NCBI GenBank assembly: GCA_003213555.1
Contig: QCMS01000002.1
Span: 1-64,000, forward strand
Length of the DNA stretch: 64,000 bases
Reading direction: 5' to 3'
From: Pelagibacteraceae bacterium AG-422-I02
GTDB taxonomy: Bacteria; Pseudomonadota; Alphaproteobacteria; Pelagibacterales; Pelagibacteraceae
The translations under genes were made by a program, and so were the position numbers. Under the pieces are notes generated by a model, which saw only the letters and a list, made by a program, of their open reading frames with translations, searched no databases and was not told the DNA's origin. This document shows positions 1 to 64,000 of this stretch, one piece after another. How positions within the stretch are numbered: the first letter of the stretch is position 1; every line of letters begins with the position of its first letter.

Positions 1-447
1 AAAAATTTAAGAAAAGAAGAAGAAGAGCTGAAGTTGAGTGATTTAAAAACATACCATGATTTTGATAAAATTATTAATGATATAAAAAATAAAACAGTTA
101 AATTTGTTGATAGCATTTTAAAAGACGGTAAAACTGTGCTAGGCTTAGGTGCTAGCACTAAAGGAAATATAATTTTGCAACATTTTGGTCTCACAAAAGA
201 AAAGATACCATTTATCAGTGAAAGAAACTCGATCAAAGTAGGTTTAAAATGTTTAGGTTCAGATATAGAATTAATCTCAGAGAAGAAAGCTAGAAAAATA
301 AATCCTGAGGCTTTTGTAGTCTTACCGTGGAACTTTAAAAAAGAAATCGTAAAGAGAGAAACGGATTATTTAAATAACGGTGGTAAACTTATGTTTGTAA
401 TGCCATACCCTCACGTTGTAACTAAGCAAGGTGAGGAAAAACTCTAA
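1..447 (+). CDS. C-methyltransferase C-terminal domain (5' end outside window)
   Basis: The frame is open back to base 1, so this is the 3' part of a longer gene; the TTG at 34 is only an internal codon. The visible piece matches the C-terminal domain of SAM-dependent C-methyltransferases acting on nucleotide-sugars or similar substrates, with the typical GLGASTKGN segment (Gly-rich, Rossmann-like) followed by alternating strands and helices and the ending LPWNFKKEI...MPYPHVV. The SAM-binding N-terminal domain must lie upstream. In this family the product often modifies a sugar for surface polysaccharide. The function call rests on the C-terminal half only. Confidence 0.75.
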   Translation, partial: KNLRKEEEELKLSDLKTYHDFDKIINDIKNKTVKFVDSILKDGKTVLGLGASTKGNIILQHFGLTKEKIPFISERNSIKVGLKCLGSDIELISEKKARKINPEAFVVLPWNFKKEIVKRETDYLNNGGKLMFVMPYPHVVTKQGEEKL

Positions 448-490
448 TTATTTAATAATTGTTGAAGTTTGTGGTAGATTATTCTTTAAA

Positions 491-676
491 CTAGATAGTT
501 AATATAATACCGAATACTGTTACTGCTGAAACCGCTGCAACACCTAAAGCTAGATTTCTTTTTTTCTCAATCTTTTTCTCCTCGTTTAATCTTGTTATTA
601 AATCAGTAACTTTAACTCTGCCTTGAGGATTATGGTTTTGAGAATTATGGTTTTCAAAGTTGAATTGAGTACTCAT
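491..676 (-). CDS. Small single-pass membrane protein, unknown function
   Basis: 61 residues. The N-terminal half is polar (Asn/His-rich, then Lys/Glu-rich with the segment TDLITRLNEEKK), and residues about 42-60 form one hydrophobic helix running to the C-terminus, so it looks tail-anchored. No catalytic motif is visible. It sits alone between the partial methyltransferase gene and the flavoprotein gene. The call as a real gene rests on its clean N-terminal charged segment plus C-terminal anchor and the lack of any better frame. I do not recognise a named family. Confidence 0.6.
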   Translation of the reverse strand: MSTQFNFENHNSQNHNPQGRVKVTDLITRLNEEKKIEKKRNLALGVAAVSAVTVFGIILTI

Positions 677-764
677 ACTTCTAAGACCTATAAAAAAAAA
701 GATAAATTAGAAACTTTACAAAAGAGCAAAATGGGCTTCGATAAAACATTCAACCCAAAATGAA

Positions 765-3197
765 TTAACCTTTAAGAAACTTAGACTTTGGGTCGTGAAT
801 AGCTCTTTTTTCGAGTTTTATTCTGTAGCTTGTGCCTTCAACCTCCAATGAGAGGTTATGGTGATTTTTGATATTTCCATTAATATAAGCTAAAAAAATA
901 TTCTTTCTATAACAAAAAGAATAATTAGAACTTGTAGTATGCCCTACAATTTTTTTTTTATTAAAGATAGGTTCGTCATGTAATATCAATGGTTTTCCAG
1001 GTTCAAAATTATTTTTTAGAGAAAACAATTCCAATCTTTTACTTAATGGTTTATTTTTGATTTTTTCTAAATAATTTCTTCCAATAAAATTTTGATTTTT
1101 TTTAAAATTTACTGCAAATGATAAACCAGCCTCAAATGGATTGTGTTCAGAGGTGATATCATGACCCCAATGTAAAAATTTTTTTTCTAATCTAAGTATA
1201 TCTAATGTGTGCATTCCTGAATAAGTAAGATTATATTTTTTCCCCAACTTTTTTATTTTATTAAAAATGATATTAGTTTTTTTAATTGGAATATAAATTT
1301 CCCATCCCAGTTCACCTATGAATGATAATCTTTGAAACCAAATTTTAATATTTGAAGTTTTTATATACATGCCTCTTGAAAATGGAAAATTCTCGTTAGA
1401 AAAATAATCTCCAAATAATTCTGTTAAAAATTTTCTACTATTTGGCCCAAATAGACCCAAACATGAATATTTGTCAGTAACATCCTCAAACTTTACTTTT
1501 TTTTTTAAATTTTTTAAAATATGAGATTTGTTATGACTTCTAGCCAAAGCAGGGCAAACAATTCTGAAATAGTTTTTTTTTAAACAACTTATTGTTACGT
1601 CAGCCTCTATTCCTCCTGATGGATTTAACATTTGTGTATAAGTAGTTCTTCCTTTAATATTTTTAATATTGTTAGCGCAAAGGTATTGAAGTTGTTCATG
1701 TGCATGTTGACCACTAAAATCAAATTTTACAAAGGGTGTTAAATCAAAAAAACCTAAATTATTTCTTGTGTTATTACATTCTGTTTTTGCTGAATTATAC
1801 CAGTTTTGAACTCCGTAACTGTATTTATAAATTGGTTTTTTATTTTTTGAAAACCACATTGGCCTTTCGTAACCTGCTATTTGTCCAAAACAAGCACCTA
1901 ATTTTTTTAGTTCTTTATGATAAGGCAAAAGTTTTATGTTTCTTGAGGTTTCTAATTGTTTATATGGCCAATGCATTTTAAACAAGTTTCCAAGTGTTTC
2001 TGTGGTTCTCTCTTTAATAAACTTTAAGGACGAATTAAATTTTTCAAATCTTTTAACATCAAGGCTAAATAAATCTTGATCTGTATGTCCATTAATCATC
2101 CATTCTGCAACCGCTTTACCTGCACCACCGGATGAACCAATTCCAATACTATTAAATCCACAACAAACATATAAATTTTTAATTTCCTCCGTTTCGCCAA
2201 GAAGAAAATTGCTGTCTGGCGTAAATGACTCCGGACCTGAAAAATACTTCTCAATTTTAAGGTTTTTTACTGTTGGAATTCTTTTTGCAGCCAGTTGATG
2301 TAACATTTCAATATAATTTTTATCAACTTTAAACTCACCAAAAGAAAAGTTGTTTGGAACTTTACCAGTTTTCTTGAAAGCATTTTTGGCATTTGGCTCA
2401 AAAATACCAAGCATCATTTTTCCATGATATTCCCTTGCATATAAATAAGTATCTGGATCTCTAAAAGTTGGAAGATTTTTTGGTAGATCTTTATAATCCT
2501 CTGTAATCATATAAAAATGTTCATTCGGGTAAAGAGGTATGCTAACACCAGCGGCCTCTCCAATTTGCCTTGACCACATTCCAGCACATAAAACTACATA
2601 CTCACAATTAATAGTTCCAATGTTGGTCTTAACTCCTCTAATCTGATTTCCTCTCTTAAGAATTTTTTCTAATTTACACTTTTCAACAATCTGTACTCCT
2701 TTTTTTTTAGCTGCAATTGAAATGGTTTTTGTTAAAATTTCAGGGTCAGCTTGACCGTCATTAGGTATGTACAGTCCACTAATTACATCTGCATTTTTTG
2801 CTATCGGATAAAGAGTTTTAAATTTTTTTTTATCAATAATTTGAATTTCTAAATTAAATAATTTAGACATTGTTTTTTGTCTCATAAATTCTTGATGTCT
2901 TGATTTGGTTGAGGCAATGTTTACTGTGCCTGTTTGTTTAAAACTTGTATCAAGACCGGTAATATCTTTCAGGTCATTATAAAACTTAACAGAATTTTTT
3001 CTTATTTTAGTAATTTGTGGAGTTGTTCCTAATTGAGTAACCATGCCAGCTGCATGCCAGGTAGTGCCTGATGTTAATACATCTCGTTCAATTAATACAG
3101 TGTTCCATCCGTTATTTGCTAAATGATATGCAGTAGAACAACCTGCGATGCCGCCTCCAACCACAACCACTTTGGCTTCATGAGGAATTGATCTCAT
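765..3197 (-). CDS. Dimethylglycine/sarcosine dehydrogenase-like FAD oxidoreductase
   Basis: 810 residues, the usual length for DMGDH/SDH enzymes. The N-terminal DAO domain has a dinucleotide-binding GGGIAGCS at about residues 14-21. The GTTWHAAG segment carries the histidine (His48) that in this family binds FAD covalently. The C-terminal half is an FAO_M/GCV_T aminomethyltransferase-like folate domain. These enzymes oxidatively remove N-methyl groups and pass formaldehyde to tetrahydrofolate. The gene is last in the minus-strand run aminotransferase, alanine dehydrogenase, flavoprotein, with only a 1-base gap to ald. That context suggests an N-methylated amine feeding the same pathway, possibly N-methyltaurine, but dimethylglycine or sarcosine are equally allowed by sequence. 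Confidence 0.85.
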   Translation of the reverse strand: MRSIPHEAKVVVVGGGIAGCSTAYHLANNGWNTVLIERDVLTSGTTWHAAGMVTQLGTTPQITKIRKNSVKFYNDLKDITGLDTSFKQTGTVNIASTKSRHQEFMRQKTMSKLFNLEIQIIDKKKFKTLYPIAKNADVISGLYIPNDGQADPEILTKTISIAAKKKGVQIVEKCKLEKILKRGNQIRGVKTNIGTINCEYVVLCAGMWSRQIGEAAGVSIPLYPNEHFYMITEDYKDLPKNLPTFRDPDTYLYAREYHGKMMLGIFEPNAKNAFKKTGKVPNNFSFGEFKVDKNYIEMLHQLAAKRIPTVKNLKIEKYFSGPESFTPDSNFLLGETEEIKNLYVCCGFNSIGIGSSGGAGKAVAEWMINGHTDQDLFSLDVKRFEKFNSSLKFIKERTTETLGNLFKMHWPYKQLETSRNIKLLPYHKELKKLGACFGQIAGYERPMWFSKNKKPIYKYSYGVQNWYNSAKTECNNTRNNLGFFDLTPFVKFDFSGQHAHEQLQYLCANNIKNIKGRTTYTQMLNPSGGIEADVTISCLKKNYFRIVCPALARSHNKSHILKNLKKKVKFEDVTDKYSCLGLFGPNSRKFLTELFGDYFSNENFPFSRGMYIKTSNIKIWFQRLSFIGELGWEIYIPIKKTNIIFNKIKKLGKKYNLTYSGMHTLDILRLEKKFLHWGHDITSEHNPFEAGLSFAVNFKKNQNFIGRNYLEKIKNKPLSKRLELFSLKNNFEPGKPLILHDEPIFNKKKIVGHTTSSNYSFCYRKNIFLAYINGNIKNHHNLSLEVEGTSYRIKLEKRAIHDPKSKFLKG

Positions 3198-3198
3198 T

Positions 3199-4317
3199 TT
3201 AATGTTTTAATAAGTCAGATGCTGGGGTATATTTTAGGTTGAATGCATCTGATACACCTTTAAAAGTAATGTTTCCTCTATAAACATTTAAGCCAGCCAA
3301 ATAGTTTTTATTTTCAATAAGAGTTTTTTTATAACCTTGATCAGCTAGTTTTAATAATAATGGTAACGTAGCTTTATTGAGTGCCATAGTAGATGTTCTT
3401 GGAACGCCGCCAGGCATATTAGCAACGCAATAGTGAACTACATCGTCTACTAAATATGTTGGGTTTGCATGAGTAGTTGGTTTACTTGTTTCTACACATC
3501 CCCCTTGATCGATTGCTACATCAACGATTACTGATCCTCTCTTCATAGATTTAATCATTTCTTTTGTAACTAATTTTGGTGCTTCGGCACCAGGAATTAA
3601 TACTCCACCAACTAATAAGTCACATTCTGAAATTAATTTTTTTAAATCCGTTTTATCGCTTTCAGTTGGAATAATTTTATCTCCAAATTGTTTATGAAGT
3701 TCTTCTAATCTTTTTTTTGACTTTTCTACAACATAAACTTTTCCTCTTAAACCCGTTGCGATTATCGCAGCATTTTCTCCAACTACACCACCTCCGAGAA
3801 TTACTACAGTAGCTGGGTCTACACCTGGCGCTCCACCTATTAATAAACCTCTACCTTTTTGATTTTTTTCTAAAGCGTGAGCTCCTGCTTGTACAGACAT
3901 CCTGCCTGCTACTGCGCTCATAGGAGCTAATAATGGTAATCGACCACTGTCATCTGTCACCGTTTCGTAGGCTATACAAATTGATTTTGATTTCATTAAA
4001 CCTAAAGTTAATTCTTTGGCTGCCGCTAAATGAAGATAAGTATAGATAATTTGACCCTCTCTAATCATCTTAACTTCATTCATTTGGGGTTCTTTGACTT
4101 TTACTATTATTTCTGCTTTTTTATAAATTTCCTCTGGAGTTTTAATAATTTTTGCGCCTACTTTTAAATAATCATCGTTAGTAAAGCCAGCTTCAAATCC
4201 ACCATTATTTTCAATTAGTACTTCATGATTTTTATCTGTAAGGGCTTTGACACTATCAGGTGTTAAGCCAATTCTATGCTCTTGAAGCTTAATCTCCTTT
4301 GGAACTCCAATTATCAT
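3199..4317 (-). CDS. ald: Alanine dehydrogenase
   Basis: 372 residues, the full length for Ald. It catalyses the reversible NAD-dependent deamination of L-alanine to pyruvate and ammonium in the cytosol. The N-terminal AlaDh_PNT domain begins MIIGVPKEIK and contains KVKEPQ (pyruvate-binding Lys) and YLHLAAA (catalytic His). The NAD-binding GGGVVGENAA glycine loop lies near residue 175. It directly abuts the aminotransferase gene upstream and the flavoprotein downstream. Placed beside a pyruvate-dependent aminotransferase, its expected job is to regenerate pyruvate from the alanine formed and release ammonium, as in known taurine pathways. Confidence 0.95.
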   Translation of the reverse strand: MIIGVPKEIKLQEHRIGLTPDSVKALTDKNHEVLIENNGGFEAGFTNDDYLKVGAKIIKTPEEIYKKAEIIVKVKEPQMNEVKMIREGQIIYTYLHLAAAKELTLGLMKSKSICIAYETVTDDSGRLPLLAPMSAVAGRMSVQAGAHALEKNQKGRGLLIGGAPGVDPATVVILGGGVVGENAAIIATGLRGKVYVVEKSKKRLEELHKQFGDKIIPTESDKTDLKKLISECDLLVGGVLIPGAEAPKLVTKEMIKSMKRGSVIVDVAIDQGGCVETSKPTTHANPTYLVDDVVHYCVANMPGGVPRTSTMALNKATLPLLLKLADQGYKKTLIENKNYLAGLNVYRGNITFKGVSDAFNLKYTPASDLLKH

Positions 4318-5661
4318 TTATGACTTTGAGTAGCTAGAAATACCTGTTCTTAATTTTTCGATGATTTCATCGATATGTTTTTTTTCACAAATAAATTGTG
4401 GAGCGATGATTAAACTATCTCCAGTATTTTTGAAATTAACTCCTGCGTCATAACAATGCTTAAAAGTTTGGAAACCAGATTTTCCTGGCTTATCTCTCAT
4501 CCTCATTTCAATTCCACCCATCATTCCGTAACCTCTAATACTTACGACTTCCTTTAAATCCTTTAATGAATGTAATCCTTCTTGAAAATATGGTGACATT
4601 TCTTTTACTCTATTAAAAATATCTTCCTTATCAAAAATATCTTGGACTGCTAATCCTGCTGCAACAGCTGCTGGAATTCCAGAGTAAGTATATCCATGAA
4701 ATAATTCGGGAGTACCTTCTGGATTTTTAGATGAGTCTAAGACAGCATCATACATTTCTTCTTTAACAGCAACTACTCCCATCGGAATAACACCATTTGT
4801 TGTAGCTTTTGCCATCGTAATCATATCAGGAGTAACACCAAACTCTTGTGATGCAAACGCGGAACCGGTTCTGCCCCAACCAGTTATAACTTCATCAAAA
4901 ATTAAAAGAATGCCGTGCTTATCACAAATTTCTCTTATTCTTTTTAAGTAACCTTTTGGAGGTACTAGTGTACCAGTTGATCCCGCAATCGGTTCAACTA
5001 TACAAGCAGCAATATTTTCTCCACCAAAGTTCATTGCTATTCGCTCTAAATCTTCAGCCATTTCTACACCTGTGTCTGGTTGACCTTTTACAAATTTATG
5101 TTCCGGTAAATGAGTGTGTCTCATATGTTGAACTCCAGGCATTAAAACACTAGCAAAAGTTTTCACATTATTTATCATTCCTCCTACAGTCGTCGCTCCA
5201 ATATTCATACCGTGATAACCTCTCTCACGACCAACAAATCTAAATCTTTTTGAGTCACCTTTTGCCCTATGATATGCAATAGCAATTTTAATTGCTGTCT
5301 CTACTGCAGTAGATCCACAAATTGTATAAAATATTCTATTAATTCCTTCAGGTGTTTTCTTTGCTATCCTAGTTGCAAGTTCGAATGAACCTCCATAACC
5401 TTGATTGAACGGTTGGCAATAATCTAATTTTTCTAATTGTTTTGAAACAGCCTCAGTAATTTCTTTTCTTCCATGACCAAGCGGATTACAAAATAATCCA
5501 GAACTTGCATCTATCATTTTTTTACCTTGGTGATTGGTTAAATAAACTCCTTTTGCATCTGTAATTAATCTTGGATTTTTTTTAAAAGTTTTATTATCCG
5601 TGAACGGCATCCAATGCTCATTTAGGGAATTTGGTATGTTTGTTCTATTTGATGAACTCAT
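4318..5661 (-). CDS. Class III omega-amino acid (taurine-type):pyruvate aminotransferase
   Basis: 447 residues, PLP fold-type I. The EHWMPFT start, GRERGYHG, LLIFDEVITGWGR (cofactor Asp) and MAKATTNG (PLP-binding Lys) are classical for omega-amino acid:pyruvate transaminases. It resembles beta-alanine:pyruvate aminotransferases as much as taurine:pyruvate aminotransferase (Tpa). It is the first gene of the minus-strand operon with ald and divergent from a TauA-like binding protein gene, and an Xsc gene lies in the same window. Taurine to sulfoacetaldehyde is therefore the likeliest reaction, with alanine recycled by Ald. Hypotaurine or beta-alanine are alternatives. Confidence 0.88.
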   Translation of the reverse strand: MSSSNRTNIPNSLNEHWMPFTDNKTFKKNPRLITDAKGVYLTNHQGKKMIDASSGLFCNPLGHGRKEITEAVSKQLEKLDYCQPFNQGYGGSFELATRIAKKTPEGINRIFYTICGSTAVETAIKIAIAYHRAKGDSKRFRFVGRERGYHGMNIGATTVGGMINNVKTFASVLMPGVQHMRHTHLPEHKFVKGQPDTGVEMAEDLERIAMNFGGENIAACIVEPIAGSTGTLVPPKGYLKRIREICDKHGILLIFDEVITGWGRTGSAFASQEFGVTPDMITMAKATTNGVIPMGVVAVKEEMYDAVLDSSKNPEGTPELFHGYTYSGIPAAVAAGLAVQDIFDKEDIFNRVKEMSPYFQEGLHSLKDLKEVVSIRGYGMMGGIEMRMRDKPGKSGFQTFKHCYDAGVNFKNTGDSLIIAPQFICEKKHIDEIIEKLRTGISSYSKS

Positions 5662-5817
5662 ATTTTAATTTGTAGACTATTGTTTTAGTTTGACAAGAAA
5701 TATAACATACAATCTTTGGTTGTAAAATCAATATGGTCAAGCCTACTCAATCTTCTGTTTACTTCTTATTAAATTTAATCTTAAATCTTATTATTAAACA
5801 AACCATATGGGAGAACT
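5662..5817. promoter_or_regulatory. Divergent promoter region between aminotransferase and tauA-like genes
   Basis: 156 bases separate two divergent start codons, which is unusually long for this compact genome. A TTGACA hexamer lies at about 5691-5696 and AT-rich -10-like sequences surround it, but I cannot assign exact promoters. A GGGAG ribosome-binding sequence lies just upstream of the ATG at 5818. The arrangement implies co-regulation of uptake and first-step catabolism. No regulator gene is adjacent and no riboswitch was recognised. Confidence 0.5.
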
Positions 5818-6756
5818 ATGAAAAAAATAATAAGCACAGTTCTTGGGATTTTATTTACGTTTACTCTAACTGCTACAGTAGCTAACTCAGCTGCAAAAGA
5901 AGTAAGAGTTGCGTACTTCTTGGAGTGGCCATCTCCAAATCTTGAGGACATGAACAAAAAAGCATATGCAAAAGCTCTTGGTGTACCAGTTAAGTGGACA
6001 AATTTCACTAACGGTGTAGCAATGACTGATGCTATGTTAGCAGGAGATATCGATATCTCTTACTCACAAGGTTTAATGCCTTACATAAATGCTGTTAAGG
6101 CGAAAGCACCTATCAGTTTAGTAGACGTTGCAATGGAATACGGAATGGGAGGAACAACATGTGTTACTTCTAAAAAATCTGGTATTACAAAAGCAAATGC
6201 TTCTGAACTAGAAGGCAAAAAAGTTGCAGTTCCCTTAGGAACTATGGCTGAATACGTTTTCACAGAAAGTATGAAAATAGTTGGTGCTGACAGAAAAAAA
6301 ATGGAAATCATTGCAATGGACCCTGAAGAAGGTGCTGCTGCATTAGTTAGTGGCGATGTTGTAATGGCATGTTTATTTGGAGGTAACTCTATTAAATCTG
6401 CTACATCTGTAGGATCAAGACTTCTTACAGTTGATGAAGCTCGTGCTGGAGGTATCATGGGAATAGATATCGTTTCTGTAACGAATAAATTTATGAAAGA
6501 AAATCCTGGTATGTTAAAATCTTTCGTAGAATTAACTCATGAAGCTAATGAGAGATACAGAAAAGGTGGAAGTGATATGAAAGCTATGTCTAAAGAGTCA
6601 GAAATGAAAGTTGCTGACATGAAAGACACTTTAGGTGGCTTCAAATTCTTAACGCCAAAAGAAACAAAAAAATCTATGAAGAGTGGAAACCTTGCTAAAT
6701 TTTTAAAAGGTTTTGACACTCCAAGAGGTACAGTAACTACTAAGTTTTTACCGTAG
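5818..6756 (+). CDS. TauA-like ABC transporter substrate-binding protein
   Basis: 312 residues with a clear Sec signal peptide (MKKIIS, hydrophobic core, cleavage near ANSAAKE). The mature part is a type II periplasmic binding protein of the SsuA/TauA/NMT1 family, reading RVAYFLEWPSPN at its start and later GKKVAVPLGT, the ligand-pocket strand. It would capture the solute in the periplasm and deliver it to the TauB/TauC-like ATPase and permease encoded next. Taurine is inferred from the divergent aminotransferase and ald; hypotaurine or another sulfonate is possible. A strong terminator separates it from tauB, consistent with an excess of binding protein. Confidence 0.85.
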   Translation: MKKIISTVLGILFTFTLTATVANSAAKEVRVAYFLEWPSPNLEDMNKKAYAKALGVPVKWTNFTNGVAMTDAMLAGDIDISYSQGLMPYINAVKAKAPISLVDVAMEYGMGGTTCVTSKKSGITKANASELEGKKVAVPLGTMAEYVFTESMKIVGADRKKMEIIAMDPEEGAAALVSGDVVMACLFGGNSIKSATSVGSRLLTVDEARAGGIMGIDIVSVTNKFMKENPGMLKSFVELTHEANERYRKGGSDMKAMSKESEMKVADMKDTLGGFKFLTPKETKKSMKSGNLAKFLKGFDTPRGTVTTKFLP

Positions 6757-6773
6757 TTCTTGAAAGTAAAATT

Positions 6774-6810
6774 ATAGGCACCAATGAAGATTATTGGTGC
6801 CTATTTTTTT
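6774..6810 (+). terminator. Intrinsic terminator or attenuator between binding protein and ABC ATPase genes
   Basis: A 12-bp perfect stem (6774-6785 with 6793-6804) and a 7-base loop are followed by a run of T to 6810. It lies after the substrate-binding protein stop and 26 bases before tauB. Read-through would set a higher level of binding protein than of the membrane components. Confidence 0.9.
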
Positions 6811-6836
6811 ATCAAAATATCTAATATAGTTCTTTT

Positions 6837-7634
6837 ATGAGCAATCTGATTTCTCAAAATTTAAACATGATATTTAAAACTCCTAAAGGAGAAACTGTTC
6901 ATGCTCTAAAAGATTTAAATTTTACAATTAAAAAAGGAGAGTTACTTACTGTACTTGGGCCTTCAGGTTGCGGAAAAACAACTTTATTAAATATTACAGC
7001 TGGATTCATCAGACCAACTTCAGGAAAAATTACTCTCAATAATAAAGAAATTAATGGGCCAGGTGTTGATAGAGGAATGATTTTTCAGCAAGGTGCTTTG
7101 TTTGAATGGTTAACCGTTGCTGAAAATGTAAATTTCGGTTTGAGAATGAAAGAAGAAGATGCTGCTCAAACTCAAAAGAAAGTTGATGAATGGCTAGATA
7201 TAGTTGGGCTAAAAGGTTTTGGCAATACTCCTACCTATCAATTATCTGGAGGAATGCAGCAAAGAGTAGCTTTGGCTAGATGTTTGATTAATGATCCAGA
7301 GTTAATATTGATGGATGAACCCTTAGGGGCTTTAGATGCTTTAACGAGAGAAAAAATGCAATCTTTAGTTCTTAAAATTTGGAAAGAAACTGGCAAGACA
7401 ATTATTCTTATAACCCACTCTGTTGAAGAAGCGCTGTTACTTGGAGAAAAAGTTTATGTTATGGCGCCAAGACCAGGAAGAATTCACAAAGAATATAAGT
7501 TACCTTTTGCAACAATGGGTCTTAAAGAAGACTTAAGAGATATTAAAAATAATAAAGAGTTCGTGTCAAAAAGAGAGGAAATTCTCACAATGATCTGGGA
7601 CATGGAAGAAGAAATAATGGGAAAAGAAGTTTAA
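6837..7634 (+). CDS. TauB-like ABC transporter ATP-binding protein
   Basis: 265 residues, the usual size. Walker A GPSGCGKTT near residue 42, Q-loop FQQGALF, ABC signature LSGGMQQR, Walker B LILMDEPLGALD and the switch His in ITHSVEEA are all present. It belongs to the nitrate/sulfonate/taurine importer class of ATPases and would act on the cytoplasmic face of the inner membrane. It abuts the permease gene with no gap (stop followed by ATG) and follows the binding protein gene and its attenuator. Confidence 0.93.
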   Translation: MSNLISQNLNMIFKTPKGETVHALKDLNFTIKKGELLTVLGPSGCGKTTLLNITAGFIRPTSGKITLNNKEINGPGVDRGMIFQQGALFEWLTVAENVNFGLRMKEEDAAQTQKKVDEWLDIVGLKGFGNTPTYQLSGGMQQRVALARCLINDPELILMDEPLGALDALTREKMQSLVLKIWKETGKTIILITHSVEEALLLGEKVYVMAPRPGRIHKEYKLPFATMGLKEDLRDIKNNKEFVSKREEILTMIWDMEEEIMGKEV

Positions 7635-9542
7635 ATGATCACAGGTTTTTTAACATTTGTATTTTTCTTCGCGATCATAGGATGTGTTTTATACGGCAGA
7701 AAATTGATAAGAACGGAAAAAGTCGATGCTGTTTTTGGAAATCCTGAGAGAGCACAAGGAGGTATTCATTGGGTAATTGTAGGAAGTAGTTTTCTTTTAT
7801 TGGTTTGGCTTTATTATTCATGGGATATAGCTAAATCTTTTTTTCCAAAGTCAGCAAATGAACTTTGCCAAGTTGGAAAGGTAAACGAGTCTCTTCTCTC
7901 ACTTAAATATCTATTTCCAATAGATGAGCGTCAACTTAAGAGTACATCAGTAATAGAAACAGAATCGGAAAATCTAAACAAAATCACTCTTGAAATAGAA
8001 AAATCAGGTGTCAAAAATCAAGACAAAAGCAAGTTGCTAAATTTTGTCTCTCAAACTAAAAATACAATACCATTACTTACAAATGAACAGCTTTTAAATA
8101 ATGAGACTAGAGAACAAATTAAATTAATAAATGAAAAAATTATAAATTTAACTGAGAATTTTAAAAGAAGTGATTATCCCAATGAAAGCGCTGAGCAAGA
8201 ATTAGAGAGAATTGAAGCTGGTAAGGAAGAAGGTTCTTGGAAAGCATCAAGTACCTCAATTGAAAATACAATCGAAATTCCCTTTATTCCAAAAACAAAG
8301 CGAGGTTTAAAATTTCAGGCAGCAGCTACAGAATTGAACCTTATAAGCGATGAATTCTTTGAACTTAAAAATCATAATAAACAATATGCTTCCGCTTTAG
8401 AAAAACTAAAAAAAGAAATAAAAGATTATAGAGACAGTTTAAGCGCTTCTGAGGAAATTTCTTCTTCATTAGCAAAAGATATCCTTAAGATTGCACGTAG
8501 AATTGAATATGCAAGTATATTTCCACCTAATACCCTTAAAGACATGCAGGCATCAATAATTAGTTTTGATAATGTTCAAAAAAAAGAGCAAGGGAGTCTT
8601 AGATGGGTAGATCTTCTTTTGTTTCCATCAGGTACGATCATTTCAAGTGGCCCAAGTTGTTCTGAACAAGGCTCTGGTAGATGGCTTCCAAAACCATCAG
8701 ATACGCTTAATAAATTTACATTAATGATAAACCCAAATGTGGGTTACAAACAAATTCCATTAATTTGGTACGAAATGATGGACGTAAGTAAGATCATTGG
8801 TTTTTTAATACCTGATTGGTTTGCAGATATTTTACCTGGAGAGTACCCAGTTCATAATGAACAAGGTGAAGTTAAACCAAATTTCAAAAGTAAAGTTTTA
8901 AGTTTTGTTACTGGAGACTTTAACTTATTTAAAATTCCAATTCCTACTGGTCACATATGGGATTCATTTTTAAGAGTGTTCCTTGGATTAGTTGCAGGAA
9001 TTATTGTTGGAGTTCCATTAGGATTATTCATGGGATTAAACAGATTTGCTAAAGGATTTTTTGATCCTTTAATCGAACTGTACAGGCCTGTTCCACCATT
9101 GGCGTGGGCACCATTAGTTATTTCAGTTCTTGGAATAGACAATCTTGGAAAAGTATTTTTATTATTTATGGTTTCATTATCAATTATGATAATTTCAGCA
9201 AGGGCCGGTGCGTCAGGAACTCAATTATCAAAAATTCATGCTGCACATTCTCTTGGAGCATCTAAGTGGCAAATATTAAGACACGTTATTTTTCCTAACT
9301 CTTTACCAGAAATATTAACGGGAATAAGAGTTGCAACAGGAATGTGCTGGGGAACATTGGTTGCAGCAGAATTTTTAGCAGGAACAACTGGTGTTGGCTT
9401 TGTAGAAAATGTCGCGAAAAAATATTTCCAATATGAAGTAATATGGATCACTATATTTATTATGGGAATGTTGGGATTAATTTTTGATATTACAATTAGA
9501 AAGATAATAGACAAAACTATACCTTGGCGAGGAAAAGGTTAA
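7635..9542 (+). CDS. TauC-like ABC permease with a very large N-terminal insertion
   Basis: 635 residues, more than twice the roughly 270 typical of TauC/SsuC permeases. Residues 3-20 and about 46-66 are hydrophobic helices. Residues about 90-395 are hydrophilic and Lys/Glu-rich with helical, coiled-coil character. The BPD_transp_1 core occupies about 410-635, with the cytoplasmic EAA-type loop around HSLGASKWQILRHV. The two N-terminal helices would place the insertion on one side of the membrane, probably the periplasm, though topology is inferred. It is immediately downstream of tauB in the operon. The core call is firm; the extra domain is unrecognised and could recruit the binding protein or interact with the envelope. 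Confidence 0.88.
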   Translation: MITGFLTFVFFFAIIGCVLYGRKLIRTEKVDAVFGNPERAQGGIHWVIVGSSFLLLVWLYYSWDIAKSFFPKSANELCQVGKVNESLLSLKYLFPIDERQLKSTSVIETESENLNKITLEIEKSGVKNQDKSKLLNFVSQTKNTIPLLTNEQLLNNETREQIKLINEKIINLTENFKRSDYPNESAEQELERIEAGKEEGSWKASSTSIENTIEIPFIPKTKRGLKFQAAATELNLISDEFFELKNHNKQYASALEKLKKEIKDYRDSLSASEEISSSLAKDILKIARRIEYASIFPPNTLKDMQASIISFDNVQKKEQGSLRWVDLLLFPSGTIISSGPSCSEQGSGRWLPKPSDTLNKFTLMINPNVGYKQIPLIWYEMMDVSKIIGFLIPDWFADILPGEYPVHNEQGEVKPNFKSKVLSFVTGDFNLFKIPIPTGHIWDSFLRVFLGLVAGIIVGVPLGLFMGLNRFAKGFFDPLIELYRPVPPLAWAPLVISVLGIDNLGKVFLLFMVSLSIMIISARAGASGTQLSKIHAAHSLGASKWQILRHVIFPNSLPEILTGIRVATGMCWGTLVAAEFLAGTTGVGFVENVAKKYFQYEVIWITIFIMGMLGLIFDITIRKIIDKTIPWRGKG

Positions 9543-9557
9543 TCCATTTTATAATTT

Positions 9558-10250
9558 ATGATTGGAATACTTGGTGGCATGGGCACACAAGCAGGGTTAG
9601 ATTTTTGTTCTAAACTTGCAAAATTAAATAGAGGCAAAGCAGATCAAAAATATCCTTTATTTATTTTGTATAATAAAGCGAATATTCCAGATCGAAAGCA
9701 AAATCTTAAAAAGTATAATAAAGTTTTAAAAAGTCTTATAGAAGGTTGCAAGTTTTTACAAAAAAACAAATGTAAGTTTATATCAATTCCATGTAATACC
9801 GCACACTATTGGTACAAAGATCTCAAAAAGAAAATAAAAATACCAATTTTAAATATGCCAGAAATTGTATATTTAAATGCAAAAAATAATTTAAAAAGAA
9901 ATTCTAAAATTGGTTTATTAGCAACTGAAGCAACAATAAAGACTGGTGTATATAGTCATTACTTTAATAAAAAATTTTTATTAATTTCACCTAATACAAC
10001 ATTACAACAAAGAAGCGTTAATAAATCTATAAAGCTTGTTAAAATGGGCAAAACCAAGGAAGCTGAAAGGGCTATAAAGCCTGCGGTAAATTATCTAATT
10101 AAAAAGAAATGTAAAAAAATCATTTTGGGCTGTACAGAGTTGCCAATTGCAATTTTTGCATATAAATCTTTTAAGAAAGCTAAGCTTTCAAAAATATTTA
10201 TGGATCCAAACTTGATTTTAGCTGAAGCTTCGATGAAAAAATATAAATGA
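9558..10250 (+). CDS. Aspartate/glutamate racemase family protein
   Basis: 230 residues. It starts MIGILGGMG and contains the two catalytic cysteine neighbourhoods of the family, PCNTAHYW and LGCTELP, so a cofactor-independent racemase mechanism is expected. It lies 15 bases after the permease gene and overlaps the next gene by 4 bases, so it belongs to the transporter operon. The substrate is unknown: aspartate racemases accept acidic amino acids, and in this setting a sulfonated analogue such as cysteate is conceivable but speculative. Confidence 0.85.
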   Translation: MIGILGGMGTQAGLDFCSKLAKLNRGKADQKYPLFILYNKANIPDRKQNLKKYNKVLKSLIEGCKFLQKNKCKFISIPCNTAHYWYKDLKKKIKIPILNMPEIVYLNAKNNLKRNSKIGLLATEATIKTGVYSHYFNKKFLLISPNTTLQQRSVNKSIKLVKMGKTKEAERAIKPAVNYLIKKKCKKIILGCTELPIAIFAYKSFKKAKLSKIFMDPNLILAEASMKKYK

Positions 10251-10681
10251 AAAAAATAATTTTAACTATTCTAATAATAATTCCTTTCTCTTTAAATGCG
10301 AATGAAAGTGCAAAAGAAAAAAAAGTTGCAAAGTTTGTCATGGAAAATATTCAAAGAGATTACATGAATTGTTACAGTTTCTATAAAGTAGCAGCTCAAA
10401 GTTTTAAAAATGCCGGAAAAGATAAAAATATTATTAATAGCTTAGAAAAAAGCGCTGATGTTTCTCTTAAATATAATTATGATCTTGGGGAAATTATGGG
10501 ATTAAACCCTGAAGTTATGTCTCAAATGACAAAAGATAGTATTAATAAATTTGTAGAATTGGCAAAAAAAGATTTTTCTTCTCTAGCTAAAGAGTATGGA
10601 ATGATGTGTAAAAGTCTAGTTGAGAACCCAGAGCAGAGAACAAATTTTTGGGAAGCTAAAGGATATAAAAAATTTAAGTGA
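10247..10681 (+). CDS. Secreted protein of unknown function
   Basis: 144 residues beginning with a signal peptide (MKKIILTILIIIPFSLNANES, cleavage near the Ala-Asn). The mature domain is mostly helical and Lys-rich with two cysteines (near MNCYS and MMCKS), which might form a disulfide in the periplasm. It overlaps its neighbours on both sides (ATGA at the start, GTGA at the end), so it is translationally coupled within the operon. I do not recognise a family. Confidence 0.75.
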   Translation: MKKIILTILIIIPFSLNANESAKEKKVAKFVMENIQRDYMNCYSFYKVAAQSFKNAGKDKNIINSLEKSADVSLKYNYDLGEIMGLNPEVMSQMTKDSINKFVELAKKDFSSLAKEYGMMCKSLVENPEQRTNFWEAKGYKKFK

Positions 10682-11682
10682 AAAAAAGTCTTTTAAAATC
10701 TAAACTTAAACAAATACTTTTAAAACACAAACTCTCAAAAAATCACGCTGAAATTTGTTCTAACTATTTAGTTAAAGCAGAAATATTAGATGCAAAAGGT
10801 CATGGTTTGGCTAGACTAAAAATGTATTGCGATAGAATTAAAGCAAAAGTAATTAATCCAAAACCAAAAATCAAAATAAAAAAGATAAGTTCTTCTGCTT
10901 CATATATAGATGCTGACAATAGTATTGGTTTCGTAAGTGCTGACATAGGTATTAAACAAGCAATTAAAAATGCTAAAAAAACTGGAATAGGTTTAGTTGC
11001 TATAAAGAAAAGTGGGCATTATGGACTTTCAAGTTTTTATGCTGAACAAGCTGTCAATAATAAATTAATAGTTTTTTGTTTCACTAATGCACCCGCTGCC
11101 TTAGCGCCTCATGGTGCAAAAAAATCTCTCTTTGGCACTAACCCTATTTGCTTTGGGGTTCCAACAGGAGGAGTTCCCTTTGTATTTGATGCTTCAACAT
11201 CAATGATTAATAGAGGTGCTATAAGAAGAGCAGATAAGTTAGGTTTAAAAATTCCTTATGGTGTTGCACTCAACAAACAAGGAAGGATAACTACAAATGC
11301 CAAAGAAGCTCTTAGGGGAACTCAATTACCTATCGCAGGTTTTAAAGGTTCTGGTTTAGCTTGGATGGTAGATATTCTAAGCGGCGTCTTTACTGGTAGT
11401 AGTCATGGAGGAAAAACAAAAGATCCATTTGATGATTTTTCGGGGCCTCAGAATATGGGTCATTTATTTATTACTATTAATCCAAAAATTTTTATTGGAA
11501 GTAAGTTTATTAAAGAAATAAAGAAAAACATAAAGTTAGTCAAAAAACTTCCAAAAGCAAAAGGATTTTCAAATATTTTGTATCCAGGTGAGAGAAAAAA
11601 TAAGACGTATAAAAAGAATTTAAATAAAGATATATCTATTCCTGCTAAAATTTTAAAAGAAATGGATGAATTAAATGCTTAG
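10678..11682 (+). CDS. Malate/L-lactate dehydrogenase family (Ldh2) enzyme, possible (R)-sulfolactate dehydrogenase
   Basis: 334 residues from a GTG that overlaps the previous stop as GTGA. The fold matches the Ldh2/MDG2 NAD(P)-dependent family, with KSGHYGLSSFYAEQA (catalytic His), GTNPICFGVP and FDASTSMINRG. The family includes malate, ureidoglycolate and ComC-type (R)-sulfolactate dehydrogenases. Because SuyAB-like sulfolactate sulfo-lyase genes occur in this window, ComC-type interconversion of sulfopyruvate and sulfolactate is a reasonable guess, but no residue I can see decides the substrate. It overlaps the pta gene by 8 bases. Confidence 0.85.
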   Translation: MKKSLLKSKLKQILLKHKLSKNHAEICSNYLVKAEILDAKGHGLARLKMYCDRIKAKVINPKPKIKIKKISSSASYIDADNSIGFVSADIGIKQAIKNAKKTGIGLVAIKKSGHYGLSSFYAEQAVNNKLIVFCFTNAPAALAPHGAKKSLFGTNPICFGVPTGGVPFVFDASTSMINRGAIRRADKLGLKIPYGVALNKQGRITTNAKEALRGTQLPIAGFKGSGLAWMVDILSGVFTGSSHGGKTKDPFDDFSGPQNMGHLFITINPKIFIGSKFIKEIKKNIKLVKKLPKAKGFSNILYPGERKNKTYKKNLNKDISIPAKILKEMDELNA

Positions 11683-12583
11683 TAGAAAAGATATTATTTG
11701 CCCAGAAAATTTGCTTAGAGTAGCTAAAACAAAAGGACCAGCAAAAGCAGTTATAGTTAATGCAGTAAAGCCTGTTTCAATTGAGTCTGCAAGACAAGCG
11801 GTAGATGCAAATTTAATCATACCAGTTTTTATTGGAGACAAATCAATTATCGAGAAAAATGCTAAGCAATTAAACTGGGATATTTCTAAATACGAAATAA
11901 TTAATGAACCAGATGAAAACAGCACTGCTCCGATCGCTGCAAAACTTGCAAGTGAAGGTAAGGTTCAAATAATTGTTAAGGGACATATTCATACCGATGT
12001 ACTTATGAAAGCAGTTTTGAAAAGAGATTTAAATTTAATTGGGAAAAAAAGACTTAGTCATATTTGGCATATGACTTTGGAGAAAAATGATAAACCATTT
12101 ATCATCACTGATGGGGCATTAAATGTATTACCTAAATTAGAAACAAAAATGCATATATTAAAAAATGCAATAGATTTTACGAATAGAATAGGAATTGATA
12201 AGCCTAAAGTCTCAGTACTATCAGCAACAGAGGAAGTTTTAGATAGTGTGCCGAGTTCCTTAGAAGCAAACGAACTTACCAAAAGAGCAAAAGAAGAAGG
12301 TTTGAATGCAGAAGTATTTGGTCCAATGGCATTCGATAATTCAGTTTCTGAAAAAGCTGCTCAAATTAAAGGAATTAAAAATGCGGTTGCTGGTAAAACT
12401 GATATTCTATTAGTTCCAAACGTAGAAACTGGAAATGCTTTAGTAAAAATGATGATTTTTTTTATGGGAGCTTGTGCAGCTGGTGTAGTAGTTGGTGGAA
12501 AAGTTCCTGTAGTAATAACAAGTAGAGCTGATGATACTCAAGCAAGACTTGCTTCCATGGCTGCTGCTGTTGTTGCCCTTTAA
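11675..12583 (+). CDS. pta: Phosphate acetyltransferase (short PTA_PTB form)
   Basis: 302 residues covering only the catalytic phosphate acetyl/butyryltransferase domain, without the long N-terminal extension of E. coli Pta. The conserved regions include KGHIHTDVLMKAVL, ITDGALNVLP and the C-terminal VPVVITSRADD. It converts acetyl-phosphate and CoA to acetyl-CoA. In taurine catabolism the Xsc enzyme produces acetyl-phosphate, so a Pta in the taurine transporter operon fits well. Phosphate butyryltransferase activity is an alternative. It ends one base into the next gene. Confidence 0.88.
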   Translation: MLSRKDIICPENLLRVAKTKGPAKAVIVNAVKPVSIESARQAVDANLIIPVFIGDKSIIEKNAKQLNWDISKYEIINEPDENSTAPIAAKLASEGKVQIIVKGHIHTDVLMKAVLKRDLNLIGKKRLSHIWHMTLEKNDKPFIITDGALNVLPKLETKMHILKNAIDFTNRIGIDKPKVSVLSATEEVLDSVPSSLEANELTKRAKEEGLNAEVFGPMAFDNSVSEKAAQIKGIKNAVAGKTDILLVPNVETGNALVKMMIFFMGACAAGVVVGGKVPVVITSRADDTQARLASMAAAVVAL

Positions 12584-13290
12584 TGAAAAGACTTAAAAAC
12601 TGGGATAATAAAACTTGGTTATCATCTAAGTCGTATATCTTTCAATTTAATAAATTTCTTAAAACAAAAATTAATTTTAATAAAAATTCAAAAATATTGG
12701 ATATTGGATGTGGAAGAGCAAATATTATTAGTGCCCTTCAAAAGAAATATAAATTTAGAAATAAACCCACAGGGATTGATATTGTTGCAAATAAGGATGT
12801 AAAAAGGAATATCGTATTTAAGAAAATTGAGGCTTTAAAATATCTAAAGAAACAAAAAAAATATGATCTAATCTTAATCAAACAAACTATTCATTTTTTT
12901 ACAAAAACAAAGTTAAAACACCTTCTTAACCTTTCTAAAGAAAGTTTAAATCCAAAAGGCAAAATATTAATTTTTTCACTTAAAACAAAAAATAATAAGA
13001 TACCTTGTTTTAAAAAAATGAGGAAAAATTTAGAAAAAAGTTTAAAAAAAGATGAAGTTTTATTTAAGATAATCAAAAAAAACTTAAAAGAAATAAGCTT
13101 CACGAATTTTAACTTTAAAGTAAATATCTCTAAACAAAAATACGTAAGAATGATTAGAGAGAGATACATTTCATGCTTATTAAATATGAGCGATAAAGAT
13201 ATTAAACTTGGTATCAGTGAAATAAAATCTAAATATAAAAATCAAATAAAATTCACTGATACCTTAAAATGTATTAGCTATAGAAAATAA
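12583..13290 (+). CDS. SAM-dependent methyltransferase
   Basis: 235 residues. The class I motif LDIGCGRAN at about residue 41 binds SAM, and a second strand GIDIVA follows. The remainder is very Lys-rich and poorly diagnostic. The start overlaps the stop of pta (TAATG), so it is the last gene of this plus-strand operon, and it converges without a gap on the GYD-domain gene. The substrate is unknown. It may be only a passenger of the operon. Confidence 0.7.
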   Translation: MKRLKNWDNKTWLSSKSYIFQFNKFLKTKINFNKNSKILDIGCGRANIISALQKKYKFRNKPTGIDIVANKDVKRNIVFKKIEALKYLKKQKKYDLILIKQTIHFFTKTKLKHLLNLSKESLNPKGKILIFSLKTKNNKIPCFKKMRKNLEKSLKKDEVLFKIIKKNLKEISFTNFNFKVNISKQKYVRMIRERYISCLLNMSDKDIKLGISEIKSKYKNQIKFTDTLKCISYRK

Positions 13291-13614
13291 TTATTTTCCT
13301 GGCTCTTTATATGATGAAGCCATTTTCTGAGCAGTTTTAGCTATCTCATTAAGATCTACATCTTCTAAAATTGTAAAATCTGAAACAGCACCACTAGAAA
13401 CAGCAACCATAGCAGCTGCAGCAGCTTGATCAAAAGTTCCTTCAATTACAGCCATAAAGTCATATTTCCCTCTTAGGCCAGAGTATTGAGTTACTTTCGC
13501 TCCTACTGAAGCAGCTAAAGCTGATGTTGCTGCTTTTCTGTCTGTTGAGGGGTTGCTTACAAACCCTGCAAGACCTTTAGCAGTATAACATCCAAGTGTA
13601 TAAAATTTAGCCAT
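13291..13614 (-). CDS. GYD-domain protein
   Basis: 107 residues with the start AKFYTLGCYTAKGLAGF and an RGKYDFMAVIEG strand, matching the GYD family, small ferredoxin-like-fold proteins of unknown function. It is the last of five short minus-strand genes (13291-15017) that follow the putative sulfonate dehydrogenase operon. A ribosome-binding GGAG lies just before the ATG on the minus strand. No enzymatic residues can be assigned. Confidence 0.8.
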   Translation of the reverse strand: MAKFYTLGCYTAKGLAGFVSNPSTDRKAATSALAASVGAKVTQYSGLRGKYDFMAVIEGTFDQAAAAAMVAVSSGAVSDFTILEDVDLNEIAKTAQKMASSYKEPGK

Positions 13615-13627
13615 TGTTACTCCTTTC

Positions 13628-13921
13628 TTATTTCTCGATTACAACTGTACCAGAGTGAGGGTCAGTAACACCCAACTCGGATGACAGTTCTTCTAAAGTG
13701 TGCCGAAGTGAGTCCAAAAATTCAATCATCTTTGGTCTTGCTTTAGCAATATCATCTTCAGAATTCCATTCCCCTATCATAAAAAATTCATTTGGCTTTG
13801 TCTCAACATACTTAGCTGATATCTGCCCATCGAACTTTGGCATTTCATCTATTTTTTTCAAATATTCTTCTCTGTTAGATGATTTCACTTTGCATCTAAC
13901 AATATTCATAAACTTTGCCAT
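13628..13921 (-). CDS. Small dimeric alpha/beta-barrel (ABM-like) protein
   Basis: 97 residues, with an N-terminal FMNIVRCKVKSSNREEYL and FMIGEWNSEDDI pattern typical of antibiotic-biosynthesis-monooxygenase-like ferredoxin folds. Such proteins are often heme- or substrate-binding accessories, but function cannot be read from sequence. It is 13 bases upstream of the GYD gene and 8 downstream of a membrane protein gene in the same cluster. Confidence 0.7.
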   Translation of the reverse strand: MAKFMNIVRCKVKSSNREEYLKKIDEMPKFDGQISAKYVETKPNEFFMIGEWNSEDDIAKARPKMIEFLDSLRHTLEELSSELGVTDPHSGTVVIEK

Positions 13922-13929
13922 ATATCTCC

Positions 13930-14346
13930 TTAAACGTAAATTTTATCTGCCAAACCGTAACAAAGAATGGCACTGATAATAACAAGAACGAGTGGAGCAT
14001 ATATTCCATCGTTTCTAGTTTTTTTTGTTAAACCTGTTTTATCAATTTTTAATGTATAAAAATTTACAACCAATATTGAAACATTCATTATAAAAACTAA
14101 ATTAAAGAATGCCCAGGTAGCCACTAGTCCACCTGATCTTATGAAAGCAACATAAATTGCCATTAAAACTGTAGCGATCATGAATGAGCCTGCAAATCTT
14201 GTGATTAAAGTAGCGGTTTTATCTACTCCTCTACCCTTAAGAAATTTTTTAGTATCAAATACCAATTGGTAAGCGTAGCTACCAACTATAATGAAATGTG
14301 CTAAGTAAATTATTAAATAAAATGCGTTTCCAAATTTATCTATCAT
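13930..14346 (-). CDS. Four-helix membrane protein, unknown function
   Basis: 138 residues with about four hydrophobic segments: FYLIIYLAHFIIVGSYAYQ, a central TRFAGSFMIATVLMAIYVAF, then WAFFNLVFIMNVSILVV and a C-terminal APLVLVIISAILCYGLA. No conserved catalytic motif is evident. It lies between the ABM-like and DUF1330 genes and is part of the same short-gene minus-strand cluster. Confidence 0.7.
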   Translation of the reverse strand: MIDKFGNAFYLIIYLAHFIIVGSYAYQLVFDTKKFLKGRGVDKTATLITRFAGSFMIATVLMAIYVAFIRSGGLVATWAFFNLVFIMNVSILVVNFYTLKIDKTGLTKKTRNDGIYAPLVLVIISAILCYGLADKIYV

Positions 14347-14350
14347 ATTT

Positions 14351-14638
14351 TTATACTCCTTTAATTATTATCCCATTAGCAACTGAGTTTGCTAATCGAA
14401 TTGGTTTTACTGGTTTATATTCCTCAGAGTCATACCACTCTAAAGCTTTTTCATAAGTTGGAAATTTAATAACTACCGTTCTAGGATATTTCCACTCACC
14501 ATCTATAACTTTGTACTCACCAGCACGTACAAGGTATTCTCCTCCGAATTTTTGAATAGTCGGTACAACCTTACCAACATATTCTTTATAAGCTTCGGGA
14601 TTTTTAACGTCTATATTAGCTATGACGTATCCACTCAT
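14351..14638 (-). CDS. DUF1330 family protein
   Basis: 95 residues. The opening MSGYVIANIDVKNPEAYKEY, then KFGGEYLVRAG, VVIKFPTYEKALEWYDSEEY and the ending NSVANGIIIKGV are characteristic of DUF1330, a small dimeric ferredoxin-like fold of unknown role. It is one base from the upstream secreted-protein gene and four bases from the downstream membrane gene, so co-transcription is very likely. Confidence 0.9.
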   Translation of the reverse strand: MSGYVIANIDVKNPEAYKEYVGKVVPTIQKFGGEYLVRAGEYKVIDGEWKYPRTVVIKFPTYEKALEWYDSEEYKPVKPIRLANSVANGIIIKGV

Positions 14639-14639
14639 A

Positions 14640-15017
14640 TTAATAAATTCCTGATTTGACTAGTTTATCAATTTCAGTTTTTGATTTTGGAATTAATTTA
14701 TAAATATATTTTGTACAATCACCTGTTTTTTTTTCATTATATGGTTTGCCATAAAGTTCATCGACAGATTTATTAAGCTCTGCATTTATGAAATCCTCTT
14801 TGACACCTTCTTTAATCAAATATGATGTTAAATATTTCTTAGCTGCAATTGAAAAAACAATTTTGTCTAACTCTAAAGTTCCTTGGGGTATCATGCTATT
14901 AGCATAATAAAGTCCTGTGCATTTTAAAGTAGCTTTTTTATCTTTTTCACTTAAATGTCCTGCAGCATTTACTACAGAAAATAAAAACAAAGAAGTAAAT
15001 ATAATAATTTTTTTCAT
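14640..15017 (-). CDS. Small secreted protein, unknown function
   Basis: 125 residues with a signal peptide (MKKIIIFTSLFLFSVVNAAG). The mature domain has two cysteines (LKCTGLYYAN and GDCTKYIY) and is helical and charged. In style it resembles the secreted protein at 10247-10681, though I see no clear homology between them. It is the first gene of the five-gene cluster, and 85 bases separate it from the dehydrogenase gene upstream. Confidence 0.75.
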   Translation of the reverse strand: MKKIIIFTSLFLFSVVNAAGHLSEKDKKATLKCTGLYYANSMIPQGTLELDKIVFSIAAKKYLTSYLIKEGVKEDFINAELNKSVDELYGKPYNEKKTGDCTKYIYKLIPKSKTEIDKLVKSGIY

Positions 15018-15102
15018 AGCTTAACCTAATTAAATTTTAAACAGATTAACTATGTTAAAATTTTATTTCAGGTATGCAATTTGTCTACAACTACAAGAAG
15101 AA

Positions 15103-16107
15103 CTAAGGAATAAGAATGATTTTAGGGGCAACACAAGTACCATTATGGATTTCTTGAAAGGCATCTGAACCTTTTTTAAGATCTCGGTACTCTATCCATC
15201 CTAAATCACCTAATTTTTTGTCTTTTAAAATTACTAAACTATTTTTAAAGTCATCATTTGTGTAACAATAAGTTCCAACTAAAGTTACTTCTTGAATAGT
15301 TAGTTTTTTAAAATTAAATGTTCCAGAGGGTTGAGTTAAGCCAATATGAACAATAGTTCCTCCTGGTGCAATAGAATTAATTGCTTGCTGACGAGTAATC
15401 TCAAGTCCCACAGACTCTAAAATTAAGTCAAAATGATTTTCTTTTATAGATTTGTCATTAGGCGCAACAAAACTTGCTTTTAAATATTTTCCACATTCAT
15501 CCAATCTTTTTTTATTAGGGTCAGACATGATTATATTGCTGGAATTTTTTTCTTTATTTAATAATAATCCACAAAGTAAACCTATTGCGCCAGCACCTTG
15601 AATTAAAATTTTACATTCTGATAAAGGTTTTTTTAAATTTATCTCTGCCAATAAAACTGCATGTAAAGCAACAGCTGTTGGTTCAGCCAATGCTGCTTCT
15701 TTCATGTTTAAACCCTTTGGTACCTCAAAAATATTTTGCTCCGGTACTGAGACTAATTCTGCTAAACCACCATCTCTTTTTGTAGGAGTACTCATTCCAA
15801 TCATTGTTCTTTGTGGACAAAGATGCTCTCTTTTATTTTGGCAATAATCACACTTCTCACAACTTATAAGTGGATTGATTACGACTTCTTTATTTTTAAA
15901 TTTACCATCCAAACTAGTTCCGCTGAACTCGTGACCTAAAATAAGTGGAGGTACTCTTCTTTCATCTTTACCGTGATAAGCATGCATATCTGAACCACAG
16001 ATACCTGAGGCGTGAACTTTAACTAATGTTTCACCTGGTTTTGAAATTGGATCTTTTTCTTCTTTGTAAACTATTTTTTCTGTGCCAGTATAAACTAGAG
16101 CATGCAT
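15103..16107 (-). CDS. Zinc-dependent alcohol dehydrogenase (MDR, sorbitol/threonine DH type)
   Basis: 334 residues. Catalytic-zinc residues appear in GICGSDMH and LGHEFSG, and the structural-zinc cysteine cluster is CEKCDYCQNKREHLC. The nucleotide-binding loop is GAGAIGLL near residue 166. It oxidises a secondary alcohol with NAD(P). Its start abuts the hpsN-like gene's stop, downstream of a TRAP transporter, so its substrate is probably the imported polyol-like compound. A 2-dehydrogenase acting on dihydroxypropanesulfonate enantiomers would fit, but sugar-acid or polyol substrates cannot be excluded. Confidence 0.85.
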   Translation of the reverse strand: MHALVYTGTEKIVYKEEKDPISKPGETLVKVHASGICGSDMHAYHGKDERRVPPLILGHEFSGTSLDGKFKNKEVVINPLISCEKCDYCQNKREHLCPQRTMIGMSTPTKRDGGLAELVSVPEQNIFEVPKGLNMKEAALAEPTAVALHAVLLAEINLKKPLSECKILIQGAGAIGLLCGLLLNKEKNSSNIIMSDPNKKRLDECGKYLKASFVAPNDKSIKENHFDLILESVGLEITRQQAINSIAPGGTIVHIGLTQPSGTFNFKKLTIQEVTLVGTYCYTNDDFKNSLVILKDKKLGDLGWIEYRDLKKGSDAFQEIHNGTCVAPKIILIP

Positions 16108-17393
16108 TAATTTGAAAAACCGTATTTTCTTAATCTTACATCACCCGTTCGTGCGTGAGCTTCCATTCCTTCGTATCTTGATATCCTTGCACATGCTGCG
16201 CCTACTGTTTTCGTGGACTCTTTGGTCATTCTTTGGAAGCTTAAAGTTTTAATAAATTTACCCACAAATAAACCCCCTGTGTAACGGCCTGCACCTTTTG
16301 TTGGTAAAATATGATTTGTTCCTGAACATTTATCTCCGTAAGCCACAGTTGTTTCTTCACCAATAAACAGTGAGCCATAATTTTTTAATCTTTTGTGATA
16401 CCAGTCTAAATTTTCTGTTTGAACTTCTAAGTGCTCAGGAGCGTACTCATCACTGATTTTTGCTACTTCTTCATCAGTGTCGCAAAGAACAACTTCTCCA
16501 TAGTCCCTCCATGCTGCTTCTGCGTTTGTCCTTGGCACTTCTGGTAAATCAGCAATTAACTCTGGAACTCTTTTCATCACCACTTCAGCAACTCTTTTGC
16601 TCGTTGTGTAAAGCCATGCTGGAGAATTATAACCATGTTCAGCTTGACCTACCAAATCTACCGCAACCATTTCTGCATCAGCTTTGTCGTCTGCAATCAC
16701 CGCAATTTCTGTAGGACCAGCAAATAAATCGATTCCTACTTTTCCAAATAAAATTCTCTTTGCCTCAGCTACAAACTGATTTCCTGGACCAACTATTATA
16801 TCTGCTGGGGGATTTTTAAATAATCCATTAGTCATTGCAGCTACGCCTGGCACTCCACCGAGATTTAGTATGACGTCGGCTCCACATAAATCTGCTGTGT
16901 ATATAATTGTTGGATGTGCACCCACCCCTTCCTTCGGAGGACTGCACGCAATTATGTTTTTTACTCCTGCTACTTTAGCTGTTGTTACACTCATAACAGC
17001 TGAAGCTATGTGAGCATATCTTCCTCCCGGAATATAGCAACCAGCTGTATTGACTGGTACTAATTTTTGACCAGCAAACAGGCCAGGTGAAAGCTCAGTT
17101 TCAAAGTCTTGACCATAATTTTTTAATTGAGCTTCAGCAAATTTTCTAACTCTTTCATGAGAAAACTGAATATCATCTTTTGTTTTTTGATCTATAGTCT
17201 TTTTAATCTCCTCTATTCTTTGTTTAGATACCACGATATCACCATGATATTTGTCAAATTTTTTAGTTAGTTCAATACAAGCTTGTTCTTTATTAGTTTC
17301 AATGTCTTTAAGTAAACCCTTTACGATTTCTGTAGTTTTCGTGTCATCCGTGGAAGATGTTTTAGGAGATTTTTTTAAATATTTAATTGCCAT
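16107..17393 (-). CDS. hpsN: Histidinol dehydrogenase homologue, probable sulfopropanediol 3-dehydrogenase (HpsN type)
   Basis: 428 residues of the HisD superfamily. Conserved zinc and catalytic positions are visible: GQAEHGYNSPAWL (Gln, His), YAPEHLEV (Glu-His base), YGDKCSGTNHILPT (Asp) and MEAHARTGDVR (His). There is no histidine-biosynthesis neighbour. Instead it overlaps a DctM gene by 11 bases and adjoins an alcohol dehydrogenase gene. HpsN oxidises (R)-2,3-dihydroxypropane-1-sulfonate to (R)-sulfolactate in two NAD steps, and SuyAB-like genes that would use the product lie 11 kb away. The family call is firm and the sulfonate substrate is an inference. A true HisD would normally sit in or near his genes. 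Confidence 0.8.
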   Translation of the reverse strand: MAIKYLKKSPKTSSTDDTKTTEIVKGLLKDIETNKEQACIELTKKFDKYHGDIVVSKQRIEEIKKTIDQKTKDDIQFSHERVRKFAEAQLKNYGQDFETELSPGLFAGQKLVPVNTAGCYIPGGRYAHIASAVMSVTTAKVAGVKNIIACSPPKEGVGAHPTIIYTADLCGADVILNLGGVPGVAAMTNGLFKNPPADIIVGPGNQFVAEAKRILFGKVGIDLFAGPTEIAVIADDKADAEMVAVDLVGQAEHGYNSPAWLYTTSKRVAEVVMKRVPELIADLPEVPRTNAEAAWRDYGEVVLCDTDEEVAKISDEYAPEHLEVQTENLDWYHKRLKNYGSLFIGEETTVAYGDKCSGTNHILPTKGAGRYTGGLFVGKFIKTLSFQRMTKESTKTVGAACARISRYEGMEAHARTGDVRLRKYGFSN

Positions 17394-18717
17394 ATAATAA
17401 TGTTGGTAACCACAACGCTATCTGTGGAAATACTACTATTAATATCAATCCAATAATTTGCAATACCATAAATTGCATCATACCAAAATAAATGTCTTTT
17501 AGGTCCCACTCAGGCACCACACCTTTTAAAAAATACGCTGATAACGCCACAGGTGGTGACAACCAGGCGGTTTGTAGATTGACTGCCACTAAGATAGCAA
17601 ACCAAGTTAAATTAAATCCTAAAGCTTCTACTAATGGTAAAATTATTGGAATAATAATCATAACGATTGGTACCCATTCTAATGGCCAGCCTAATAAAAA
17701 AATCATAACCATAATCATTGCTAGTATTAAATATTTGTTCATTTCTAAACCTAGTAAAAATTCAGTAAGTAAAGTAGGCGTACCTAATCTGGCGAATACA
17801 GCGCCAAAAAAATTAGAAGCAGCTACTAGAACCATAATAAGTGCTGTAATTTCTAAAGTTTTTACTAAAGCCTCTTGTAATTTAGGTAATGTTAATTTTT
17901 TATATGCAAGAGATAATAAAAGCGCTCCCATCGCACCGCACCCTGCAGCCTCTGTGGGTGTAGCAAATCCAAATAATATACTTCCAAGTGCTGCAAAAAC
18001 TAAAGCTGCTGGCGGAACTAATCCTAGAAAAAATTCAATCCAAACTTTTGTCATACTTGTAGCCCTCATATCTTCTGGAAGAGGTGGTCCAAGATTTGGA
18101 TTCATCATACATCTAATTGTTGTGTAAGCTGCGTACAATGTTGCTAGAAGGATGCCTGGAAAAATAGCTGCCGCAAATAAATCAATAACAGGAATTTCCA
18201 TTATTGGGCCCATAACAACTAACATAATGCTCGGAGGAATAAGTATTCCTAGTGTACCTCCAGCTGTAATAGTTCCAGCTGCCAATCTAACGTCGTAACC
18301 TGATCTATTCATCGATTTAGCTGCCATAATTCCTAAAATCGTTACTGAAGCTCCAACTATTCCTGTCGCTGCAGCAAAAATTACAGAAACAAATAAAACA
18401 GCGTAATAAAGTGATCCTCTTACTCTAGCTAACATAAGTTGGAATGCTGAGAACAACCTTTCCATCAAACCAGCTTGCTCCATCATAATTCCCATAAAGA
18501 CAAAGAGTGGGACGGCGGCAAGAGTTTGTTCGGTCATCACCATCGAAAATTGTAAGGTCATTAGATAGAATACAAGTTTTCCAAACCCTAAATAACCAAA
18601 TACAAATCCTAAAAATATTAATGTAAATGAAATAGGAAATCCTACAAATATAGCAAAAAGCATTACTCCAACTAAAATAAACCCTAAAACTGCTGGATCA
18701 ATTAGTTCGGCGATCAT
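17383..18717 (-). CDS. TRAP transporter large permease subunit (DctM)
   Basis: 444 residues with about 12 hydrophobic helices. The DctM family signatures GASVTILGIMAAKSM and GGTLGILIPPSIMLV are present. It forms the sodium-driven membrane channel with the small subunit encoded just upstream (4-base overlap). It overlaps the HpsN-like gene by 11 bases, so transport and oxidation are in one transcript. The substrate is inferred to be a small hydroxy-sulfonate. Confidence 0.93.
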   Translation of the reverse strand: MIAELIDPAVLGFILVGVMLFAIFVGFPISFTLIFLGFVFGYLGFGKLVFYLMTLQFSMVMTEQTLAAVPLFVFMGIMMEQAGLMERLFSAFQLMLARVRGSLYYAVLFVSVIFAAATGIVGASVTILGIMAAKSMNRSGYDVRLAAGTITAGGTLGILIPPSIMLVVMGPIMEIPVIDLFAAAIFPGILLATLYAAYTTIRCMMNPNLGPPLPEDMRATSMTKVWIEFFLGLVPPAALVFAALGSILFGFATPTEAAGCGAMGALLLSLAYKKLTLPKLQEALVKTLEITALIMVLVAASNFFGAVFARLGTPTLLTEFLLGLEMNKYLILAMIMVMIFLLGWPLEWVPIVMIIIPIILPLVEALGFNLTWFAILVAVNLQTAWLSPPVALSAYFLKGVVPEWDLKDIYFGMMQFMVLQIIGLILIVVFPQIALWLPTLLYGN

Positions 18718-19328
18718 TTACTTTCCCCTGGCCATTCACCTTTTTTTGCAGCCCAGTAACTTTTTAATAATTCCGAGATACCTTGAATTAAAAGAAATAT
18801 TATACCTATTAATAAACACGATTTTATGGGCCACATAAACGGCATCCAAGTTGTGTCCATTCCCCTTTCGCCCCTTCGAATTGACTCTTCAACATAACCA
18901 ATAGTCATGTAAAGAAAGACTATTAAGCCAGGGAAATAAAATAAAATATATAACCAAAAATCTACAAGACCTTGATTTTTAGTTTTAAAATTTCTGTATA
19001 AAAAATCTGCTCTGATGTGAACTCCTTTGGAAAGAGCATATCCTGCTCCTAACATGAATAAGGACCCGTATAAAAAACGACTAATGTCATAGGCCCAAAT
19101 AGTTGGAGCTAAAAATAATTTTCTCATAATAACTTCATAAGTCATTGCAAAAATTAACGGTATAAGGATCCAACAAACCACATTACCTATACGTTTGCTG
19201 AATTTATCTATTGAAGTTATAGTGTTCGCCATCCATGCTGGCATATCGGCTGGCATTTTGCCTGAACTGCCGCGTCTTTCAGTAATCATTTCATCTGAAA
19301 TGTCTATTTTTGATGGCTTGTCATTCAT
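18714..19328 (-). CDS. TRAP transporter small permease subunit (DctQ)
   Basis: 204 residues with four predicted helices and the family segment YEVIMRKLFLAPTIWAYD near residue 65, followed by LGAGYALSKGVHIRADF. About 50 polar residues precede the first helix, a somewhat long N-terminus. An attenuator hairpin separates it from the dctP gene upstream, and it overlaps dctM. Confidence 0.92.
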   Translation of the reverse strand: MNDKPSKIDISDEMITERRGSSGKMPADMPAWMANTITSIDKFSKRIGNVVCWILIPLIFAMTYEVIMRKLFLAPTIWAYDISRFLYGSLFMLGAGYALSKGVHIRADFLYRNFKTKNQGLVDFWLYILFYFPGLIVFLYMTIGYVEESIRRGERGMDTTWMPFMWPIKSCLLIGIIFLLIQGISELLKSYWAAKKGEWPGESK

Positions 19329-19339
19329 AATCTTGTCCT

Positions 19340-19373
19340 AAAAAATTAGAGCGGACTGTTAAGTCCGCTCTAA
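19340..19373 (-). terminator. Intrinsic terminator or attenuator between dctP and dctQ
   Basis: A 12-bp perfect stem (19346-19357 with 19362-19373) and a 4-base loop are followed on the minus strand by six T residues (19345-19340). It sits between the binding protein gene and the membrane subunit genes, the same layout as at 6774-6810. Confidence 0.9.
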
Positions 19374-19394
19374 AATATTTTAATGTTTTGCTTA

Positions 19395-20489
19395 TTACTT
19401 TAATGTCGCCGCGTGAGCCATTCCTAGCTTAGCGTTTGACATTTGAGCACCACTCCAGAATGGTACAGCAATATCAGCAAATTCTTTCATTGAATTGTAA
19501 ACTTTAGCAAAAAATTTATTTTCTGCTGCGTTTTTGTTCAATGTTTTCTTCGCTGCTGCCATATATTCTTTAAAGTAGTCTGTTGGAGTATCTTCTAAAA
19601 TTACTCCGTGCTTAGTAGTTAACTCTCTTAAAGCTTTTCCATTTTCATAGATTCTGTAGCTTAGAGACTTAGCTAATGAAGCGTTTGCAGCTACTTCAAG
19701 AGATTTTTTCTCGTGCTTCGTCATTGCTTTGTAAGTTTTTCCAGTAATATAAAAGTCAGCATTTACCACTACTTGGTGTAAACCTTGTAGGTAATAGTGT
19801 TTTAAAACTTTTTGGAAACCAAAAGTTAAATCTGGTTTCGGACAACACCATTCTGCTGCATCGATAGTACCTGCTTGTAATGCTGGAAGGATATCTCCAC
19901 CACCCATTGCTACAGATGCGATACCGATATCTTTATATGTTTGACCAGGAATTCCTGGAGGTGTTCTGAACTTATATTTTCTAAAGTCAGCCATGTCTTT
20001 AATTGGTTTTGGAAACCAACCTAAAGCTTCTGGACCTACAGGTTGAAGCATAAATCCTTTTATGTCTCTTCCCATTTCTTTCCATAATTGGTCATATAAT
20101 TTTTTTCCACCACCGTACTGAAACCATGATAGAAACGCTAAATTATCTATACCAACTCCACCACCTGCTACTGGCGAACCGAATAACATGGCAGCTGGAT
20201 GATCTCCAGACCAATAGTGTGTCCATGCGAAACCACAATCAATCAATCCTTTATCAACCGCATCTAAAGTCTCTTTTACTCCTACAACAGCACCTGCTGG
20301 TAAAATCTCAAATTTTAAAGATCCATCAGTAAGCTCTGTTACAGTGTCAGTAAAGTCCTTCAACATTTTCACTTCATCAGCTTTAGTGTTAAGAACGGTC
20401 TGACATTTTAGAGTTTTTGCATTCGCTGTATTCATAGAAAATCCTACAAGAACAGCTAAACCAAAAACCACAGATAATAATTTTCTCAT
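19395..20489 (-). CDS. TRAP transporter substrate-binding protein (DctP)
   Basis: 364 residues with a signal peptide (about 24 residues, ending near NTANAKTLK). The DctP fold is marked by LQPVGPEALGWFPKPI, FRKYKFRTPPGIPGQ and the GTIDAAEWCCPKPD pocket region. This version resembles the subgroup annotated for mannitol/chloroaromatic or monocarboxylate ligands, in which ligand assignments are weak. A strong GGGGGAAAT ribosome-binding site precedes the ATG on the minus strand. It is divergent from the GMC flavoprotein gene. Confidence 0.92.
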   Translation of the reverse strand: MRKLLSVVFGLAVLVGFSMNTANAKTLKCQTVLNTKADEVKMLKDFTDTVTELTDGSLKFEILPAGAVVGVKETLDAVDKGLIDCGFAWTHYWSGDHPAAMLFGSPVAGGGVGIDNLAFLSWFQYGGGKKLYDQLWKEMGRDIKGFMLQPVGPEALGWFPKPIKDMADFRKYKFRTPPGIPGQTYKDIGIASVAMGGGDILPALQAGTIDAAEWCCPKPDLTFGFQKVLKHYYLQGLHQVVVNADFYITGKTYKAMTKHEKKSLEVAANASLAKSLSYRIYENGKALRELTTKHGVILEDTPTDYFKEYMAAAKKTLNKNAAENKFFAKVYNSMKEFADIAVPFWSGAQMSNAKLGMAHAATLK

Positions 20490-20629
20490 TATTTCCCCCG
20501 TTTTTTATTAATAAAAAAATAATTAAACCTCTAATGAAATTGAGAGTCAAACCAAACTAGCTAAACCTGAAGTTGTAATTGTCCTATTGGCATATACTAC
20601 TTTACTCAAATATGAGTTAAATTCTATAC
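20490..20629. promoter_or_regulatory. Divergent promoter region between dctP and GMC oxidoreductase genes
   Basis: 140 bases between divergent starts. They hold the dctP Shine-Dalgarno on the minus strand (CCCCCG at about 20495-20500) and AT-rich promoter-like sequence. The segment TTGGCATATACTAC around 20587-20600 could carry the plus-strand promoter. I found no convincing operator palindrome or riboswitch. Confidence 0.4.
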
Positions 20630-22237
20630 ATGGAAAAATTTGATTTTATAATTGTTGGAGCTGGTTCAGCAGGATGTGTACTTGCTAATAGATTAAGTGC
20701 AGATCCAAATAATAAAGTTCTTCTGTTGGAAGCAGGTGGCAAAGATACTTATCCGTGGATCCATATTCCCGTTGGATATTTTAAAACAATGCACAACCCT
20801 AAAGTTGATTGGTGTTTTCACACTGAAAAAGATGAAACTATGAACAACAGATCTATTAGATATCCTAGAGGAAAAACTTTAGGAGGAAGTTCTTCTATTA
20901 ATGGACTTCTTTGGATTAGAGGTCAAAGTAATGATTATGATAATTGGAGACAACAAGGCAACACTGGCTGGGGTTGGGATGATATTTTCCCTTATTTTTT
21001 AAAATCAGAAAATAACGAACTTGGTCCTAATGAATTTCATAATGACAAAGGTCCAATTACTGTTTCAAATAAGAAAATAAATTTAGACATGTTAGAAGAA
21101 TTTCAAAATGCTGCTGAAGAAACGGGAATTCCTAGAACAGAAGATTTTAATACAGGAGATAATTTTGGTATCGGTTATTTTCAGTTTACTACAAGTAGAA
21201 ATAAATTATTAAAATTACGTTGTAGTGCTGCTAAAGGATATTTAAATCCAATAAAACATAGATCAAATTTAAAGATTGTTACCAAAGCTCATGTACAGAA
21301 AATTAATTTTGAAGGGAAAAAAGCAACCGGTGTAAGCTATTATCAAAAAGAAAAAGTAATTACAGTTAAAGCTAACAGAGAAGTAATTTTATCAGCAGGT
21401 TCTATCGGTTCCCCGCATATTTTACAAGTTTCTGGTATTGGTGACGCAGATAAATTGAAAAAACACGGCATTGATACTATTCATGAATTAAAAGGTGTAG
21501 GAAAAAACCTGCAGGATCATTTAATGTTTAGACCTGTATATAAAGTGAAGAATTTGAAATCTTTAAATAGTAAAATTAATAGTCTTATTGGTAATTTCTT
21601 TATTGGATTGGAGTATATTTTTAAACAAAGTGGTCCTATGACTATGGGTGCAAGTCAAGTATGTGGTTTTGTAAAGAGTGATCCTTCAAGAGCAACTCCA
21701 AATTTACAATTTCACGTTCAACCAATAAGTACAGATATTTTAGGGGCAACTAAAATGCATGACTTTGATGGGATAACTCCTACCATAGCTAATGTAAGAC
21801 CAACTAGTAGAGGAGAAATCAATATAGCAAGTAATGACAGTAGAGATAATCCTAAAATTAAAATGAATTACTTGTCTACTCAAGATGATAGAGATGTTGC
21901 AGCTAAAGCGCTAAAAATCGTGAGAAATATAATGCTGAATACTGAAACATTTAAAAAATATGAACCTGAAGAATATAGACCAGGTTCACACATCACTGAC
22001 GATGAAGAATTAGTAAAAGCTGCTAGTGATCATGCACAAACCATTTTTCATCCTGTTGGAACTTGCAAAATGGGTAAAGGAGACGAAGCTGTGGTTAACG
22101 ATAAATTGCAAGCTCATGGAATACAAAATTTAAGAGTTGTAGATGCATCTATTATGCCCAATATAACCTCAGGGAATACTAATGCACCGACAATAATGAT
22201 TGCAGAAAAAGCCTCAGACATGATACTTAACAAGTAA
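20630..22237 (+). CDS. GMC-family flavoprotein dehydrogenase (choline/alcohol/isethionate DH-like)
   Basis: 535 residues, full length. An N-terminal FAD-binding [14 protein letters not shown] signature 1 region [13 protein letters not shown], signature 2 [15 protein letters not shown] and the C-terminal catalytic HPVGTCKMG (His) with [15 protein letters not shown] (Asn) are all visible. It oxidises a primary or secondary alcohol and passes electrons to the respiratory chain. Its position opposite a TRAP transporter and near xsc makes isethionate dehydrogenase (IseJ-like) a candidate, but choline- and general alcohol dehydrogenases of this family look alike. Confidence 0.88.
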
Positions 22238-22239
22238 TC

Positions 22240-22833
22240 ATGCTTGCAGAATTATTTACTCCTGAACAAATAACTATATTAACTCAAATTATTTTCATTG
22301 ACCTTGTCTTAGCGGGTGACAATGCAATTATAATAGGTATGGTGGCTTCTAAGTTTCCACCTGATCAAAGAAAAAAAGTTATTTTTTGGGGTATCGGAGG
22401 GGCTATAACTTTACGAATTATTTTAACCTTACTCACAGCCTACTTATTGCAAATTACAGGTTTAAGGCTAATTGGAGGAATTTTATTATTATATATTGTC
22501 TACAAACTTTATGTTGATGTAATTAAAGGTGCTTCAAAAGAAGAGAATGTAAAAGTTGATAATTCAAGTTTTCTTAAAGCAATTTGGACTGTGCTTTTAG
22601 CTGACTTCACTATGAGTTTAGATAATGTTCTTGGTGTTGCGGGTGCTGCTGGCCATCATTATCATTTATTGATTTTTGGATTAGTTCTATCAATTATATT
22701 AATGGCTGTTGCAGCAAATCTTATTTCAACCTGGATTAAAAAATATAAATGGATTGCATGGTTAGGATTGTTGGCAATTTTAATTGTTGCTATTGAATTG
22801 ATATATACAGATATTAAAACCTTAGTATTTTAA
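22240..22833 (+). CDS. TerC family integral membrane protein
   Basis: 197 residues with about six helices. Conserved acidic membrane motifs are DLVLAGDNAIIIG in the first helix and ADFTMSLDNVLGVAG in the fourth, typical of TerC/YjbE-type proteins implicated in metal ion (for example manganese or calcium) export. It starts 2 bases after the GMC gene and overlaps the SDR gene start by one base. The role in this operon is not obvious. Confidence 0.88.
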   Translation: MLAELFTPEQITILTQIIFIDLVLAGDNAIIIGMVASKFPPDQRKKVIFWGIGGAITLRIILTLLTAYLLQITGLRLIGGILLLYIVYKLYVDVIKGASKEENVKVDNSSFLKAIWTVLLADFTMSLDNVLGVAGAAGHHYHLLIFGLVLSIILMAVAANLISTWIKKYKWIAWLGLLAILIVAIELIYTDIKTLVF

Positions 22834-23597
22834 TGTTAAAAAAAATAAATCTTAAAAATAAAACTGCTCTTGTAACTGGAGCAGGCAAAGGTCTTGGTAA
22901 AGCTTGTGCAATAGCTTTGGCTGAAGCAGGGGCAAAAGTAGTTATATTAAGTAGAACGAAATCTGACCTTGTTAAAGTAAGCAAGATTATAAAAAAAACT
23001 AAAGGTTCAAGTCAATTATTTGTTTGTGATGTAACAAATTTAGATGATTTAAAAAAAATTTTAAGAAAAATCAGTCGATTGGATATTTTAGTAAACAACG
23101 CTGGAAATAATAGACCTCAACATTTTACAAAAGTTAGTCAAGAAAATATGGAGTACTTAACTAATCTGAATATGAAAGCTGCATTTAATGTTGCCCAACT
23201 ATGTTCTCAAAAAATGGTAAAAGCAAAAAATAGAAAAAAAATTGGAGGGTCTATAATTCATATGTCTTCACAATTGGGTCGGGTTGGTTGCGAAGGGCGA
23301 AATGTTTACAACATGAATAAATTTGGAGTAGAAGGCCTTTCCAGAGGCATGGCATGCGAATTAGCTCCTTACAATATAAGAGTAAATACCATTTGTCCTA
23401 CATTTGTTGAGACACCAATGGTTAAGAAGTTTTTCAAAAATAAAAAATTCAAAAATAAAATGCTTAAAAATATTCCATTGGGAAGAGTTGCAAAAGAAAG
23501 TGATGTTGCAACTGCTGTATCATTTTTAGCTGCTGACTCGTCTGAAATGATTACAGGAACATCTTTATTAGTTGATGGAGGGTGGACAGCACAGTAA
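22833..23597 (+). CDS. Short-chain dehydrogenase/reductase, first of a tandem pair
   Basis: 254 residues. The classical SDR motifs are GAGKGLG (cofactor), NNAGN, catalytic Ser in HMSSQLG and the YNMNK Tyr-Lys pair. It ends with a typical SDR strand (LLVDGGWTAQ). It is followed, with overlap, by a paralogue of nearly the same length and the same ending GGWTA, indicating a local duplication. The substrate is unknown. In this sulfonate context a hydroxysulfonate 2-dehydrogenase or an epimerising pair is possible. Confidence 0.88.
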   Translation: MLKKINLKNKTALVTGAGKGLGKACAIALAEAGAKVVILSRTKSDLVKVSKIIKKTKGSSQLFVCDVTNLDDLKKILRKISRLDILVNNAGNNRPQHFTKVSQENMEYLTNLNMKAAFNVAQLCSQKMVKAKNRKKIGGSIIHMSSQLGRVGCEGRNVYNMNKFGVEGLSRGMACELAPYNIRVNTICPTFVETPMVKKFFKNKKFKNKMLKNIPLGRVAKESDVATAVSFLAADSSEMITGTSLLVDGGWTAQ

Positions 23598-24361
23598 TGG
23601 GAATATTTCTTAAAGATATAAATTTAAAAGGCAAAACAGCTCTAATTACTGGTGCTACTAAAGGTATAGGTAGAGGTACGGCTATAGCTATAGCTGAGGC
23701 AGGTGGAAATGTAATAGCTATTGGGAGAAATCAATCAGAACTTAACACTTTGGAGAAAGAAATTAAAAAATTTAAAGTTAAATACTTACCATTTAATTGT
23801 GATGTTAATGACTATAATCGAATAAAATCTTTTATAACTAAACTTAAGCAGCTTGACATTTTAGTTAATAATGCTGGAACTAATATTCCAGAGCCTTTTT
23901 TAAATGTTAAAAAATCCTCAATGGAGACTTTATTAAACGTAAATACTAAAGCAGTTTTTAATGTTGCTCAACTTTGTGCTAATCAAATTATTAGATTAAA
24001 AAGAAAAAGTGGTTCAATTATAAATATTTCTTCTATTTTTGGACATGTAGCTGGGCAAAAAAGAACTGTTTATAGTATGACTAAATTTGGTGTTGAGGGA
24101 TTAACTAAAGGTATGGCGCTAGATTTAGCTAAATATAATATAAGAGTTAATAGCGTTTGCCCTAATATAGTTTTAACTCCAAGAACAAAAAAATATTTTG
24201 CTGACAAAAAGTACAATAAATACGTTAAAGAGAATACCCCAATAAATAAAGTCGTTACAGTAAGTGATGTTGCAACTTCAATAACTTTTCTAGCATCTGA
24301 GGCGGCTTCAATGATCACTGGAACATCAATCGTTATTGACGGGGGCTGGACTGCAAAATGA
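23597..24361 (+). CDS. Short-chain dehydrogenase/reductase, second of a tandem pair
   Basis: The start at 23597 (TAATG overlapping the previous stop) is preferred over the ATG at 23582, because MGIFLKDINLKGK aligns with the paralogue's N-terminus. Motifs are GATKGIG, NNAGT, ISSIFG and YSMTK, a complete SDR catalytic set. It resembles the preceding SDR throughout, including GLTKGMALDLA and the C-terminal VIDGGWTAK. It overlaps the peptidase gene by 4 bases (ATGA). The two enzymes may act on opposite enantiomers or successive steps, which is an inference only. Confidence 0.88.
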   Translation: MGIFLKDINLKGKTALITGATKGIGRGTAIAIAEAGGNVIAIGRNQSELNTLEKEIKKFKVKYLPFNCDVNDYNRIKSFITKLKQLDILVNNAGTNIPEPFLNVKKSSMETLLNVNTKAVFNVAQLCANQIIRLKRKSGSIINISSIFGHVAGQKRTVYSMTKFGVEGLTKGMALDLAKYNIRVNSVCPNIVLTPRTKKYFADKKYNKYVKENTPINKVVTVSDVATSITFLASEAASMITGTSIVIDGGWTAK

Positions 24362-25164
24362 GATTTATATTTTTATTTTTAATATTTTTATTTAATTACC
24401 AATATTTAGGTGCTGTAGAATTTTTTGGAAAATTTGAACAAGGTTCTTTTATTTTAGGAAAAATAAAACCAAATTCTAAGGTAAAAATAGACAATAAAAA
24501 AATCAGAGTTTCTAAAGATGGGTTCTTTGCTTTTGGTTTAGACAGAGATAGAAAAAATAATGTTATTATTGTTATTAAAGAAGATGGAAAAACAAAAACA
24601 ATTGAAAAAAAAGTTTTAAAAAGAAAATATAAAATTCAGAGAATAGATGGCCTACCATCAAAACAAGTAACACCACCTCCTGAAGTGTATGATCGAATTA
24701 AAAAAGATAATATTTTAATTGGTAAAGCAAGATCGATTGATACTGCTTATGATTTTTTTAAAGACAAATTTATCTACCCAATTGACAAATATATAATAAC
24801 TGGTGTTTATGGTAGTCAAAGAATTTTAAATGGTAAACCTAGAAGACCGCATTATGGGATAGATTTTCATGCTCCGGAAGGAACGCCCGTAAAAGCAATG
24901 ATGAATGGTGAGGTGACTTTAGTAGAAAATGATATGTATTTTACTGGGGGAACGATAATATTTGATCATGGCCATGGTATAAGCACATTATACATGCACA
25001 TGAAAGATATTCATGTAAAAGTTGGCCAAAAAATAAGACAAGGTCAAATTGTTGGAACCTTAGGTCAAAGTGGAAGAGCAACGGGTCCCCATTTAGATAT
25101 TAGGCTTAACTGGTTCAATGTAAAATTAGATCCAAAAACTATTTTAGATAAAAAATATGATTGA
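24358..25164 (+). CDS. Secreted M23-family metallopeptidase (LytM-like)
   Basis: 268 residues. A signal peptide at the N-terminus (hydrophobic to about residue 20) is followed by a Lys-rich beta domain. The C-terminal peptidase M23 domain (about 145-265) has HYGIDFHAPEGTP (zinc His and Asp) and the HLDIRL motif (zinc His). These enzymes cut peptidoglycan cross-links or, when degenerate, regulate amidases; here the key ligands are present. It acts in the periplasm. It overlaps both neighbours, so it is translationally coupled, but its function is unrelated to the SDR genes. Confidence 0.9.
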   Translation: MRFIFLFLIFLFNYQYLGAVEFFGKFEQGSFILGKIKPNSKVKIDNKKIRVSKDGFFAFGLDRDRKNNVIIVIKEDGKTKTIEKKVLKRKYKIQRIDGLPSKQVTPPPEVYDRIKKDNILIGKARSIDTAYDFFKDKFIYPIDKYIITGVYGSQRILNGKPRRPHYGIDFHAPEGTPVKAMMNGEVTLVENDMYFTGGTIIFDHGHGISTLYMHMKDIHVKVGQKIRQGQIVGTLGQSGRATGPHLDIRLNWFNVKLDPKTILDKKYD

Positions 25165-25903
25165 GAAAAAAGATTTAGATTATTTTAATTATGGAAAAAT
25201 TGAAAATGAAAAATTTTGGAAACGCTTTCATCATCATAAACCTAATTTGCAAAATAAATATATTCTAGATTTTGGTTGTGGTCATGGAGCCTTATGCATC
25301 GATTTAGCAAAAAAAGGTGCAAAAAAAGTTACAGGAATAGACTTAGAGGAAAAATTATTAAATTTTGCCAATATTAATTTGAAACAAAACTATAATCAAT
25401 ATCAATCTATTATAGACTTCCAAAAAAAAGATTTATTAAATACGAATTTTGAAAAAAAATTTGATCTCATTGTTACCAAAGACACTTTTGAGCATTCTTT
25501 AAATTTACCAGATATCTTAAGTAAATTTTATGAAATATTAAAAAAAGGTGGGAGAGTTTATGCTGGATTTGGGCCATTATATAACTCCTATAATGGTGAT
25601 CATGGTAGAACTCAGCTAAGGCTACCTTGGTTGCATGTAATTTTAAGAGACAAATTTATTATTAAAAGATATAATAAGAATAATAAGATTAGTATCGATA
25701 AAATTGAGGATCTTGGTTTAAGTAAATATTCACTTAAAGATTATAAAAAAATTTTTACAGATTCAAAATTTGAAATTGAATTTTTTATAACAAATCAATC
25801 TGACCATCCTGTATCTATAATTTTTAATTTATTAAGCAGAATTGACTTTTTAAAAGAATTTTTTACATATAATATTTACTGCATATTGTTAAAGAAAGAC
25901 TAG
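25157..25903 (+). CDS. Class I SAM-dependent methyltransferase
   Basis: 248 residues. The SAM-binding loop LDFGCGHGALC near residue 39, acidic GIDLEEK at the end of strand 2 and VTKDTFEHS (motif IV region) make the class clear. The C-terminal third is unlike well-known families. It overlaps the peptidase gene by 8 bases and is the last gene of the run. It converges on a small minus-strand DUF5989 gene. The substrate is unknown. Confidence 0.8.
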   Translation: MIEKKDLDYFNYGKIENEKFWKRFHHHKPNLQNKYILDFGCGHGALCIDLAKKGAKKVTGIDLEEKLLNFANINLKQNYNQYQSIIDFQKKDLLNTNFEKKFDLIVTKDTFEHSLNLPDILSKFYEILKKGGRVYAGFGPLYNSYNGDHGRTQLRLPWLHVILRDKFIIKRYNKNNKISIDKIEDLGLSKYSLKDYKKIFTDSKFEIEFFITNQSDHPVSIIFNLLSRIDFLKEFFTYNIYCILLKKD

Positions 25904-25916
25904 TTAAATAATTTCT

Positions 25917-26069
25917 CTAAAAAATTGTATATATGAATGGTGCTACTACAGATCCTTGGCTTAGGACTATCAATATTCCAAACATTGCTAGAACAATTAT
26001 GATAGGTAGCAACCAATATTTTTTTCTTTCAACTAAAAATGCCCAAAACTCTTTTAAAAAATCAATCAT
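25917..26069 (-). CDS. DUF5989 family small membrane protein
   Basis: 50 residues on the minus strand, starting at the ATG read from 26069. The sequence begins MIDFLKEFWAFLVERKKYW, continues with one hydrophobic helix (LLPIIIVLAMFGILIVL) and ends QGSVVAPFIYTIF. This matches the DUF5989 small-protein family from memory of its invariant KYWLLP and APFIYT blocks. The opposite strand carries a longer frame at 25933-26127 that is an artefact of this gene. It lies 54 bases downstream of xsc, facing the same way. Function is unknown; in other bacteria such proteins occur near exosortase or carbamoyltransferase-type genes. Confidence 0.85.
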   Translation of the reverse strand: MIDFLKEFWAFLVERKKYWLLPIIIVLAMFGILIVLSQGSVVAPFIYTIF

Positions 26070-26123
26070 TCAAGATAAAAAAGTAGATCAAAATTTCATT
26101 AAATTATTTTATCTTAAAATTAT

Positions 26124-27905
26124 TTAATTTAAACCTTTTTGAGGTTTCATGTCCTCTTTTTTTATTCCAGCCACTCTTACTGGTTTTTTCATGGCATCTC
26201 TTCTGAACGGCTCACCTAATTCTTGGTTAAGTATTACTTCAATAAATGTTGTGATACCTTTTTTTTGATCTTCACATGATTGTTTAATGGCTTTTGTTGT
26301 TTCTTCCATAGTTTTAACAGTAATCCCTTTTAAACCACATGCGTTAGCAACTTTTGCGTAACTTAATTCTGGATCCAATTCTGTTCCTATAAAGTTATTA
26401 TCAAACCATAGTGTGGTATTTCTTTTTTCCGCACCCCACTGATAGTTTCTGAAGATAACCATAGAAATTGCTGGCCATTCCTCTCGGGCACATGAACTCA
26501 TCTCATTCATGCTTATCCCAAAAGCTCCATCGCCCGCAAAACCTATTACGGGAGTTTCAGGACAACCAATTTTAGCGCCCAAGATAGATGGAAAACCGTA
26601 GCCGCAAGGACCAAATAATCCTGGAGCTAAATATTTTCTTCCCTTTTCAAAAGTTGGATAAGCGTTTCCAATCGCGCAATTATTTCCAATATCGCTTGAA
26701 ATAATTACATCTTCGGGCATACCAGCTTGTATTGCTCTCCAAGCCTGTCTAGGCGACATACGATCTTTATCTCTATCTCTTGCCTCTTTATTCCAAACTG
26801 TTCCCGGATCATCATCTTCATGATCTAAACTAGAAAGTTTTTGTAACCAAGCTGATTTTGTTTGGTGAATTAAATCTTTTCTTATTTGTCTATCAGTATC
26901 TCCTGCTTTTGGAGATAGTTTACTTAGTAATTGTTGAGCTACCAATTTAGCATCTCCACAAATTCCAACTGTTACTTTTTTAGTTAGACCAATTCTATCT
27001 GAATTCATATCTACCTGGATAATTTTTGCATTTTTTGGCCAATAATCAATTCCGTAACCTGGTAAAGTTGAAAAAGGATTTAACCTAGTACCTAATGCTA
27101 ATACAACATCTGCTTTTGCAATTAATTCCATAGCGGCTTTAGATCCATTGTAACCTAAAGGACCAACAGCTAAAGGATGGCTTCCTGGAAAACTATCGTT
27201 ATGTTGATAGCCAGAACATACCGGTGAGTGTAATTTTTCAGCAAGCTTCACACAGTCTTGAATTGCTCCACCTATTACTACGCCTGCACCTGATAAAATT
27301 ACAGGAAATTTTGCGTTAGAAAGTAATTTTGCTGCTTCCTCTATCGCAGCTGCACCACCAGCTTGTCTTTCTAATCTTACTATTGGAGGTAACTCTATAT
27401 CTATTACTTGTGTCCAATAATCTCTAGGAACATTAATTTGTGCTGGAGCTGAGCCTCTTATAGCTTTTTCTATAACTCTATTTAAAACCTCTGCAATTCT
27501 AGATGGGTCTCTAACTTCTTCTTGATAACAAACCATATCTTTAAACAAATTCATTTGTTCAACTTCTTGGAATCCACCTTGTCCCATTGTTTTATTTGCA
27601 GCTTGAGGTGTAACTAAAAGAAGTGGAGTATGGTTCCAGTAAGCTGTTTTTATCGGTGTTACTAAACCTGTTATACCTGGTCCGTTTTGAGCAACTACCA
27701 TTGACATTTTTCCGGTAGCACGAGTGTAACCATCAGCTATTAATCCACCGTTAGTCTCATGGGCCACATCCCAAAAAGTAATCCCTGCATCAGGAAAAAT
27801 ATCTGAAATAGGCATAAATGCAGAACCGATAATTCCAAACGCGTGTTCGATACCGTGCATTTGTAAAACTTTTACAAAAGCTTCTTCTGTTGTCATTTTA
27901 GCCAT
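26124..27905 (-). CDS. xsc: Sulfoacetaldehyde acetyltransferase
   Basis: 593 residues, standard Xsc length. It is a thiamine-diphosphate enzyme that cleaves sulfoacetaldehyde with phosphate to acetyl-phosphate and sulfite. The N-terminus (TTEEAFVKVLQMHGIEHAFG, IGSAFMPISDIFPDAGITFW) and MGQGGFQEVEQMNLF are hallmarks that separate Xsc from acetolactate synthase. The ThDP-binding GDGAFGISMNEM region is near residue 460. It is divergent from the SuyA-like gene with only 73 bases between starts, so the two sulfonate-cleaving activities probably share control. With Pta it delivers acetyl-CoA. Confidence 0.95.
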   Translation of the reverse strand: MAKMTTEEAFVKVLQMHGIEHAFGIIGSAFMPISDIFPDAGITFWDVAHETNGGLIADGYTRATGKMSMVVAQNGPGITGLVTPIKTAYWNHTPLLLVTPQAANKTMGQGGFQEVEQMNLFKDMVCYQEEVRDPSRIAEVLNRVIEKAIRGSAPAQINVPRDYWTQVIDIELPPIVRLERQAGGAAAIEEAAKLLSNAKFPVILSGAGVVIGGAIQDCVKLAEKLHSPVCSGYQHNDSFPGSHPLAVGPLGYNGSKAAMELIAKADVVLALGTRLNPFSTLPGYGIDYWPKNAKIIQVDMNSDRIGLTKKVTVGICGDAKLVAQQLLSKLSPKAGDTDRQIRKDLIHQTKSAWLQKLSSLDHEDDDPGTVWNKEARDRDKDRMSPRQAWRAIQAGMPEDVIISSDIGNNCAIGNAYPTFEKGRKYLAPGLFGPCGYGFPSILGAKIGCPETPVIGFAGDGAFGISMNEMSSCAREEWPAISMVIFRNYQWGAEKRNTTLWFDNNFIGTELDPELSYAKVANACGLKGITVKTMEETTKAIKQSCEDQKKGITTFIEVILNQELGEPFRRDAMKKPVRVAGIKKEDMKPQKGLN

Positions 27906-27978
27906 AAATCTCCTTAAAAGTATTTTGAAATCTAGCTTTCATTATACTAAATTTTAGTCTATATCCATTAGATATTTT

Positions 27979-28266
27979 ATGTCACGTCCTGACCTCATTA
28001 TACACGACGAAAAAGATAACGTAGGAGTGGTTGTAATAGAAACCACTAAAAAAGGCCAAGATTGTAGTGCTTGGATAATGGAAAATGACAAAACTGTTAA
28101 AGTACCATCAACAAACGATGTTCCTTTAGGGCACAAAATTGCACTTAAAGACCTTAAGGTTGGAGACACAATTTTCAAATACGGACACGACATTGGAAAA
28201 GTGGTCAAAGAAATCAAAAAAGGCGAGCACGTTCATGTTCATAATGTGAAAACAAAAAAATGGTAA
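27979..28266 (+). CDS. suyA: (2R)-sulfolactate sulfo-lyase small subunit (UxaA N-terminal/SAF domain)
   Basis: 95 residues forming a single SAF domain, homologous to the N-terminal domain of altronate dehydratase. The segment DVPLGHKIALKDLKVGD contains the conserved His, and KYGHDIGKV follows. In SuyAB the small and large subunits are separate genes, as here (the large subunit starts 6 bases later). The enzyme cleaves sulfolactate to pyruvate and sulfite. Location next to xsc strongly favours SuyA over a split UxaA, which would be expected near hexuronate genes. Confidence 0.88.
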   Translation: MSRPDLIIHDEKDNVGVVVIETTKKGQDCSAWIMENDKTVKVPSTNDVPLGHKIALKDLKVGDTIFKYGHDIGKVVKEIKKGEHVHVHNVKTKKW

Positions 28267-28272
28267 AATAAA

Positions 28273-29439
28273 ATGGATATTCCAAAAAGTTTTTTAGGTT
28301 ATAAAAGAGAAAATGGAAGGGCTGGTACAAGAAACCACGTAATTATTCTTCCCGTAGATGACATCTCTAACGCTTGTGCTGAAGCTGTTGCAAATAATAT
28401 TAAAGGAACAATAGCACTACCTCATTCTTATGGAAGATTACAATTTGGTGCAGATTTAGAATTACATTTTAGAACAATGATTGGTACAGGCAGAAATCCA
28501 AACGTTGCAGCTGTTATTGTAATTGGAATAGAACCAAAGTGGACAAAAAAAATTGTCGATGGGATTGCAGAAACTGGAAAACCAGTTGAAGGTTTTCATA
28601 TTGAAAGAAGTGGAGACATTCAAACAATAATGAAAGCATCTAAAAAAGCACAAGAATTTTCTATGTGGGCATCTGAGAAGCAAAGAGAGGAATGTCCAAT
28701 GAGTGATCTATGGATATCAGTTAAATGTGGTGAGTCAGACACTACTTCAGGCCTTGCATCTAATCCAACAGTTGGAAATTTGATGGATAAATTAGAACCA
28801 TTAGGTGTTCATTTATGTTTCGGAGAAACGTCTGAGCTAACTGGTGCAGAACAAGTTTGTGCCAAAAGAGGTGCAACTCCAGAAGCTCAAAAGAAATTTA
28901 TGAAGACTTGGAGTGATTATAATGATTTTATTCTAAAAGAGGCGACTGATGACTTGTCTGAAAGTCAACCTACGGCAGGTAATATAGCAGGCGGACTCAC
29001 TACAATTGAAGAAAAAGCTTTTGGAAATTTTCAAAAGATAGGTTCTAGAAAATTTATTGATGTTTTAGAACCTGCCGAAGAACCAAAAAAAGGTAAAGGT
29101 TTATATTTTATGGATACTTCTTCTGCAGCAGCAGAATGCGTGACTTTACAGGCTGCTGGAGGATTTAATATTCATCTTTTTCCCACAGGCCAAGGAAATA
29201 TTATTGGTAATCCTATAGAACCAGTTGTAAAACTTACAGCCAATCCTTTAACAGCTAAATTGATGAGTGAGCATGTTGATTGTGATGTTTCAAAAATTTT
29301 ATCTAGAGAAATGAATCTAGATCAAGCTGGTGACAAACTTATTGAAACTACACTTAAAGTAGCCAATGGAAGATTAACTTGTGCTGAAGCTTTAGGTCAT
29401 AGAGAGTTCGTAATGACTAAGCTTTATCGAAGTGCGTAA
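28273..29439 (+). CDS. suyB: (2R)-sulfolactate sulfo-lyase large subunit
   Basis: 388 residues of the UxaA C-terminal/GarD superfamily, beginning [17 protein letters not shown]. Conserved cysteine regions ([44 protein letters not shown]) are consistent with a metal-dependent lyase. It pairs with the adjacent SAF-domain subunit. It overlaps the HIT-protein gene start by 1 base. The HpsN-like enzyme encoded upstream in the window would make its substrate. Altronate or galactarate dehydratase is the alternative family reading. Confidence 0.88.
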
Positions 29440-29837
29440 TGTCTTCAAATACTGAGGACTGTATATTCTGTAATAAAATAAATTGTAAAGTTATCTCATT
29501 AACTAAACATTTTTTTATAATTCGAGATACAGCTTATCCTGTCACTAAACATCATACTTTAATCATTACCAATAGACATGTAGATGATTTTTTTGAATTA
29601 ACTAAAGATGAAATGAGTGAATTAGATGAAGTTTTGAAAGAACAAAAAAAAGAGTTAAAAAAATTAGATAAAGAAATAAGTGCTTTTAATGTTGGCGTTA
29701 ATATAGGTAAAGATGCTGGCCAATCAATAATGCACTGTCATATTCATCTAATTCCTAGAAGAAAGGGAGATGTAGATGATCCTAGTGGTGGTGTCAGAGG
29801 TGTAATTCCTGAAAAGCAAAAATACAAAAGGAGATAA
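29439..29837 (+). CDS. HIT-family nucleotide hydrolase/transferase
   Basis: 132 residues. The histidine triad is intact in QSIMHCHIHLIPRR, and an N-terminal CIFC pair is typical of zinc-binding HIT proteins. Such enzymes hydrolyse phosphoramidates, dinucleoside polyphosphates or adenylyl conjugates. It overlaps suyB by one base and converges without a gap on the TauE gene of the apr operon. Because some Fhit/HIT proteins act on adenylylsulfate, a role in handling APS is worth testing, but a general housekeeping role is equally likely. Confidence 0.88.
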   Translation: MSSNTEDCIFCNKINCKVISLTKHFFIIRDTAYPVTKHHTLIITNRHVDDFFELTKDEMSELDEVLKEQKKELKKLDKEISAFNVGVNIGKDAGQSIMHCHIHLIPRRKGDVDDPSGGVRGVIPEKQKYKRR

Positions 29838-30941
29838 CTATTTTACAGGGAATTTAACTTCTTCTTGTTTTGGTTTCTTATATCTTAAATCATGAACAAT
29901 TTTTCTAATCCAAGCCATTAATGCTCCAAGCGCTACTGCAAAAATTATTGCAAACGCCCCGTATAAAAACGGCACATCACTAGACATTCTCACAATAAAT
30001 TCTGCTAAGCTATTTAATTCTGGTGCTGTAACTTTACTGCCATTAAATTCTGTTTTGTTTCTAAAGAAAGAGTCATAGGCTATTGCGATAGCTACAGTTA
30101 TTAAAAGCATTGCAAATAAAGATTTAAGTTCATTGCTATCTAAAAACTGGCCAATTTTTTGACCTACTTGAACTCCAATGATTGAGCCTAAAATTAAAGG
30201 AACCACAAGAAATAAGTCGATTGTACCGTAATTAAAAGAATGTAAAATCGTAACCACTGCACTAATAAAAACAGTAACAAACAAGGATGTTCCAGGAATT
30301 AATTTTACAGGCATTCCTATAATATAAATCATTGCAGGAACCATTAAGAACGCACCTCCAATTCCCATCATTGATGCAACAAATCCAACAACAAATCCTA
30401 ATAAAATAGGAGTGAATGCACTTTCATACAATCTAGACTTATTAAACCTCATTCTTAAAGGAAGGCCTTGTAGCCAATTATGATCGTGTAATTTTTTTTT
30501 AGTATTTATTTTAGATTTTAAACGATTTCTTTCTTTTATACCCTCAATTAACATTAATGTGCCAACTATGGCTAAAAGATACATATACAATAGAGAAATT
30601 ATTAAACTTATTTTTCCAATTTCTGAAAAAAAAGTAAATGTCATAATTCCTATGATAGTTCCAACTACACCACCTGAAACAATCATTAAACCCATCTTGT
30701 AGTCTAAAGTTTTCTTATACCAGTGAGTAAGAGAACCAGATACTGAAGTAGCAAGAATATTATTAACTTCATTTGGAACTGCATACACAGGTGGTATGCC
30801 CATGAAAATTAAAAATGGTGTCATCAAGAACCCTCCACCAACGCCAAAAAGTCCTGATAAAACTCCCACAGCTAAACTTAAAAATAATAAAAGAAAGATA
30901 TCTATATTTACTTGAGCGATAGGAAGATAAATTTCGAGCAT
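29838..30941 (-). CDS. tauE: TauE/SafE family exporter, probable sulfite exporter
   Basis: 367 residues, longer than the roughly 250-300 usual, with about nine hydrophobic helices. Two internal repeats carry the family motif GLFGVGGGFLMTPFLI near residue 32 and MMGIGGAFLMVPAMI near residue 190. A charged cytoplasmic loop (about 134-170) separates them. It is the last gene of the operon containing AprM, AprB and AprA, so sulfite or a related sulfur anion is the probable cargo, protecting the cell when desulfonation outruns oxidation. The extra C-terminal helix is unusual. Confidence 0.88.
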   Translation of the reverse strand: MLEIYLPIAQVNIDIFLLLFLSLAVGVLSGLFGVGGGFLMTPFLIFMGIPPVYAVPNEVNNILATSVSGSLTHWYKKTLDYKMGLMIVSGGVVGTIIGIMTFTFFSEIGKISLIISLLYMYLLAIVGTLMLIEGIKERNRLKSKINTKKKLHDHNWLQGLPLRMRFNKSRLYESAFTPILLGFVVGFVASMMGIGGAFLMVPAMIYIIGMPVKLIPGTSLFVTVFISAVVTILHSFNYGTIDLFLVVPLILGSIIGVQVGQKIGQFLDSNELKSLFAMLLITVAIAIAYDSFFRNKTEFNGSKVTAPELNSLAEFIVRMSSDVPFLYGAFAIIFAVALGALMAWIRKIVHDLRYKKPKQEEVKFPVK

Positions 30942-30980
30942 TAATATTAGCAGTATGCCTGAAACATTAGCTTGTCAATC

Positions 30981-31331
30981 TTAATAAATTGTAGCCCCAA
31001 AAACTTTTACAAGACCATCTTCTTCCCCTAAGACTAGCCTTCCTAAAAATTCACCAGGCATCGTTTGACTTGTTTGTTTGTAAAGAACAGTAATGAATTG
31101 GTTTCTTCTTATTGTGCCTAAAAATTCTTGTTTTTCTGATAGACTTGTAAGTAATTTATTATTAGCCCATTGCTTTCCAAGCTCAACTTCATTTGCTCCA
31201 TATAGCATTTGTGATGAAAAATCTTTGGTAAAGCCACCATAGTCTTTAATATTAGAAGATTTGACTAAATTATCCCAGATTGGCTGAGCAATGTTTTGAA
31301 TTTCTTTGTCGGATTTTTCTAACAACTCCAT
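30981..31331 (-). CDS. Conserved-looking hypothetical protein linked to AprA
   Basis: 116 residues, soluble, starting MELLEKSDKEIQ. The N-terminal half is helical and the C-terminal half beta-rich (FLGTIRRNQFITVLYKQTSQ, GEFLGRLVLGEED), which could be an SnoaL/NTF2-like or similar small fold; no family is certain. It begins only 6 bases after the aprA stop and is followed by tauE, so it is inside the sulfite-oxidation operon. No cysteines or metal motif are evident. Confidence 0.7.
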   Translation of the reverse strand: MELLEKSDKEIQNIAQPIWDNLVKSSNIKDYGGFTKDFSSQMLYGANEVELGKQWANNKLLTSLSEKQEFLGTIRRNQFITVLYKQTSQTMPGEFLGRLVLGEEDGLVKVFGATIY

Positions 31332-31337
31332 TAAACC

Positions 31338-33197
31338 TTATGAAGCTTTCTTTTCCTTCTTTTCGTCTACAATATGATAAACCGGAACCTTCTCCATTGT
31401 AAACTTTTTAGTTTTAGGGTCTCGTCTTGAAACAGTTAAACAATGCCAATTATCATCATCAAGTTTTAAATGGTCCCCTCTGTAGTAGTAACCCGGCCAT
31501 CTAGTTTCTTCTCTAAATTTAGTATGTTCCGTCACGCATTGTGAGGTAATAGTTCTATGTTTTAATTCCCATGCTCTCATCAGCTGATGATAATCTTCAG
31601 CACCAACATTTTCTAAATCTTCTTCTAACCATTTTAATAATTCTAATCCTCTATTAAGCATGTTTTCATTAGTCATGTAATTTGTAGCTATTCCTCCAAC
31701 ATACTCATCCATAATTCTTTGAAGTCTTTGTAGCCCTTGAATAGGAGAAATATAACTTGGTGATACTGTTCCACCTGTTATTTCGTTTCTTCCCACTGTG
31801 TAATTTTCTAAGGGTTTATAAATTACTTCTTTTAAATCTTTATATTGTTTATCACTAACTTTTATTCCATCAGCTTTTTTATCTTCAATGTATTTCACAG
31901 CAGCTTTTGCAGCTAGTCTGCCTTCAGTGAAAGATCCTGAAGAAAATTTATGTGCACTTCCACCGACAGTGTCTCCTGCGCCAAATAAACCATCAATAGT
32001 TAACATTCTGTTGTAACCCCAGAAATATTCTGGAGGAGATAAATCTTCTGGTCCGCTTACCCATGCTCCAGAACATGTTGCATGTGAGCCCATTACATAA
32101 GGTTCAGAAGTTGTGAGTTCTGGATTTGTATATTTTGGATCAATGTTTTGTGAGGCCCATACAACAGCTTGACCAACTGTCATGCCTAAAAAGTTTTCCC
32201 ATCCTACAGTTTCTAAATGAGGATCTTGAAACGCCTCTTTAGTCACCATATGTATTGGCCCTCCGCCTGCTTGTACTTCTTGAATAAAAGCGTGATTTCT
32301 TAAACAAGTAGGTGTTGGATGGTGATCGATGTACTCTCCTACTAAAGATTTGGTTTGGTCGTACCATTTTTTTTCGTAATTCTCGCCATTAGCGTTTTGT
32401 GTGTAAGTTTTTAAATGTAAAAAATATGCTCCTACTGGGCCATAACCATCTTTAAATCTACATAAGACAATTCTGTTTTCCATTTGAGTCATTTTAGCTC
32501 CAACAGCAATTGGAAGTGCGTAGGCTGATCCGTTGCTCCAAGGAGCGTACCAAGTTCTTCCCATACCTTCACCAACTGCTCTAGGTTTGAAAATGTGTGA
32601 GGCTCCTCCTGCTGCAACTATTACAGCTTTAGCTTTAAATACATGATAGTCACCAGTTCTCATATTAAATCCAACTGCTCCACCTATTCTATTTTCTTTT
32701 TCATCATCCATTAAAAGATGAGTAATCATTATTCTGTTATAAATTTTGTTAGCAGATTTTTTTGCTGCTTCAGCAACAATAGGTTTATAGCTTTCACCGT
32801 GTATCATGATTTGCCATTTACCTTCTCTTAAGTATCTTCCAGTTTTTTCATTTTTCATCATAGGTAAACCCCATTCATCAAACATATGAACTGTAGAGTC
32901 TACGTGACGAGCCATGTCGTAACCTAAATCTTCTCTAACCATTCCCATTAGATCATTTCGTGCGTATCTAACATGATCTTCAGGTTGGTTTTCATTCCAC
33001 TGCATACCCATATAACAATTGATTGCATAAAGACCTTGGGCTACTGCACCACTTCTATCGATATTGGCTTTTTCAACACAAACTATTTTTAGATCTCTTC
33101 CCCAATGTCTAGCTTCGAAAGTAGCACCTGTACCGGCCATACCGCCACCAATGATAAGAACATCACTTTCTTCAACGTGTGTTTTAACGTTAGCCAT
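31338..33197 (-). CDS. aprA: Adenylylsulfate reductase alpha subunit
   Basis: 619 residues, full-length AprA. FAD binding is shown by DVLIIGGGMAGTGATFEA near residue 13, and AprA-specific segments include RSGAVAQGLYAINCYMG, WGLPMMKNEKTGRY and AGDTVGGSAHKFSSGSF. In organisms without dissimilatory sulfate reduction the enzyme runs as sulfite plus AMP to APS. It shares one base with the aprB gene and sits in an operon with aprM, which would carry electrons to quinone. It provides a way to dispose of sulfite made by Xsc and SuyAB. Confidence 0.97.
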   Translation of the reverse strand: MANVKTHVEESDVLIIGGGMAGTGATFEARHWGRDLKIVCVEKANIDRSGAVAQGLYAINCYMGMQWNENQPEDHVRYARNDLMGMVREDLGYDMARHVDSTVHMFDEWGLPMMKNEKTGRYLREGKWQIMIHGESYKPIVAEAAKKSANKIYNRIMITHLLMDDEKENRIGGAVGFNMRTGDYHVFKAKAVIVAAGGASHIFKPRAVGEGMGRTWYAPWSNGSAYALPIAVGAKMTQMENRIVLCRFKDGYGPVGAYFLHLKTYTQNANGENYEKKWYDQTKSLVGEYIDHHPTPTCLRNHAFIQEVQAGGGPIHMVTKEAFQDPHLETVGWENFLGMTVGQAVVWASQNIDPKYTNPELTTSEPYVMGSHATCSGAWVSGPEDLSPPEYFWGYNRMLTIDGLFGAGDTVGGSAHKFSSGSFTEGRLAAKAAVKYIEDKKADGIKVSDKQYKDLKEVIYKPLENYTVGRNEITGGTVSPSYISPIQGLQRLQRIMDEYVGGIATNYMTNENMLNRGLELLKWLEEDLENVGAEDYHQLMRAWELKHRTITSQCVTEHTKFREETRWPGYYYRGDHLKLDDDNWHCLTVSRRDPKTKKFTMEKVPVYHIVDEKKEKKAS

Positions 33198-33667
33198 TAA
33201 TAGTAAACACCTTTTTTAAATGAATCTTTGCTCACAGTCGGAAGGTCACCGTCAATATTCAAACCCTTGGGTTCGGTGTAAAGTCTTTGAGTAGTTATTT
33301 CTCCTTGATTTGGTTTATCTTCCTCTGCAAGTTTTGGTATAAATTTACCCCAAGGTTTTGTTGTGATTGGTGATACGAAGTTTTTCTCAGTGCCGTTTCT
33401 AAATTTTATTCTCCAAGAAATAGTTCCTTTTTCTTCTTCTCTTCTTACTCTTACACTATGTCCCATCGGAGCAAAATCAGCGTAACCTCGGACATCAATT
33501 GCATGATTTGGGCAAGCTTTTACACATGAATAACATTCCCAACAAAAGTTAGGCTCTATATTTTTTGCTCGCCTAATTGTCTCGTCAATATGCATAATAT
33601 CTGATGGACATATATCTACGCAATGCCCACAGCCATCACATCTAGTCATGTATACAAAAGTTGACAT
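33197..33667 (-). CDS. aprB: Adenylylsulfate reductase beta subunit (iron-sulfur)
   Basis: 156 residues. Two [4Fe-4S] clusters are coordinated by cysteines in CDGCGHCVDICP and CWECYSCVKACP near the N-terminus, followed by the beta-sheet tail that wraps around AprA. It transfers electrons from the AprA flavin to the membrane partner. It overlaps aprA by a single base and is 40 bases after aprM. Confidence 0.97.
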   Translation of the reverse strand: MSTFVYMTRCDGCGHCVDICPSDIMHIDETIRRAKNIEPNFCWECYSCVKACPNHAIDVRGYADFAPMGHSVRVRREEEKGTISWRIKFRNGTEKNFVSPITTKPWGKFIPKLAEEDKPNQGEITTQRLYTEPKGLNIDGDLPTVSKDSFKKGVYY

Positions 33668-33707
33668 AAATTATTTTTCTCCCTTAAGGTTTAATAACAT
33701 AAATTTT

Positions 33708-34502
33708 CTAATAATGCTTCGGTTGTTCTCTTTTAATTCCCAGCCCGAATTGCTCCGGAGCATCAGCAGGTGGTGGCAAATTGTCCCTAGATCCATCAGC
33801 TTCAGCTAAATTTTTTTGAATCGCTGCACCAGGTTTATAAAACATATGAGCAAACTTAGACCAGTAAACACCTCCAAATAAAACTAGATTTGAAACAATA
33901 AATAAAACCAAAAATAAATAACTAAGACCAGTCATTCCTGAATATTGTGTGTATGACCAAGCTAAACCAAATGTTGCACATGCTAATAAAGCTAAGACAA
34001 ATAAATCTGCTTTAATAATTCTGTACCAAGGATGAGCTTCTGCGGAAACATCAACTCTTAAGAAAAACCAAAACCAATAACCACCTAAACAAGTTAAAAT
34101 GGCTCCTATATGCCATAGAGCTGTTAAAGTTGATGGAGTTTCAATACCTACAGTTGAATAAGAAAAAATTAAAATAGCTGAACAAACCCAAAAAATAATA
34201 GTTCCATACATGCCTAATACATGCGCCAATCTTCTTTTTCCCCATCCTAGTTCTGATGTTGTTGCGATATCATGAGCAACAGTTTTTAAAATAACTGAAG
34301 TTCTTTTCGCAGTAGATAATTCTATCTGAGCATTTTTTTTAGCTTTTTTTGCGTTCTCAAAAAAATATTTCACATTTTTTTTGTGCCTTATATCAACCAA
34401 CACACCAATTAATGTTAGAGCTGCCATAGCAACTACAAATCCTTGCATTGCAAATGCTGGGATTATTTCTGATAGAGTGGAGAATGGATTATTAGTTAAC
34501 AT
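33708..34502 (-). CDS. aprM: AprM-like membrane anchor for adenylylsulfate reductase
   Basis: 264 residues with about five or six transmembrane helices. Conserved histidines in RRLAHVLGMYG, TALWHIGAIL and KFAHMFYKPG could bind heme, as in related membrane electron-transfer subunits. The C-terminus is hydrophilic. It lies directly before aprB. AprM is known in sulfur-oxidising proteobacteria as the quinone-linked partner of AprBA; that role is inferred here from position and topology. Confidence 0.88.
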   Translation of the reverse strand: MLTNNPFSTLSEIIPAFAMQGFVVAMAALTLIGVLVDIRHKKNVKYFFENAKKAKKNAQIELSTAKRTSVILKTVAHDIATTSELGWGKRRLAHVLGMYGTIIFWVCSAILIFSYSTVGIETPSTLTALWHIGAILTCLGGYWFWFFLRVDVSAEAHPWYRIIKADLFVLALLACATFGLAWSYTQYSGMTGLSYLFLVLFIVSNLVLFGGVYWSKFAHMFYKPGAAIQKNLAEADGSRDNLPPPADAPEQFGLGIKREQPKHY

Positions 34503-34554
34503 TGAATATTTATATATAGGCCTATTTTAGAGGTCAAGTGAGAATGAATCTCAA

Positions 34555-34935
34555 CTATTTAAGCTTTCCCTCTTTTCTCATCTGCTCTCTAATTTTAGTC
34601 GCTGAAATTTGTTGAGTTTTCTCGTCTAAAACAATCTCTTCAATTTTATAGCCAACACCTCTTCCGTAGCAAATATTAGTTATATTAGGAACTAAAGTGA
34701 CTTGAATTCTATTTTTATAATCTTTTAGTGCCTCAAAAATATTCTTTTTAACAGTTTCAAAGTCAAACGGATTGTCATCAACACCTTTTACATCTCGAAC
34801 CATAATATTTACCTGTCCGGTTTTTTTTAATGTTTCTTCAAAGAGTTTTTGATGACCAGCATGCCATGGTTGCCAACGACCTAACATTTGTGCAGTAGGA
34901 TGTTTATTATCCCAAACGTGATTATCGTTTTTCAT
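34555..34935 (-). CDS. Minimal cytidylyltransferase-like nucleotidyltransferase in the apr operon
   Basis: 126 residues, an HxGH-superfamily alpha/beta fold. The GRWQPWHAGH motif (nucleotide binding) lies near residue 20 and the ISATKIREQM motif near the C-terminus replaces ISSTxxR. No other domain is present. It is encoded between the heme-oxygenase-fold gene and aprM with short spacers. ATP sulfurylase belongs to the same superfamily but is much larger. An adenylyltransfer role using APS is possible from context only; a cofactor nucleotidyltransferase is the conservative reading. Confidence 0.8.
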   Translation of the reverse strand: MKNDNHVWDNKHPTAQMLGRWQPWHAGHQKLFEETLKKTGQVNIMVRDVKGVDDNPFDFETVKKNIFEALKDYKNRIQVTLVPNITNICYGRGVGYKIEEIVLDEKTQQISATKIREQMRKEGKLK

Positions 34936-34957
34936 ATTTGCAAGCTAAAATATAATT

Positions 34958-35629
34958 TTAAGCAGCAATAGTTTGAAGTTTATGTTTAGTAGTCATCCCG
35001 CTCAAGAAATTCCATAAATATCTAGCAGTTAACAATGAAGCTGATTCGGCTTTTTCCTGTTCTTTTTTAGAAAGACTATCTAATAATTTTTCACATTCGG
35101 CTCTATGAATTACATCTGCAGATTTGTGTGCCTCAAAAAATTCAAGACCTTCTTTAGATTTTACCCCATAAAATTTCTTTAACCCTTGAATTTTAGTCTC
35201 AGCTATTTCAGGAATTTGCCTTTCATAAGTATATAGAGATGCAAGACCTTCAGCATATGATTTTCTAGCTTGAGAAAAAAAATTATCAATCATATCTTTT
35301 GTAAACCAGTCTAGCTTTACCTTCTCAATTTCTTTTTCATCGGCTCCAAGAGCTTTTGCAAAATTTTTCCATAACTTAGGATGATCGCCATCTTTGTTTT
35401 CTTCGTCTTGCAAATTTTCTAAAAGTATTCTTCTTTTTTCTAAATCTTCACAAATTGAATGTGTTGCGCTGATGTATCTTGGGAACGCTTTAACATGTTG
35501 ATAATATTGCTCTGCATAATCTTTAATAATTTCACGAGTTAATTTTCCCTCGTTCCAATAAATTTGATAGAAAGGATGTTTGAGTAAATGATATTTGTCT
35601 AATTTAGCACCTAGTTCTTTTGAAAACAT
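34958..35629 (-). CDS. Heme-oxygenase-fold (PqqC/TENA/CADD-like) diiron protein
   Basis: 223 residues, all-helical. The pattern of acidic and histidine residues is in line with a diiron site: DEENKDGDHPKLW near residue 76, GLASLYTYERQIPE near residue 132 and FFEAHKSADVIHRAE near residue 168. CADD-like members in Chlamydia and Nitrosomonas make p-aminobenzoate for folate without the pab genes. That function would suit a genome with a streamlined folate pathway, but PqqC-like or thiaminase-like activities are related alternatives. It is the first gene of the apr operon, 22 bases before the nucleotidyltransferase. Confidence 0.8.
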   Translation of the reverse strand: MFSKELGAKLDKYHLLKHPFYQIYWNEGKLTREIIKDYAEQYYQHVKAFPRYISATHSICEDLEKRRILLENLQDEENKDGDHPKLWKNFAKALGADEKEIEKVKLDWFTKDMIDNFFSQARKSYAEGLASLYTYERQIPEIAETKIQGLKKFYGVKSKEGLEFFEAHKSADVIHRAECEKLLDSLSKKEQEKAESASLLTARYLWNFLSGMTTKHKLQTIAA

Positions 35630-35789
35630 TTTTTGCTCCTTTTTTTTATAATTACTTAATTAAATTATAAATGTTTTAATGAAAAAATTATCCACACTTT
35701 TTAGTTGTGTAGTTACAAATGTTCACGTTTTGATTCACTTTTGATTCCTAATCAGACTCAAAATACAACTTTAAAGAGTGTTATCCACA
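35630..35789. promoter_or_regulatory. AT-rich intergenic region with two DnaA-box consensus sequences
   Basis: The 141-base gap and adjoining gene end hold two copies of TTATCCACA, at 35688-35696 and 35781-35789; the second lies inside the end of the MFS gene. A 45-base stretch of almost pure A/T precedes the first. The promoter of the apr operon must be in the gap. The boxes match the bacterial DnaA consensus, but two boxes alone do not define an origin. Confidence 0.4.
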
Positions 35790-36991
35790 CGAACTAAACG
35801 TGTCTCATCTATAGGGTAATGAATAATTGTAGCAAAAATAGAAAGGGCAATAGCAATATACCAAGCATAATCATAACTTCCATAGGCATCAAAAAAGTAC
35901 CCTCCCAAAAATGCGCCAGCAAAAGCTCCAAATTGATGACATAAAAAAACTATGCCAAATAACGTGCTTAAATATTTTGTGCCAAATATTTGAGCAACTA
36001 TTCCATTAGTTGGAGGAACAGTAGATAACCATAAAAGTCCAAAAGTAATTCCAAATATAATTGAATTAAGCATTGAGGGGGGAGAAAAAATGAATACACA
36101 TATACTTAAAGCTCTTAAAGAATAAAGAATGCTTAATAAATTTTTCTTTTTATACTTAGTGCCGAGATAACCCATGCCCAAGGTGCCAAAAATATTAAAA
36201 AAACCAATCAACGCTAAAATTATAGTAGCGGACCATCCTGCCATACCTCTATCTTGCATATATCCAGGTATGTGGGTTCCTACTAATGTAATTTGAAAAC
36301 CACATACAAAAAATCCTAAAACTAGTAATACATATCCTTTATGAGTAAAAGCCTCTTTAATAGCAGACAAAAAGGTTTGGTCTCTATCAGCTTGCGATGA
36401 ATTAATTACAGTTTTTGCTGGAAATAAAAAAATTGAAACAGCAAGACCAATAACTATAAATATCATAAAGTATTTTAAAGTTTGCTCCCACTCAAATTCT
36501 ACTAAGCTATATTTTGTAAGCAACGGTGATAAAAAATAACCTATAGAAGCTGCAGCTGTTACAACTCCTGTAGCTATAGTTCGTGTTTCATTAGGAAAAT
36601 GTTTTCCAACTTCTGAAACAGGTACCCCAATAGCTGTTGCTCCTAAAGCTGTTCCAACTAAAACCCCTAATGCCAATTGAAAATAAATTCCTGTATTAGG
36701 GCCAGAGTAAAGCATAAAAATACCTAGAGCGAAAATTAGAAATCCTAAAAAAACAGCTTTGTTACCTCCAAATTTATCCGCTAACAGTCCAAATATAGGA
36801 GCAAAAAATCCCCAAAATAACATTTGAATACCTATTGCTAAACCAAATTCTGTCCTTGTAACTCTAAGACCTTTTTCAAATGCATCAAAAAAAAGTCCAA
36901 AAGTTTGTCTCAGACCCATTGAAATTAAAATAATACTACAAGCTGAAATTAAAACTATTAGAGCTAGTCTGTTAGGAACAAAATTAAACAT
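35771..36991 (-). CDS. Major facilitator superfamily transporter
   Basis: 406 residues with 12 predicted helices. The inter-helix motif GLLADKFGGNKAVFLG after helix 2 is the MFS signature A, and GMGYLGTKYKKKN is its second-half counterpart. The GLRQTFGLFFDAF start resembles the oxalate/formate and monocarboxylate subgroup. It starts where the PLP enzyme gene ends (one-base overlap), so they form an operon. The substrate is unknown. Confidence 0.88.
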   Translation of the reverse strand: MFNFVPNRLALIVLISACSIILISMGLRQTFGLFFDAFEKGLRVTRTEFGLAIGIQMLFWGFFAPIFGLLADKFGGNKAVFLGFLIFALGIFMLYSGPNTGIYFQLALGVLVGTALGATAIGVPVSEVGKHFPNETRTIATGVVTAAASIGYFLSPLLTKYSLVEFEWEQTLKYFMIFIVIGLAVSIFLFPAKTVINSSQADRDQTFLSAIKEAFTHKGYVLLVLGFFVCGFQITLVGTHIPGYMQDRGMAGWSATIILALIGFFNIFGTLGMGYLGTKYKKKNLLSILYSLRALSICVFIFSPPSMLNSIIFGITFGLLWLSTVPPTNGIVAQIFGTKYLSTLFGIVFLCHQFGAFAGAFLGGYFFDAYGSYDYAWYIAIALSIFATIIHYPIDETRLVRVDNTL

Positions 36992-38187
36992 TATTTAATA
37001 TATCTTAAGGATCTTTTTAAATCATTAATTAAATCTTTTGGGTCCTCTAAACCAATGTGTAATCTAATTATATGTTCATCTTTATTAAATCTAAAATACT
37101 TTCTGCCTTGAAGGTACTCATCTTTTTTATTTGAGCGAAGTTCTTGTAAAATTGCAAGACTTTCAAATCCTCCCCAACTATAACCTATACCAAATAATTC
37201 CAAGGAATTTACAAATTTAATTACAGAAGATTTTTTTTTACTTTTTACAACTATAGACAGTAACCCAGTTGCACCAGTGTAATATTTTTTCCATAATTTA
37301 TAATTCTTATTTGATGGATTGTGAGGGTATAAAATTTCTTTTACTTTTTTTTGTTTCTTTAAAAAATTAATAATCTGCTTGGTATTTTCATAATGTTGAT
37401 TTAATCTTGTGTCTAATGTTCTTAATCCTCTAATGATTAAATAAGCTTCATCAGCGGACATTCTGTATCCTGAGAGTTTATAGAAGAACATTATTTTCTT
37501 AAAAACTTTTTTATTAACTGCAAGTGAACCTCCCATGGCATCTGAATGACCAGAAAAATATTTTGTTGCAGAAGAAAATGACATATCAAATCCAATTTTT
37601 AGGGGTTTTAGATACAAAGGTGTACCCCAAGTGTTATCTAAAAAAGAAAATATTTTTTTCTTTTTAGCTAAATTAACAATTTTAGATAAATCTTGAAATT
37701 CAAAGGTATTACTTCCAGGGTTTTCAACTAATATCATTTTTGTTTTTTTTGTTACTTTGTTTTTCAAATCTTCAAATGAGTCTGGATTGTAAAACTTTGC
37801 AATAACATTAAATTCTTTAAGTAATTTTTCGGAAATTTCTTTAGTTGGTCCATAAACATTATCTGAAACTAATATTTCATCGCCTGGCCTACATAAACTC
37901 ATGATTGCTAAAGCTACTCCTCCAAATCCAGTTCCTGTTAAAAAAACGTGGAATGCTTGCTCTAGTTCTTTTAGAATATTTTCTAATTCAATCGTTGTTG
38001 AGCTTCCGTAACGCCCATAGCTGTAATGGCTAATTTTTTGGTGTTTTTTTATTTTTTCCTCATGTTGATAGAGTTCTTGCATACTGTCAAAAAGAATTGT
38101 GGAGGCCCTTATAACAGCTGGGTTTGCAGATCTATTAGAACTATCTTTCGTTGGATGTTTTAGGAATGTCTTTATAGACTTTTTCAT
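36991..38187 (-). CDS. metC: Cys/Met-metabolism PLP-dependent enzyme, cystathionine beta-lyase type
   Basis: 398 residues, full length for the MetB/MetC family. YGRYGSSTTIELENIL near residue 52, ENPGSNTFEFQD (cofactor region) and SSATKYFSGHSDAMGG (PLP-binding Lys) are present. The last motif and the start are nearer to cystathionine beta-lyase than to gamma-synthase, but cysteine-S-conjugate lyase or similar C-S lyase activity cannot be distinguished. It is the first gene of an operon with the MFS transporter and may act on an imported sulfur compound. Confidence 0.85.
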   Translation of the reverse strand: MKKSIKTFLKHPTKDSSNRSANPAVIRASTILFDSMQELYQHEEKIKKHQKISHYSYGRYGSSTTIELENILKELEQAFHVFLTGTGFGGVALAIMSLCRPGDEILVSDNVYGPTKEISEKLLKEFNVIAKFYNPDSFEDLKNKVTKKTKMILVENPGSNTFEFQDLSKIVNLAKKKKIFSFLDNTWGTPLYLKPLKIGFDMSFSSATKYFSGHSDAMGGSLAVNKKVFKKIMFFYKLSGYRMSADEAYLIIRGLRTLDTRLNQHYENTKQIINFLKKQKKVKEILYPHNPSNKNYKLWKKYYTGATGLLSIVVKSKKKSSVIKFVNSLELFGIGYSWGGFESLAILQELRSNKKDEYLQGRKYFRFNKDEHIIRLHIGLEDPKDLINDLKRSLRYIK

Positions 38188-38252
38188 ATTATGATTATAA
38201 TTGATCTTTATATATTAATTGTCTAATTAAGATAGTAAAAGGAGGCAAAAAT

Positions 38253-38336
38253 ATGGGTTACCCAAAAAAACACCGAGGAAGAAGAAAAATTGGCTCTAAA
38301 AAAAGAAGAGCAAGAAAAAGAAATAAGAAAAAATAA
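38253..38336 (+). CDS. 27-residue highly basic protein, possibly ribosome-associated
   Basis: ATG at 38253 to TAA at 38336. The peptide begins MGYPKKHRGRRKIGSKK and is almost entirely Lys/Arg after residue 4. A strong Shine-Dalgarno GGAGG at 38241-38245, 7 bases before the ATG, is rare in this window and supports translation. The size and charge recall tiny ribosomal proteins such as bTHX or the AURKAIP1/COX24-type basic proteins, but I cannot confirm homology. It is followed 14 bases later by a membrane protein gene. Confidence 0.75.
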   Translation: MGYPKKHRGRRKIGSKKRRARKRNKKK

Positions 38337-38350
38337 TCAACTAAATATTT

Positions 38351-39052
38351 ATGAATGAAATAACTCAAATAAGAAAATTGAGTTTATGGATATTTTTTAT
38401 TCCATTAATAGCAATAAATTTATGCTTATTTATTTCCCAAAATTATAGCATTCTTGAAGGTACCTTTTTATCAGTAGATCAACTTGGAAGATCTAAATTT
38501 TCAATACCTTATTTAGACGGTAGTTTATCTATCAGTCGGGCATCCAGAACTTTTCCTCAATATCTAATTTTTAAACCCGCAATGTTTATTACTGCATTTG
38601 CTTTATACTTATATTGGGTGAATAATAATAATTTAATTAATAAATTTTATTCCACAAATCTTAATTATAAATTTAAAATTTTTGGGATTTTATCAGCTGT
38701 ATTTTTAGTAATTCATTCAATTTTTTTAGGTATAAAATTTGATATTCAAATTTATAAATTAATGAGAAGAGTAGTTTTGCTGTTATTCATTATATTTGAA
38801 CTTATAGCGCAAGGGATTCTTGTTTATCATTTTTTTAAAATTAAAAAAAAAATATCAAATTTTATTAATAAAAAATTTTTATTTTTAAAAGCCTTTTTAG
38901 TTTCAATATTAACAATAGTAGCTGTTTTGAGTTTGCCCATACTTTTAAACAAAGGTAATACACACTTTAAGCATGCATTAGAATGGAACTATTTTGTGGG
39001 TGTTATTACTTTTTATTTATTTACAAGATTTTTCTGGAGAAGAACCACATAA
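38351..39052 (+). CDS. Multi-pass membrane protein, unknown function
   Basis: 233 residues with about six hydrophobic helices: one near the N-terminus (SLWIFFIPLIAINLCLFI), a 45-residue outer loop with SVDQLGRSK and SISRASRTFPQ, and five more. The layout loosely resembles Frag1/DRAM/DUF998-type proteins, but no motif is decisive. It follows the tiny basic protein gene and ends on the edge of the structured RNA region. Confidence 0.7.
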   Translation: MNEITQIRKLSLWIFFIPLIAINLCLFISQNYSILEGTFLSVDQLGRSKFSIPYLDGSLSISRASRTFPQYLIFKPAMFITAFALYLYWVNNNNLINKFYSTNLNYKFKIFGILSAVFLVIHSIFLGIKFDIQIYKLMRRVVLLLFIIFELIAQGILVYHFFKIKKKISNFINKKFLFLKAFLVSILTIVAVLSLPILLNKGNTHFKHALEWNYFVGVITFYLFTRFFWRRTT

Positions 39053-39221
39053 ATTTCTAGGCTTTCGCCCAGAAATTTAGTAGTTTTGGCTCGTCGTTTT
39101 AGGCGCTACCGCCAAGCCATCCCGATGAACTATTCTAGCGCTACTAGGTCCATCTTTCTGCCCTTTAAGCTTGAACCTCTCGGTTTTTCCTTAAATGGCC
39201 AGTTAAGAGTTGCCTCTTAAT
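39050..39221 (-). ncRNA. Candidate structured non-coding RNA, family not recognised
   Basis: A 226-base gap holds no plausible gene but five good hairpins in about 170 bases. They are 39051-39078 (8-bp outer stem, GGC/GCC inner stem), 39087-39119 (TGGCT/AGCCA with inner GGCG/CGCC), 39124-39154 (7-bp stem with one G-U, inner CTAG/CTAG), 39164-39195 (TTTAAG/CTTAAA with inner AACC/GGTT) and 39203-39220 (7 bp). Read on the minus strand, three loops are GNRA tetraloops (GAAA, GAGA, GCAA); on the plus strand they are not, so transcription from the minus strand is favoured. It lies downstream of mnmA. GC content is visibly higher than in neighbouring spacers. I could not match tmRNA, RNase P, SRP or 6S RNA signatures. 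Confidence 0.65.
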
Positions 39222-39278
39222 TACTCTCATTAAATCATGTTAAAAAAAAAATTGTTATCACTTTTAACGAGATAATTA

Positions 39279-40418
39279 TTAAGATGTTAACTTTGTGGAT
39301 AAATTTTTGTTGAATGTCTTATAAATCCATCCCCCACCTAATACCTTATCCCCAACATTATCTTTAGAATAAAATACACAGGCTTGCCCTGGAGAAATTC
39401 CAGTTTCCTTATCTAAAATTTCTACGTCAGCTAAGGTTTTTGAAATATTAATTTTAGCTTTTAAAAGTCTACCTGTAGATCTCACCTTTATATTTATTGG
39501 TTTTGTAAATTCATCTTTAGATCCAAGGATATTTAAATCTTTTAAAGAAATTTTCTGTACTTCAAGACACTCTTTGTTTCCAACTGTAATGGTATTATTT
39601 GTTGCATCTATATTGATAACATATAAAGGTTTATTACTTGCTATTTTGATTCCCTTTCTTTGTCCTATTGTATAATTAATAATACCTTCGTGCTCACCTA
39701 GTTGGTTTCCTTCAATATCAAGAATTTTACCTGACTTAAAAGACTCTGGTCTAAATTTTTTTATTACTGCTGCGTAATCTCCATTAGGAACAAAACAAAT
39801 ATCTTGGCTATCAGGTTTTGTTGCAACATTTAAATTCAATTTTTCGGCAATAGCTCTCGTTTCTGACTTATCTATCTCTCCTAAAGGAAATCTTAGATAA
39901 TCTAATTGCTCTTGAGTTGTGCTAAATAAGAAATAACTTTGATCTCTATTTTGATCCTTGGCCCTATACATATTTGCATGCTCGTTAGTTTGAACTCTAG
40001 AAACATAATGGCCAGTAATTAATGCATCAGCTTTTAATTCTTTAGCATATTTATATAAATCTCTAAATTTAACTGTTTGATTACATTGAACACATGGTAT
40101 TGGTGTTTCACCTACAGCATAACTATCAATAAAAGTGTCAATGACTTCGGTTCTAAACTTTTTTTGATAAAATAAAATTTTATGATCGATATTTATATTT
40201 TCTGAAACTCTTTTTGCATCTAAAATATCTTGCCCCGCACAACATTGTCTTCCTTCTTTTGATTGCTTGGTATCATCATATAATTTAAGCGTTATGCCAG
40301 TGACATCATATCCTTCCTGCTTCATCAGCGCCGCCACAACTGATGAGTCCACTCCACCAGACATAGCAACAACTACCTTGGTCTCTTTTTTGGGTTTATT
40401 AATTCCTAGTGAATTCAT
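39279..40418 (-). CDS. mnmA: tRNA-specific 2-thiouridylase
   Basis: 379 residues, full length. The PP-loop SGGVDSSV (ATP pyrophosphatase) lies near residue 20. The catalytic cysteine pair appears as IPCVQCN near residue 106 and in DSQDICFVP near residue 205, and the tRNA-binding C-terminal domain ends in SPGQACVFY. It thiolates U34 of Lys, Glu and Gln tRNAs. It is divergent from the DUF3553 gene. A weak hairpin followed by ten T on the minus strand at about 39241-39270 may terminate it. Confidence 0.95.
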
Positions 40419-40454
40419 AATTAAAGTGTATAATCGAAAAAAAAGTAATTTTCC

Positions 40455-40637
40455 ATGATGCTAATTGATTTTGAACCTGGAGATTTTGTTAAAAATCCGA
40501 CAAATAAAGACTGGGGTATAGGTCAGGTCCAATCAATAATTGGTAATAAGGTTACAGTAAACTTTGAGAATTGCGGTAAAAGAGTGATAAACGTCGAAAA
40601 TGTAAATCTTGAGCGAGTGAGCAATGAAAACAGGTGA
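40455..40637 (+). CDS. DUF3553 family protein
   Basis: 60 residues. The pattern [20 protein letters not shown] then [14 protein letters not shown] is that of DUF3553, a small beta-barrel of unknown role that also occurs as a domain in some helicases. Either of the first two methionines (40455 or 40458) could start it. It overlaps the cysQ gene by 14 bases, so translation is coupled. Confidence 0.85.
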
Positions 40638-41403
40638 ATTAAAAACTATCAGTGAAAGTTTAATAAGTACTTTTAATGAAGCTGGGAAAATTTCTATAAA
40701 TCTTTATAAAAAAGGATTAAAAATACAAATTAAAGAGGATAAATCTCCAGTATGTAACGGAGATATTGAAGTAAATGAGTTAATTACAAAAAAGATAAAA
40801 GAAGTTACTCCAAATCTTCCTATAATTTCCGAGGAAACTGTAGATTTAAATGTTAGAAATACAGCTAAAATTTTTTGGTTAATAGATCCTATTGATGGAA
40901 CAAAAGAATATATTGCTGGTAAAGATGAATATACTTTGAATGCAGCTTTAGTAATTAATTCTGTGCCTGTACTTGGTCTTGTAGGGGTGCCAAAAAAAAA
41001 TAGATTATTTTACTCTTATGGACCTGGGGAAAGCTATTTAATTGAAGAGGGAAAAACGAAAAAAATAAATTGTGCTAAGCAGCAACCTAAAGGTCAAATT
41101 GTTGCTTTGTCAAGTGTGATGAAACCTTCAGATATAATTTTGAATAAGTTAAGAGAATTTAAAGTGAATTCAATAGTTAAAATGGCTAGTTCATATAAAT
41201 TTTGCGTAATTGCCTCTGGTGAATATGATATTTATGCAGCTAGAGAAAGAGCTAATGAATGGGATTATGCTGCAGGCCATGCAATTGCTCAAAATGCTGG
41301 CGCAATAATTAAAACTCTTGATGAAAAACCATTTTTATACGGTAAAGAAGATTATAAAAATCCAAGTTTGTTGATTAAAAGATCAGAAAATTTAGATGAT
41401 TAA
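40624..41403 (+). CDS. cysQ: 3'(2'),5'-bisphosphate nucleotidase, CysQ type
   Basis: 259 residues of the inositol monophosphatase superfamily. Metal-binding motifs are SEE (in PIISEETVD), DPIDGTKEYIAG and EWDYAAGHAIAQNAGA. The KEYIAGKDEYT insert is typical for CysQ, which converts 3'-phosphoadenosine 5'-phosphate to AMP after sulfate assimilation or transfer. Its start lies within the DUF3553 gene and its stop within the next small gene. Confidence 0.9.
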   Translation: MKTGELKTISESLISTFNEAGKISINLYKKGLKIQIKEDKSPVCNGDIEVNELITKKIKEVTPNLPIISEETVDLNVRNTAKIFWLIDPIDGTKEYIAGKDEYTLNAALVINSVPVLGLVGVPKKNRLFYSYGPGESYLIEEGKTKKINCAKQQPKGQIVALSSVMKPSDIILNKLREFKVNSIVKMASSYKFCVIASGEYDIYAARERANEWDYAAGHAIAQNAGAIIKTLDEKPFLYGKEDYKNPSLLIKRSENLDD

Positions 41404-41539
41404 AACTATAGCTATAATTATTTTATCTGTAACTTTTTTTGGTGTTTTATTTTTCATTTTAGTGCGTAACGCTCTTAAGAGAAAACTAGATATTTTAGTA
41501 GAGGAGGAAAAAAAGAGAAACTCAGATAATCTTGATTAA
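41396..41539 (+). CDS. 47-residue single-pass membrane protein
   Basis: ATG at 41396 overlaps the cysQ stop (ATGATTAA). The peptide has an N-terminal hydrophobic helix (IAIIILSVTFFGVLFFILV) followed by a charged tail rich in Lys, Glu and Asp, the usual build of small bacterial membrane proteins. It ends 18 bases inside the convergent recX gene. The overlap with the upstream stop and the good helix support it, but there is no independent family evidence. Confidence 0.5.
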   Translation: MIKTIAIIILSVTFFGVLFFILVRNALKRKLDILVEEEKKRNSDNLD

Positions 41540-42082
41540 CTTATCAAACTCATTTTTTTCTAAATCTAAAACTCTTTTTGACAATTCAAAACTAAAACCT
41601 CCTCTAGCTAAAATACCCATATCTTTTTTATAATATAACTCTCTGTTTCCTTCAGGTCTAAGGGGGCCAATTCTTCTTCTTTTACAAAGTTTTAAAGCCG
41701 AAACAAAATCTGGTTCTATCTCGTTCTCTTTTATTTTATCAATACTCTGTTTGATGAATTTACTATCTACTCCTTTATTTCTTAATGATTGATTAATTTT
41801 ATTTAATGAATACCCTCTTCTTAAAAACATTCTTGCTTTAGAGTCGGAATACATTTCATCGTTTAAAATCTTATTTTTTTCAAGCTTTAAAATAATTTCA
41901 TCTATAATTGATGAAACTTCTTTTTTAGATTTTGTGCCTTTTATTTTAGTTAAATATTTTTTTAGAAGGTAAACTTTTAATTGTTGTTTTGAGGGACTGT
42001 ATTTTTCTAAATAGGAATAAGCTAAGTCTCTGAGATTTGTAGTTAAATCTTCAAAATCACTTTTATTAACTGTGGGATTCAT
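41522..42082 (-). CDS. recX: Regulatory protein RecX
   Basis: 186 residues. The N-terminal AYSYLEKYSPSKQQLKVYL helix and SKARMFLRRGYSLNKINQSLRNKGV repeat are typical RecX three-helix repeats. RecX binds RecA filaments and limits recombinase activity. No recA gene is adjacent. It is divergent from the ABA4-like membrane protein gene, 26 bases apart. Confidence 0.88.
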   Translation of the reverse strand: MNPTVNKSDFEDLTTNLRDLAYSYLEKYSPSKQQLKVYLLKKYLTKIKGTKSKKEVSSIIDEIILKLEKNKILNDEMYSDSKARMFLRRGYSLNKINQSLRNKGVDSKFIKQSIDKIKENEIEPDFVSALKLCKRRRIGPLRPEGNRELYYKKDMGILARGGFSFELSKRVLDLEKNEFDKLIKII

Positions 42083-42108
42083 TTGTCTAATATACTATAT
42101 TATTTTTA

Positions 42109-42579
42109 ATGATAAATAATTTATTGTCTTTATTAACTTATGAAAATATTTATTTAATCGCTAACTGGGGAGTAATACCTTTTTGGTTATTATTAATTTT
42201 TATTCCTAATCATCAGATAACAAATTTTCTAACTCAATCAGTTATTGTTCCGCTTCTCTTAGCAATTAGTTATGCTTATTTGTCTTATTTAATTTATCAA
42301 GAGGGGAATATTTTAGACGGTTTTGAATTATATTCAGGATTAAACGGACTTTATTCAATGTTTGCCAATGAGGCTTTATTATTGATTTTTTGGCTGCATT
42401 TTTTAGCCATTAGTTTATTTGCTGGATCATGGATTGTAAGAGATAGTAAGAGATATTTTATACCTAAAGTTGTTACGATTCCCACTTTAGTTTTAACTTA
42501 CTTTTCTGGCCCAATAGGATTGGTAATCTATTGGTTTTTTAGAATTTTCTTTGCTAGAAAAATTAGCTTTAATGATTAA
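42109..42579 (+). CDS. ABA4-like (DUF4281) membrane protein
   Basis: 156 residues with four helices. The NWGVIPFWLLLIFIPNHQIT start, a central FANEALLLIFWLHFLAISLFAG and the ending FSGPIGLVIYWFFR match the DUF4281 family, related to plant ABA4 (neoxanthin synthesis). The bacterial role is unknown. It overlaps the next gene by 8 bases. Confidence 0.85.
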   Translation: MINNLLSLLTYENIYLIANWGVIPFWLLLIFIPNHQITNFLTQSVIVPLLLAISYAYLSYLIYQEGNILDGFELYSGLNGLYSMFANEALLLIFWLHFLAISLFAGSWIVRDSKRYFIPKVVTIPTLVLTYFSGPIGLVIYWFFRIFFARKISFND

Positions 42580-43159
42580 GCCTTTTGAATTTTATTTTGA
42601 TTTTGTAAGTCCTTATTCTTTTCTAGCTCACAAAGAAATTAGAAAAATAGAAATTAAAGAGGGAATTAAAATAAAGTATAATCCAATACTTTTAGGGGGT
42701 CTACACAATTTACACGGAATTAAAGCTCCAGCCTTTATCCCAGCTAAAGCAAGACACATGATTAAAGATTGCAAACTTATAGCAGAAAGAAACGGAGTAA
42801 TATTTAAGTTTAATTCGTATTTTCCCATCCGCAGCTTAAATTTAATGCGAGGTGTACTAGTTGCTGAAGAGGATAATATAAAAAATTATTATATAGATAG
42901 TATTTTCAATACAATTTGGCAAGATGGACTCAATATGAACGATGAAATAATAATTCAAAAAGTTTTGAAAAACATGAGTGTAAACCCGAAAACTTTTGCT
43001 CTTAGAACAACTTCCTCATTAATCAAAGACTCTCTTAGAAAAAAGACTAGTGATGCATACAAAAAAGGTATATTCGGTGCACCAACATTCATAGTAAATA
43101 ATAAAATTTTTTGGGGTCAAGACAGAATTGAGTTTGCACTTAAAGAAGCTAATAAATAG
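42572..43159 (+). CDS. 2-hydroxychromene-2-carboxylate isomerase family (DsbA/GST-kappa fold)
   Basis: The start at 42572 (ATG overlapping the previous stop) is preferred over 42551, giving MIKPFEFYFDFVSPYSFLAH, the family's canonical N-terminus with the catalytic Ser-Pro-Tyr region. Length is 195 residues. The GIFGAPTFIVNNKIFWGQDRI motif at the C-terminus is also diagnostic. Members isomerise chromene carboxylates with glutathione; in this organism the true substrate is unknown. Confidence 0.88.
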   Translation: MIKPFEFYFDFVSPYSFLAHKEIRKIEIKEGIKIKYNPILLGGLHNLHGIKAPAFIPAKARHMIKDCKLIAERNGVIFKFNSYFPIRSLNLMRGVLVAEEDNIKNYYIDSIFNTIWQDGLNMNDEIIIQKVLKNMSVNPKTFALRTTSSLIKDSLRKKTSDAYKKGIFGAPTFIVNNKIFWGQDRIEFALKEANK

Positions 43160-43160
43160 T

Positions 43161-43559
43161 TTATTTTTTTTCTTTTGCTATAACTTTTAATCCACTCTTT
43201 TTTAGAGCATTAAATCCACCATCTACATGAGCAACATTTGTAAAACCCATATCTACTAGTGATTTTGTAGCCAAAGCAGAGCGCCATCCAAGAGCGCAAA
43301 ATAATACCATTTTTTTTATTTCTTTAATTTTATTAGATTGATAATAGGTGCTGTTGGGATCTAACCAAAATTCAAGCATACCTCTTGGAATATGTTTTGA
43401 ATTTTCAATTGTGCCTTCTTTCCAAAGCTCTCTTATATCTCTCACATCTATTAAAGTGATTTCTTTATTATCATAAAGAGATTTAACTTCATTTGAACTC
43501 AAAGTTTCTATGCTTTTTTGAGCTTCTGCCACTAAAGTTTGAGATGATTTAATGTTCAT
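43161..43559 (-). CDS. Rhodanese-like domain protein
   Basis: 132 residues, a single rhodanese domain. ITLIDVRDIRELWKEG, HIPRGMLEF and the active-site loop with catalytic cysteine LFCALGWRSALA are present. It probably carries a persulfide in the cytosol. It converges on the DsbA-fold gene and is divergent from a glycosyltransferase-like gene. Confidence 0.9.
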   Translation of the reverse strand: MNIKSSQTLVAEAQKSIETLSSNEVKSLYDNKEITLIDVRDIRELWKEGTIENSKHIPRGMLEFWLDPNSTYYQSNKIKEIKKMVLFCALGWRSALATKSLVDMGFTNVAHVDGGFNALKKSGLKVIAKEKK

Positions 43560-43597
43560 AGAAGTACACTATAAACTAATATATATGATTTTATATA

Positions 43598-44635
43598 ATG
43601 AAAAAAATAGAAAATATAAAAAAACCTAATTTATTAAAAAAATTATTTATCAAATTATGTCGAATTATTGGATTTGAAATTATTGACCAATCAAATCTTT
43701 ATTTGCCAACTCTAGCAAAACAGGCATCTGAAAATCTGTCTACACTGGGAAGTAAAAATATATCTATTCCATTAGGAATTTCAAAAATAACGAGAACAGT
43801 AAAATCTTTAGATATAATTATTAAAACTTGTACATCAATAAATTTAGTCACGCAAAATAAAAAAAGAATTTTTGAAAAAGATAAATCCGAATATACATTT
43901 CGTTCAATAAATTCAATAGTTAATAGTCTAAAATTTAATAAGAATGATTTAAAAAAAATTAAAATTAAAATTTATATAATTGATCATAATTCAAAAAAAG
44001 AAGATTTAATGAAAATCGAAAATAATTTCAAAAAAACTAATATTGAATTTGAAATTCTAAATCTAGACCTTGAAAAATTTAATAAAATTAAAACTTTGAA
44101 TAAAGATAATCCTACTATTGAAAAAAATATGAGATCAACAATGGCAAGTATTCGAGCTTCTTTTGATTTGGCTAAAAGGAAATCTAGCGATCTAGTTTAC
44201 TTTGTTGAAGATGACTATATCCATAAAAAAGATAGTATTTTTGAGATGGTAAGCGCTTATGAAAAAATTTCATCTGAGCAAAATAAGGAGTTATTTATAT
44301 GTCCAGTGGACTACCCGTATCTGTATAAAAAATTAGATAATTCTCAAATTTTAATTGGAAATAAATATCATTGGAGAACAGTTAATGAATCTCTTTTAAC
44401 TTTTTTGACAAGTAAATCTTTGATTGGTAAATATTGGGATGACTTAGTGTTAATGAGTGAAAATGAGCATGTCCCATTCGAAACACCTCTGCACAATATT
44501 TATGAAAAAGAGATTTGCATCTCACCTATGCCGTCATTAGCTATGCATTGTACTAATATAAATTCGATATTCGGTTTATCTCCAAATATAGATTGGGTAA
44601 AATTGTGGGATGAAAACGAAACTCAAGATAGATAA
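43598..44635 (+). CDS. Putative glycosyltransferase-like protein
   Basis: 345 residues. A central DLVYFVEDDYIHKKDSIF segment looks like a GT-A DxD metal-binding strand, preceded by a Rossmann-like half (KIKIYIIDHNSK). The rest is Lys- and Asn-rich. The C-terminal AMHCTNIN motif is unusual. It stands alone between a rhodanese gene and the ammonium transporters, ending directly in a strong terminator. The specific sugar is unknown, and an alternative is a non-glycosyl transferase of the same fold. Confidence 0.6.
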   Translation: MKKIENIKKPNLLKKLFIKLCRIIGFEIIDQSNLYLPTLAKQASENLSTLGSKNISIPLGISKITRTVKSLDIIIKTCTSINLVTQNKKRIFEKDKSEYTFRSINSIVNSLKFNKNDLKKIKIKIYIIDHNSKKEDLMKIENNFKKTNIEFEILNLDLEKFNKIKTLNKDNPTIEKNMRSTMASIRASFDLAKRKSSDLVYFVEDDYIHKKDSIFEMVSAYEKISSEQNKELFICPVDYPYLYKKLDNSQILIGNKYHWRTVNESLLTFLTSKSLIGKYWDDLVLMSENEHVPFETPLHNIYEKEICISPMPSLAMHCTNINSIFGLSPNIDWVKLWDENETQDR

Positions 44636-44664
44636 AAAGGCCCGAATAATCGGGCCTTTATTTT
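44636..44664. terminator. Bidirectional intrinsic terminator
   Basis: A 10-bp perfect stem with 4-base loop (44636-44645 with 44650-44659). T-rich sequence follows on the plus strand, and five T follow on the minus strand, so it can stop both the glycosyltransferase-like gene and the convergent ammonium transporter gene. Confidence 0.92.
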
Positions 44665-44682
44665 AAATTATTAATGTATTAA

Positions 44683-45972
44683 CTAGTCTCTAATTGAGTA
44701 AGCTGAGACACCTACTTCGGCTTTATCTGTTCCGAGTTTTTCAGCTGCTTTGCTAATTCTTAATCCAATTGTTGATTTAAGAGCAGTAAATGTTACCCAA
44801 GATAAAACAAAGCTAAAGATACATACTGAGGCAGTTCCAATAAATTGAGTGCCAAAAGATGTGTCTGGATTAGTTAATGGAACTACTAATGTCCCAAAAA
44901 TTCCAGCAAACATATGTACTGGTATTGCGCCAACTACATCATCCAAACCATAACTTTCTAACATTTTTGTTCCAAAATACATTATGATTGCTCCAACAGA
45001 TCCAATGAACATAGCTGTAATTGGTCCAGGTGTTAAAGGTTCTGCGGTAATAGCAACGAGACCTGCCAATGCTCCATTTAACATCATAACAATATCTGTT
45101 TTGCCGCCGATTAATCTCGTCAATGCTGCGCCAGTGAATGTGCCTGCTGCACCGGCTAAATGGGTATTAACTGCAATTTTTGAAATTGCATTTACATCGT
45201 CAAAAGTTCCCATAGCTAATTGACTGAATCCATTGAATCCAAACCAACCAAACCATAGTAAAAAAGTTCCTAAGGTTACTAAAGGAATACTTGAAGCAGC
45301 AAAAGGTTGCATAGATTTCTTTTCACCTTTTCTACCAAATCTTCCTTCTCTAGCACCTAATACGATTACTCCTGCTAGTGCAGCTGCACCACCGCATCCG
45401 TGGACAAGAGTTGAACCGGCAAAATCAGAAAAGCCGCCACTAGCTAACCAGCCACCTCCCCATTGCCAGCCCATAGAAATTGGATAAATAATTCCTGCCA
45501 TCAGAGCTGAAAAAATGAAGAATGGCCAGATCTTAATCCTCTCTGCTACTGCTCCAGATACTATTGAGGCTGTTGCGCACACGAACATCGTTTGAAAAAA
45601 CCAGTCTGAATATCCCGAATAGCCTGTTTCAGCGTCAGAAGAGTCTGTCCAAATGGTAAATGAGCCCACATAACCGCCTTCAGGCACTCCGTAAGCTAAA
45701 TTATAGCCTACTAAAAAGAATACAAGCGAACATATAGCAAATTTACCTATATTTTTCGCGGCAATTGTCGACACACTCTTAGTTGTTACTAATCCACTTT
45801 CAAGCATACAAAAACCTGCAGCCATGAAAGCTACTAATACTCCACCTATATAAAATCCTAATGAATTAAAAATATACTGTCCCTCTTGAGACATTGTAGT
45901 TTCTGCGAAGCTGTGTGAGCTAATCATTAGAGCAGAAATACAACCTAATAAAATGAAAGTTAATTTTTTCAT
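44683..45972 (-). CDS. amtB: Ammonium transporter, AmtB family (copy 1)
   Basis: 429 residues with a signal-like first helix and 11 further helices. AmtB features include AMAAGFCMLESGLV-like helix 1, GSTLVHGCGGAAALAG (pore His) and GAIPVHMFAGIFGTL (second pore His). It shares close identity with the tandem copy at 46126-47418. A GGGGGAAAC ribosome-binding site precedes the ATG. No GlnK gene is adjacent. It takes up ammonium, possibly with different affinity from its neighbour. Confidence 0.95.
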   Translation of the reverse strand: MKKLTFILLGCISALMISSHSFAETTMSQEGQYIFNSLGFYIGGVLVAFMAAGFCMLESGLVTTKSVSTIAAKNIGKFAICSLVFFLVGYNLAYGVPEGGYVGSFTIWTDSSDAETGYSGYSDWFFQTMFVCATASIVSGAVAERIKIWPFFIFSALMAGIIYPISMGWQWGGGWLASGGFSDFAGSTLVHGCGGAAALAGVIVLGAREGRFGRKGEKKSMQPFAASSIPLVTLGTFLLWFGWFGFNGFSQLAMGTFDDVNAISKIAVNTHLAGAAGTFTGAALTRLIGGKTDIVMMLNGALAGLVAITAEPLTPGPITAMFIGSVGAIIMYFGTKMLESYGLDDVVGAIPVHMFAGIFGTLVVPLTNPDTSFGTQFIGTASVCIFSFVLSWVTFTALKSTIGLRISKAAEKLGTDKAEVGVSAYSIRD

Positions 45973-46055
45973 GTTTCCCCCTTTTTTTTTTGACTTGATA
46001 TCAAATTTCAGAGTTTTGAAGCATGAATTTAATGCATACGAGACTTGTAAAATAA

Positions 46056-46091
46056 ATAAGGCCTGAACGGGGGAACCGAAACAGGCCTTAT
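46056..46091 (-). terminator. Intrinsic terminator between the two amtB genes
   Basis: A 10-bp perfect stem (46056-46065 with 46082-46091) with a 16-base loop. On the minus strand it is followed by TTATTTT. It lies downstream of amtB copy 2 and upstream of copy 1, so the two copies may be separately transcribed. Confidence 0.75.
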
Positions 46092-46125
46092 AATTTTTCC
46101 CAACAAACGAGGGAGGGAATTTTAT

Positions 46126-47418
46126 TTAGTCTCTGATACCGTAAGCTATTACACCAACTTCTGATTTGTCGGTTCCTAGTCTTTCAGCCTCTTTGCTTAT
46201 TCTTAATCCAATTGTATTTTTAATAATTTGGAAAACAATAAACGAGACTATGAATACGAATACCACAACTGAGATTGTTCCTAGGAATTGTGCTCCGAAA
46301 GTAACATCACCGTTAGTTAATGGTACTGCTAATGTACCCCATACACCAGCTACTAAGTGTGCTGGTATGGCACCTACTACGTCGTCAATTTTCATTTTGA
46401 ACAATAGTTTTGTTGAGAAGTACATTAATACTCCAGCTATCGCTCCAATGAAGATTGCAGCTAAAGGACTTGGTGTTAGTGGCTCTGCTGTAATACCCAC
46501 TAATCCAGCTATCGCACCGTTTAGCATCATTACTACGTCAGTTTTACCACCAATTACTCTTGATACAGTTGCAGCAGCTAATACACCGCCACCTGCAGCT
46601 AAGTTCGTATTGATATAAATTGTTGCTACTGAAGACACATCCTCAAGTGTTCCAGCGGCTAATTGTGATCCACCATTAAATCCGAACCAACCTAACCAAA
46701 GTATAAATACTCCTAAGGTTGCTAATGGAATAGATGATGCCGCAAAAGGCGCCATAGGCTTGGCTTCTCCTCTACTAGAGAATCTGCCTGATCTAGCACC
46801 AAGAACGATGGCACCGGCTAAAGCAGCAGCTCCTCCGGCAGCATGTACTAGTGTAGAACCAGCAAAATCAGAAAATCCAGCTACAGATAACCATCCGCCA
46901 CCCCACTGCCAGCCCATTGAAATTGGATAGATAATTCCAGTTAAAATTGCGGCAAATAAGAAAAATGGCCAGATCTTAATTCTTTCAGCTAAAGTACCAG
47001 ATACGATTGACATTGTAGTGGCACAGAACACCATTTGGAAAAACCAATCAGATCCGTCTGAATAACCTGTCTCAAGTTTTGATGCGTCACTCCATGGCGT
47101 AAATGTACCGATATATCCTCCTTCTGGAATACCGTAAGCTAAATTATAACCAACCAGCCAGAACATTACTCCGGCGATTGAATAAAGACCTATATTTTTT
47201 GCACAGATTGCTGATACAGACTTTGATGTTACCAAACCTGACTCTAACATTGCAAAACCCGCGGCCATCCACATGACCAAGAAACCTGACATCAAAAATA
47301 ATATAGTATTAAATATGTATTGTACTTCCGCTGATACTGTAGTCTCGGCATAACCTAGACCAGCAAAACCAAAGTAAATGGCTGTACCTGCTAAAAAGTA
47401 ACCAATGTATTTTTTCAT
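46126..47418 (-). CDS. amtB: Ammonium transporter, AmtB family (copy 2)
   Basis: 430 residues, paralogous along its whole length to the adjacent copy, including GSTLVHAAGGAAALAG and GAIPAHLVAGVWGTL (pore histidines). It has the same predicted fold and the same C-terminal RLGTDKSEVGV-type tail. The upstream region holds TGCATTTTTTGCA near 47491-47503, a small palindrome. Two Amt genes side by side suggest different affinities or regulation. Confidence 0.95.
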   Translation of the reverse strand: MKKYIGYFLAGTAIYFGFAGLGYAETTVSAEVQYIFNTILFLMSGFLVMWMAAGFAMLESGLVTSKSVSAICAKNIGLYSIAGVMFWLVGYNLAYGIPEGGYIGTFTPWSDASKLETGYSDGSDWFFQMVFCATTMSIVSGTLAERIKIWPFFLFAAILTGIIYPISMGWQWGGGWLSVAGFSDFAGSTLVHAAGGAAALAGAIVLGARSGRFSSRGEAKPMAPFAASSIPLATLGVFILWLGWFGFNGGSQLAAGTLEDVSSVATIYINTNLAAGGGVLAAATVSRVIGGKTDVVMMLNGAIAGLVGITAEPLTPSPLAAIFIGAIAGVLMYFSTKLLFKMKIDDVVGAIPAHLVAGVWGTLAVPLTNGDVTFGAQFLGTISVVVFVFIVSFIVFQIIKNTIGLRISKEAERLGTDKSEVGVIAYGIRD

Positions 47419-47509
47419 AAGTTCTCCCTTGTTGAGGGCCTTATAGAATTTATGAATTCGAATTAGTAATGATATGTCTTAATTTGAGCTATGCATTTTT
47501 TGCAAGTAG

Positions 47510-47544
47510 TTAGCCCCTATTTGAGATTATCAAATAAGGGCTAA
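47510..47544. other. Hairpin downstream of hupB, not a classical terminator
   Basis: Arms 47510-47523 and 47531-47544 pair over 13 of 14 positions with a 7-base loop. No T-run follows on the minus strand, where transcripts from the HU gene arrive, so termination efficiency is doubtful. It may instead stabilise the mRNA end. Confidence 0.5.
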
Positions 47545-47552
47545 ATAAACGT

Positions 47553-47828
47553 TTATCGATTAAACATTTCTTTTAAGCTTTTAGCAGGTAAAAACTTAAC
47601 TTTTTGTGATGCAGCGATTTGAATTGACTCACCTGTTCTAGGATTTCTTCCCACTCTAGCTTTTCTCTTTGCTACTTTATAAGTACCAAAACCAGCTATC
47701 TTTACAGTATCGTCATTTTTCAAAGCATCTAAAATTATAGTCGTTATTGAATCAAAAGTTCTTTCAGCATCAGCTTTACTTTGACCCAAAGTTGACGATA
47801 TTTTCGCTACTAGTTGTTTTTTATTCAT
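47553..47828 (-). CDS. hup: HU-family DNA-binding protein
   Basis: 91 residues, full length. MNKKQLVAKISSTLG start, FGTYKVAKRKARVGRNPRTGE beta-arm tip with the intercalating Pro, and the C-terminal FLPAKSLKEM are classical for HU/IHF. It bends and compacts DNA. The gene is downstream of rseP with a 146-base spacer containing nested inverted repeats. Subunit type (HU alpha/beta or IHF) is not decided. Confidence 0.95.
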   Translation of the reverse strand: MNKKQLVAKISSTLGQSKADAERTFDSITTIILDALKNDDTVKIAGFGTYKVAKRKARVGRNPRTGESIQIAASQKVKFLPAKSLKEMFNR

Positions 47829-47870
47829 TTTATGCCCCTTTTTTGTTACTTTCTAATCTGCAGAAAAACC

Positions 47871-47950
47871 CAATAAAATCAATGTTTTTTTGGTGTTTCA
47901 CGTAAATGTTAACACAATATGTTGTGCCTCAAAAAGTGTTGATTTTATTG
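47871..47950. promoter_or_regulatory. Inverted-repeat region upstream of the HU gene
   Basis: A perfect 12-base inverted repeat (47871-47882 with 47939-47950) encloses a second palindrome, CACAATATGTTGTG, at about 47914-47927. It lies in the HU gene's upstream region and may be an operator or 5'UTR structure. A weak GGCTT/AAGCC hairpin with following T at 47966-47986 could terminate rseP transcripts. Confidence 0.5.
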
Positions 47951-47974
47951 ACTTTTTTTACTTATAAAAATGGC

Positions 47975-49093
47975 TTAAAACAAGCCTAAATCTTTAAGGT
48001 CATTAAATGTTGTGAAAAACATTAAGGAAAATAGCAAAAATAACCCGATTCGAAAAAAACCTTCCTGCGTTCTCTGGGTTAAAGGACGACCTAAAATCTT
48101 CTCGAATGCGTAAAACATTAAATGTCCGCCGTCTAACATTGGTATTGGTAAAAGATTTATAAACCCTAAACTTATAGATATATATGCCATAATACTTAGA
48201 AAGGCGACAATTCCAAACTTAGCAACCTGGCCAGTAATTTTAGCAATTTTAATAGGACCTCCTAATTGAGAGGTATCCCCTGTCCCTTTAAACATTGAAA
48301 TAATAAAATCCCATGAAGCCTCAATAACAAACCAAGTTTCTTTAACAGCATAATATAATGCTGTAGCTGGGCCCAATCTCTTCCTGTTTATTTCTTCATT
48401 CAAAGGGGCAACTTTAATTCCAATAATCTTCTTTTTAATTCCGTTTCCTAGCGTGTCTTTACCTTCTATAAACTTTGGCTTTACTTTTAAGGTTAGTTCA
48501 TTCCCATTTCTTAAGACCTTAATATCAATAATTTCTAAAGATGAGGCGTTTATGAAAGTAGATACCTCCATAATACTTTTTACTTCTCTATTATTAATTG
48601 ATTGGATTACATCACCTGATTTAATACCAGCAACATAAGCTGGGCTTTCAGGCTGAACTTCTTGGATTTGAGCAGGTGTAAAATCCTTACCTGCAAACAT
48701 ATAAATAAAAGCAAAAATCAATATAGCAAGTAAAAAATTAGCAAAAGGTCCAGCTGCAACAATTAAAGATCTTTGATAGAGAGGTTTTACTACAAATAGT
48801 TTTTTTCTGTCTTCCTCATTATACTCTTTTAAAAGTTCTTCTTGCTCTGCTTGGCTAAAAACGTTTCTATCGCCAAAAAATTTAACGTATCCTCCTAGGG
48901 GTATTGCGCAAAATTTCCATCTGGTACCTAATTTATCGTTAAAACCAAATATTTCTTTACCAAAACCAATGGAAAAATCAGTAACTCCAACACCATATTT
49001 TTTTGCAAAATAATAGTGTCCATATTCATGAATAAAAACAACAATAGTTAATAAAATTATAAATGGGATTATAAAAGATATTAAAATTTCCAC
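47975..49093 (-). CDS. rseP: Site-2 protease RseP/RIP metalloprotease
   Basis: 372 residues. The zinc motif HEYGHYYFAKK is in the first helix region (residue about 23), one PDZ domain lies at about 130-210, and the second active-site segment LPIPMLDGGHLMFY is near residue 315. It cuts membrane-spanning anti-sigma factors or signal peptides. It overlaps the lysR gene by 13 bases. In many proteobacteria it neighbours bamA and dxr; neither is here. Confidence 0.92.
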   Translation of the reverse strand: MEILISFIIPFIILLTIVVFIHEYGHYYFAKKYGVGVTDFSIGFGKEIFGFNDKLGTRWKFCAIPLGGYVKFFGDRNVFSQAEQEELLKEYNEEDRKKLFVVKPLYQRSLIVAAGPFANFLLAILIFAFIYMFAGKDFTPAQIQEVQPESPAYVAGIKSGDVIQSINNREVKSIMEVSTFINASSLEIIDIKVLRNGNELTLKVKPKFIEGKDTLGNGIKKKIIGIKVAPLNEEINRKRLGPATALYYAVKETWFVIEASWDFIISMFKGTGDTSQLGGPIKIAKITGQVAKFGIVAFLSIMAYISISLGFINLLPIPMLDGGHLMFYAFEKILGRPLTQRTQEGFFRIGLFLLFSLMFFTTFNDLKDLGLF

Positions 49094-49971
49094 TCGTTTA
49101 CCTTTGTAAATATAAAGTTTCTAAAAGCCGTCAATCTTGCATTATTCTTTAAAGATGCGGGATAAACAAAATGAGTTTCGGTAGGTTTGCCTGCTTCCTC
49201 AGGTAAAACTTTAGTTATATTACTTACGTTATGAGCGATGTAATCTGGTAAAGCAGCTAAACCGACTCCACTTTGTACCGCTAATAATAATCCATAAACA
49301 CTGTTAACTTTCATAATTGATTTTCTTTTTTTTCCATCTTTAATACCATGTTTTAAAACCCAGTCAGGATTATAAACTGGAGACGGTGCACCTTTTCCGT
49401 AAGTTATAAATTTATGTTTATCTAAATCTTTTAAAGTTTTTGGATATCCATTTTTTTGCAGGTAATCGTTTGAACCATAAATATGATAATTAAAATCAAC
49501 AAATTTTTTTTGGATCAAATTTAATTGTTTTGGTCTTCTCATTCTTATCGCTACATCTGCTTCTCGTGTACTTAAATCAAGTTCTTTATCATCAAAAATT
49601 AATTCAATTTCAATATCTGGATGTAAATCCATAAATTCTTTTATTCTAGGTGTAAGCCAAGTCGTACCAAAACTTACTACTGTAGTAACAGTAAGTTTTC
49701 CATTTAGTTTATCTTTATGTCCGCTAAGATTAGACTCAACATCTTTTAATTTTGAAATGATCTCATGTGCTGATTTAAAGAGATATTCACCATTTTCAGT
49801 CAAAACTAAACCTCTTGCATGTCTTTCAAAAAGTTGAACTTTTAAATCGCTCTCTAATGCTTGAATCTGGCGGCTTATAGCTGATTGACTTAAATTTAAT
49901 ATTGTAGAGGCTTTGGTAAAACTAGAGGCCTCTGCAACAGTATGAAATATTTTTAATTTATCCCAATCCAT
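49081..49971 (-). CDS. LysR-family transcriptional regulator
   Basis: 296 residues. The N-terminal winged helix-turn-helix (FHTVAEASSFTKASTILNLSQ, SAISRQIQALE) is complete, and a periplasmic-binding-like effector domain follows. It begins 19 bases after the acryloyl-CoA reductase gene in the same direction, so it may regulate that gene or be autoregulated. It overlaps the rseP gene. Confidence 0.9.
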   Translation of the reverse strand: MDWDKLKIFHTVAEASSFTKASTILNLSQSAISRQIQALESDLKVQLFERHARGLVLTENGEYLFKSAHEIISKLKDVESNLSGHKDKLNGKLTVTTVVSFGTTWLTPRIKEFMDLHPDIEIELIFDDKELDLSTREADVAIRMRRPKQLNLIQKKFVDFNYHIYGSNDYLQKNGYPKTLKDLDKHKFITYGKGAPSPVYNPDWVLKHGIKDGKKRKSIMKVNSVYGLLLAVQSGVGLAALPDYIAHNVSNITKVLPEEAGKPTETHFVYPASLKNNARLTAFRNFIFTKVNEWKF

Positions 49972-49990
49972 AGATAAAGTTAATTATAAG

Positions 49991-50992
49991 TTATTTATTT
50001 GGATTTACTATAGCTCTCCCAAAAAACTCCCCTTTAAGAAGCTTAGGATAAGTTTCTAAAAGTTCAGTAAATGAAAGCTCTTTAGTAAAAGACTCAACCT
50101 TTGAAAAATCTATTAAGTTAGCTACCTCCCCCCAAACGAATTCTCTTCGTTTAATTGAAGATCCTGACGAATCAATTCCCCACAACTTAACTCCTCTTAT
50201 AATAAATGGCATAACATTTGTATTAATTTTAATACCGCCAGCATTTCCGCAAGCAGCTACTATTCCACCAGGTTTTGTTTGAGCAAATATTTTAGTTAAA
50301 GCAGATCCACCAACAGTATCAACTACACCGTCCCACACCCCTTTTTCTAAAAGTTTGCTTTCGCCTTCAAATTCTTTTCTGTCGATAATATTTTTTGCAC
50401 CTAAATCTTTTAAGTAATCGTTCTTATCTTTTTTACCTGTAACAGCATGAACATCGTATCCCATTTTTGATAAAATCATTACTGCAATACTTCCAACACC
50501 GCCTGTTGCACCAGTAACTAAAACATCTTTAACTTTTTCACCTAATAGTAATTCTTCTTTTGCTTTTACTGCAAACGAGCAAAGTAAAGCAGTAAAACCA
50601 GCTGTACCTAACATCATAGCTTTATACGTATCTAATTCTTTTGGTATCTTAATTAAAAAATTTGAGTCCACTTTTGCGTATTGAGAAAACCCTCCGAAAT
50701 ATGCTTCTCCTACTCTAAATCCTGTAAGAATTACTTTATCATCTTTTGAAAATTTACCATCTTCACTCTCTACAACTGTTCCTGAAAAATCTATTCCCGG
50801 CACAAAAGGAAATTTTCTTACGATCTTTCCTCCATCATTTAAAATAAGAGCATCTTTATAATTTAAGCTTGAATAATCAACTTTGACCAATACATTTCCA
50901 TCTTTTAATTGGGTTTTATCTATTTCTTTAATTTCTCTTGTGAACTTTTCGTTTTGATTATCAATAACAATAGCTTTGAATTTATCAGACAT
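49991..50992 (-). CDS. acuI: Acryloyl-CoA reductase-like (AcuI/YhdH) enzyme
   Basis: 333 residues, zinc-independent MDR fold. SSLNYKDALI near residue 46, PFVPGIDFSGTV and GATGGVGSIAV (NADPH loop) fit the YhdH/AcuI group. AcuI reduces acryloyl-CoA to propionyl-CoA, detoxifying acrylate made from DMSP, a common substrate for marine bacteria. No DMSP lyase gene is in this window. The folE gene ends one base before it starts. General quinone or enone reductase activity is the alternative. Confidence 0.88.
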   Translation of the reverse strand: MSDKFKAIVIDNQNEKFTREIKEIDKTQLKDGNVLVKVDYSSLNYKDALILNDGGKIVRKFPFVPGIDFSGTVVESEDGKFSKDDKVILTGFRVGEAYFGGFSQYAKVDSNFLIKIPKELDTYKAMMLGTAGFTALLCSFAVKAKEELLLGEKVKDVLVTGATGGVGSIAVMILSKMGYDVHAVTGKKDKNDYLKDLGAKNIIDRKEFEGESKLLEKGVWDGVVDTVGGSALTKIFAQTKPGGIVAACGNAGGIKINTNVMPFIIRGVKLWGIDSSGSSIKRREFVWGEVANLIDFSKVESFTKELSFTELLETYPKLLKGEFFGRAIVNPNK

Positions 50993-51601
50993 CTATTTTT
51001 CAATATATTTTAGGTATCTATTTTGAATACTTAAATCTTCTTTAAAAGAACCTAAAAAATAATTTGTAACAGTTGTTGCTTTCTCTTTTTTTATACCTCG
51101 CATAGTCATACATTGATGTGCTGCATCAATTGTAACTGCTACACCCTTAGCATCTAAAGCGCTCATAAGTGTTTTTGCAATTTGCATTGTCAATCTCTCT
51201 TGTGTTTGTAGTCGTTTAGAAAAAATTTCAACTGTTCTAGCTAATTTGCTCAGACCTACAACTTTTTTATTTGGAATATAAGAAACATGAGCAACACCTA
51301 TTATTGGGGCCATGTGATGCTCACAATGACTTTCTAAAGTTATATTTTTTTCAATTACCATATCATCGTAACCTTCAACATCACCGAAAGTCTTTGATAA
51401 ATCTTCTTCTGCATTTTGATGATAACCTTTAAAATACTCTTTAAAAGCTTTCACTACTCTTTTTGGAGTCTCTTGTAAGCCTTCTCTACTTGGATCTTCG
51501 CCAATCCAGGCTAATAATTTTTTTATTGCCTCTTCAGCCTCTTTATCACTGACCTGAGGTTTATTTGATGACTCTTTATTGATGTCTTTTACTAATTTCA
51601 T
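50993..51601 (-). CDS. folE: GTP cyclohydrolase I
   Basis: 202 residues, typical size. Zinc ligands are seen in LESHCEHHMAPIIG (Cys, His) and AAHQCMTMRG (Cys). It catalyses the first step of tetrahydrofolate or pterin synthesis. It is followed by acuI with no gap and is divergent from hisI. With the CADD-like protein elsewhere in the window it is one of few visible folate genes. Confidence 0.95.
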   Translation of the reverse strand: MKLVKDINKESSNKPQVSDKEAEEAIKKLLAWIGEDPSREGLQETPKRVVKAFKEYFKGYHQNAEEDLSKTFGDVEGYDDMVIEKNITLESHCEHHMAPIIGVAHVSYIPNKKVVGLSKLARTVEIFSKRLQTQERLTMQIAKTLMSALDAKGVAVTIDAAHQCMTMRGIKKEKATTVTNYFLGSFKEDLSIQNRYLKYIEK

Positions 51602-51675
51602 ACTAGAACGTTTCTATAGGACATAGTTAATTATTGCAAATTGCTATTTTGTCTTTTTTTCACTATTTTACTGTC

Positions 51676-52143
51676 ATGTTTAAAAAAAGAGAAAATGTAT
51701 TTGAGGTTGAGGAAGGAAAATTTCTCTCTCCAAAATTTGATAAAGAAGGTCTAATTCCTGTGACCACTACAGAAAGTAGTTCTGGAGAACTTTTGATGCA
51801 CGGATATATGAATGCAGAGGCTTTGAAAAAAACTATTGAAACAAAAGAAGCTCATTATTGGAGTAGATCAAAAAAAGCTTTATGGCATAAAGGTAAAACG
51901 AGTGGATTTGTTCAAAAAGTAATTGATTTAAGAATTGATGATGATCAGGATGCTTTATGGATGTCAGTAGATATTGGGAATGGTGCGAGTTGCCATGTCG
52001 GGTACAAGTCTTGTTTTTATCGATCAATACCTTTAGGGCCAATTAAAAACGCAGAAGAAATTGAGTTAGATTTTAAGGAAAAGAAAAAAAAATTTGATCC
52101 TGAAGAGGTTTACAAAGGTCAACCCAATCCTACAAAATTATAA
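51676..52143 (+). CDS. hisI: Phosphoribosyl-AMP cyclohydrolase
   Basis: The start at 51676 (MFKKRENVFEVEEGKF) is preferred over the upstream ATG at 51634, whose extra 14 residues look like untranslated leader. Length is 155 residues. The metal-binding Asp-Cys pattern (RIDDDQDALWMSVD; CHVGYKSCFYR) and SRSKKALWHKGKTSG are diagnostic. It performs the third step of histidine synthesis. No other his genes are adjacent, unless the HisD homologue at 16107 is counted. Confidence 0.92.
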   Translation: MFKKRENVFEVEEGKFLSPKFDKEGLIPVTTTESSSGELLMHGYMNAEALKKTIETKEAHYWSRSKKALWHKGKTSGFVQKVIDLRIDDDQDALWMSVDIGNGASCHVGYKSCFYRSIPLGPIKNAEEIELDFKEKKKKFDPEEVYKGQPNPTKL

Positions 52144-52145
52144 GT

Positions 52146-52755
52146 ATGAGAGTTTTAAGCCCATTTGGTCCTAAAATCGCAAGTCTTAAACTATCAAAGA
52201 ATACGATAAAAAAAAATAAATACTGAGGTTGATAAAATTACCTCAAAAAAAAATTTGTTAAAAAAATTAGATTATTCAAATAAACTAGTCGGACAAGTTA
52301 AACAAGAATTTCAATTACCAAAAAACTTTATTAAAAAAAACTTAGAAAAGATTTTATTTAAAGCAGTAAAAAATTATATATTTAAAAGTTTAGGGAAAAA
52401 AATTTCGAAAATTAAAATAAAAAATTTTTGGGTAGTTCGTCAATTTAATGATGAATATAATCCTATTCATTTTCATGATGGGCATATTTCAGGAGTTGGT
52501 TACTTAAAGATACCTAAATTTATTTCTAAAAATAAAAAAAATACTAAAACTGACGGCTCAATAGATTTTATTAATGGAAGCAAAATGCTAATGAGTGAGT
52601 GTATTTTTAATCATCAACCAAAAGTGGGTGATATGATATTGTTTCCTCACTATTTAATGCATACAGCGTATCCATTTAAAACTAAAGGTGAGAGAAGATC
52701 TTTTTCTTTTAATTTGGAAATTGATAAAAAAATTGCAAATGTATTTAGTAAATGA
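52146..52755 (+). pseudogene. 2OG-Fe(II) oxygenase-like protein, interrupted by a +1 frameshift in an A9 run
   Basis: The first frame runs from ATG at 52146 (MRVLSPFGPKIASLKLS) to a TGA at 52227. Removing one A from the nine-A run at about 52208-52216 restores continuity (KKINTEVDKITSKKN) into the frame that continues to the TGA at 52753-52755. The restored protein would be about 202 residues of the 2OG-FeII_Oxy_5-like family, with PIHFHDGH (metal ligands), FPHYLMHTAYPF (His) and GERRSFSFN (Arg). The cause may be sequencing error, slippage or decay. The translation starting at 52255 is only the downstream part. Confidence 0.75.
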
Positions 52756-53129
52756 GTGAAAAAATTCAAAAAAATGTTTTTGGAGAACCCCTTGAACCAT
52801 GTTCTAATGATCCTTTAACTGGATGGTTTAGAGACGGATGCTGTAATACAGATAAAAATGATCGAGGAGTGCACACCGTTTGTGCAAAAGTAACTGATGA
52901 ATTTTTACAATGGTCTAAAAAAGTTGGTAATGATTTAATCACACCTCATCCCGAGTTTGGTTTCCCTGGTTTAAAAGACGGAGATTCCTGGTGCGTATGT
53001 GCTACATGGTATGCAAGAGCAATTGAAGAAGGAGCTGCCTGTCAAGTATATTTAAAAAAAACTAATGTAAAAACATTAGATCTTATTCCGATTGAAAAAT
53101 TAAAAAAATTTGCTTTAGATTTATCCTAA
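52752..53129 (+). CDS. DUF2237 family protein
   Basis: 125 residues. NVFGEPLEPCSNDPLTGWFRDGCC and GDSWCVCATWYARA are the conserved cysteine-rich segments of DUF2237, a family of unknown function in proteobacteria and cyanobacteria. It overlaps the stop of the oxygenase-like gene by 4 bases (ATGA). The clustering of Cys and Trp suggests metal or cofactor binding. Confidence 0.9.
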   Translation: MSEKIQKNVFGEPLEPCSNDPLTGWFRDGCCNTDKNDRGVHTVCAKVTDEFLQWSKKVGNDLITPHPEFGFPGLKDGDSWCVCATWYARAIEEGAACQVYLKKTNVKTLDLIPIEKLKKFALDLS

Positions 53130-53611
53130 TAGATTTTAACGCCTTTATTTTTAATAATTAATTGAAGCTCATTATACTCATCGCAATTACAATTTTTAAG
53201 AACCGCCAATCTCTCGTTAGCTTTATTTATTTGATTTGTCTGGACGTAAAGTTCACCTAAATATTCATTAATACCATTGTGATTTGGTTTAATTTTTAAG
53301 CCTTCTAAGTAAAATTTTTCAGCTTGGTCAAAATTTCCAACTTTTCTAGTTGTGAATCCCATATAATTTAAAATATCTGGATTTTTTTTATCTGTTTTAT
53401 AAGCCTTTTCTAATTTCTTAAAAGCTTGAGCGTAGAGTTTTTTAGCTTTTTCAGTTTTATCTTTTTTCTCTAACTTACCAGCACGCTTAACTAATTTAAC
53501 AGCATCATCATACAAAGACTCTTTTGAAGAGTCGCTGCTACTATCACTTCCTGCAGCCATAAGGCTAGTACTTAAAAATAAAGTTAATAATAATATTGTG
53601 ATTTTTTTCAT
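53126..53611 (-). CDS. Secreted TPR-repeat protein
   Basis: 161 residues with a signal peptide (MKKITILLLTLFLSTSLMAAG) and a Ser/Asp-rich linker, then about three tetratricopeptide repeats (YAQAFKKLEKAYK, YMGFTTRKVGNFDQAEKFY, YLGELYVQTNQINKA). It probably mediates protein-protein contacts in the periplasm. It converges on the DUF2237 gene with a 4-base overlap. Confidence 0.85.
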   Translation of the reverse strand: MKKITILLLTLFLSTSLMAAGSDSSSDSSKESLYDDAVKLVKRAGKLEKKDKTEKAKKLYAQAFKKLEKAYKTDKKNPDILNYMGFTTRKVGNFDQAEKFYLEGLKIKPNHNGINEYLGELYVQTNQINKANERLAVLKNCNCDEYNELQLIIKNKGVKIY

Positions 53612-53642
53612 AATATTAATTTAAATATTTAAACAACAATTG

Positions 53643-54353
53643 TTATGCGACAGATGATCTTCCTCCATCCACGCCAAATATTTGTCCTGTAATCCAAGAG
53701 CTTTCATCTGTTAGAAGAAACTTTGCCACAGATGCAGAATCCCCTCCTTCTCCAATTCTTTTTAATGGATGCATTTTAGCAATACTCTCAGCCATCTTCT
53801 CGTTTTTAAGTAAAAAATTTGATATTTTTGAATTAGTCAAACTTGGAGCAATACAATTTACTCTAATGTTTGGAGCATATTCAGCGGCAAGAGCTAAAGT
53901 TAAACCTTCAACTGCACCTTTTGCAGATGAAACTATGGCATGGTTTGGAAAGCCTTGTTGTACAGCCACTGTTGAAAATAAAACAATCGAACCTTTGCTT
54001 GCTTTTAAATTATCAGCTAAAGATTTAATAATTTCTGTTGCAGAAACTAAATTTAGATTAAATGACTGCATAAAATCACTTTTCTTAGTAAGCTTGAGAG
54101 GTTTAAGATCTATTGATCCAACACAATAAGCTAAGCCGTTCACTTGCTCGTCTTTAAGATCGTTAATTATTTTATCAGAGAAATTCTCTTCTAAAACATC
54201 ACACGTTGTAAACGTAGAATTAAGTTCGTTTGCTAACTCTGATAAACTAGCTTCGTCTCTTCCTACCAAATGTACTTGTTCTCCTGTATCTACAAGCTTT
54301 TTTGCAAGTGATGATCCAATTGATCCGGTTGCACCTAATATTACTTTTTTCAT
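53643..54353 (-). CDS. Short-chain dehydrogenase/reductase
   Basis: The start at 54353 (MKKVILGATGSIGSSLAKKL) is preferred over 54368, because the first residues of the longer form are atypical; length is 236. Motifs are GATGSIG, the catalytic Ser in FSTVAV and a Lys near SSAKGAVEGL. The usual YxxxK tyrosine appears replaced by Ser (SSAKGA), so activity should be checked. The ending GVDGGRSSV is a typical SDR tail. Confidence 0.85.
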   Translation of the reverse strand: MKKVILGATGSIGSSLAKKLVDTGEQVHLVGRDEASLSELANELNSTFTTCDVLEENFSDKIINDLKDEQVNGLAYCVGSIDLKPLKLTKKSDFMQSFNLNLVSATEIIKSLADNLKASKGSIVLFSTVAVQQGFPNHAIVSSAKGAVEGLTLALAAEYAPNIRVNCIAPSLTNSKISNFLLKNEKMAESIAKMHPLKRIGEGGDSASVAKFLLTDESSWITGQIFGVDGGRSSVA

Positions 54354-54437
54354 AATTAAAAATAACATTATTAAAGGTTATTTACATGCAAATAATGACG
54401 CGTGTAATATCTTAATAAAATATGTACTTTATTACTT

Positions 54438-55919
54438 ATGAAGCTTTTTATTATTTTAGGAAATCAATTATTTAACCCAAAATATCTATCTGATTATAAA
54501 GATCATATTTTTTTTATGGCAGAGGACTATGGTTTATGTACTTTTGAAAAACATCATAAATTGAAAATTCTTCTTTTTTTGTCTTCAATGAGATCTTTCA
54601 AAGATGAACTAAAATCAAAAAATTTTAATTTAATTTATAAAGATGTACATAAAGATTTTAAATTATCCTACGAAAAAAAATTAGAAAAGACTATTAAAGA
54701 AAAAAAGATAAGAGAAATTACCTTTTTTGAAATTGAGGATAAATTTTTTGAGAAAAGAATATTAAATTTAGGAAAAAAAAATTCACTTAAGATCAACCAG
54801 GTTAAGTCCCCAATGTTTTTAATGGAGAGACAGGAATTTAAGGTCTACCTTTCTAAAAATAAACGACCTTTCATGGCAAATTTTTATAAAATTGTAAGAA
54901 CAAAAATGAATCTATTGATGAATAAAAACGGGACCCCGAAAGGAAATAAATGGAGTTTTGATGAAGACAATAGAAAAAAACTTCCGAATGAAATTAAAGT
55001 TCCTGTAATTTCTAAAACAAAAGAGACAAAGGAAACTGTCGCTCTTAAAAAATTCATAAATTCTAATTTTAAAGACCATCCTGGGAATACTGATAATTTT
55101 TGGTTTCCTACAACAAGGAGAGATGCAAACAAGTGGTTAGACGAGTTTTTAAAAGAAAGAATAAAGCTTTTTGGGGATTATGAGGATGCAGTAACAGACA
55201 AATCTAATACTGTTTTTCATAGTGCGTTAAGTCCACTTATAAACTTAGGTTTAATAGCTCCTGAAGAGATAATAGAGAAATTAAGGAAAATTGAAAATAA
55301 AATACCTATAAATTCTTTAGAAGGTTACATTAGACAGATTATAGGCTGGAGAGAGTTTATGAGAGGAATTTATCAAAATTACGATCAACGATTAGATAAG
55401 ACTAACTTTTTTAATCATAAGAGAAAAATGAAAAAATCCTGGTATGACGGAAGTACTGGTTTAGATCCATTAGATCATGCAATCAATAATGCTAGAAACT
55501 ACGGATGGTCCCATCATATAGAAAGGCTAATGATATTGGCTAACATAATGAATCTTTGTGAAATAAATCCTAAACAAGTTTACAAATGGTTTATGGAAAT
55601 GTTTGTAGACTCATCTGATTGGGTAATGGCGCCAAATGTTTATGGAATGGGATTATTTAGTGATGGTGGAATATTTGCAACTAAACCTTATATTTGTGGA
55701 TCTAGCTATTTTCTTAAAATGATGCATTTTAAAAAAGGTCCTTGGTGTGATGTAATGGACGGATTATATTGGAAATTTATAGATAGACATAAGAAATTTT
55801 TCTTAAAAAATCCTCGTCTTGCAATGATGGTAAGAATTTCTGAGAAAATGAATAAAGAGAGAAAAATGAGAATTTTTAAAGCAGCAAATAATTTTATAAA
55901 AGAAAATACAAATGGTTAA
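54438..55919 (+). CDS. Cryptochrome/photolyase-related protein (PhrB/FeS-BCP type)
   Basis: 493 residues. It starts MKLFIILGNQLFNP with MAEDYG, typical of deoxyribodipyrimidine photolyase-related proteins. The FAD-binding region includes EGYIRQIIGWREFMRG near residue 295, WSHHIERLMILANIMNLC near 355 and MGLFSDGGIFATKPYICGS near 410. Three C-terminal cysteines are visible (NLCEI, YICGS, PWCDV), while the CxxC pair of characterised iron-sulfur members is not obvious. It repairs UV lesions, probably (6-4) type, using light. It overlaps the DCC gene by 8 bases. Confidence 0.88.
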   Translation: MKLFIILGNQLFNPKYLSDYKDHIFFMAEDYGLCTFEKHHKLKILLFLSSMRSFKDELKSKNFNLIYKDVHKDFKLSYEKKLEKTIKEKKIREITFFEIEDKFFEKRILNLGKKNSLKINQVKSPMFLMERQEFKVYLSKNKRPFMANFYKIVRTKMNLLMNKNGTPKGNKWSFDEDNRKKLPNEIKVPVISKTKETKETVALKKFINSNFKDHPGNTDNFWFPTTRRDANKWLDEFLKERIKLFGDYEDAVTDKSNTVFHSALSPLINLGLIAPEEIIEKLRKIENKIPINSLEGYIRQIIGWREFMRGIYQNYDQRLDKTNFFNHKRKMKKSWYDGSTGLDPLDHAINNARNYGWSHHIERLMILANIMNLCEINPKQVYKWFMEMFVDSSDWVMAPNVYGMGLFSDGGIFATKPYICGSSYFLKMMHFKKGPWCDVMDGLYWKFIDRHKKFFLKNPRLAMMVRISEKMNKERKMRIFKAANNFIKENTNG

Positions 55920-56271
55920 AGTCTTTTTTAATAATTCATGTAACATATGTAGAGCTGAAATTAATCATTACAAGAAACACTCTGATAATAATTTGGAATG
56001 GGTTGATGTTACTGATAATCAAAATGCTCAACAATTAACCTCAAAATCATACAAAGACTTATTAAGACGAATGCATGTAATTCAAGATGGAAAAGTAATC
56101 GATGGAGCAGAGTCTTTTTTGATTATTTGGAAAAATATACCTAAATATAATTTCTTGTATAAAATCTTTAAGTTAAAATTTTTGTTTTTCTTTCTAAATA
56201 TTTTTTATGAAATAGCGGCTTATTTTCTTTTTATGAAAAATAAACATTTATTAGATAGTGAAAAAAAATAA
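55912..56271 (+). CDS. DCC family (DUF393) thiol-disulfide oxidoreductase-like protein
   Basis: 119 residues. The CNIC (CxxC) motif is near residue 9 in FNNSCNICRAEI, and RRMHVIQDGKVIDGAESFL is the conserved second block. The C-terminus is hydrophobic and may be membrane-associated. Such proteins often accompany photolyase or DUF2256 genes, as here. It overlaps both neighbours (8 and 14 bases). Confidence 0.88.
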   Translation: MVKVFFNNSCNICRAEINHYKKHSDNNLEWVDVTDNQNAQQLTSKSYKDLLRRMHVIQDGKVIDGAESFLIIWKNIPKYNFLYKIFKLKFLFFFLNIFYEIAAYFLFMKNKHLLDSEKK

Positions 56272-56383
56272 CTTACCGAAAAAAATTTGCCCAAAATGTA
56301 ATAAACCTTTTACTTGGAGAAAAAAATGGAGGTTAAACTGGGATAGAGTTAAATATTGTTCTAAAAAGTGTGCCTCTAAGTAA
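56258..56383 (+). CDS. DUF2256 small zinc-ribbon-like protein
   Basis: 41 residues from a GTG start at 56258 to TAA at 56383, too short to be found by length alone. CPKCNKPFTWRKKW and the C-terminal YCSKKC with Trp-Asp-Arg in between match DUF2256, in which two CxxC-like pairs probably bind zinc. It overlaps the DCC gene by 14 bases and the convergent photolyase gene by 8. It is commonly found next to photolyase genes, and the arrangement repeats that here. Confidence 0.88.
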   Translation: MKKNNLPKKICPKCNKPFTWRKKWRLNWDRVKYCSKKCASK

Positions 56384-57506
56384 TTTTTTGAATTATCTTT
56401 GGTATATTTGATTTGAAATTAAAATAACCTTTATTAGAAAACTGCCAGCAGAATTCATCTCCCTCTCTCACTATAAAATTATAATTCAAATTCTTCTTTT
56501 TTTTTATACTTTTTAAAAATGATAAATTTTCTCCTATAGAAGGGTAAATTACATCCAGATCTTTTATTTCATTTATCAATTTATAAAAGATGATTTCGTC
56601 AATTATTTTAATATTTGAAAATCTTTTAGCTTGGTCTTCAATAATTTTTTTTTTAAAATTGATTACCTTTTCATCAAATTTTATTTTTCGTGTTTCATTA
56701 GTGAGAAAAATACAATAAATATTTTTATAATCTTTAAGATTTAAGGTTTCAATATTTAGTTCACTTTCAAAAAATATAAGTGTTTTACTTTCTAAATCTT
56801 CTTTATTTATTTCCAAAGATGAGAGTTTATATTCTTTTCTGTCTGTTATAGGTGAAGCGTTCTCATTTAATTTAACATTTTGATATTTATTATTTGTGAA
56901 CTTGCTTATATTCCATGACTGAGCAACGTAGTGTTTACCTTTGGTTTGCAAGCCTGCTACCCATCTCCAACTTAAAGTATTAGAGGCGGCATCACCATCA
57001 TATAAGTGTTTCATAAAAAACTCTGCACCTTTCTGCCAAGGTAAATTTAAAGTAAATATCCAAATGCTAGCAAACCACATTCTTGAATGATTGTGTAAAT
57101 AATTATTTTCTTTGAGCTCTTTTACCCAATCATTAAAACATGCAATTTGAGTTTCACCATTAATTGCCTTTTTATAATTGTCATCTTCCTTTAATCCTTT
57201 TAAATCTTCTATAAAGTCAGTCCAAACTTGAGGTCTAAGTTCTAACCAACCTTTCCAGTAAACCCTCCAAAATATTTCTTGGATATATTTTTCAACTTTT
57301 TGATATGGAAACTTTGCTAAAACTGTCTTTGCGACTTCATATTCGGTAATTAATCTGTGAGAAATATAAGGAGACAAACAAGATACGTTTGATTTGTCTT
57401 TTGGCCCTAAATCAAAATTTCTTTTGAAACTATAATTTGCTAATTCACTGTTTATAAAAACATCGAGCTGTTTTAAAGCTCCTTCTCTTGAGATTTCGAA
57501 TTTCAT
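56376..57506 (-). CDS. Photolyase FAD-binding domain protein with C-terminal extra domain
   Basis: 376 residues. Residues about 30-215 form the photolyase/cryptochrome FAD-binding helical domain, with LSPYISHRLI near 45, IFWRVYWKGW, HNHSRMWFASIW near 138 and DGDAASNTLSWRWVAG near 170. Classical photolyases place an alpha/beta domain before this. Here only about 30 residues precede it, and about 150 residues with an alternating strand/helix pattern follow (LIFFESELNIE..., YCIFLTNE). The order looks inverted. It is fully open with no stop, so it is not a simple truncation. A light-dependent repair role is inferred. Confidence 0.85.
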   Translation of the reverse strand: MKFEISREGALKQLDVFINSELANYSFKRNFDLGPKDKSNVSCLSPYISHRLITEYEVAKTVLAKFPYQKVEKYIQEIFWRVYWKGWLELRPQVWTDFIEDLKGLKEDDNYKKAINGETQIACFNDWVKELKENNYLHNHSRMWFASIWIFTLNLPWQKGAEFFMKHLYDGDAASNTLSWRWVAGLQTKGKHYVAQSWNISKFTNNKYQNVKLNENASPITDRKEYKLSSLEINKEDLESKTLIFFESELNIETLNLKDYKNIYCIFLTNETRKIKFDEKVINFKKKIIEDQAKRFSNIKIIDEIIFYKLINEIKDLDVIYPSIGENLSFLKSIKKKKNLNYNFIVREGDEFCWQFSNKGYFNFKSNIPKIIQKIT

Positions 57507-57706
57507 TAATCCTCGTCATCCCTCCAACCATCAATGAAAAGTTTCCAACAAGCAAATGAAACACAGATAATTCCAACACAAAAACCTAAAAGAACTCCAT
57601 TGTGTTTTCCTAAATAAATTGTTCCATAGTGAGTGCTAAGAATAGGAGGCAAAACTAGTATTGCCCCTATAATAAAATATCTAACTGCGAATGGAGGTTT
57701 TTTCAA
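57506..57706 (-). CDS. Small two-helix membrane protein, unknown
   Basis: 66 residues with two hydrophobic helices (YFIIGAILVLPPILS and GVLLGFCVGIICVSFACW) and an acidic C-terminus (WRDDED). It shares one base with the photolyase gene start and overlaps the preceding secreted-protein gene by 4 bases, so it is in the same operon. No family is recognised. Confidence 0.65.
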   Translation of the reverse strand: MKKPPFAVRYFIIGAILVLPPILSTHYGTIYLGKHNGVLLGFCVGIICVSFACWKLFIDGWRDDED

Positions 57707-58158
57707 ATGGAATTACCTTGATCTGTTGGCATTGAGACTCCAGACGTAAACCAGCAATTTTTACAGTTTTTGTCGTTGCCTCTTTCAACATGCCATAAAT
57801 AATAGAATTGTTTTTTTTCTTCGCTCAAAACTTTTACGCCATAAACAAATTTATTTTCGGTATTCATAATTAAATCTATTTTATGTGAAAAATGATTTAA
57901 AAGAATTCGATAATGCACATCATAAAGCATTATTCTAAAACGAGCATATGGTCCTGTCATCTTTTTATTGTCCGGATGAGCAAACAGCCATGTTTGTTTT
58001 ATTCCTGCATCATTGTCATCGTTATTTTTAAGAGCGTCTAACTGAATTTTAATTACATCGTAAGCAGATAGATTTTCTGCAGGTTTAATCATCTCGGCTT
58101 TTGCCGAGCTCAAAAAACCAACAAAAAAAATTGCTACAAGTAATTTTTTCAATTCCAT
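57703..58158 (-). CDS. Secreted protein (DUF4864-like), unknown function
   Basis: 151 residues with a signal peptide (hydrophobic to about residue 20, cleavage near AKAEM). The mature part has an NTF2-like look: IKIQLDALKNNDDN, TWLFAHPDNKKMTGPYARF, then strands and a CKNCW pair near the end. DUF4864 is suggested by pattern, not proven. It overlaps msrA by 10 bases and the small membrane gene by 4. Confidence 0.7.
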   Translation of the reverse strand: MELKKLLVAIFFVGFLSSAKAEMIKPAENLSAYDVIKIQLDALKNNDDNDAGIKQTWLFAHPDNKKMTGPYARFRIMLYDVHYRILLNHFSHKIDLIMNTENKFVYGVKVLSEEKKQFYYLWHVERGNDKNCKNCWFTSGVSMPTDQGNSI

Positions 58159-58718
58159 ATTTTTTTCAAGGTCTCTTCTCTTTTACACCCCTTTTTATAC
58201 ATAAGGTATCTAATAAAGTTTTTTTCGTAATAATCTTGGTGATAATCTTCAGCAGGATAAAATTTCTCAAATTTCCAAACTAAAGTTACTATCTTGTTAT
58301 TAAATATTTTCTCTAATTTTTTGAATGATTTTTCTATAGATTCTTTTTCTAGTTGTGTTTGAAAAAAAATTACTGATCTGTAACTTTTTCCTTTATCACA
58401 AAATTGCCCTGCAGAATCAAAAGGATCAATATTTTTCCAATAAATATCTAAAAGTTTTTCATAATTAACAATTTTTGGATCATAAATAACTTCAATAGCC
58501 TCCACATGACCAGTGTCCTTGTAAATAACGTCTTGATAAGTTGGATTTTTTAAATGCCCTCCGGAGTATCCTGAAACTGTTGAAATCACCCCTTTTACTT
58601 GATCAAACGATTCTTCCATGCACCAGAAACAACCTCCGGCAAAATAAGCTTTTTTATTTTCACCTGCATTTAAATTACTATGAATTAAAAATACAATTAT
58701 TATTAAAACTTTTTTCAT
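58149..58718 (-). CDS. msrA: Peptide-methionine (S)-S-oxide reductase, secreted
   Basis: 189 residues with an N-terminal signal peptide, then GGCFWCMEESF (catalytic Cys) near residue 29, GYSGGHLKNPTY and PAEDYHQDYY. It repairs oxidised methionine, here in the periplasm. It is the first gene of the operon with the photolyase, consistent with protection against photo-oxidation. No MsrB gene is visible in the window. Confidence 0.95.
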   Translation of the reverse strand: MKKVLIIIVFLIHSNLNAGENKKAYFAGGCFWCMEESFDQVKGVISTVSGYSGGHLKNPTYQDVIYKDTGHVEAIEVIYDPKIVNYEKLLDIYWKNIDPFDSAGQFCDKGKSYRSVIFFQTQLEKESIEKSFKKLEKIFNNKIVTLVWKFEKFYPAEDYHQDYYEKNFIRYLMYKKGCKREETLKKIWN

Positions 58719-58741
58719 TATAATATGATATCTTAAACTTT

Positions 58742-58906
58742 ATGAAAAACGATGATCATTTTGTCATAGATGAAGAAAATGAAACTGTAGATAATATTTG
58801 TGAAGAATGTAGAAAAGAAGATGAAAGCGTTAAACAAAACTTAATATTGTATAGCTATAAAATTTGTAACGGTTGTAATTTAGCCAAAAAAATTTTTCCT
58901 CTTTAA
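58742..58906 (+). CDS. 54-residue protein with two CxxC pairs
   Basis: ATG at 58742 to TAA at 58906. The peptide has an acidic first half (MKNDDHFVIDEENE), then CEEC and, 20 residues later, CNGC: four cysteines spaced like a small zinc ribbon or rubredoxin-like knuckle. It is divergent from msrA by 23 bases and overlaps the YIP1 gene end by 4 bases. It has no known function; the paired cysteines argue against a random frame. Confidence 0.65.
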   Translation: MKNDDHFVIDEENETVDNICEECRKEDESVKQNLILYSYKICNGCNLAKKIFPL

Positions 58907-59424
58907 ATCCCTTTGAATAAAACTAGCACTAACAATAAGAAAAAGGCTTGGAATAGCCAAGAGACTACGACAACTCCAAAAGCTTTCCATAGACTATCAT
59001 AATCTAGAGCTGATTTAACAGCGACTACCATACAAGCAAGCATCCAAAAAGCAGAACCAATAAATGTAACTGTCATTAACTCTGGAGTTATTCCAAAAAC
59101 TCTGATTAATCCAGGGGCACTTGAAAAACCAATAGTTCTTAAAAGTTCTCCATGATTACTTTTTGTTTTAGTACCGCCAAAAAGTTTTACTCCTACAAAG
59201 TAAATTACGTATGCCCAAACATACCAACTTAGTAATGAAAGAGCTGGAGCTATCAGAAAATTGGATACACCTAAATGAATAGAACCAACCCCTGCAGCTA
59301 AACTTGATAAAACTACCACAGCACCAGCTTGAAAAGTTGCTTTTTTATCTTTTTCAACTTCCTCAAACAATTCAATATCAATTTTAATTGCCCTAAAAAC
59401 TCTATTTAAAAAAATATTTATCAT
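58903..59424 (-). CDS. YIP1-family membrane protein
   Basis: 173 residues with about five helices. The cytosolic N-terminus (FEEVEKDKKATFQAGAVVVL), GELLRTIGFSSAPGLIRV loop and hydrophobic C-terminus follow the YIP1 family plan. The bacterial function is unknown. It lies one base after the inositol-monophosphatase-like gene in the same direction. Confidence 0.75.
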   Translation of the reverse strand: MINIFLNRVFRAIKIDIELFEEVEKDKKATFQAGAVVVLSSLAAGVGSIHLGVSNFLIAPALSLLSWYVWAYVIYFVGVKLFGGTKTKSNHGELLRTIGFSSAPGLIRVFGITPELMTVTFIGSAFWMLACMVVAVKSALDYDSLWKAFGVVVVSWLFQAFFLLLVLVLFKGI

Positions 59425-59425
59425 T

Positions 59426-60220
59426 CTACTTTCTAGTAAATGGTTTTAATAAATTTAAAATCTTATTATGCAAAATTTTATTGGATGTTGCTAGAATATT
59501 ACCACCATTTTCTGCTGGTTCATTCTTCCAATTTGTAACTATTGCCCCAGAGTTTTTTATTATTGGGATTAAAGGAAGTATATCATAAGGTTTTAAGTTT
59601 GCTTCGATTACAGCATCAACCTTACCTTCTGCTAATAAACAATAATTCAGAGCATCAAACCCAGCTAATCTGAATGACCAACCAAATTTTTTAATCACTT
59701 CACGTTGTTTCTCGTAACTTAATGTTCCATGAAAATTTCCGATTATCTTAACTGTTTTTAAGTTATTATTATTTGATGATTTTAAAATAAATTTTTTTTT
59801 GTTTTTATAACAGTAAGATTTTTTTTTATCATTTATATAATATTTATCTAGTTCTGGAAAATTAGCTAAGCCTATTAAAGATCTTTCTTCAAAAGATAAA
59901 CTTATTAAATTTGACCACGTAGGTGCTCCAATAACAAAAGCTCTTGTGCCGTCTATTGGATCAATAGACCATTTGTAATCATTTGATGAAAATTTATCTT
60001 CAAATTCCTCTCCTATAATGGCGTCTTTTGGAAACTTTTTATTTATTAGTAAGCGTATATATTTTTCAAATGCTCTATCAAAATTTGTTACAGGATCAAA
60101 ATCTTTTTTTGACTTTGATTTATTATTAACCACTAAGCCAGATTTAGATTTTGTTTTATAAAATAAGTTCAACTGAGGTGGTAAATTTTTAAGAAAGTTG
60201 AATGGTTTATTATAATCCAT
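59426..60220 (-). CDS. Inositol monophosphatase family phosphatase (histidinol-phosphatase-like)
   Basis: Start at 60220 (MDYNKPFNFLKNLPPQ) is chosen over the ATG at 60307, because the longer N-terminus is hydrophobic nonsense and would overlap the divergent HPP gene; length is 264. Motifs GEEF, SIDPIDGTRAFVIG and the metal-binding Asp of AGFDALNYCLLAEG are present. Members hydrolyse histidinol-phosphate, myo-inositol phosphate or similar. Substrate is not decided. Confidence 0.88.
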   Translation of the reverse strand: MDYNKPFNFLKNLPPQLNLFYKTKSKSGLVVNNKSKSKKDFDPVTNFDRAFEKYIRLLINKKFPKDAIIGEEFEDKFSSNDYKWSIDPIDGTRAFVIGAPTWSNLISLSFEERSLIGLANFPELDKYYINDKKKSYCYKNKKKFILKSSNNNNLKTVKIIGNFHGTLSYEKQREVIKKFGWSFRLAGFDALNYCLLAEGKVDAVIEANLKPYDILPLIPIIKNSGAIVTNWKNEPAENGGNILATSNKILHNKILNLLKPFTRK

Positions 60221-60255
60221 TAAGTGTATATAACTTAATTTAAAAAAAAATATAT

Positions 60256-60726
60256 ATGAAAATATCAAAAAAATTAGAACCTTTGCTCGCAGGAATATTT
60301 GCTTCAATTATTATTGGAATTCTATCTTTCCTTAGCTTTGAAACATCCACAGGCTTTTGGTTAATATTTTCTTTTGGATCGTCTACTTTAATTGTGTTGG
60401 TGTTTCATGATAGTGAATTTGCCCAGCCCGCAAATGTTTTTTTTGGCCACTTATTAGCAATCGTTATAGGAATACTTTTTAATGAGTTTTTAGGAATATC
60501 TTATCTAACACTTGGATTATCAGTGGGGACTACAGTAACACTAATGATGTATTTTAAAATAATACACCCTCCTGCGGCTGCAAACCCGTTAATAGCATTA
60601 TTTGCTGATGTATCATTTGGATATATTATTTTCCCAGTAGTAGTTGGTTCAATAGTCATCATTATTTTATCTGTGATAATAAATCGTTATATTTTGAGAA
60701 GAAATTACCCAGTTAGATGGTTTTAA
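60256..60726 (+). CDS. HPP-family membrane protein
   Basis: 156 residues with four to five helices. The conserved IHPPAAANPLIALF (His-Pro-Pro) and FGSSTLIVLVFHDSEFAQP are the family signature. HPP proteins are linked to nitrite transport in plastids and cyanobacteria. It overlaps the tspO gene by 4 bases in convergent orientation. Confidence 0.88.
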   Translation: MKISKKLEPLLAGIFASIIIGILSFLSFETSTGFWLIFSFGSSTLIVLVFHDSEFAQPANVFFGHLLAIVIGILFNEFLGISYLTLGLSVGTTVTLMMYFKIIHPPAAANPLIALFADVSFGYIIFPVVVGSIVIIILSVIINRYILRRNYPVRWF

Positions 60727-61185
60727 TTTAATAGAAAAATTGAACTATTGAGAATTAATGCGTAGCTTGACCAAACTAAATAAGGGATCATTAAATAAAA
60801 ACTCATTTTATCTCTAGAAAGATATTGTTTCATTAAAATTATAATAAACATTAATATAATTACTAAATTTATCAGAGCTATGCCAATTAAGTGAAAACCA
60901 AAAAATACTACGCTCCATGTGCTATTAAAAAATAAATGAATAAAGTAAATTTTCAATAATTTTTTTTCAAAAGATTTTATCCATACTTTCCAAATTGCAA
61001 GTGACATTAAAAAAATATAATGTTGACCAGACAGGAGCAAATACCCAGCTTGGAGGATTAAAACTTGGTAAAATAATTTGTGAGTACCAGGGTTCTTTAA
61101 AAGTTGATGTCGCATAGCCTCCAATCATCGGTGCAATAAAGGTTATTAATAGAATAATTATTAAAGATAAGTATTTATTTTTCAC
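60723..61185 (-). pseudogene. tspO: TspO/MBR-family protein split by a frameshift in an A7/T7 run
   Basis: The start codon lies at 61185 and the stop at 60723. The 5' frame encodes the N-terminus (MIGGYATSTF, PPSWVFAPVWSTLYFF) and breaks down after the seven-T run at 61009-61015 (minus strand). One fewer T gives LYFLMSLAIW and continues in the second frame with FFNSTWSVVFFGFH and PYLVWSSYA, both TspO hallmarks. The restored product, about 153 residues with five helices, would bind porphyrins or tryptophan-like ligands in the outer or inner membrane and is linked to light and oxygen response in Rhodobacter. Break cause is unknown. Confidence 0.82.
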
Positions 61186-61209
61186 AACATTATAAGATAT
61201 AACTAATTA

Positions 61210-61962
61210 ATGTCTAAAAATCAGAAAAAAATTTGGATAACTGGATCAAGTAGTGGAATTGGCAAGGCAGTTGCAGAAAAGTTTGCAAAAGAAGGTTGGA
61301 AAGTTGCAGTTTCAGCTAGAAGAAAAGAATTGTTGGATGAGTTAGCCAAAAATGAAAATATTTCCTCTTTTCCTTTAGACGTTACTGATAGATCTCAAAT
61401 AAATAATACGTTTAAAAATATTTTAAATGAATTCGGTGAATTAGATATATGTTTGTTTTCAAGCGGAACATATGAGCCTAAAGACGAACAAAGCATAGAT
61501 CCTGACAAAATCAAAAATGTAATTAATGTTAATTTTTTAGGAGTGATCGATTGTGTAAAAGTTGTTGAAGATTATTTTAAAAATAAGAAATCTGGACACA
61601 TTTCGATAGTTTCCTCGATTGCAGGTTACAGAGGTCTGCCAAATTCAAGTGGTTATGGTCCCTCAAAAGCTGCTCTAACTAATTTTAGCGAAAGTATTTA
61701 CTTTGATTTTAAAAAATTTGGAGTGAGGGTGTCAGTTGTATCACCAGGTTTCATCAAAACTCCTTTGACCGATAAAAATGAGTTTCCTATGCCATTTTTA
61801 AAAACTCCTGAATATGCCGCAGAAAAAATTTATAATGGCTTGGTGAAAGGAAATGCTTTTGAAATTCACTTCCCGAAAGGATTAACTTTAACTTTAAAAT
61901 TTTTAAGAATATTACCTTATAGACTTTATTTATTTTTAGTAGATAAACTTGTTAAACGATAA
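61210..61962 (+). CDS. Short-chain dehydrogenase/reductase
   Basis: 250 residues. The motifs GSSSGIGKAVAEKF, catalytic Ser in SIVSSIAGY and Tyr-Lys in YGPSKAAL are complete. The C-terminal segment is hydrophobic (LKFLRILPYRLYLFLVDKLV) and may touch the membrane. It converges on sodB without a gap. SDRs of this type accompany cfa and photolyase genes in other proteobacteria. Confidence 0.88.
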   Translation: MSKNQKKIWITGSSSGIGKAVAEKFAKEGWKVAVSARRKELLDELAKNENISSFPLDVTDRSQINNTFKNILNEFGELDICLFSSGTYEPKDEQSIDPDKIKNVINVNFLGVIDCVKVVEDYFKNKKSGHISIVSSIAGYRGLPNSSGYGPSKAALTNFSESIYFDFKKFGVRVSVVSPGFIKTPLTDKNEFPMPFLKTPEYAAEKIYNGLVKGNAFEIHFPKGLTLTLKFLRILPYRLYLFLVDKLVKR

Positions 61963-62547
61963 CTAAAGAAGAGAGTCAATGTATTCCCAATTGATTAATT
62001 TATCAAAAAAATTTTCTAAATAAGCTGGCCTTTTATTTCTGTAATCTAAGTAATACGAGTGCTCCCACACATCGCAACCTAATATAGGTTTCATATTATG
62101 AATTATTGGGTTTTCAGCATTTGGTGATTTAGTTACTACAAGCTTATCTTCTTTTAAAGACAACCAACACCATCCAGATCCAAACTGAGTAACTCCGGCA
62201 TTGATAAATTCCTCCCTAAATTTTTCAAAGCCACCAAAATCTTCTTTAATCTTACTTTCAAGCTTGGATGGAACATTTCCTCCACCATTAGGTTTCATGC
62301 ACTTCCAAAAAAGATTATGATTCCAATGTTGGCTTGCATTGTTGAATATTCCTGCTTTTTTTTCATTTGATGATTTTTTAATTACATCTTCCAAAGATAA
62401 ATTTTCATAATCAGAACCTTTTATAAAGTTATTTAGATTTGAAATATAAGTTTGATGATGTTTGCCATGATGTAAATCCAAAGTTTGCTCTGACATTATT
62501 GGAGAAAGAGCTGAATTACTGTAATCTAATTTAGGAAGCTCAAACAT
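61963..62547 (-). CDS. sodB: Iron/manganese superoxide dismutase
   Basis: 194 residues, full length. Metal ligands sit in LDLHHGKHHQTY (His), NNASQHWNHNLFW (His) and DVWEHSYYLDYRN (Asp, His). It detoxifies superoxide in the cytosol. It ends adjacent to a convergent SDR and follows a DUF3833 gene by one base, in a neighbourhood rich in light and oxidative-stress genes. No signal peptide is present. Confidence 0.96.
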   Translation of the reverse strand: MFELPKLDYSNSALSPIMSEQTLDLHHGKHHQTYISNLNNFIKGSDYENLSLEDVIKKSSNEKKAGIFNNASQHWNHNLFWKCMKPNGGGNVPSKLESKIKEDFGGFEKFREEFINAGVTQFGSGWCWLSLKEDKLVVTKSPNAENPIIHNMKPILGCDVWEHSYYLDYRNKRPAYLENFFDKLINWEYIDSLL

Positions 62548-62548
62548 A

Positions 62549-63073
62549 TCAATTTTTTACAAACATAACGGTTAATTCTGCTACTTTAATTCCAAATTTA
62601 GTCATTGTCGCTCTGTTTATTGCCACGCGATCATCCTGCATGAAAATCCAATCATCAAACGTAATTTTAATATTTTTGCCTTTAACCGGCACCAGCAATA
62701 CATATTCAAATTTAAAAGCTGGACCATATGAATATCCTTTAGCTGTTCCAACTACATCAGAGGCTGTTCCCTCGTAGTTATGTTCATCAATTTTTTTAAT
62801 AGTCCATTGACGAGTTTGTCTTTCCCCATCATTCCAATCAAAAACTTCGTCTAAAATTAATTGAGAACCATCCCATTTTCCGTTTAAATCAGCTTTAAAT
62901 TGTCTTGTAACTTTTCCAGATCTATTTTGTAACACTCCCCAAGCTTTGACATTACCCGATAAATAATTTTCGATGACTAGTCTCGGTTTTTGATCTTTAA
63001 AATCTGTCGGTTTCATTTTATTTGCACATCCTGTTGTTAAAATTAGTAAAAATAGTACTATAAATTTTTTCAT
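62549..63073 (-). CDS. DUF3833 family lipoprotein
   Basis: 174 residues with a lipobox near residue 15 (ILTTGC). The mature domain DFKDQKPRLVIENYLSGNVKAWG and QTRQWTIKKIDEHNYEGTASDVVG match DUF3833, typically found beside cyclopropane synthase and SDR genes in proteobacteria. It is presumably anchored in the envelope. It overlaps the cfa gene end by 4 bases, so it is cotranscribed. Confidence 0.88.
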   Translation of the reverse strand: MKKFIVLFLLILTTGCANKMKPTDFKDQKPRLVIENYLSGNVKAWGVLQNRSGKVTRQFKADLNGKWDGSQLILDEVFDWNDGERQTRQWTIKKIDEHNYEGTASDVVGTAKGYSYGPAFKFEYVLLVPVKGKNIKITFDDWIFMQDDRVAINRATMTKFGIKVAELTVMFVKN

Positions 63074-64000
63074 GACGAATATCTATTAGACATGGAGAAT
63101 TGAATCAAGTTAATGTTTCTAGACTTAAAACCGCCTTCACAATATGATAAGTAAAATTCCCACATACGCTTGAAATATTCATCAAAACCAAGTGGGCTAA
63201 TTTTTTCCCATGTCCTTAAAAAATTTTTTCTCCAAGTTGCTAAAGTTCTGGCATAATCATCGGAGTAGGTATTAATTTTTTCTAGTTTTAGGTCATTTTT
63301 TTTAATTAGATTTTCCATAAATTTAATTGAGGGTAAAAACCCGCCTGGAAAAATATATTTTTGAATAAAATCCTCATTTGCTCTATATCTTTCAAATAAG
63401 TCATCTTTTATCATGATGCCTTGAATTGCAGCAGTTCCCCCATAATTAAGAACATTTTTAATTTTACCAAAATATTGGTCCATGTATTTTTCACCAACAG
63501 CCTCTATCATTTCTATCGAAGCTACGTGATCATATTTTTCCTTGAGATCTCTGTAATCTAAAAATTTAACATTAACTTTATTGTTTAGTCCTGAGTTGAA
63601 AATCTTCTTTTTAGTAAACTCATATTGATTTTTAGAAATTGTGATACAGTCTACACTCACATCATAATTTTTAGCTAAAAATTCAGCAAATCCACCCCAA
63701 CCACAACCTATCTCTAAAACCTTGTTTCCATCTTTAATATTCAATAAATTTATAAGCTCTTGAAATTTATTTCTTTGAGCGATTTCTAAATCATCATTCT
63801 CATTTTTATAGACTGCGCTTGAATAAGTAAGAGATTTATCAAGCCACAACGAAAAAAATTCATTCCCTAAATCATAGTGTTTTGAAATATATTTTTTACT
63901 TTTAGATTTTGTATTTGATGCAAATATTTTTTTTAGAAAATTTTTAATTTTTTGTAATTTTAAACTTCCTGAAAAAGAATAGATTGTATTAATATTTCTC
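63070..64000 (-). CDS. cfa: Cyclopropane-fatty-acyl-phospholipid synthase (5' end beyond window)
   Basis: The frame stays open to base 64000, so the N-terminus is missing; the first methionine at 63849 is not the start, since HYDLGNEFFSLWLD lies upstream of it. The visible 309 residues hold SAM-binding LEIGCGWGGFAE and the conserved DYRD, EMIEAVGEKY and FPGGFLPS segments. It transfers a methylene from SAM to unsaturated fatty acids of membrane lipids. It overlaps the DUF3833 gene. Confidence 0.93.
   Translation of the reverse strand, partial: RNINTIYSFSGSLKLQKIKNFLKKIFASNTKSKSKKYISKHYDLGNEFFSLWLDKSLTYSSAVYKNENDDLEIAQRNKFQELINLLNIKDGNKVLEIGCGWGGFAEFLAKNYDVSVDCITISKNQYEFTKKKIFNSGLNNKVNVKFLDYRDLKEKYDHVASIEMIEAVGEKYMDQYFGKIKNVLNYGGTAAIQGIMIKDDLFERYRANEDFIQKYIFPGGFLPSIKFMENLIKKNDLKLEKINTYSDDYARTLATWRKNFLRTWEKISPLGFDEYFKRMWEFYLSYCEGGFKSRNINLIQFSMSNRYSS

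Follow-up and report, generated by a model that had tools for sequence, protein, structure and literature searches.

The noncoding gap at positions 39053-39278 of the window (the whole 64,000-nucleotide stretch of Pelagibacteraceae bacterium AG-422-I02 DNA that was analyzed) very probably holds a gene for a stand-alone structured RNA, and comparison with Rfam established the predicted minus-strand RNA as a copy of IMES-2 (RF02035), a catalogued family of ocean bacteria. The 142-nt RNA core at 39086-39227 (minus strand) matched RF02035 at 152.7 bits (E = 6.1e-40; cmscan), where the family's gathering score is 54.7, and the match spanned the full model (1-141 of 141), as expected of a member of the family. 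Runner-up families in a permissive scan of 38951-39350 reached at most 16.5 bits. An earlier note on this DNA had described the RNA as unassigned; the full-length match refutes this description, an Rfam match being one of the outcomes that the note itself had named as refuting it. The exclusion of tmRNA, RNase P, SRP, and 6S RNA in the same note stands, since Rfam scans matched none of these at 39086-39227, and its gap size of 226 bases was recovered. The gap lies between a plus-strand open reading frame (ORF) at 38351-39052, which matched no Pfam family, and a minus-strand ORF at 39279-40418 with the Pfam domains tRNA_Me_trans, tRNA_Me_trans_M, and tRNA_Me_trans_C, whose product we read from these domains as a putative MnmA. 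The window's genome, at 67.7% completeness, yielded no second IMES-2 copy. With a probability of about 0.6, our whole reading is that IMES-2 is a stand-alone, trans-acting RNA that probably binds a protein and has its own upstream control.

SAR11 bacteria are among the most abundant cell groups in the ocean and have few regulators. In 2009, Weinberg et al. reportedly found IMES-2 to be abundant in RNA from marine samples, yet to our knowledge the family has a name and no known function. A full-text literature search for IMES-2 or RF02035, with the original 2009 description outside its scope, found the name only in the giant squid genome paper (PMC6962438), which in the passages covered counts IMES-2 with hits regarded as probable contamination from the environment. 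The passages covered of Meyer et al. 2009 (PMC2704228) do not name IMES-2.

Folding analysis of 39050-39240 gave -64.8 kcal/mol for the minus strand (z = -6.11) and -49.1 kcal/mol for the plus strand (z = -3.41), with 0 of 200 shuffles as good on either strand. The five stable minus-strand hairpins described previously were found as P1 to P4 inside the RNA and a 3' hairpin with its core at 39050-39079. P1 (39203-39220, minus strand) has 7 pairs, and P2 (39158-39202, minus strand) has 15 pairs in two helices, with one bulged base in the stem and a purine-rich 4x4 internal loop. P3 (39124-39154) and P4 (39088-39118), both on the minus strand, each carry in the loop one side of a proposed kissing contact. 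The three minus-strand GNRA loops claimed in the earlier note are likewise present, as GCAA in P1, GAGA in P2, and GAAA in the 3' hairpin. Among the 81 copies that we collected (68 distinct), the P1 loop position is GCAA in 79 and the P2 loop position is GAGA in 78 and GCGA in 1; genus g2, with two distant copies, retains the P1 GCAA at a one-base shift and lacks the P2 GNRA loop.

Covariation bore out the idea of a folded minus-strand RNA, and a second outcome that the earlier note had named as refuting, an absence of compensatory changes, did not arise. For 33 representatives without genus g2, 96.5% of cells were paired and 25 of 43 pairs had double changes. A second alignment of 27 sequences including the two g2 copies, which was fitted to the nested structure and is thus biased in its favor, had 96.4% of cells paired and double changes in 31 of 43 pairs; both 43-pair counts include the proposed contact between loops 3 and 4. 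By hairpin, the 33 sequences had double changes in 3 pairs of P1 (100% of cells paired), 9 pairs of P2, and all 8 pairs of P3, and 3 of the 8 pairs counted in P4 were doubly changed, with 99.6% of cells paired. None of 500 shuffles reached the covariation counts of either alignment, and sliding the partner columns by 1 to 3 lowered pairing to 33-41%; the structure exceeds what is expected by chance. These compensatory changes uphold the four-hairpin IMES-2 consensus fold, further placing the window RNA in the family, and demonstrate at the level of sequence comparison the predicted nested fold of P1 to P4.

Loops 3 and 4 are complementary over five bases, with GCGCU at 39137-39141 facing AGCGC at 39103-39107 (both minus strand), making probable a tertiary contact of the kind anticipated for a folded RNA. 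Taken alone, this five-pair helix had 96.3% of cells paired and two pairs doubly changed in the 27 sequences; 35 of 500 shuffles reached two doubly changed pairs, and none reached the cell pairing or the score. Across the 81 copies, the loop 3/loop 4 combination was GCGCU/AGCGC in 59, UCGCU/AGCGC in 17, GCACU/AGUGC in 3, GUACU/AGUAC in 1, and GCGCU/AGCGA in 1. Pairing is complete in GCGCU/AGCGC, GCACU/AGUGC, and GUACU/AGUAC and hence survives double changes, and the first pair of the contact is lost in 18 of the 81 copies. By corrected mutual information, column pair 96-130 ranked 25th overall; when only non-nested pairs showing two Watson-Crick types and pairing of 95% or more were considered, it came second, behind pair 58-94, whose signal seems to reflect lineage. 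Loop 4 can alternatively form an inner stem of three pairs, which competes with the contact and had 93.8% of cells paired. We consider the proposed kissing contact likely but not proven, and it could be either intramolecular or a link between two molecules. The loops are nearly self-complementary.

Downstream of P4, the 3' hairpin at 39043-39085 (minus strand) is a probable intrinsic terminator that overlaps the end of the convergent ORF, with the terminator-like site at 39079-39050. All four carrier genera have a counterpart (-17.8 to -25.0 kcal/mol over 50 nt), the sequence of this GAAA-loop hairpin varies between genera, and the window's genus has a weak T-rich tail (median of 3 T in 10). 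Transcription would run from about 39227 to about 39043 to yield an RNA of roughly 185 nt that ends with this hairpin.

We found IMES-2 as a single-copy gene in 81 of 197 genomes of the order, distributed over four of ten genera (15 of the 18 listed genomes of the window's genus, 62 in g3, 2 in g2, and 2 in g6). Three of 385 genomes in a sample of the class matched, all from the window's family, and a pattern scan of genome contigs gave at least 120 stretches, of which the 80 listed were all titled Pelagibacteraceae, Pelagibacterales, or Pelagibacter. Searching the 197 genomes with model R1 recovered 79 and missed the two g2 carriers. For divergent copies, model R2 was convincing only in these two g2 carriers among 22 genomes, with weak matches in 9 others (best, 17 bits). 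An 82-base, 17-bit R2 match at L246 of G092, a genome without IMES-2, is probably due to chance. At 38 loci with ogt-like or mnmA-like genes in 22 genomes, model R1 was convincing only in one carrier, G015, and 14 of these loci had no Rfam match at gathering. Because single-contig genomes of the same family (e.g., G003) lack IMES-2, the RNA is not essential to SAR11. The three genomes of the window's genus without IMES-2 also lack an mnmA match, which may reflect assembly gaps or joint loss. IMES-1 exceeded the cut-off in none of the 197 genomes of the order, with one sub-cut-off match at 27.4 bits.

IMES-2 occupies three unrelated genomic sites, each time together with its upstream element and 3' hairpin. 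It neighbors an mnmA-like gene in g1 and g6 and nuclease and SRAP genes in g2, and in g3 it lies between an integrase-like gene and an ogt-like gene. At L101, L103, and L104, the integrase-like and ogt-like genes are present and a block of nearly 300 bases containing the upstream element, the RNA, and the 3' hairpin is missing; the integrase-like, ogt-like, and EamA proteins at these loci are 90-99% identical to those of carriers, not all of them to one carrier. Gain or loss of the three parts as one block is well supported but not proven, and the three neighborhoods together with the absence of the whole block argue for a self-contained gene acting in trans. A neighbor-gene tree, unrooted and based partly on the integrase-like gene, hints at a mixture of carriers and noncarriers.

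Two other ideas about IMES-2 were rejected. The change of neighborhood between genera spoke against cis-regulation of mnmA. A location at the replication origin was dropped because, in 400-kb samples from each of two complete genomes, the RNA has no constant place: in G015 cumulative GC skew is highest near IMES-2, and in G001 the RNA is approximately 170 kb past the lowest block. As separate observations, a phage-integrase-family gene is close to the IMES-2 site at L060:1705-2655 (minus strand) and in its g3 counterparts, and the g3 integrase genes are followed by genome-specific genes in what looks like the edge of a variable island. Loci L087, L088, L093, L094, L098, and L099, which are without IMES-2, contain a related ORF of about 145 codons at the spot between the integrase and ogt genes.

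Upstream of the RNA, we observed the -35-like element AGTGATA at 39256-39262 (minus strand), noted for its position relative to the RNA across copies. By a pattern devised after inspection, all 81 copies have AGTGATA or a variant 34-37 bases ahead of the RNA, and none of 26 sampled tRNA genes carries it in the 60 bases upstream. A tandem of two 9-mers resembling DnaA boxes follows farther upstream at 39285-39302 (minus strand), inside the last codons of the mnmA-like gene, with counterparts upstream of copies in all four carrier genera. The best match to the tandem was at least 13 of 17 in 80 of 81 copies; among controls, 0.6% of upstream stretches after shuffling and 0.34% of 95-mers drawn at random from the genomes did as well. 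The motif had been spotted first and then scored with a seed from the motif itself and the DnaA consensus. Since the copies are related, the counts for both upstream motifs are not independent, and part of the conservation of the g1 tandem may stem from coding constraint, as the site occupies the final stretch of the mnmA-like gene. The gap between the tandem and AGTGATA is either 22-24 bases (27 copies) or 30-34 bases (54 copies), with none between. These spacing classes, which both occur within g3, are about one helical turn apart, suggesting a bound protein that is obliged to face the promoter. We regard a dedicated upstream element of IMES-2 as well supported, although short of proof.

The DnaA box consensus is TTWTNCACA. 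A 9-mer with no more than one mismatch to this consensus was present in 76 of 81 copies, a count that is partly circular because a DnaA-like seed chose the sites. A regulon sharing the tandem element was considered and dropped. At a 10th-percentile threshold, a search of the window and of 400 kb from each of G001 and G015 gave no tandem outside IMES-2, but the sites themselves were in the training set. With each lineage left out in turn, the true site still ranked high in G001, where 2 of 799,320 positions scored better, and less high in the window (7 of 127,966) and in G015 (132 of 799,320). A fixed consensus with two mismatches was no more common than its reversed control (17 matches in 20 genomes, 4 of them at IMES-2, versus 21). 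In the whole window, TTATCCACA occurs three times only, at 39294 (minus strand) and as a plus-strand pair at 35688-35696 and 35781-35789. The members of this pair are 93 bases apart, with one in the gap at 35630-35770 and the other at the end of the neighboring ORF.

We propose that IMES-2 would act in trans, since its neighbors differ between genera, and that this compact structured RNA may act mainly by binding a protein. Protein binding is suggested because the conserved bases are mostly stems, GNRA loops, the internal loop, and kissing loops instead of a free antisense stretch, and because Hfq was undetected. Hfq, whose presence in the genome would mark a possible Hfq-dependent sRNA, was found in 0 of 22 genomes of the window's family, including the window's own (67.7% complete), with 5 of 14 controls positive. 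In the passages covered of Meyer et al. 2009 (PMC2704228), tmRNA, SRP RNA, and RNase P RNA are reported for 'Cand. P. ubique'; with these roles filled in this relative and 6S RNA and Hfq unmatched, a protein-binding, trans-acting RNA is favored. The main rival, which we consider possible but clearly less probable, is that IMES-2 is a trans-acting antisense RNA whose loops pair with messenger RNAs. A stand-alone RNA with a terminator-like hairpin, conserved loops, and no constant neighbor would suit such a role, but the bases of loops 3 and 4 covary with each other, a pattern easier to reconcile with contacts inside one RNA or between two IMES-2 molecules than with a messenger target that stays fixed, and the lack of detectable Hfq in the 22 genomes also weighs against it. 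We think it unlikely that IMES-2 replaces 6S RNA by binding RNA polymerase in bacteria without a recognizable 6S. In its favor, the 6S model matched 0 of 197 genomes of the order and was positive in 5 of 14 controls, Caulobacter among them, although the stricter filters used could miss a diverged 6S. The 6S RNA fold is one long hairpin with a central bubble, whereas IMES-2 forms four hairpins in a row, and genomes without IMES-2 also lack a 6S match.

Two further alternatives appear highly improbable. One is a cis role for the hairpins, in which they would serve mnmA or the convergent gene as terminator or leader, as the overlap of the terminator-like 3' hairpin with the end of the convergent ORF might suggest, but the same RNA occurs in three unrelated neighborhoods, and the window copy, downstream of mnmA, is oriented toward the end of the other gene. 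Similarly, the patchy presence of IMES-2 and the nearby integrase-like gene in g3 could point to a passenger of a mobile element or phage. That integrase-like gene is also found in genomes without IMES-2, however, and IMES-2 was found neither in viral contigs searched with one exact pattern nor in phages and plasmids searched with the window copy as the only query.

In our preferred reading of a protein-binding RNA with its own control, IMES-2 output would probably be set by a factor bound some 65-75 bases upstream, at the tandem. DnaA would be the first candidate for this factor, although the box spacing misfits the E. coli rule. A bolder version, which we find rather doubtful, is that IMES-2 is a portable regulatory cassette in which a structured RNA answers to DnaA, the replication initiator, or else to some factor not yet described whose site is peculiar to this promoter. 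Such a cassette would provide an RNA-based link between chromosome replication and growth in SAR11 without Hfq or a recognizable 6S RNA. The protein in control of IMES-2 might be traced through the conserved upstream element, and the patchy distribution of IMES-2 provides natural carriers and noncarriers at one locus for comparison.

Relative to known systems, the IMES-2 upstream region resembles E. coli targets with paired DnaA boxes, as described in the passages covered of PMC11317965, in having two same-direction 9-mers near TTATCCACA upstream of a promoter-like site. E. coli DnaA favors box pairs 2 or 3 bp apart according to the same passages (PMC11317965), whereas the candidate IMES-2 boxes are separated by 0 bp. 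IMES-2 is similar to 6S RNA (RF00013) as a stand-alone small RNA of similar size but differs in fold and lacks a model match, with no 6S RNA found in the window at gathering or in the permissive scan of 38951-39350. With the IMES-2 family itself, the window RNA shares a full-length match and the same four hairpins; the cmscan structure line for RF02035 is without the loop 3-loop 4 contact proposed here, although this line may omit pseudoknots. To the family as catalogued, our analysis adds a likely loop-loop contact, a self-contained block with an upstream element, and a natural presence/absence system.
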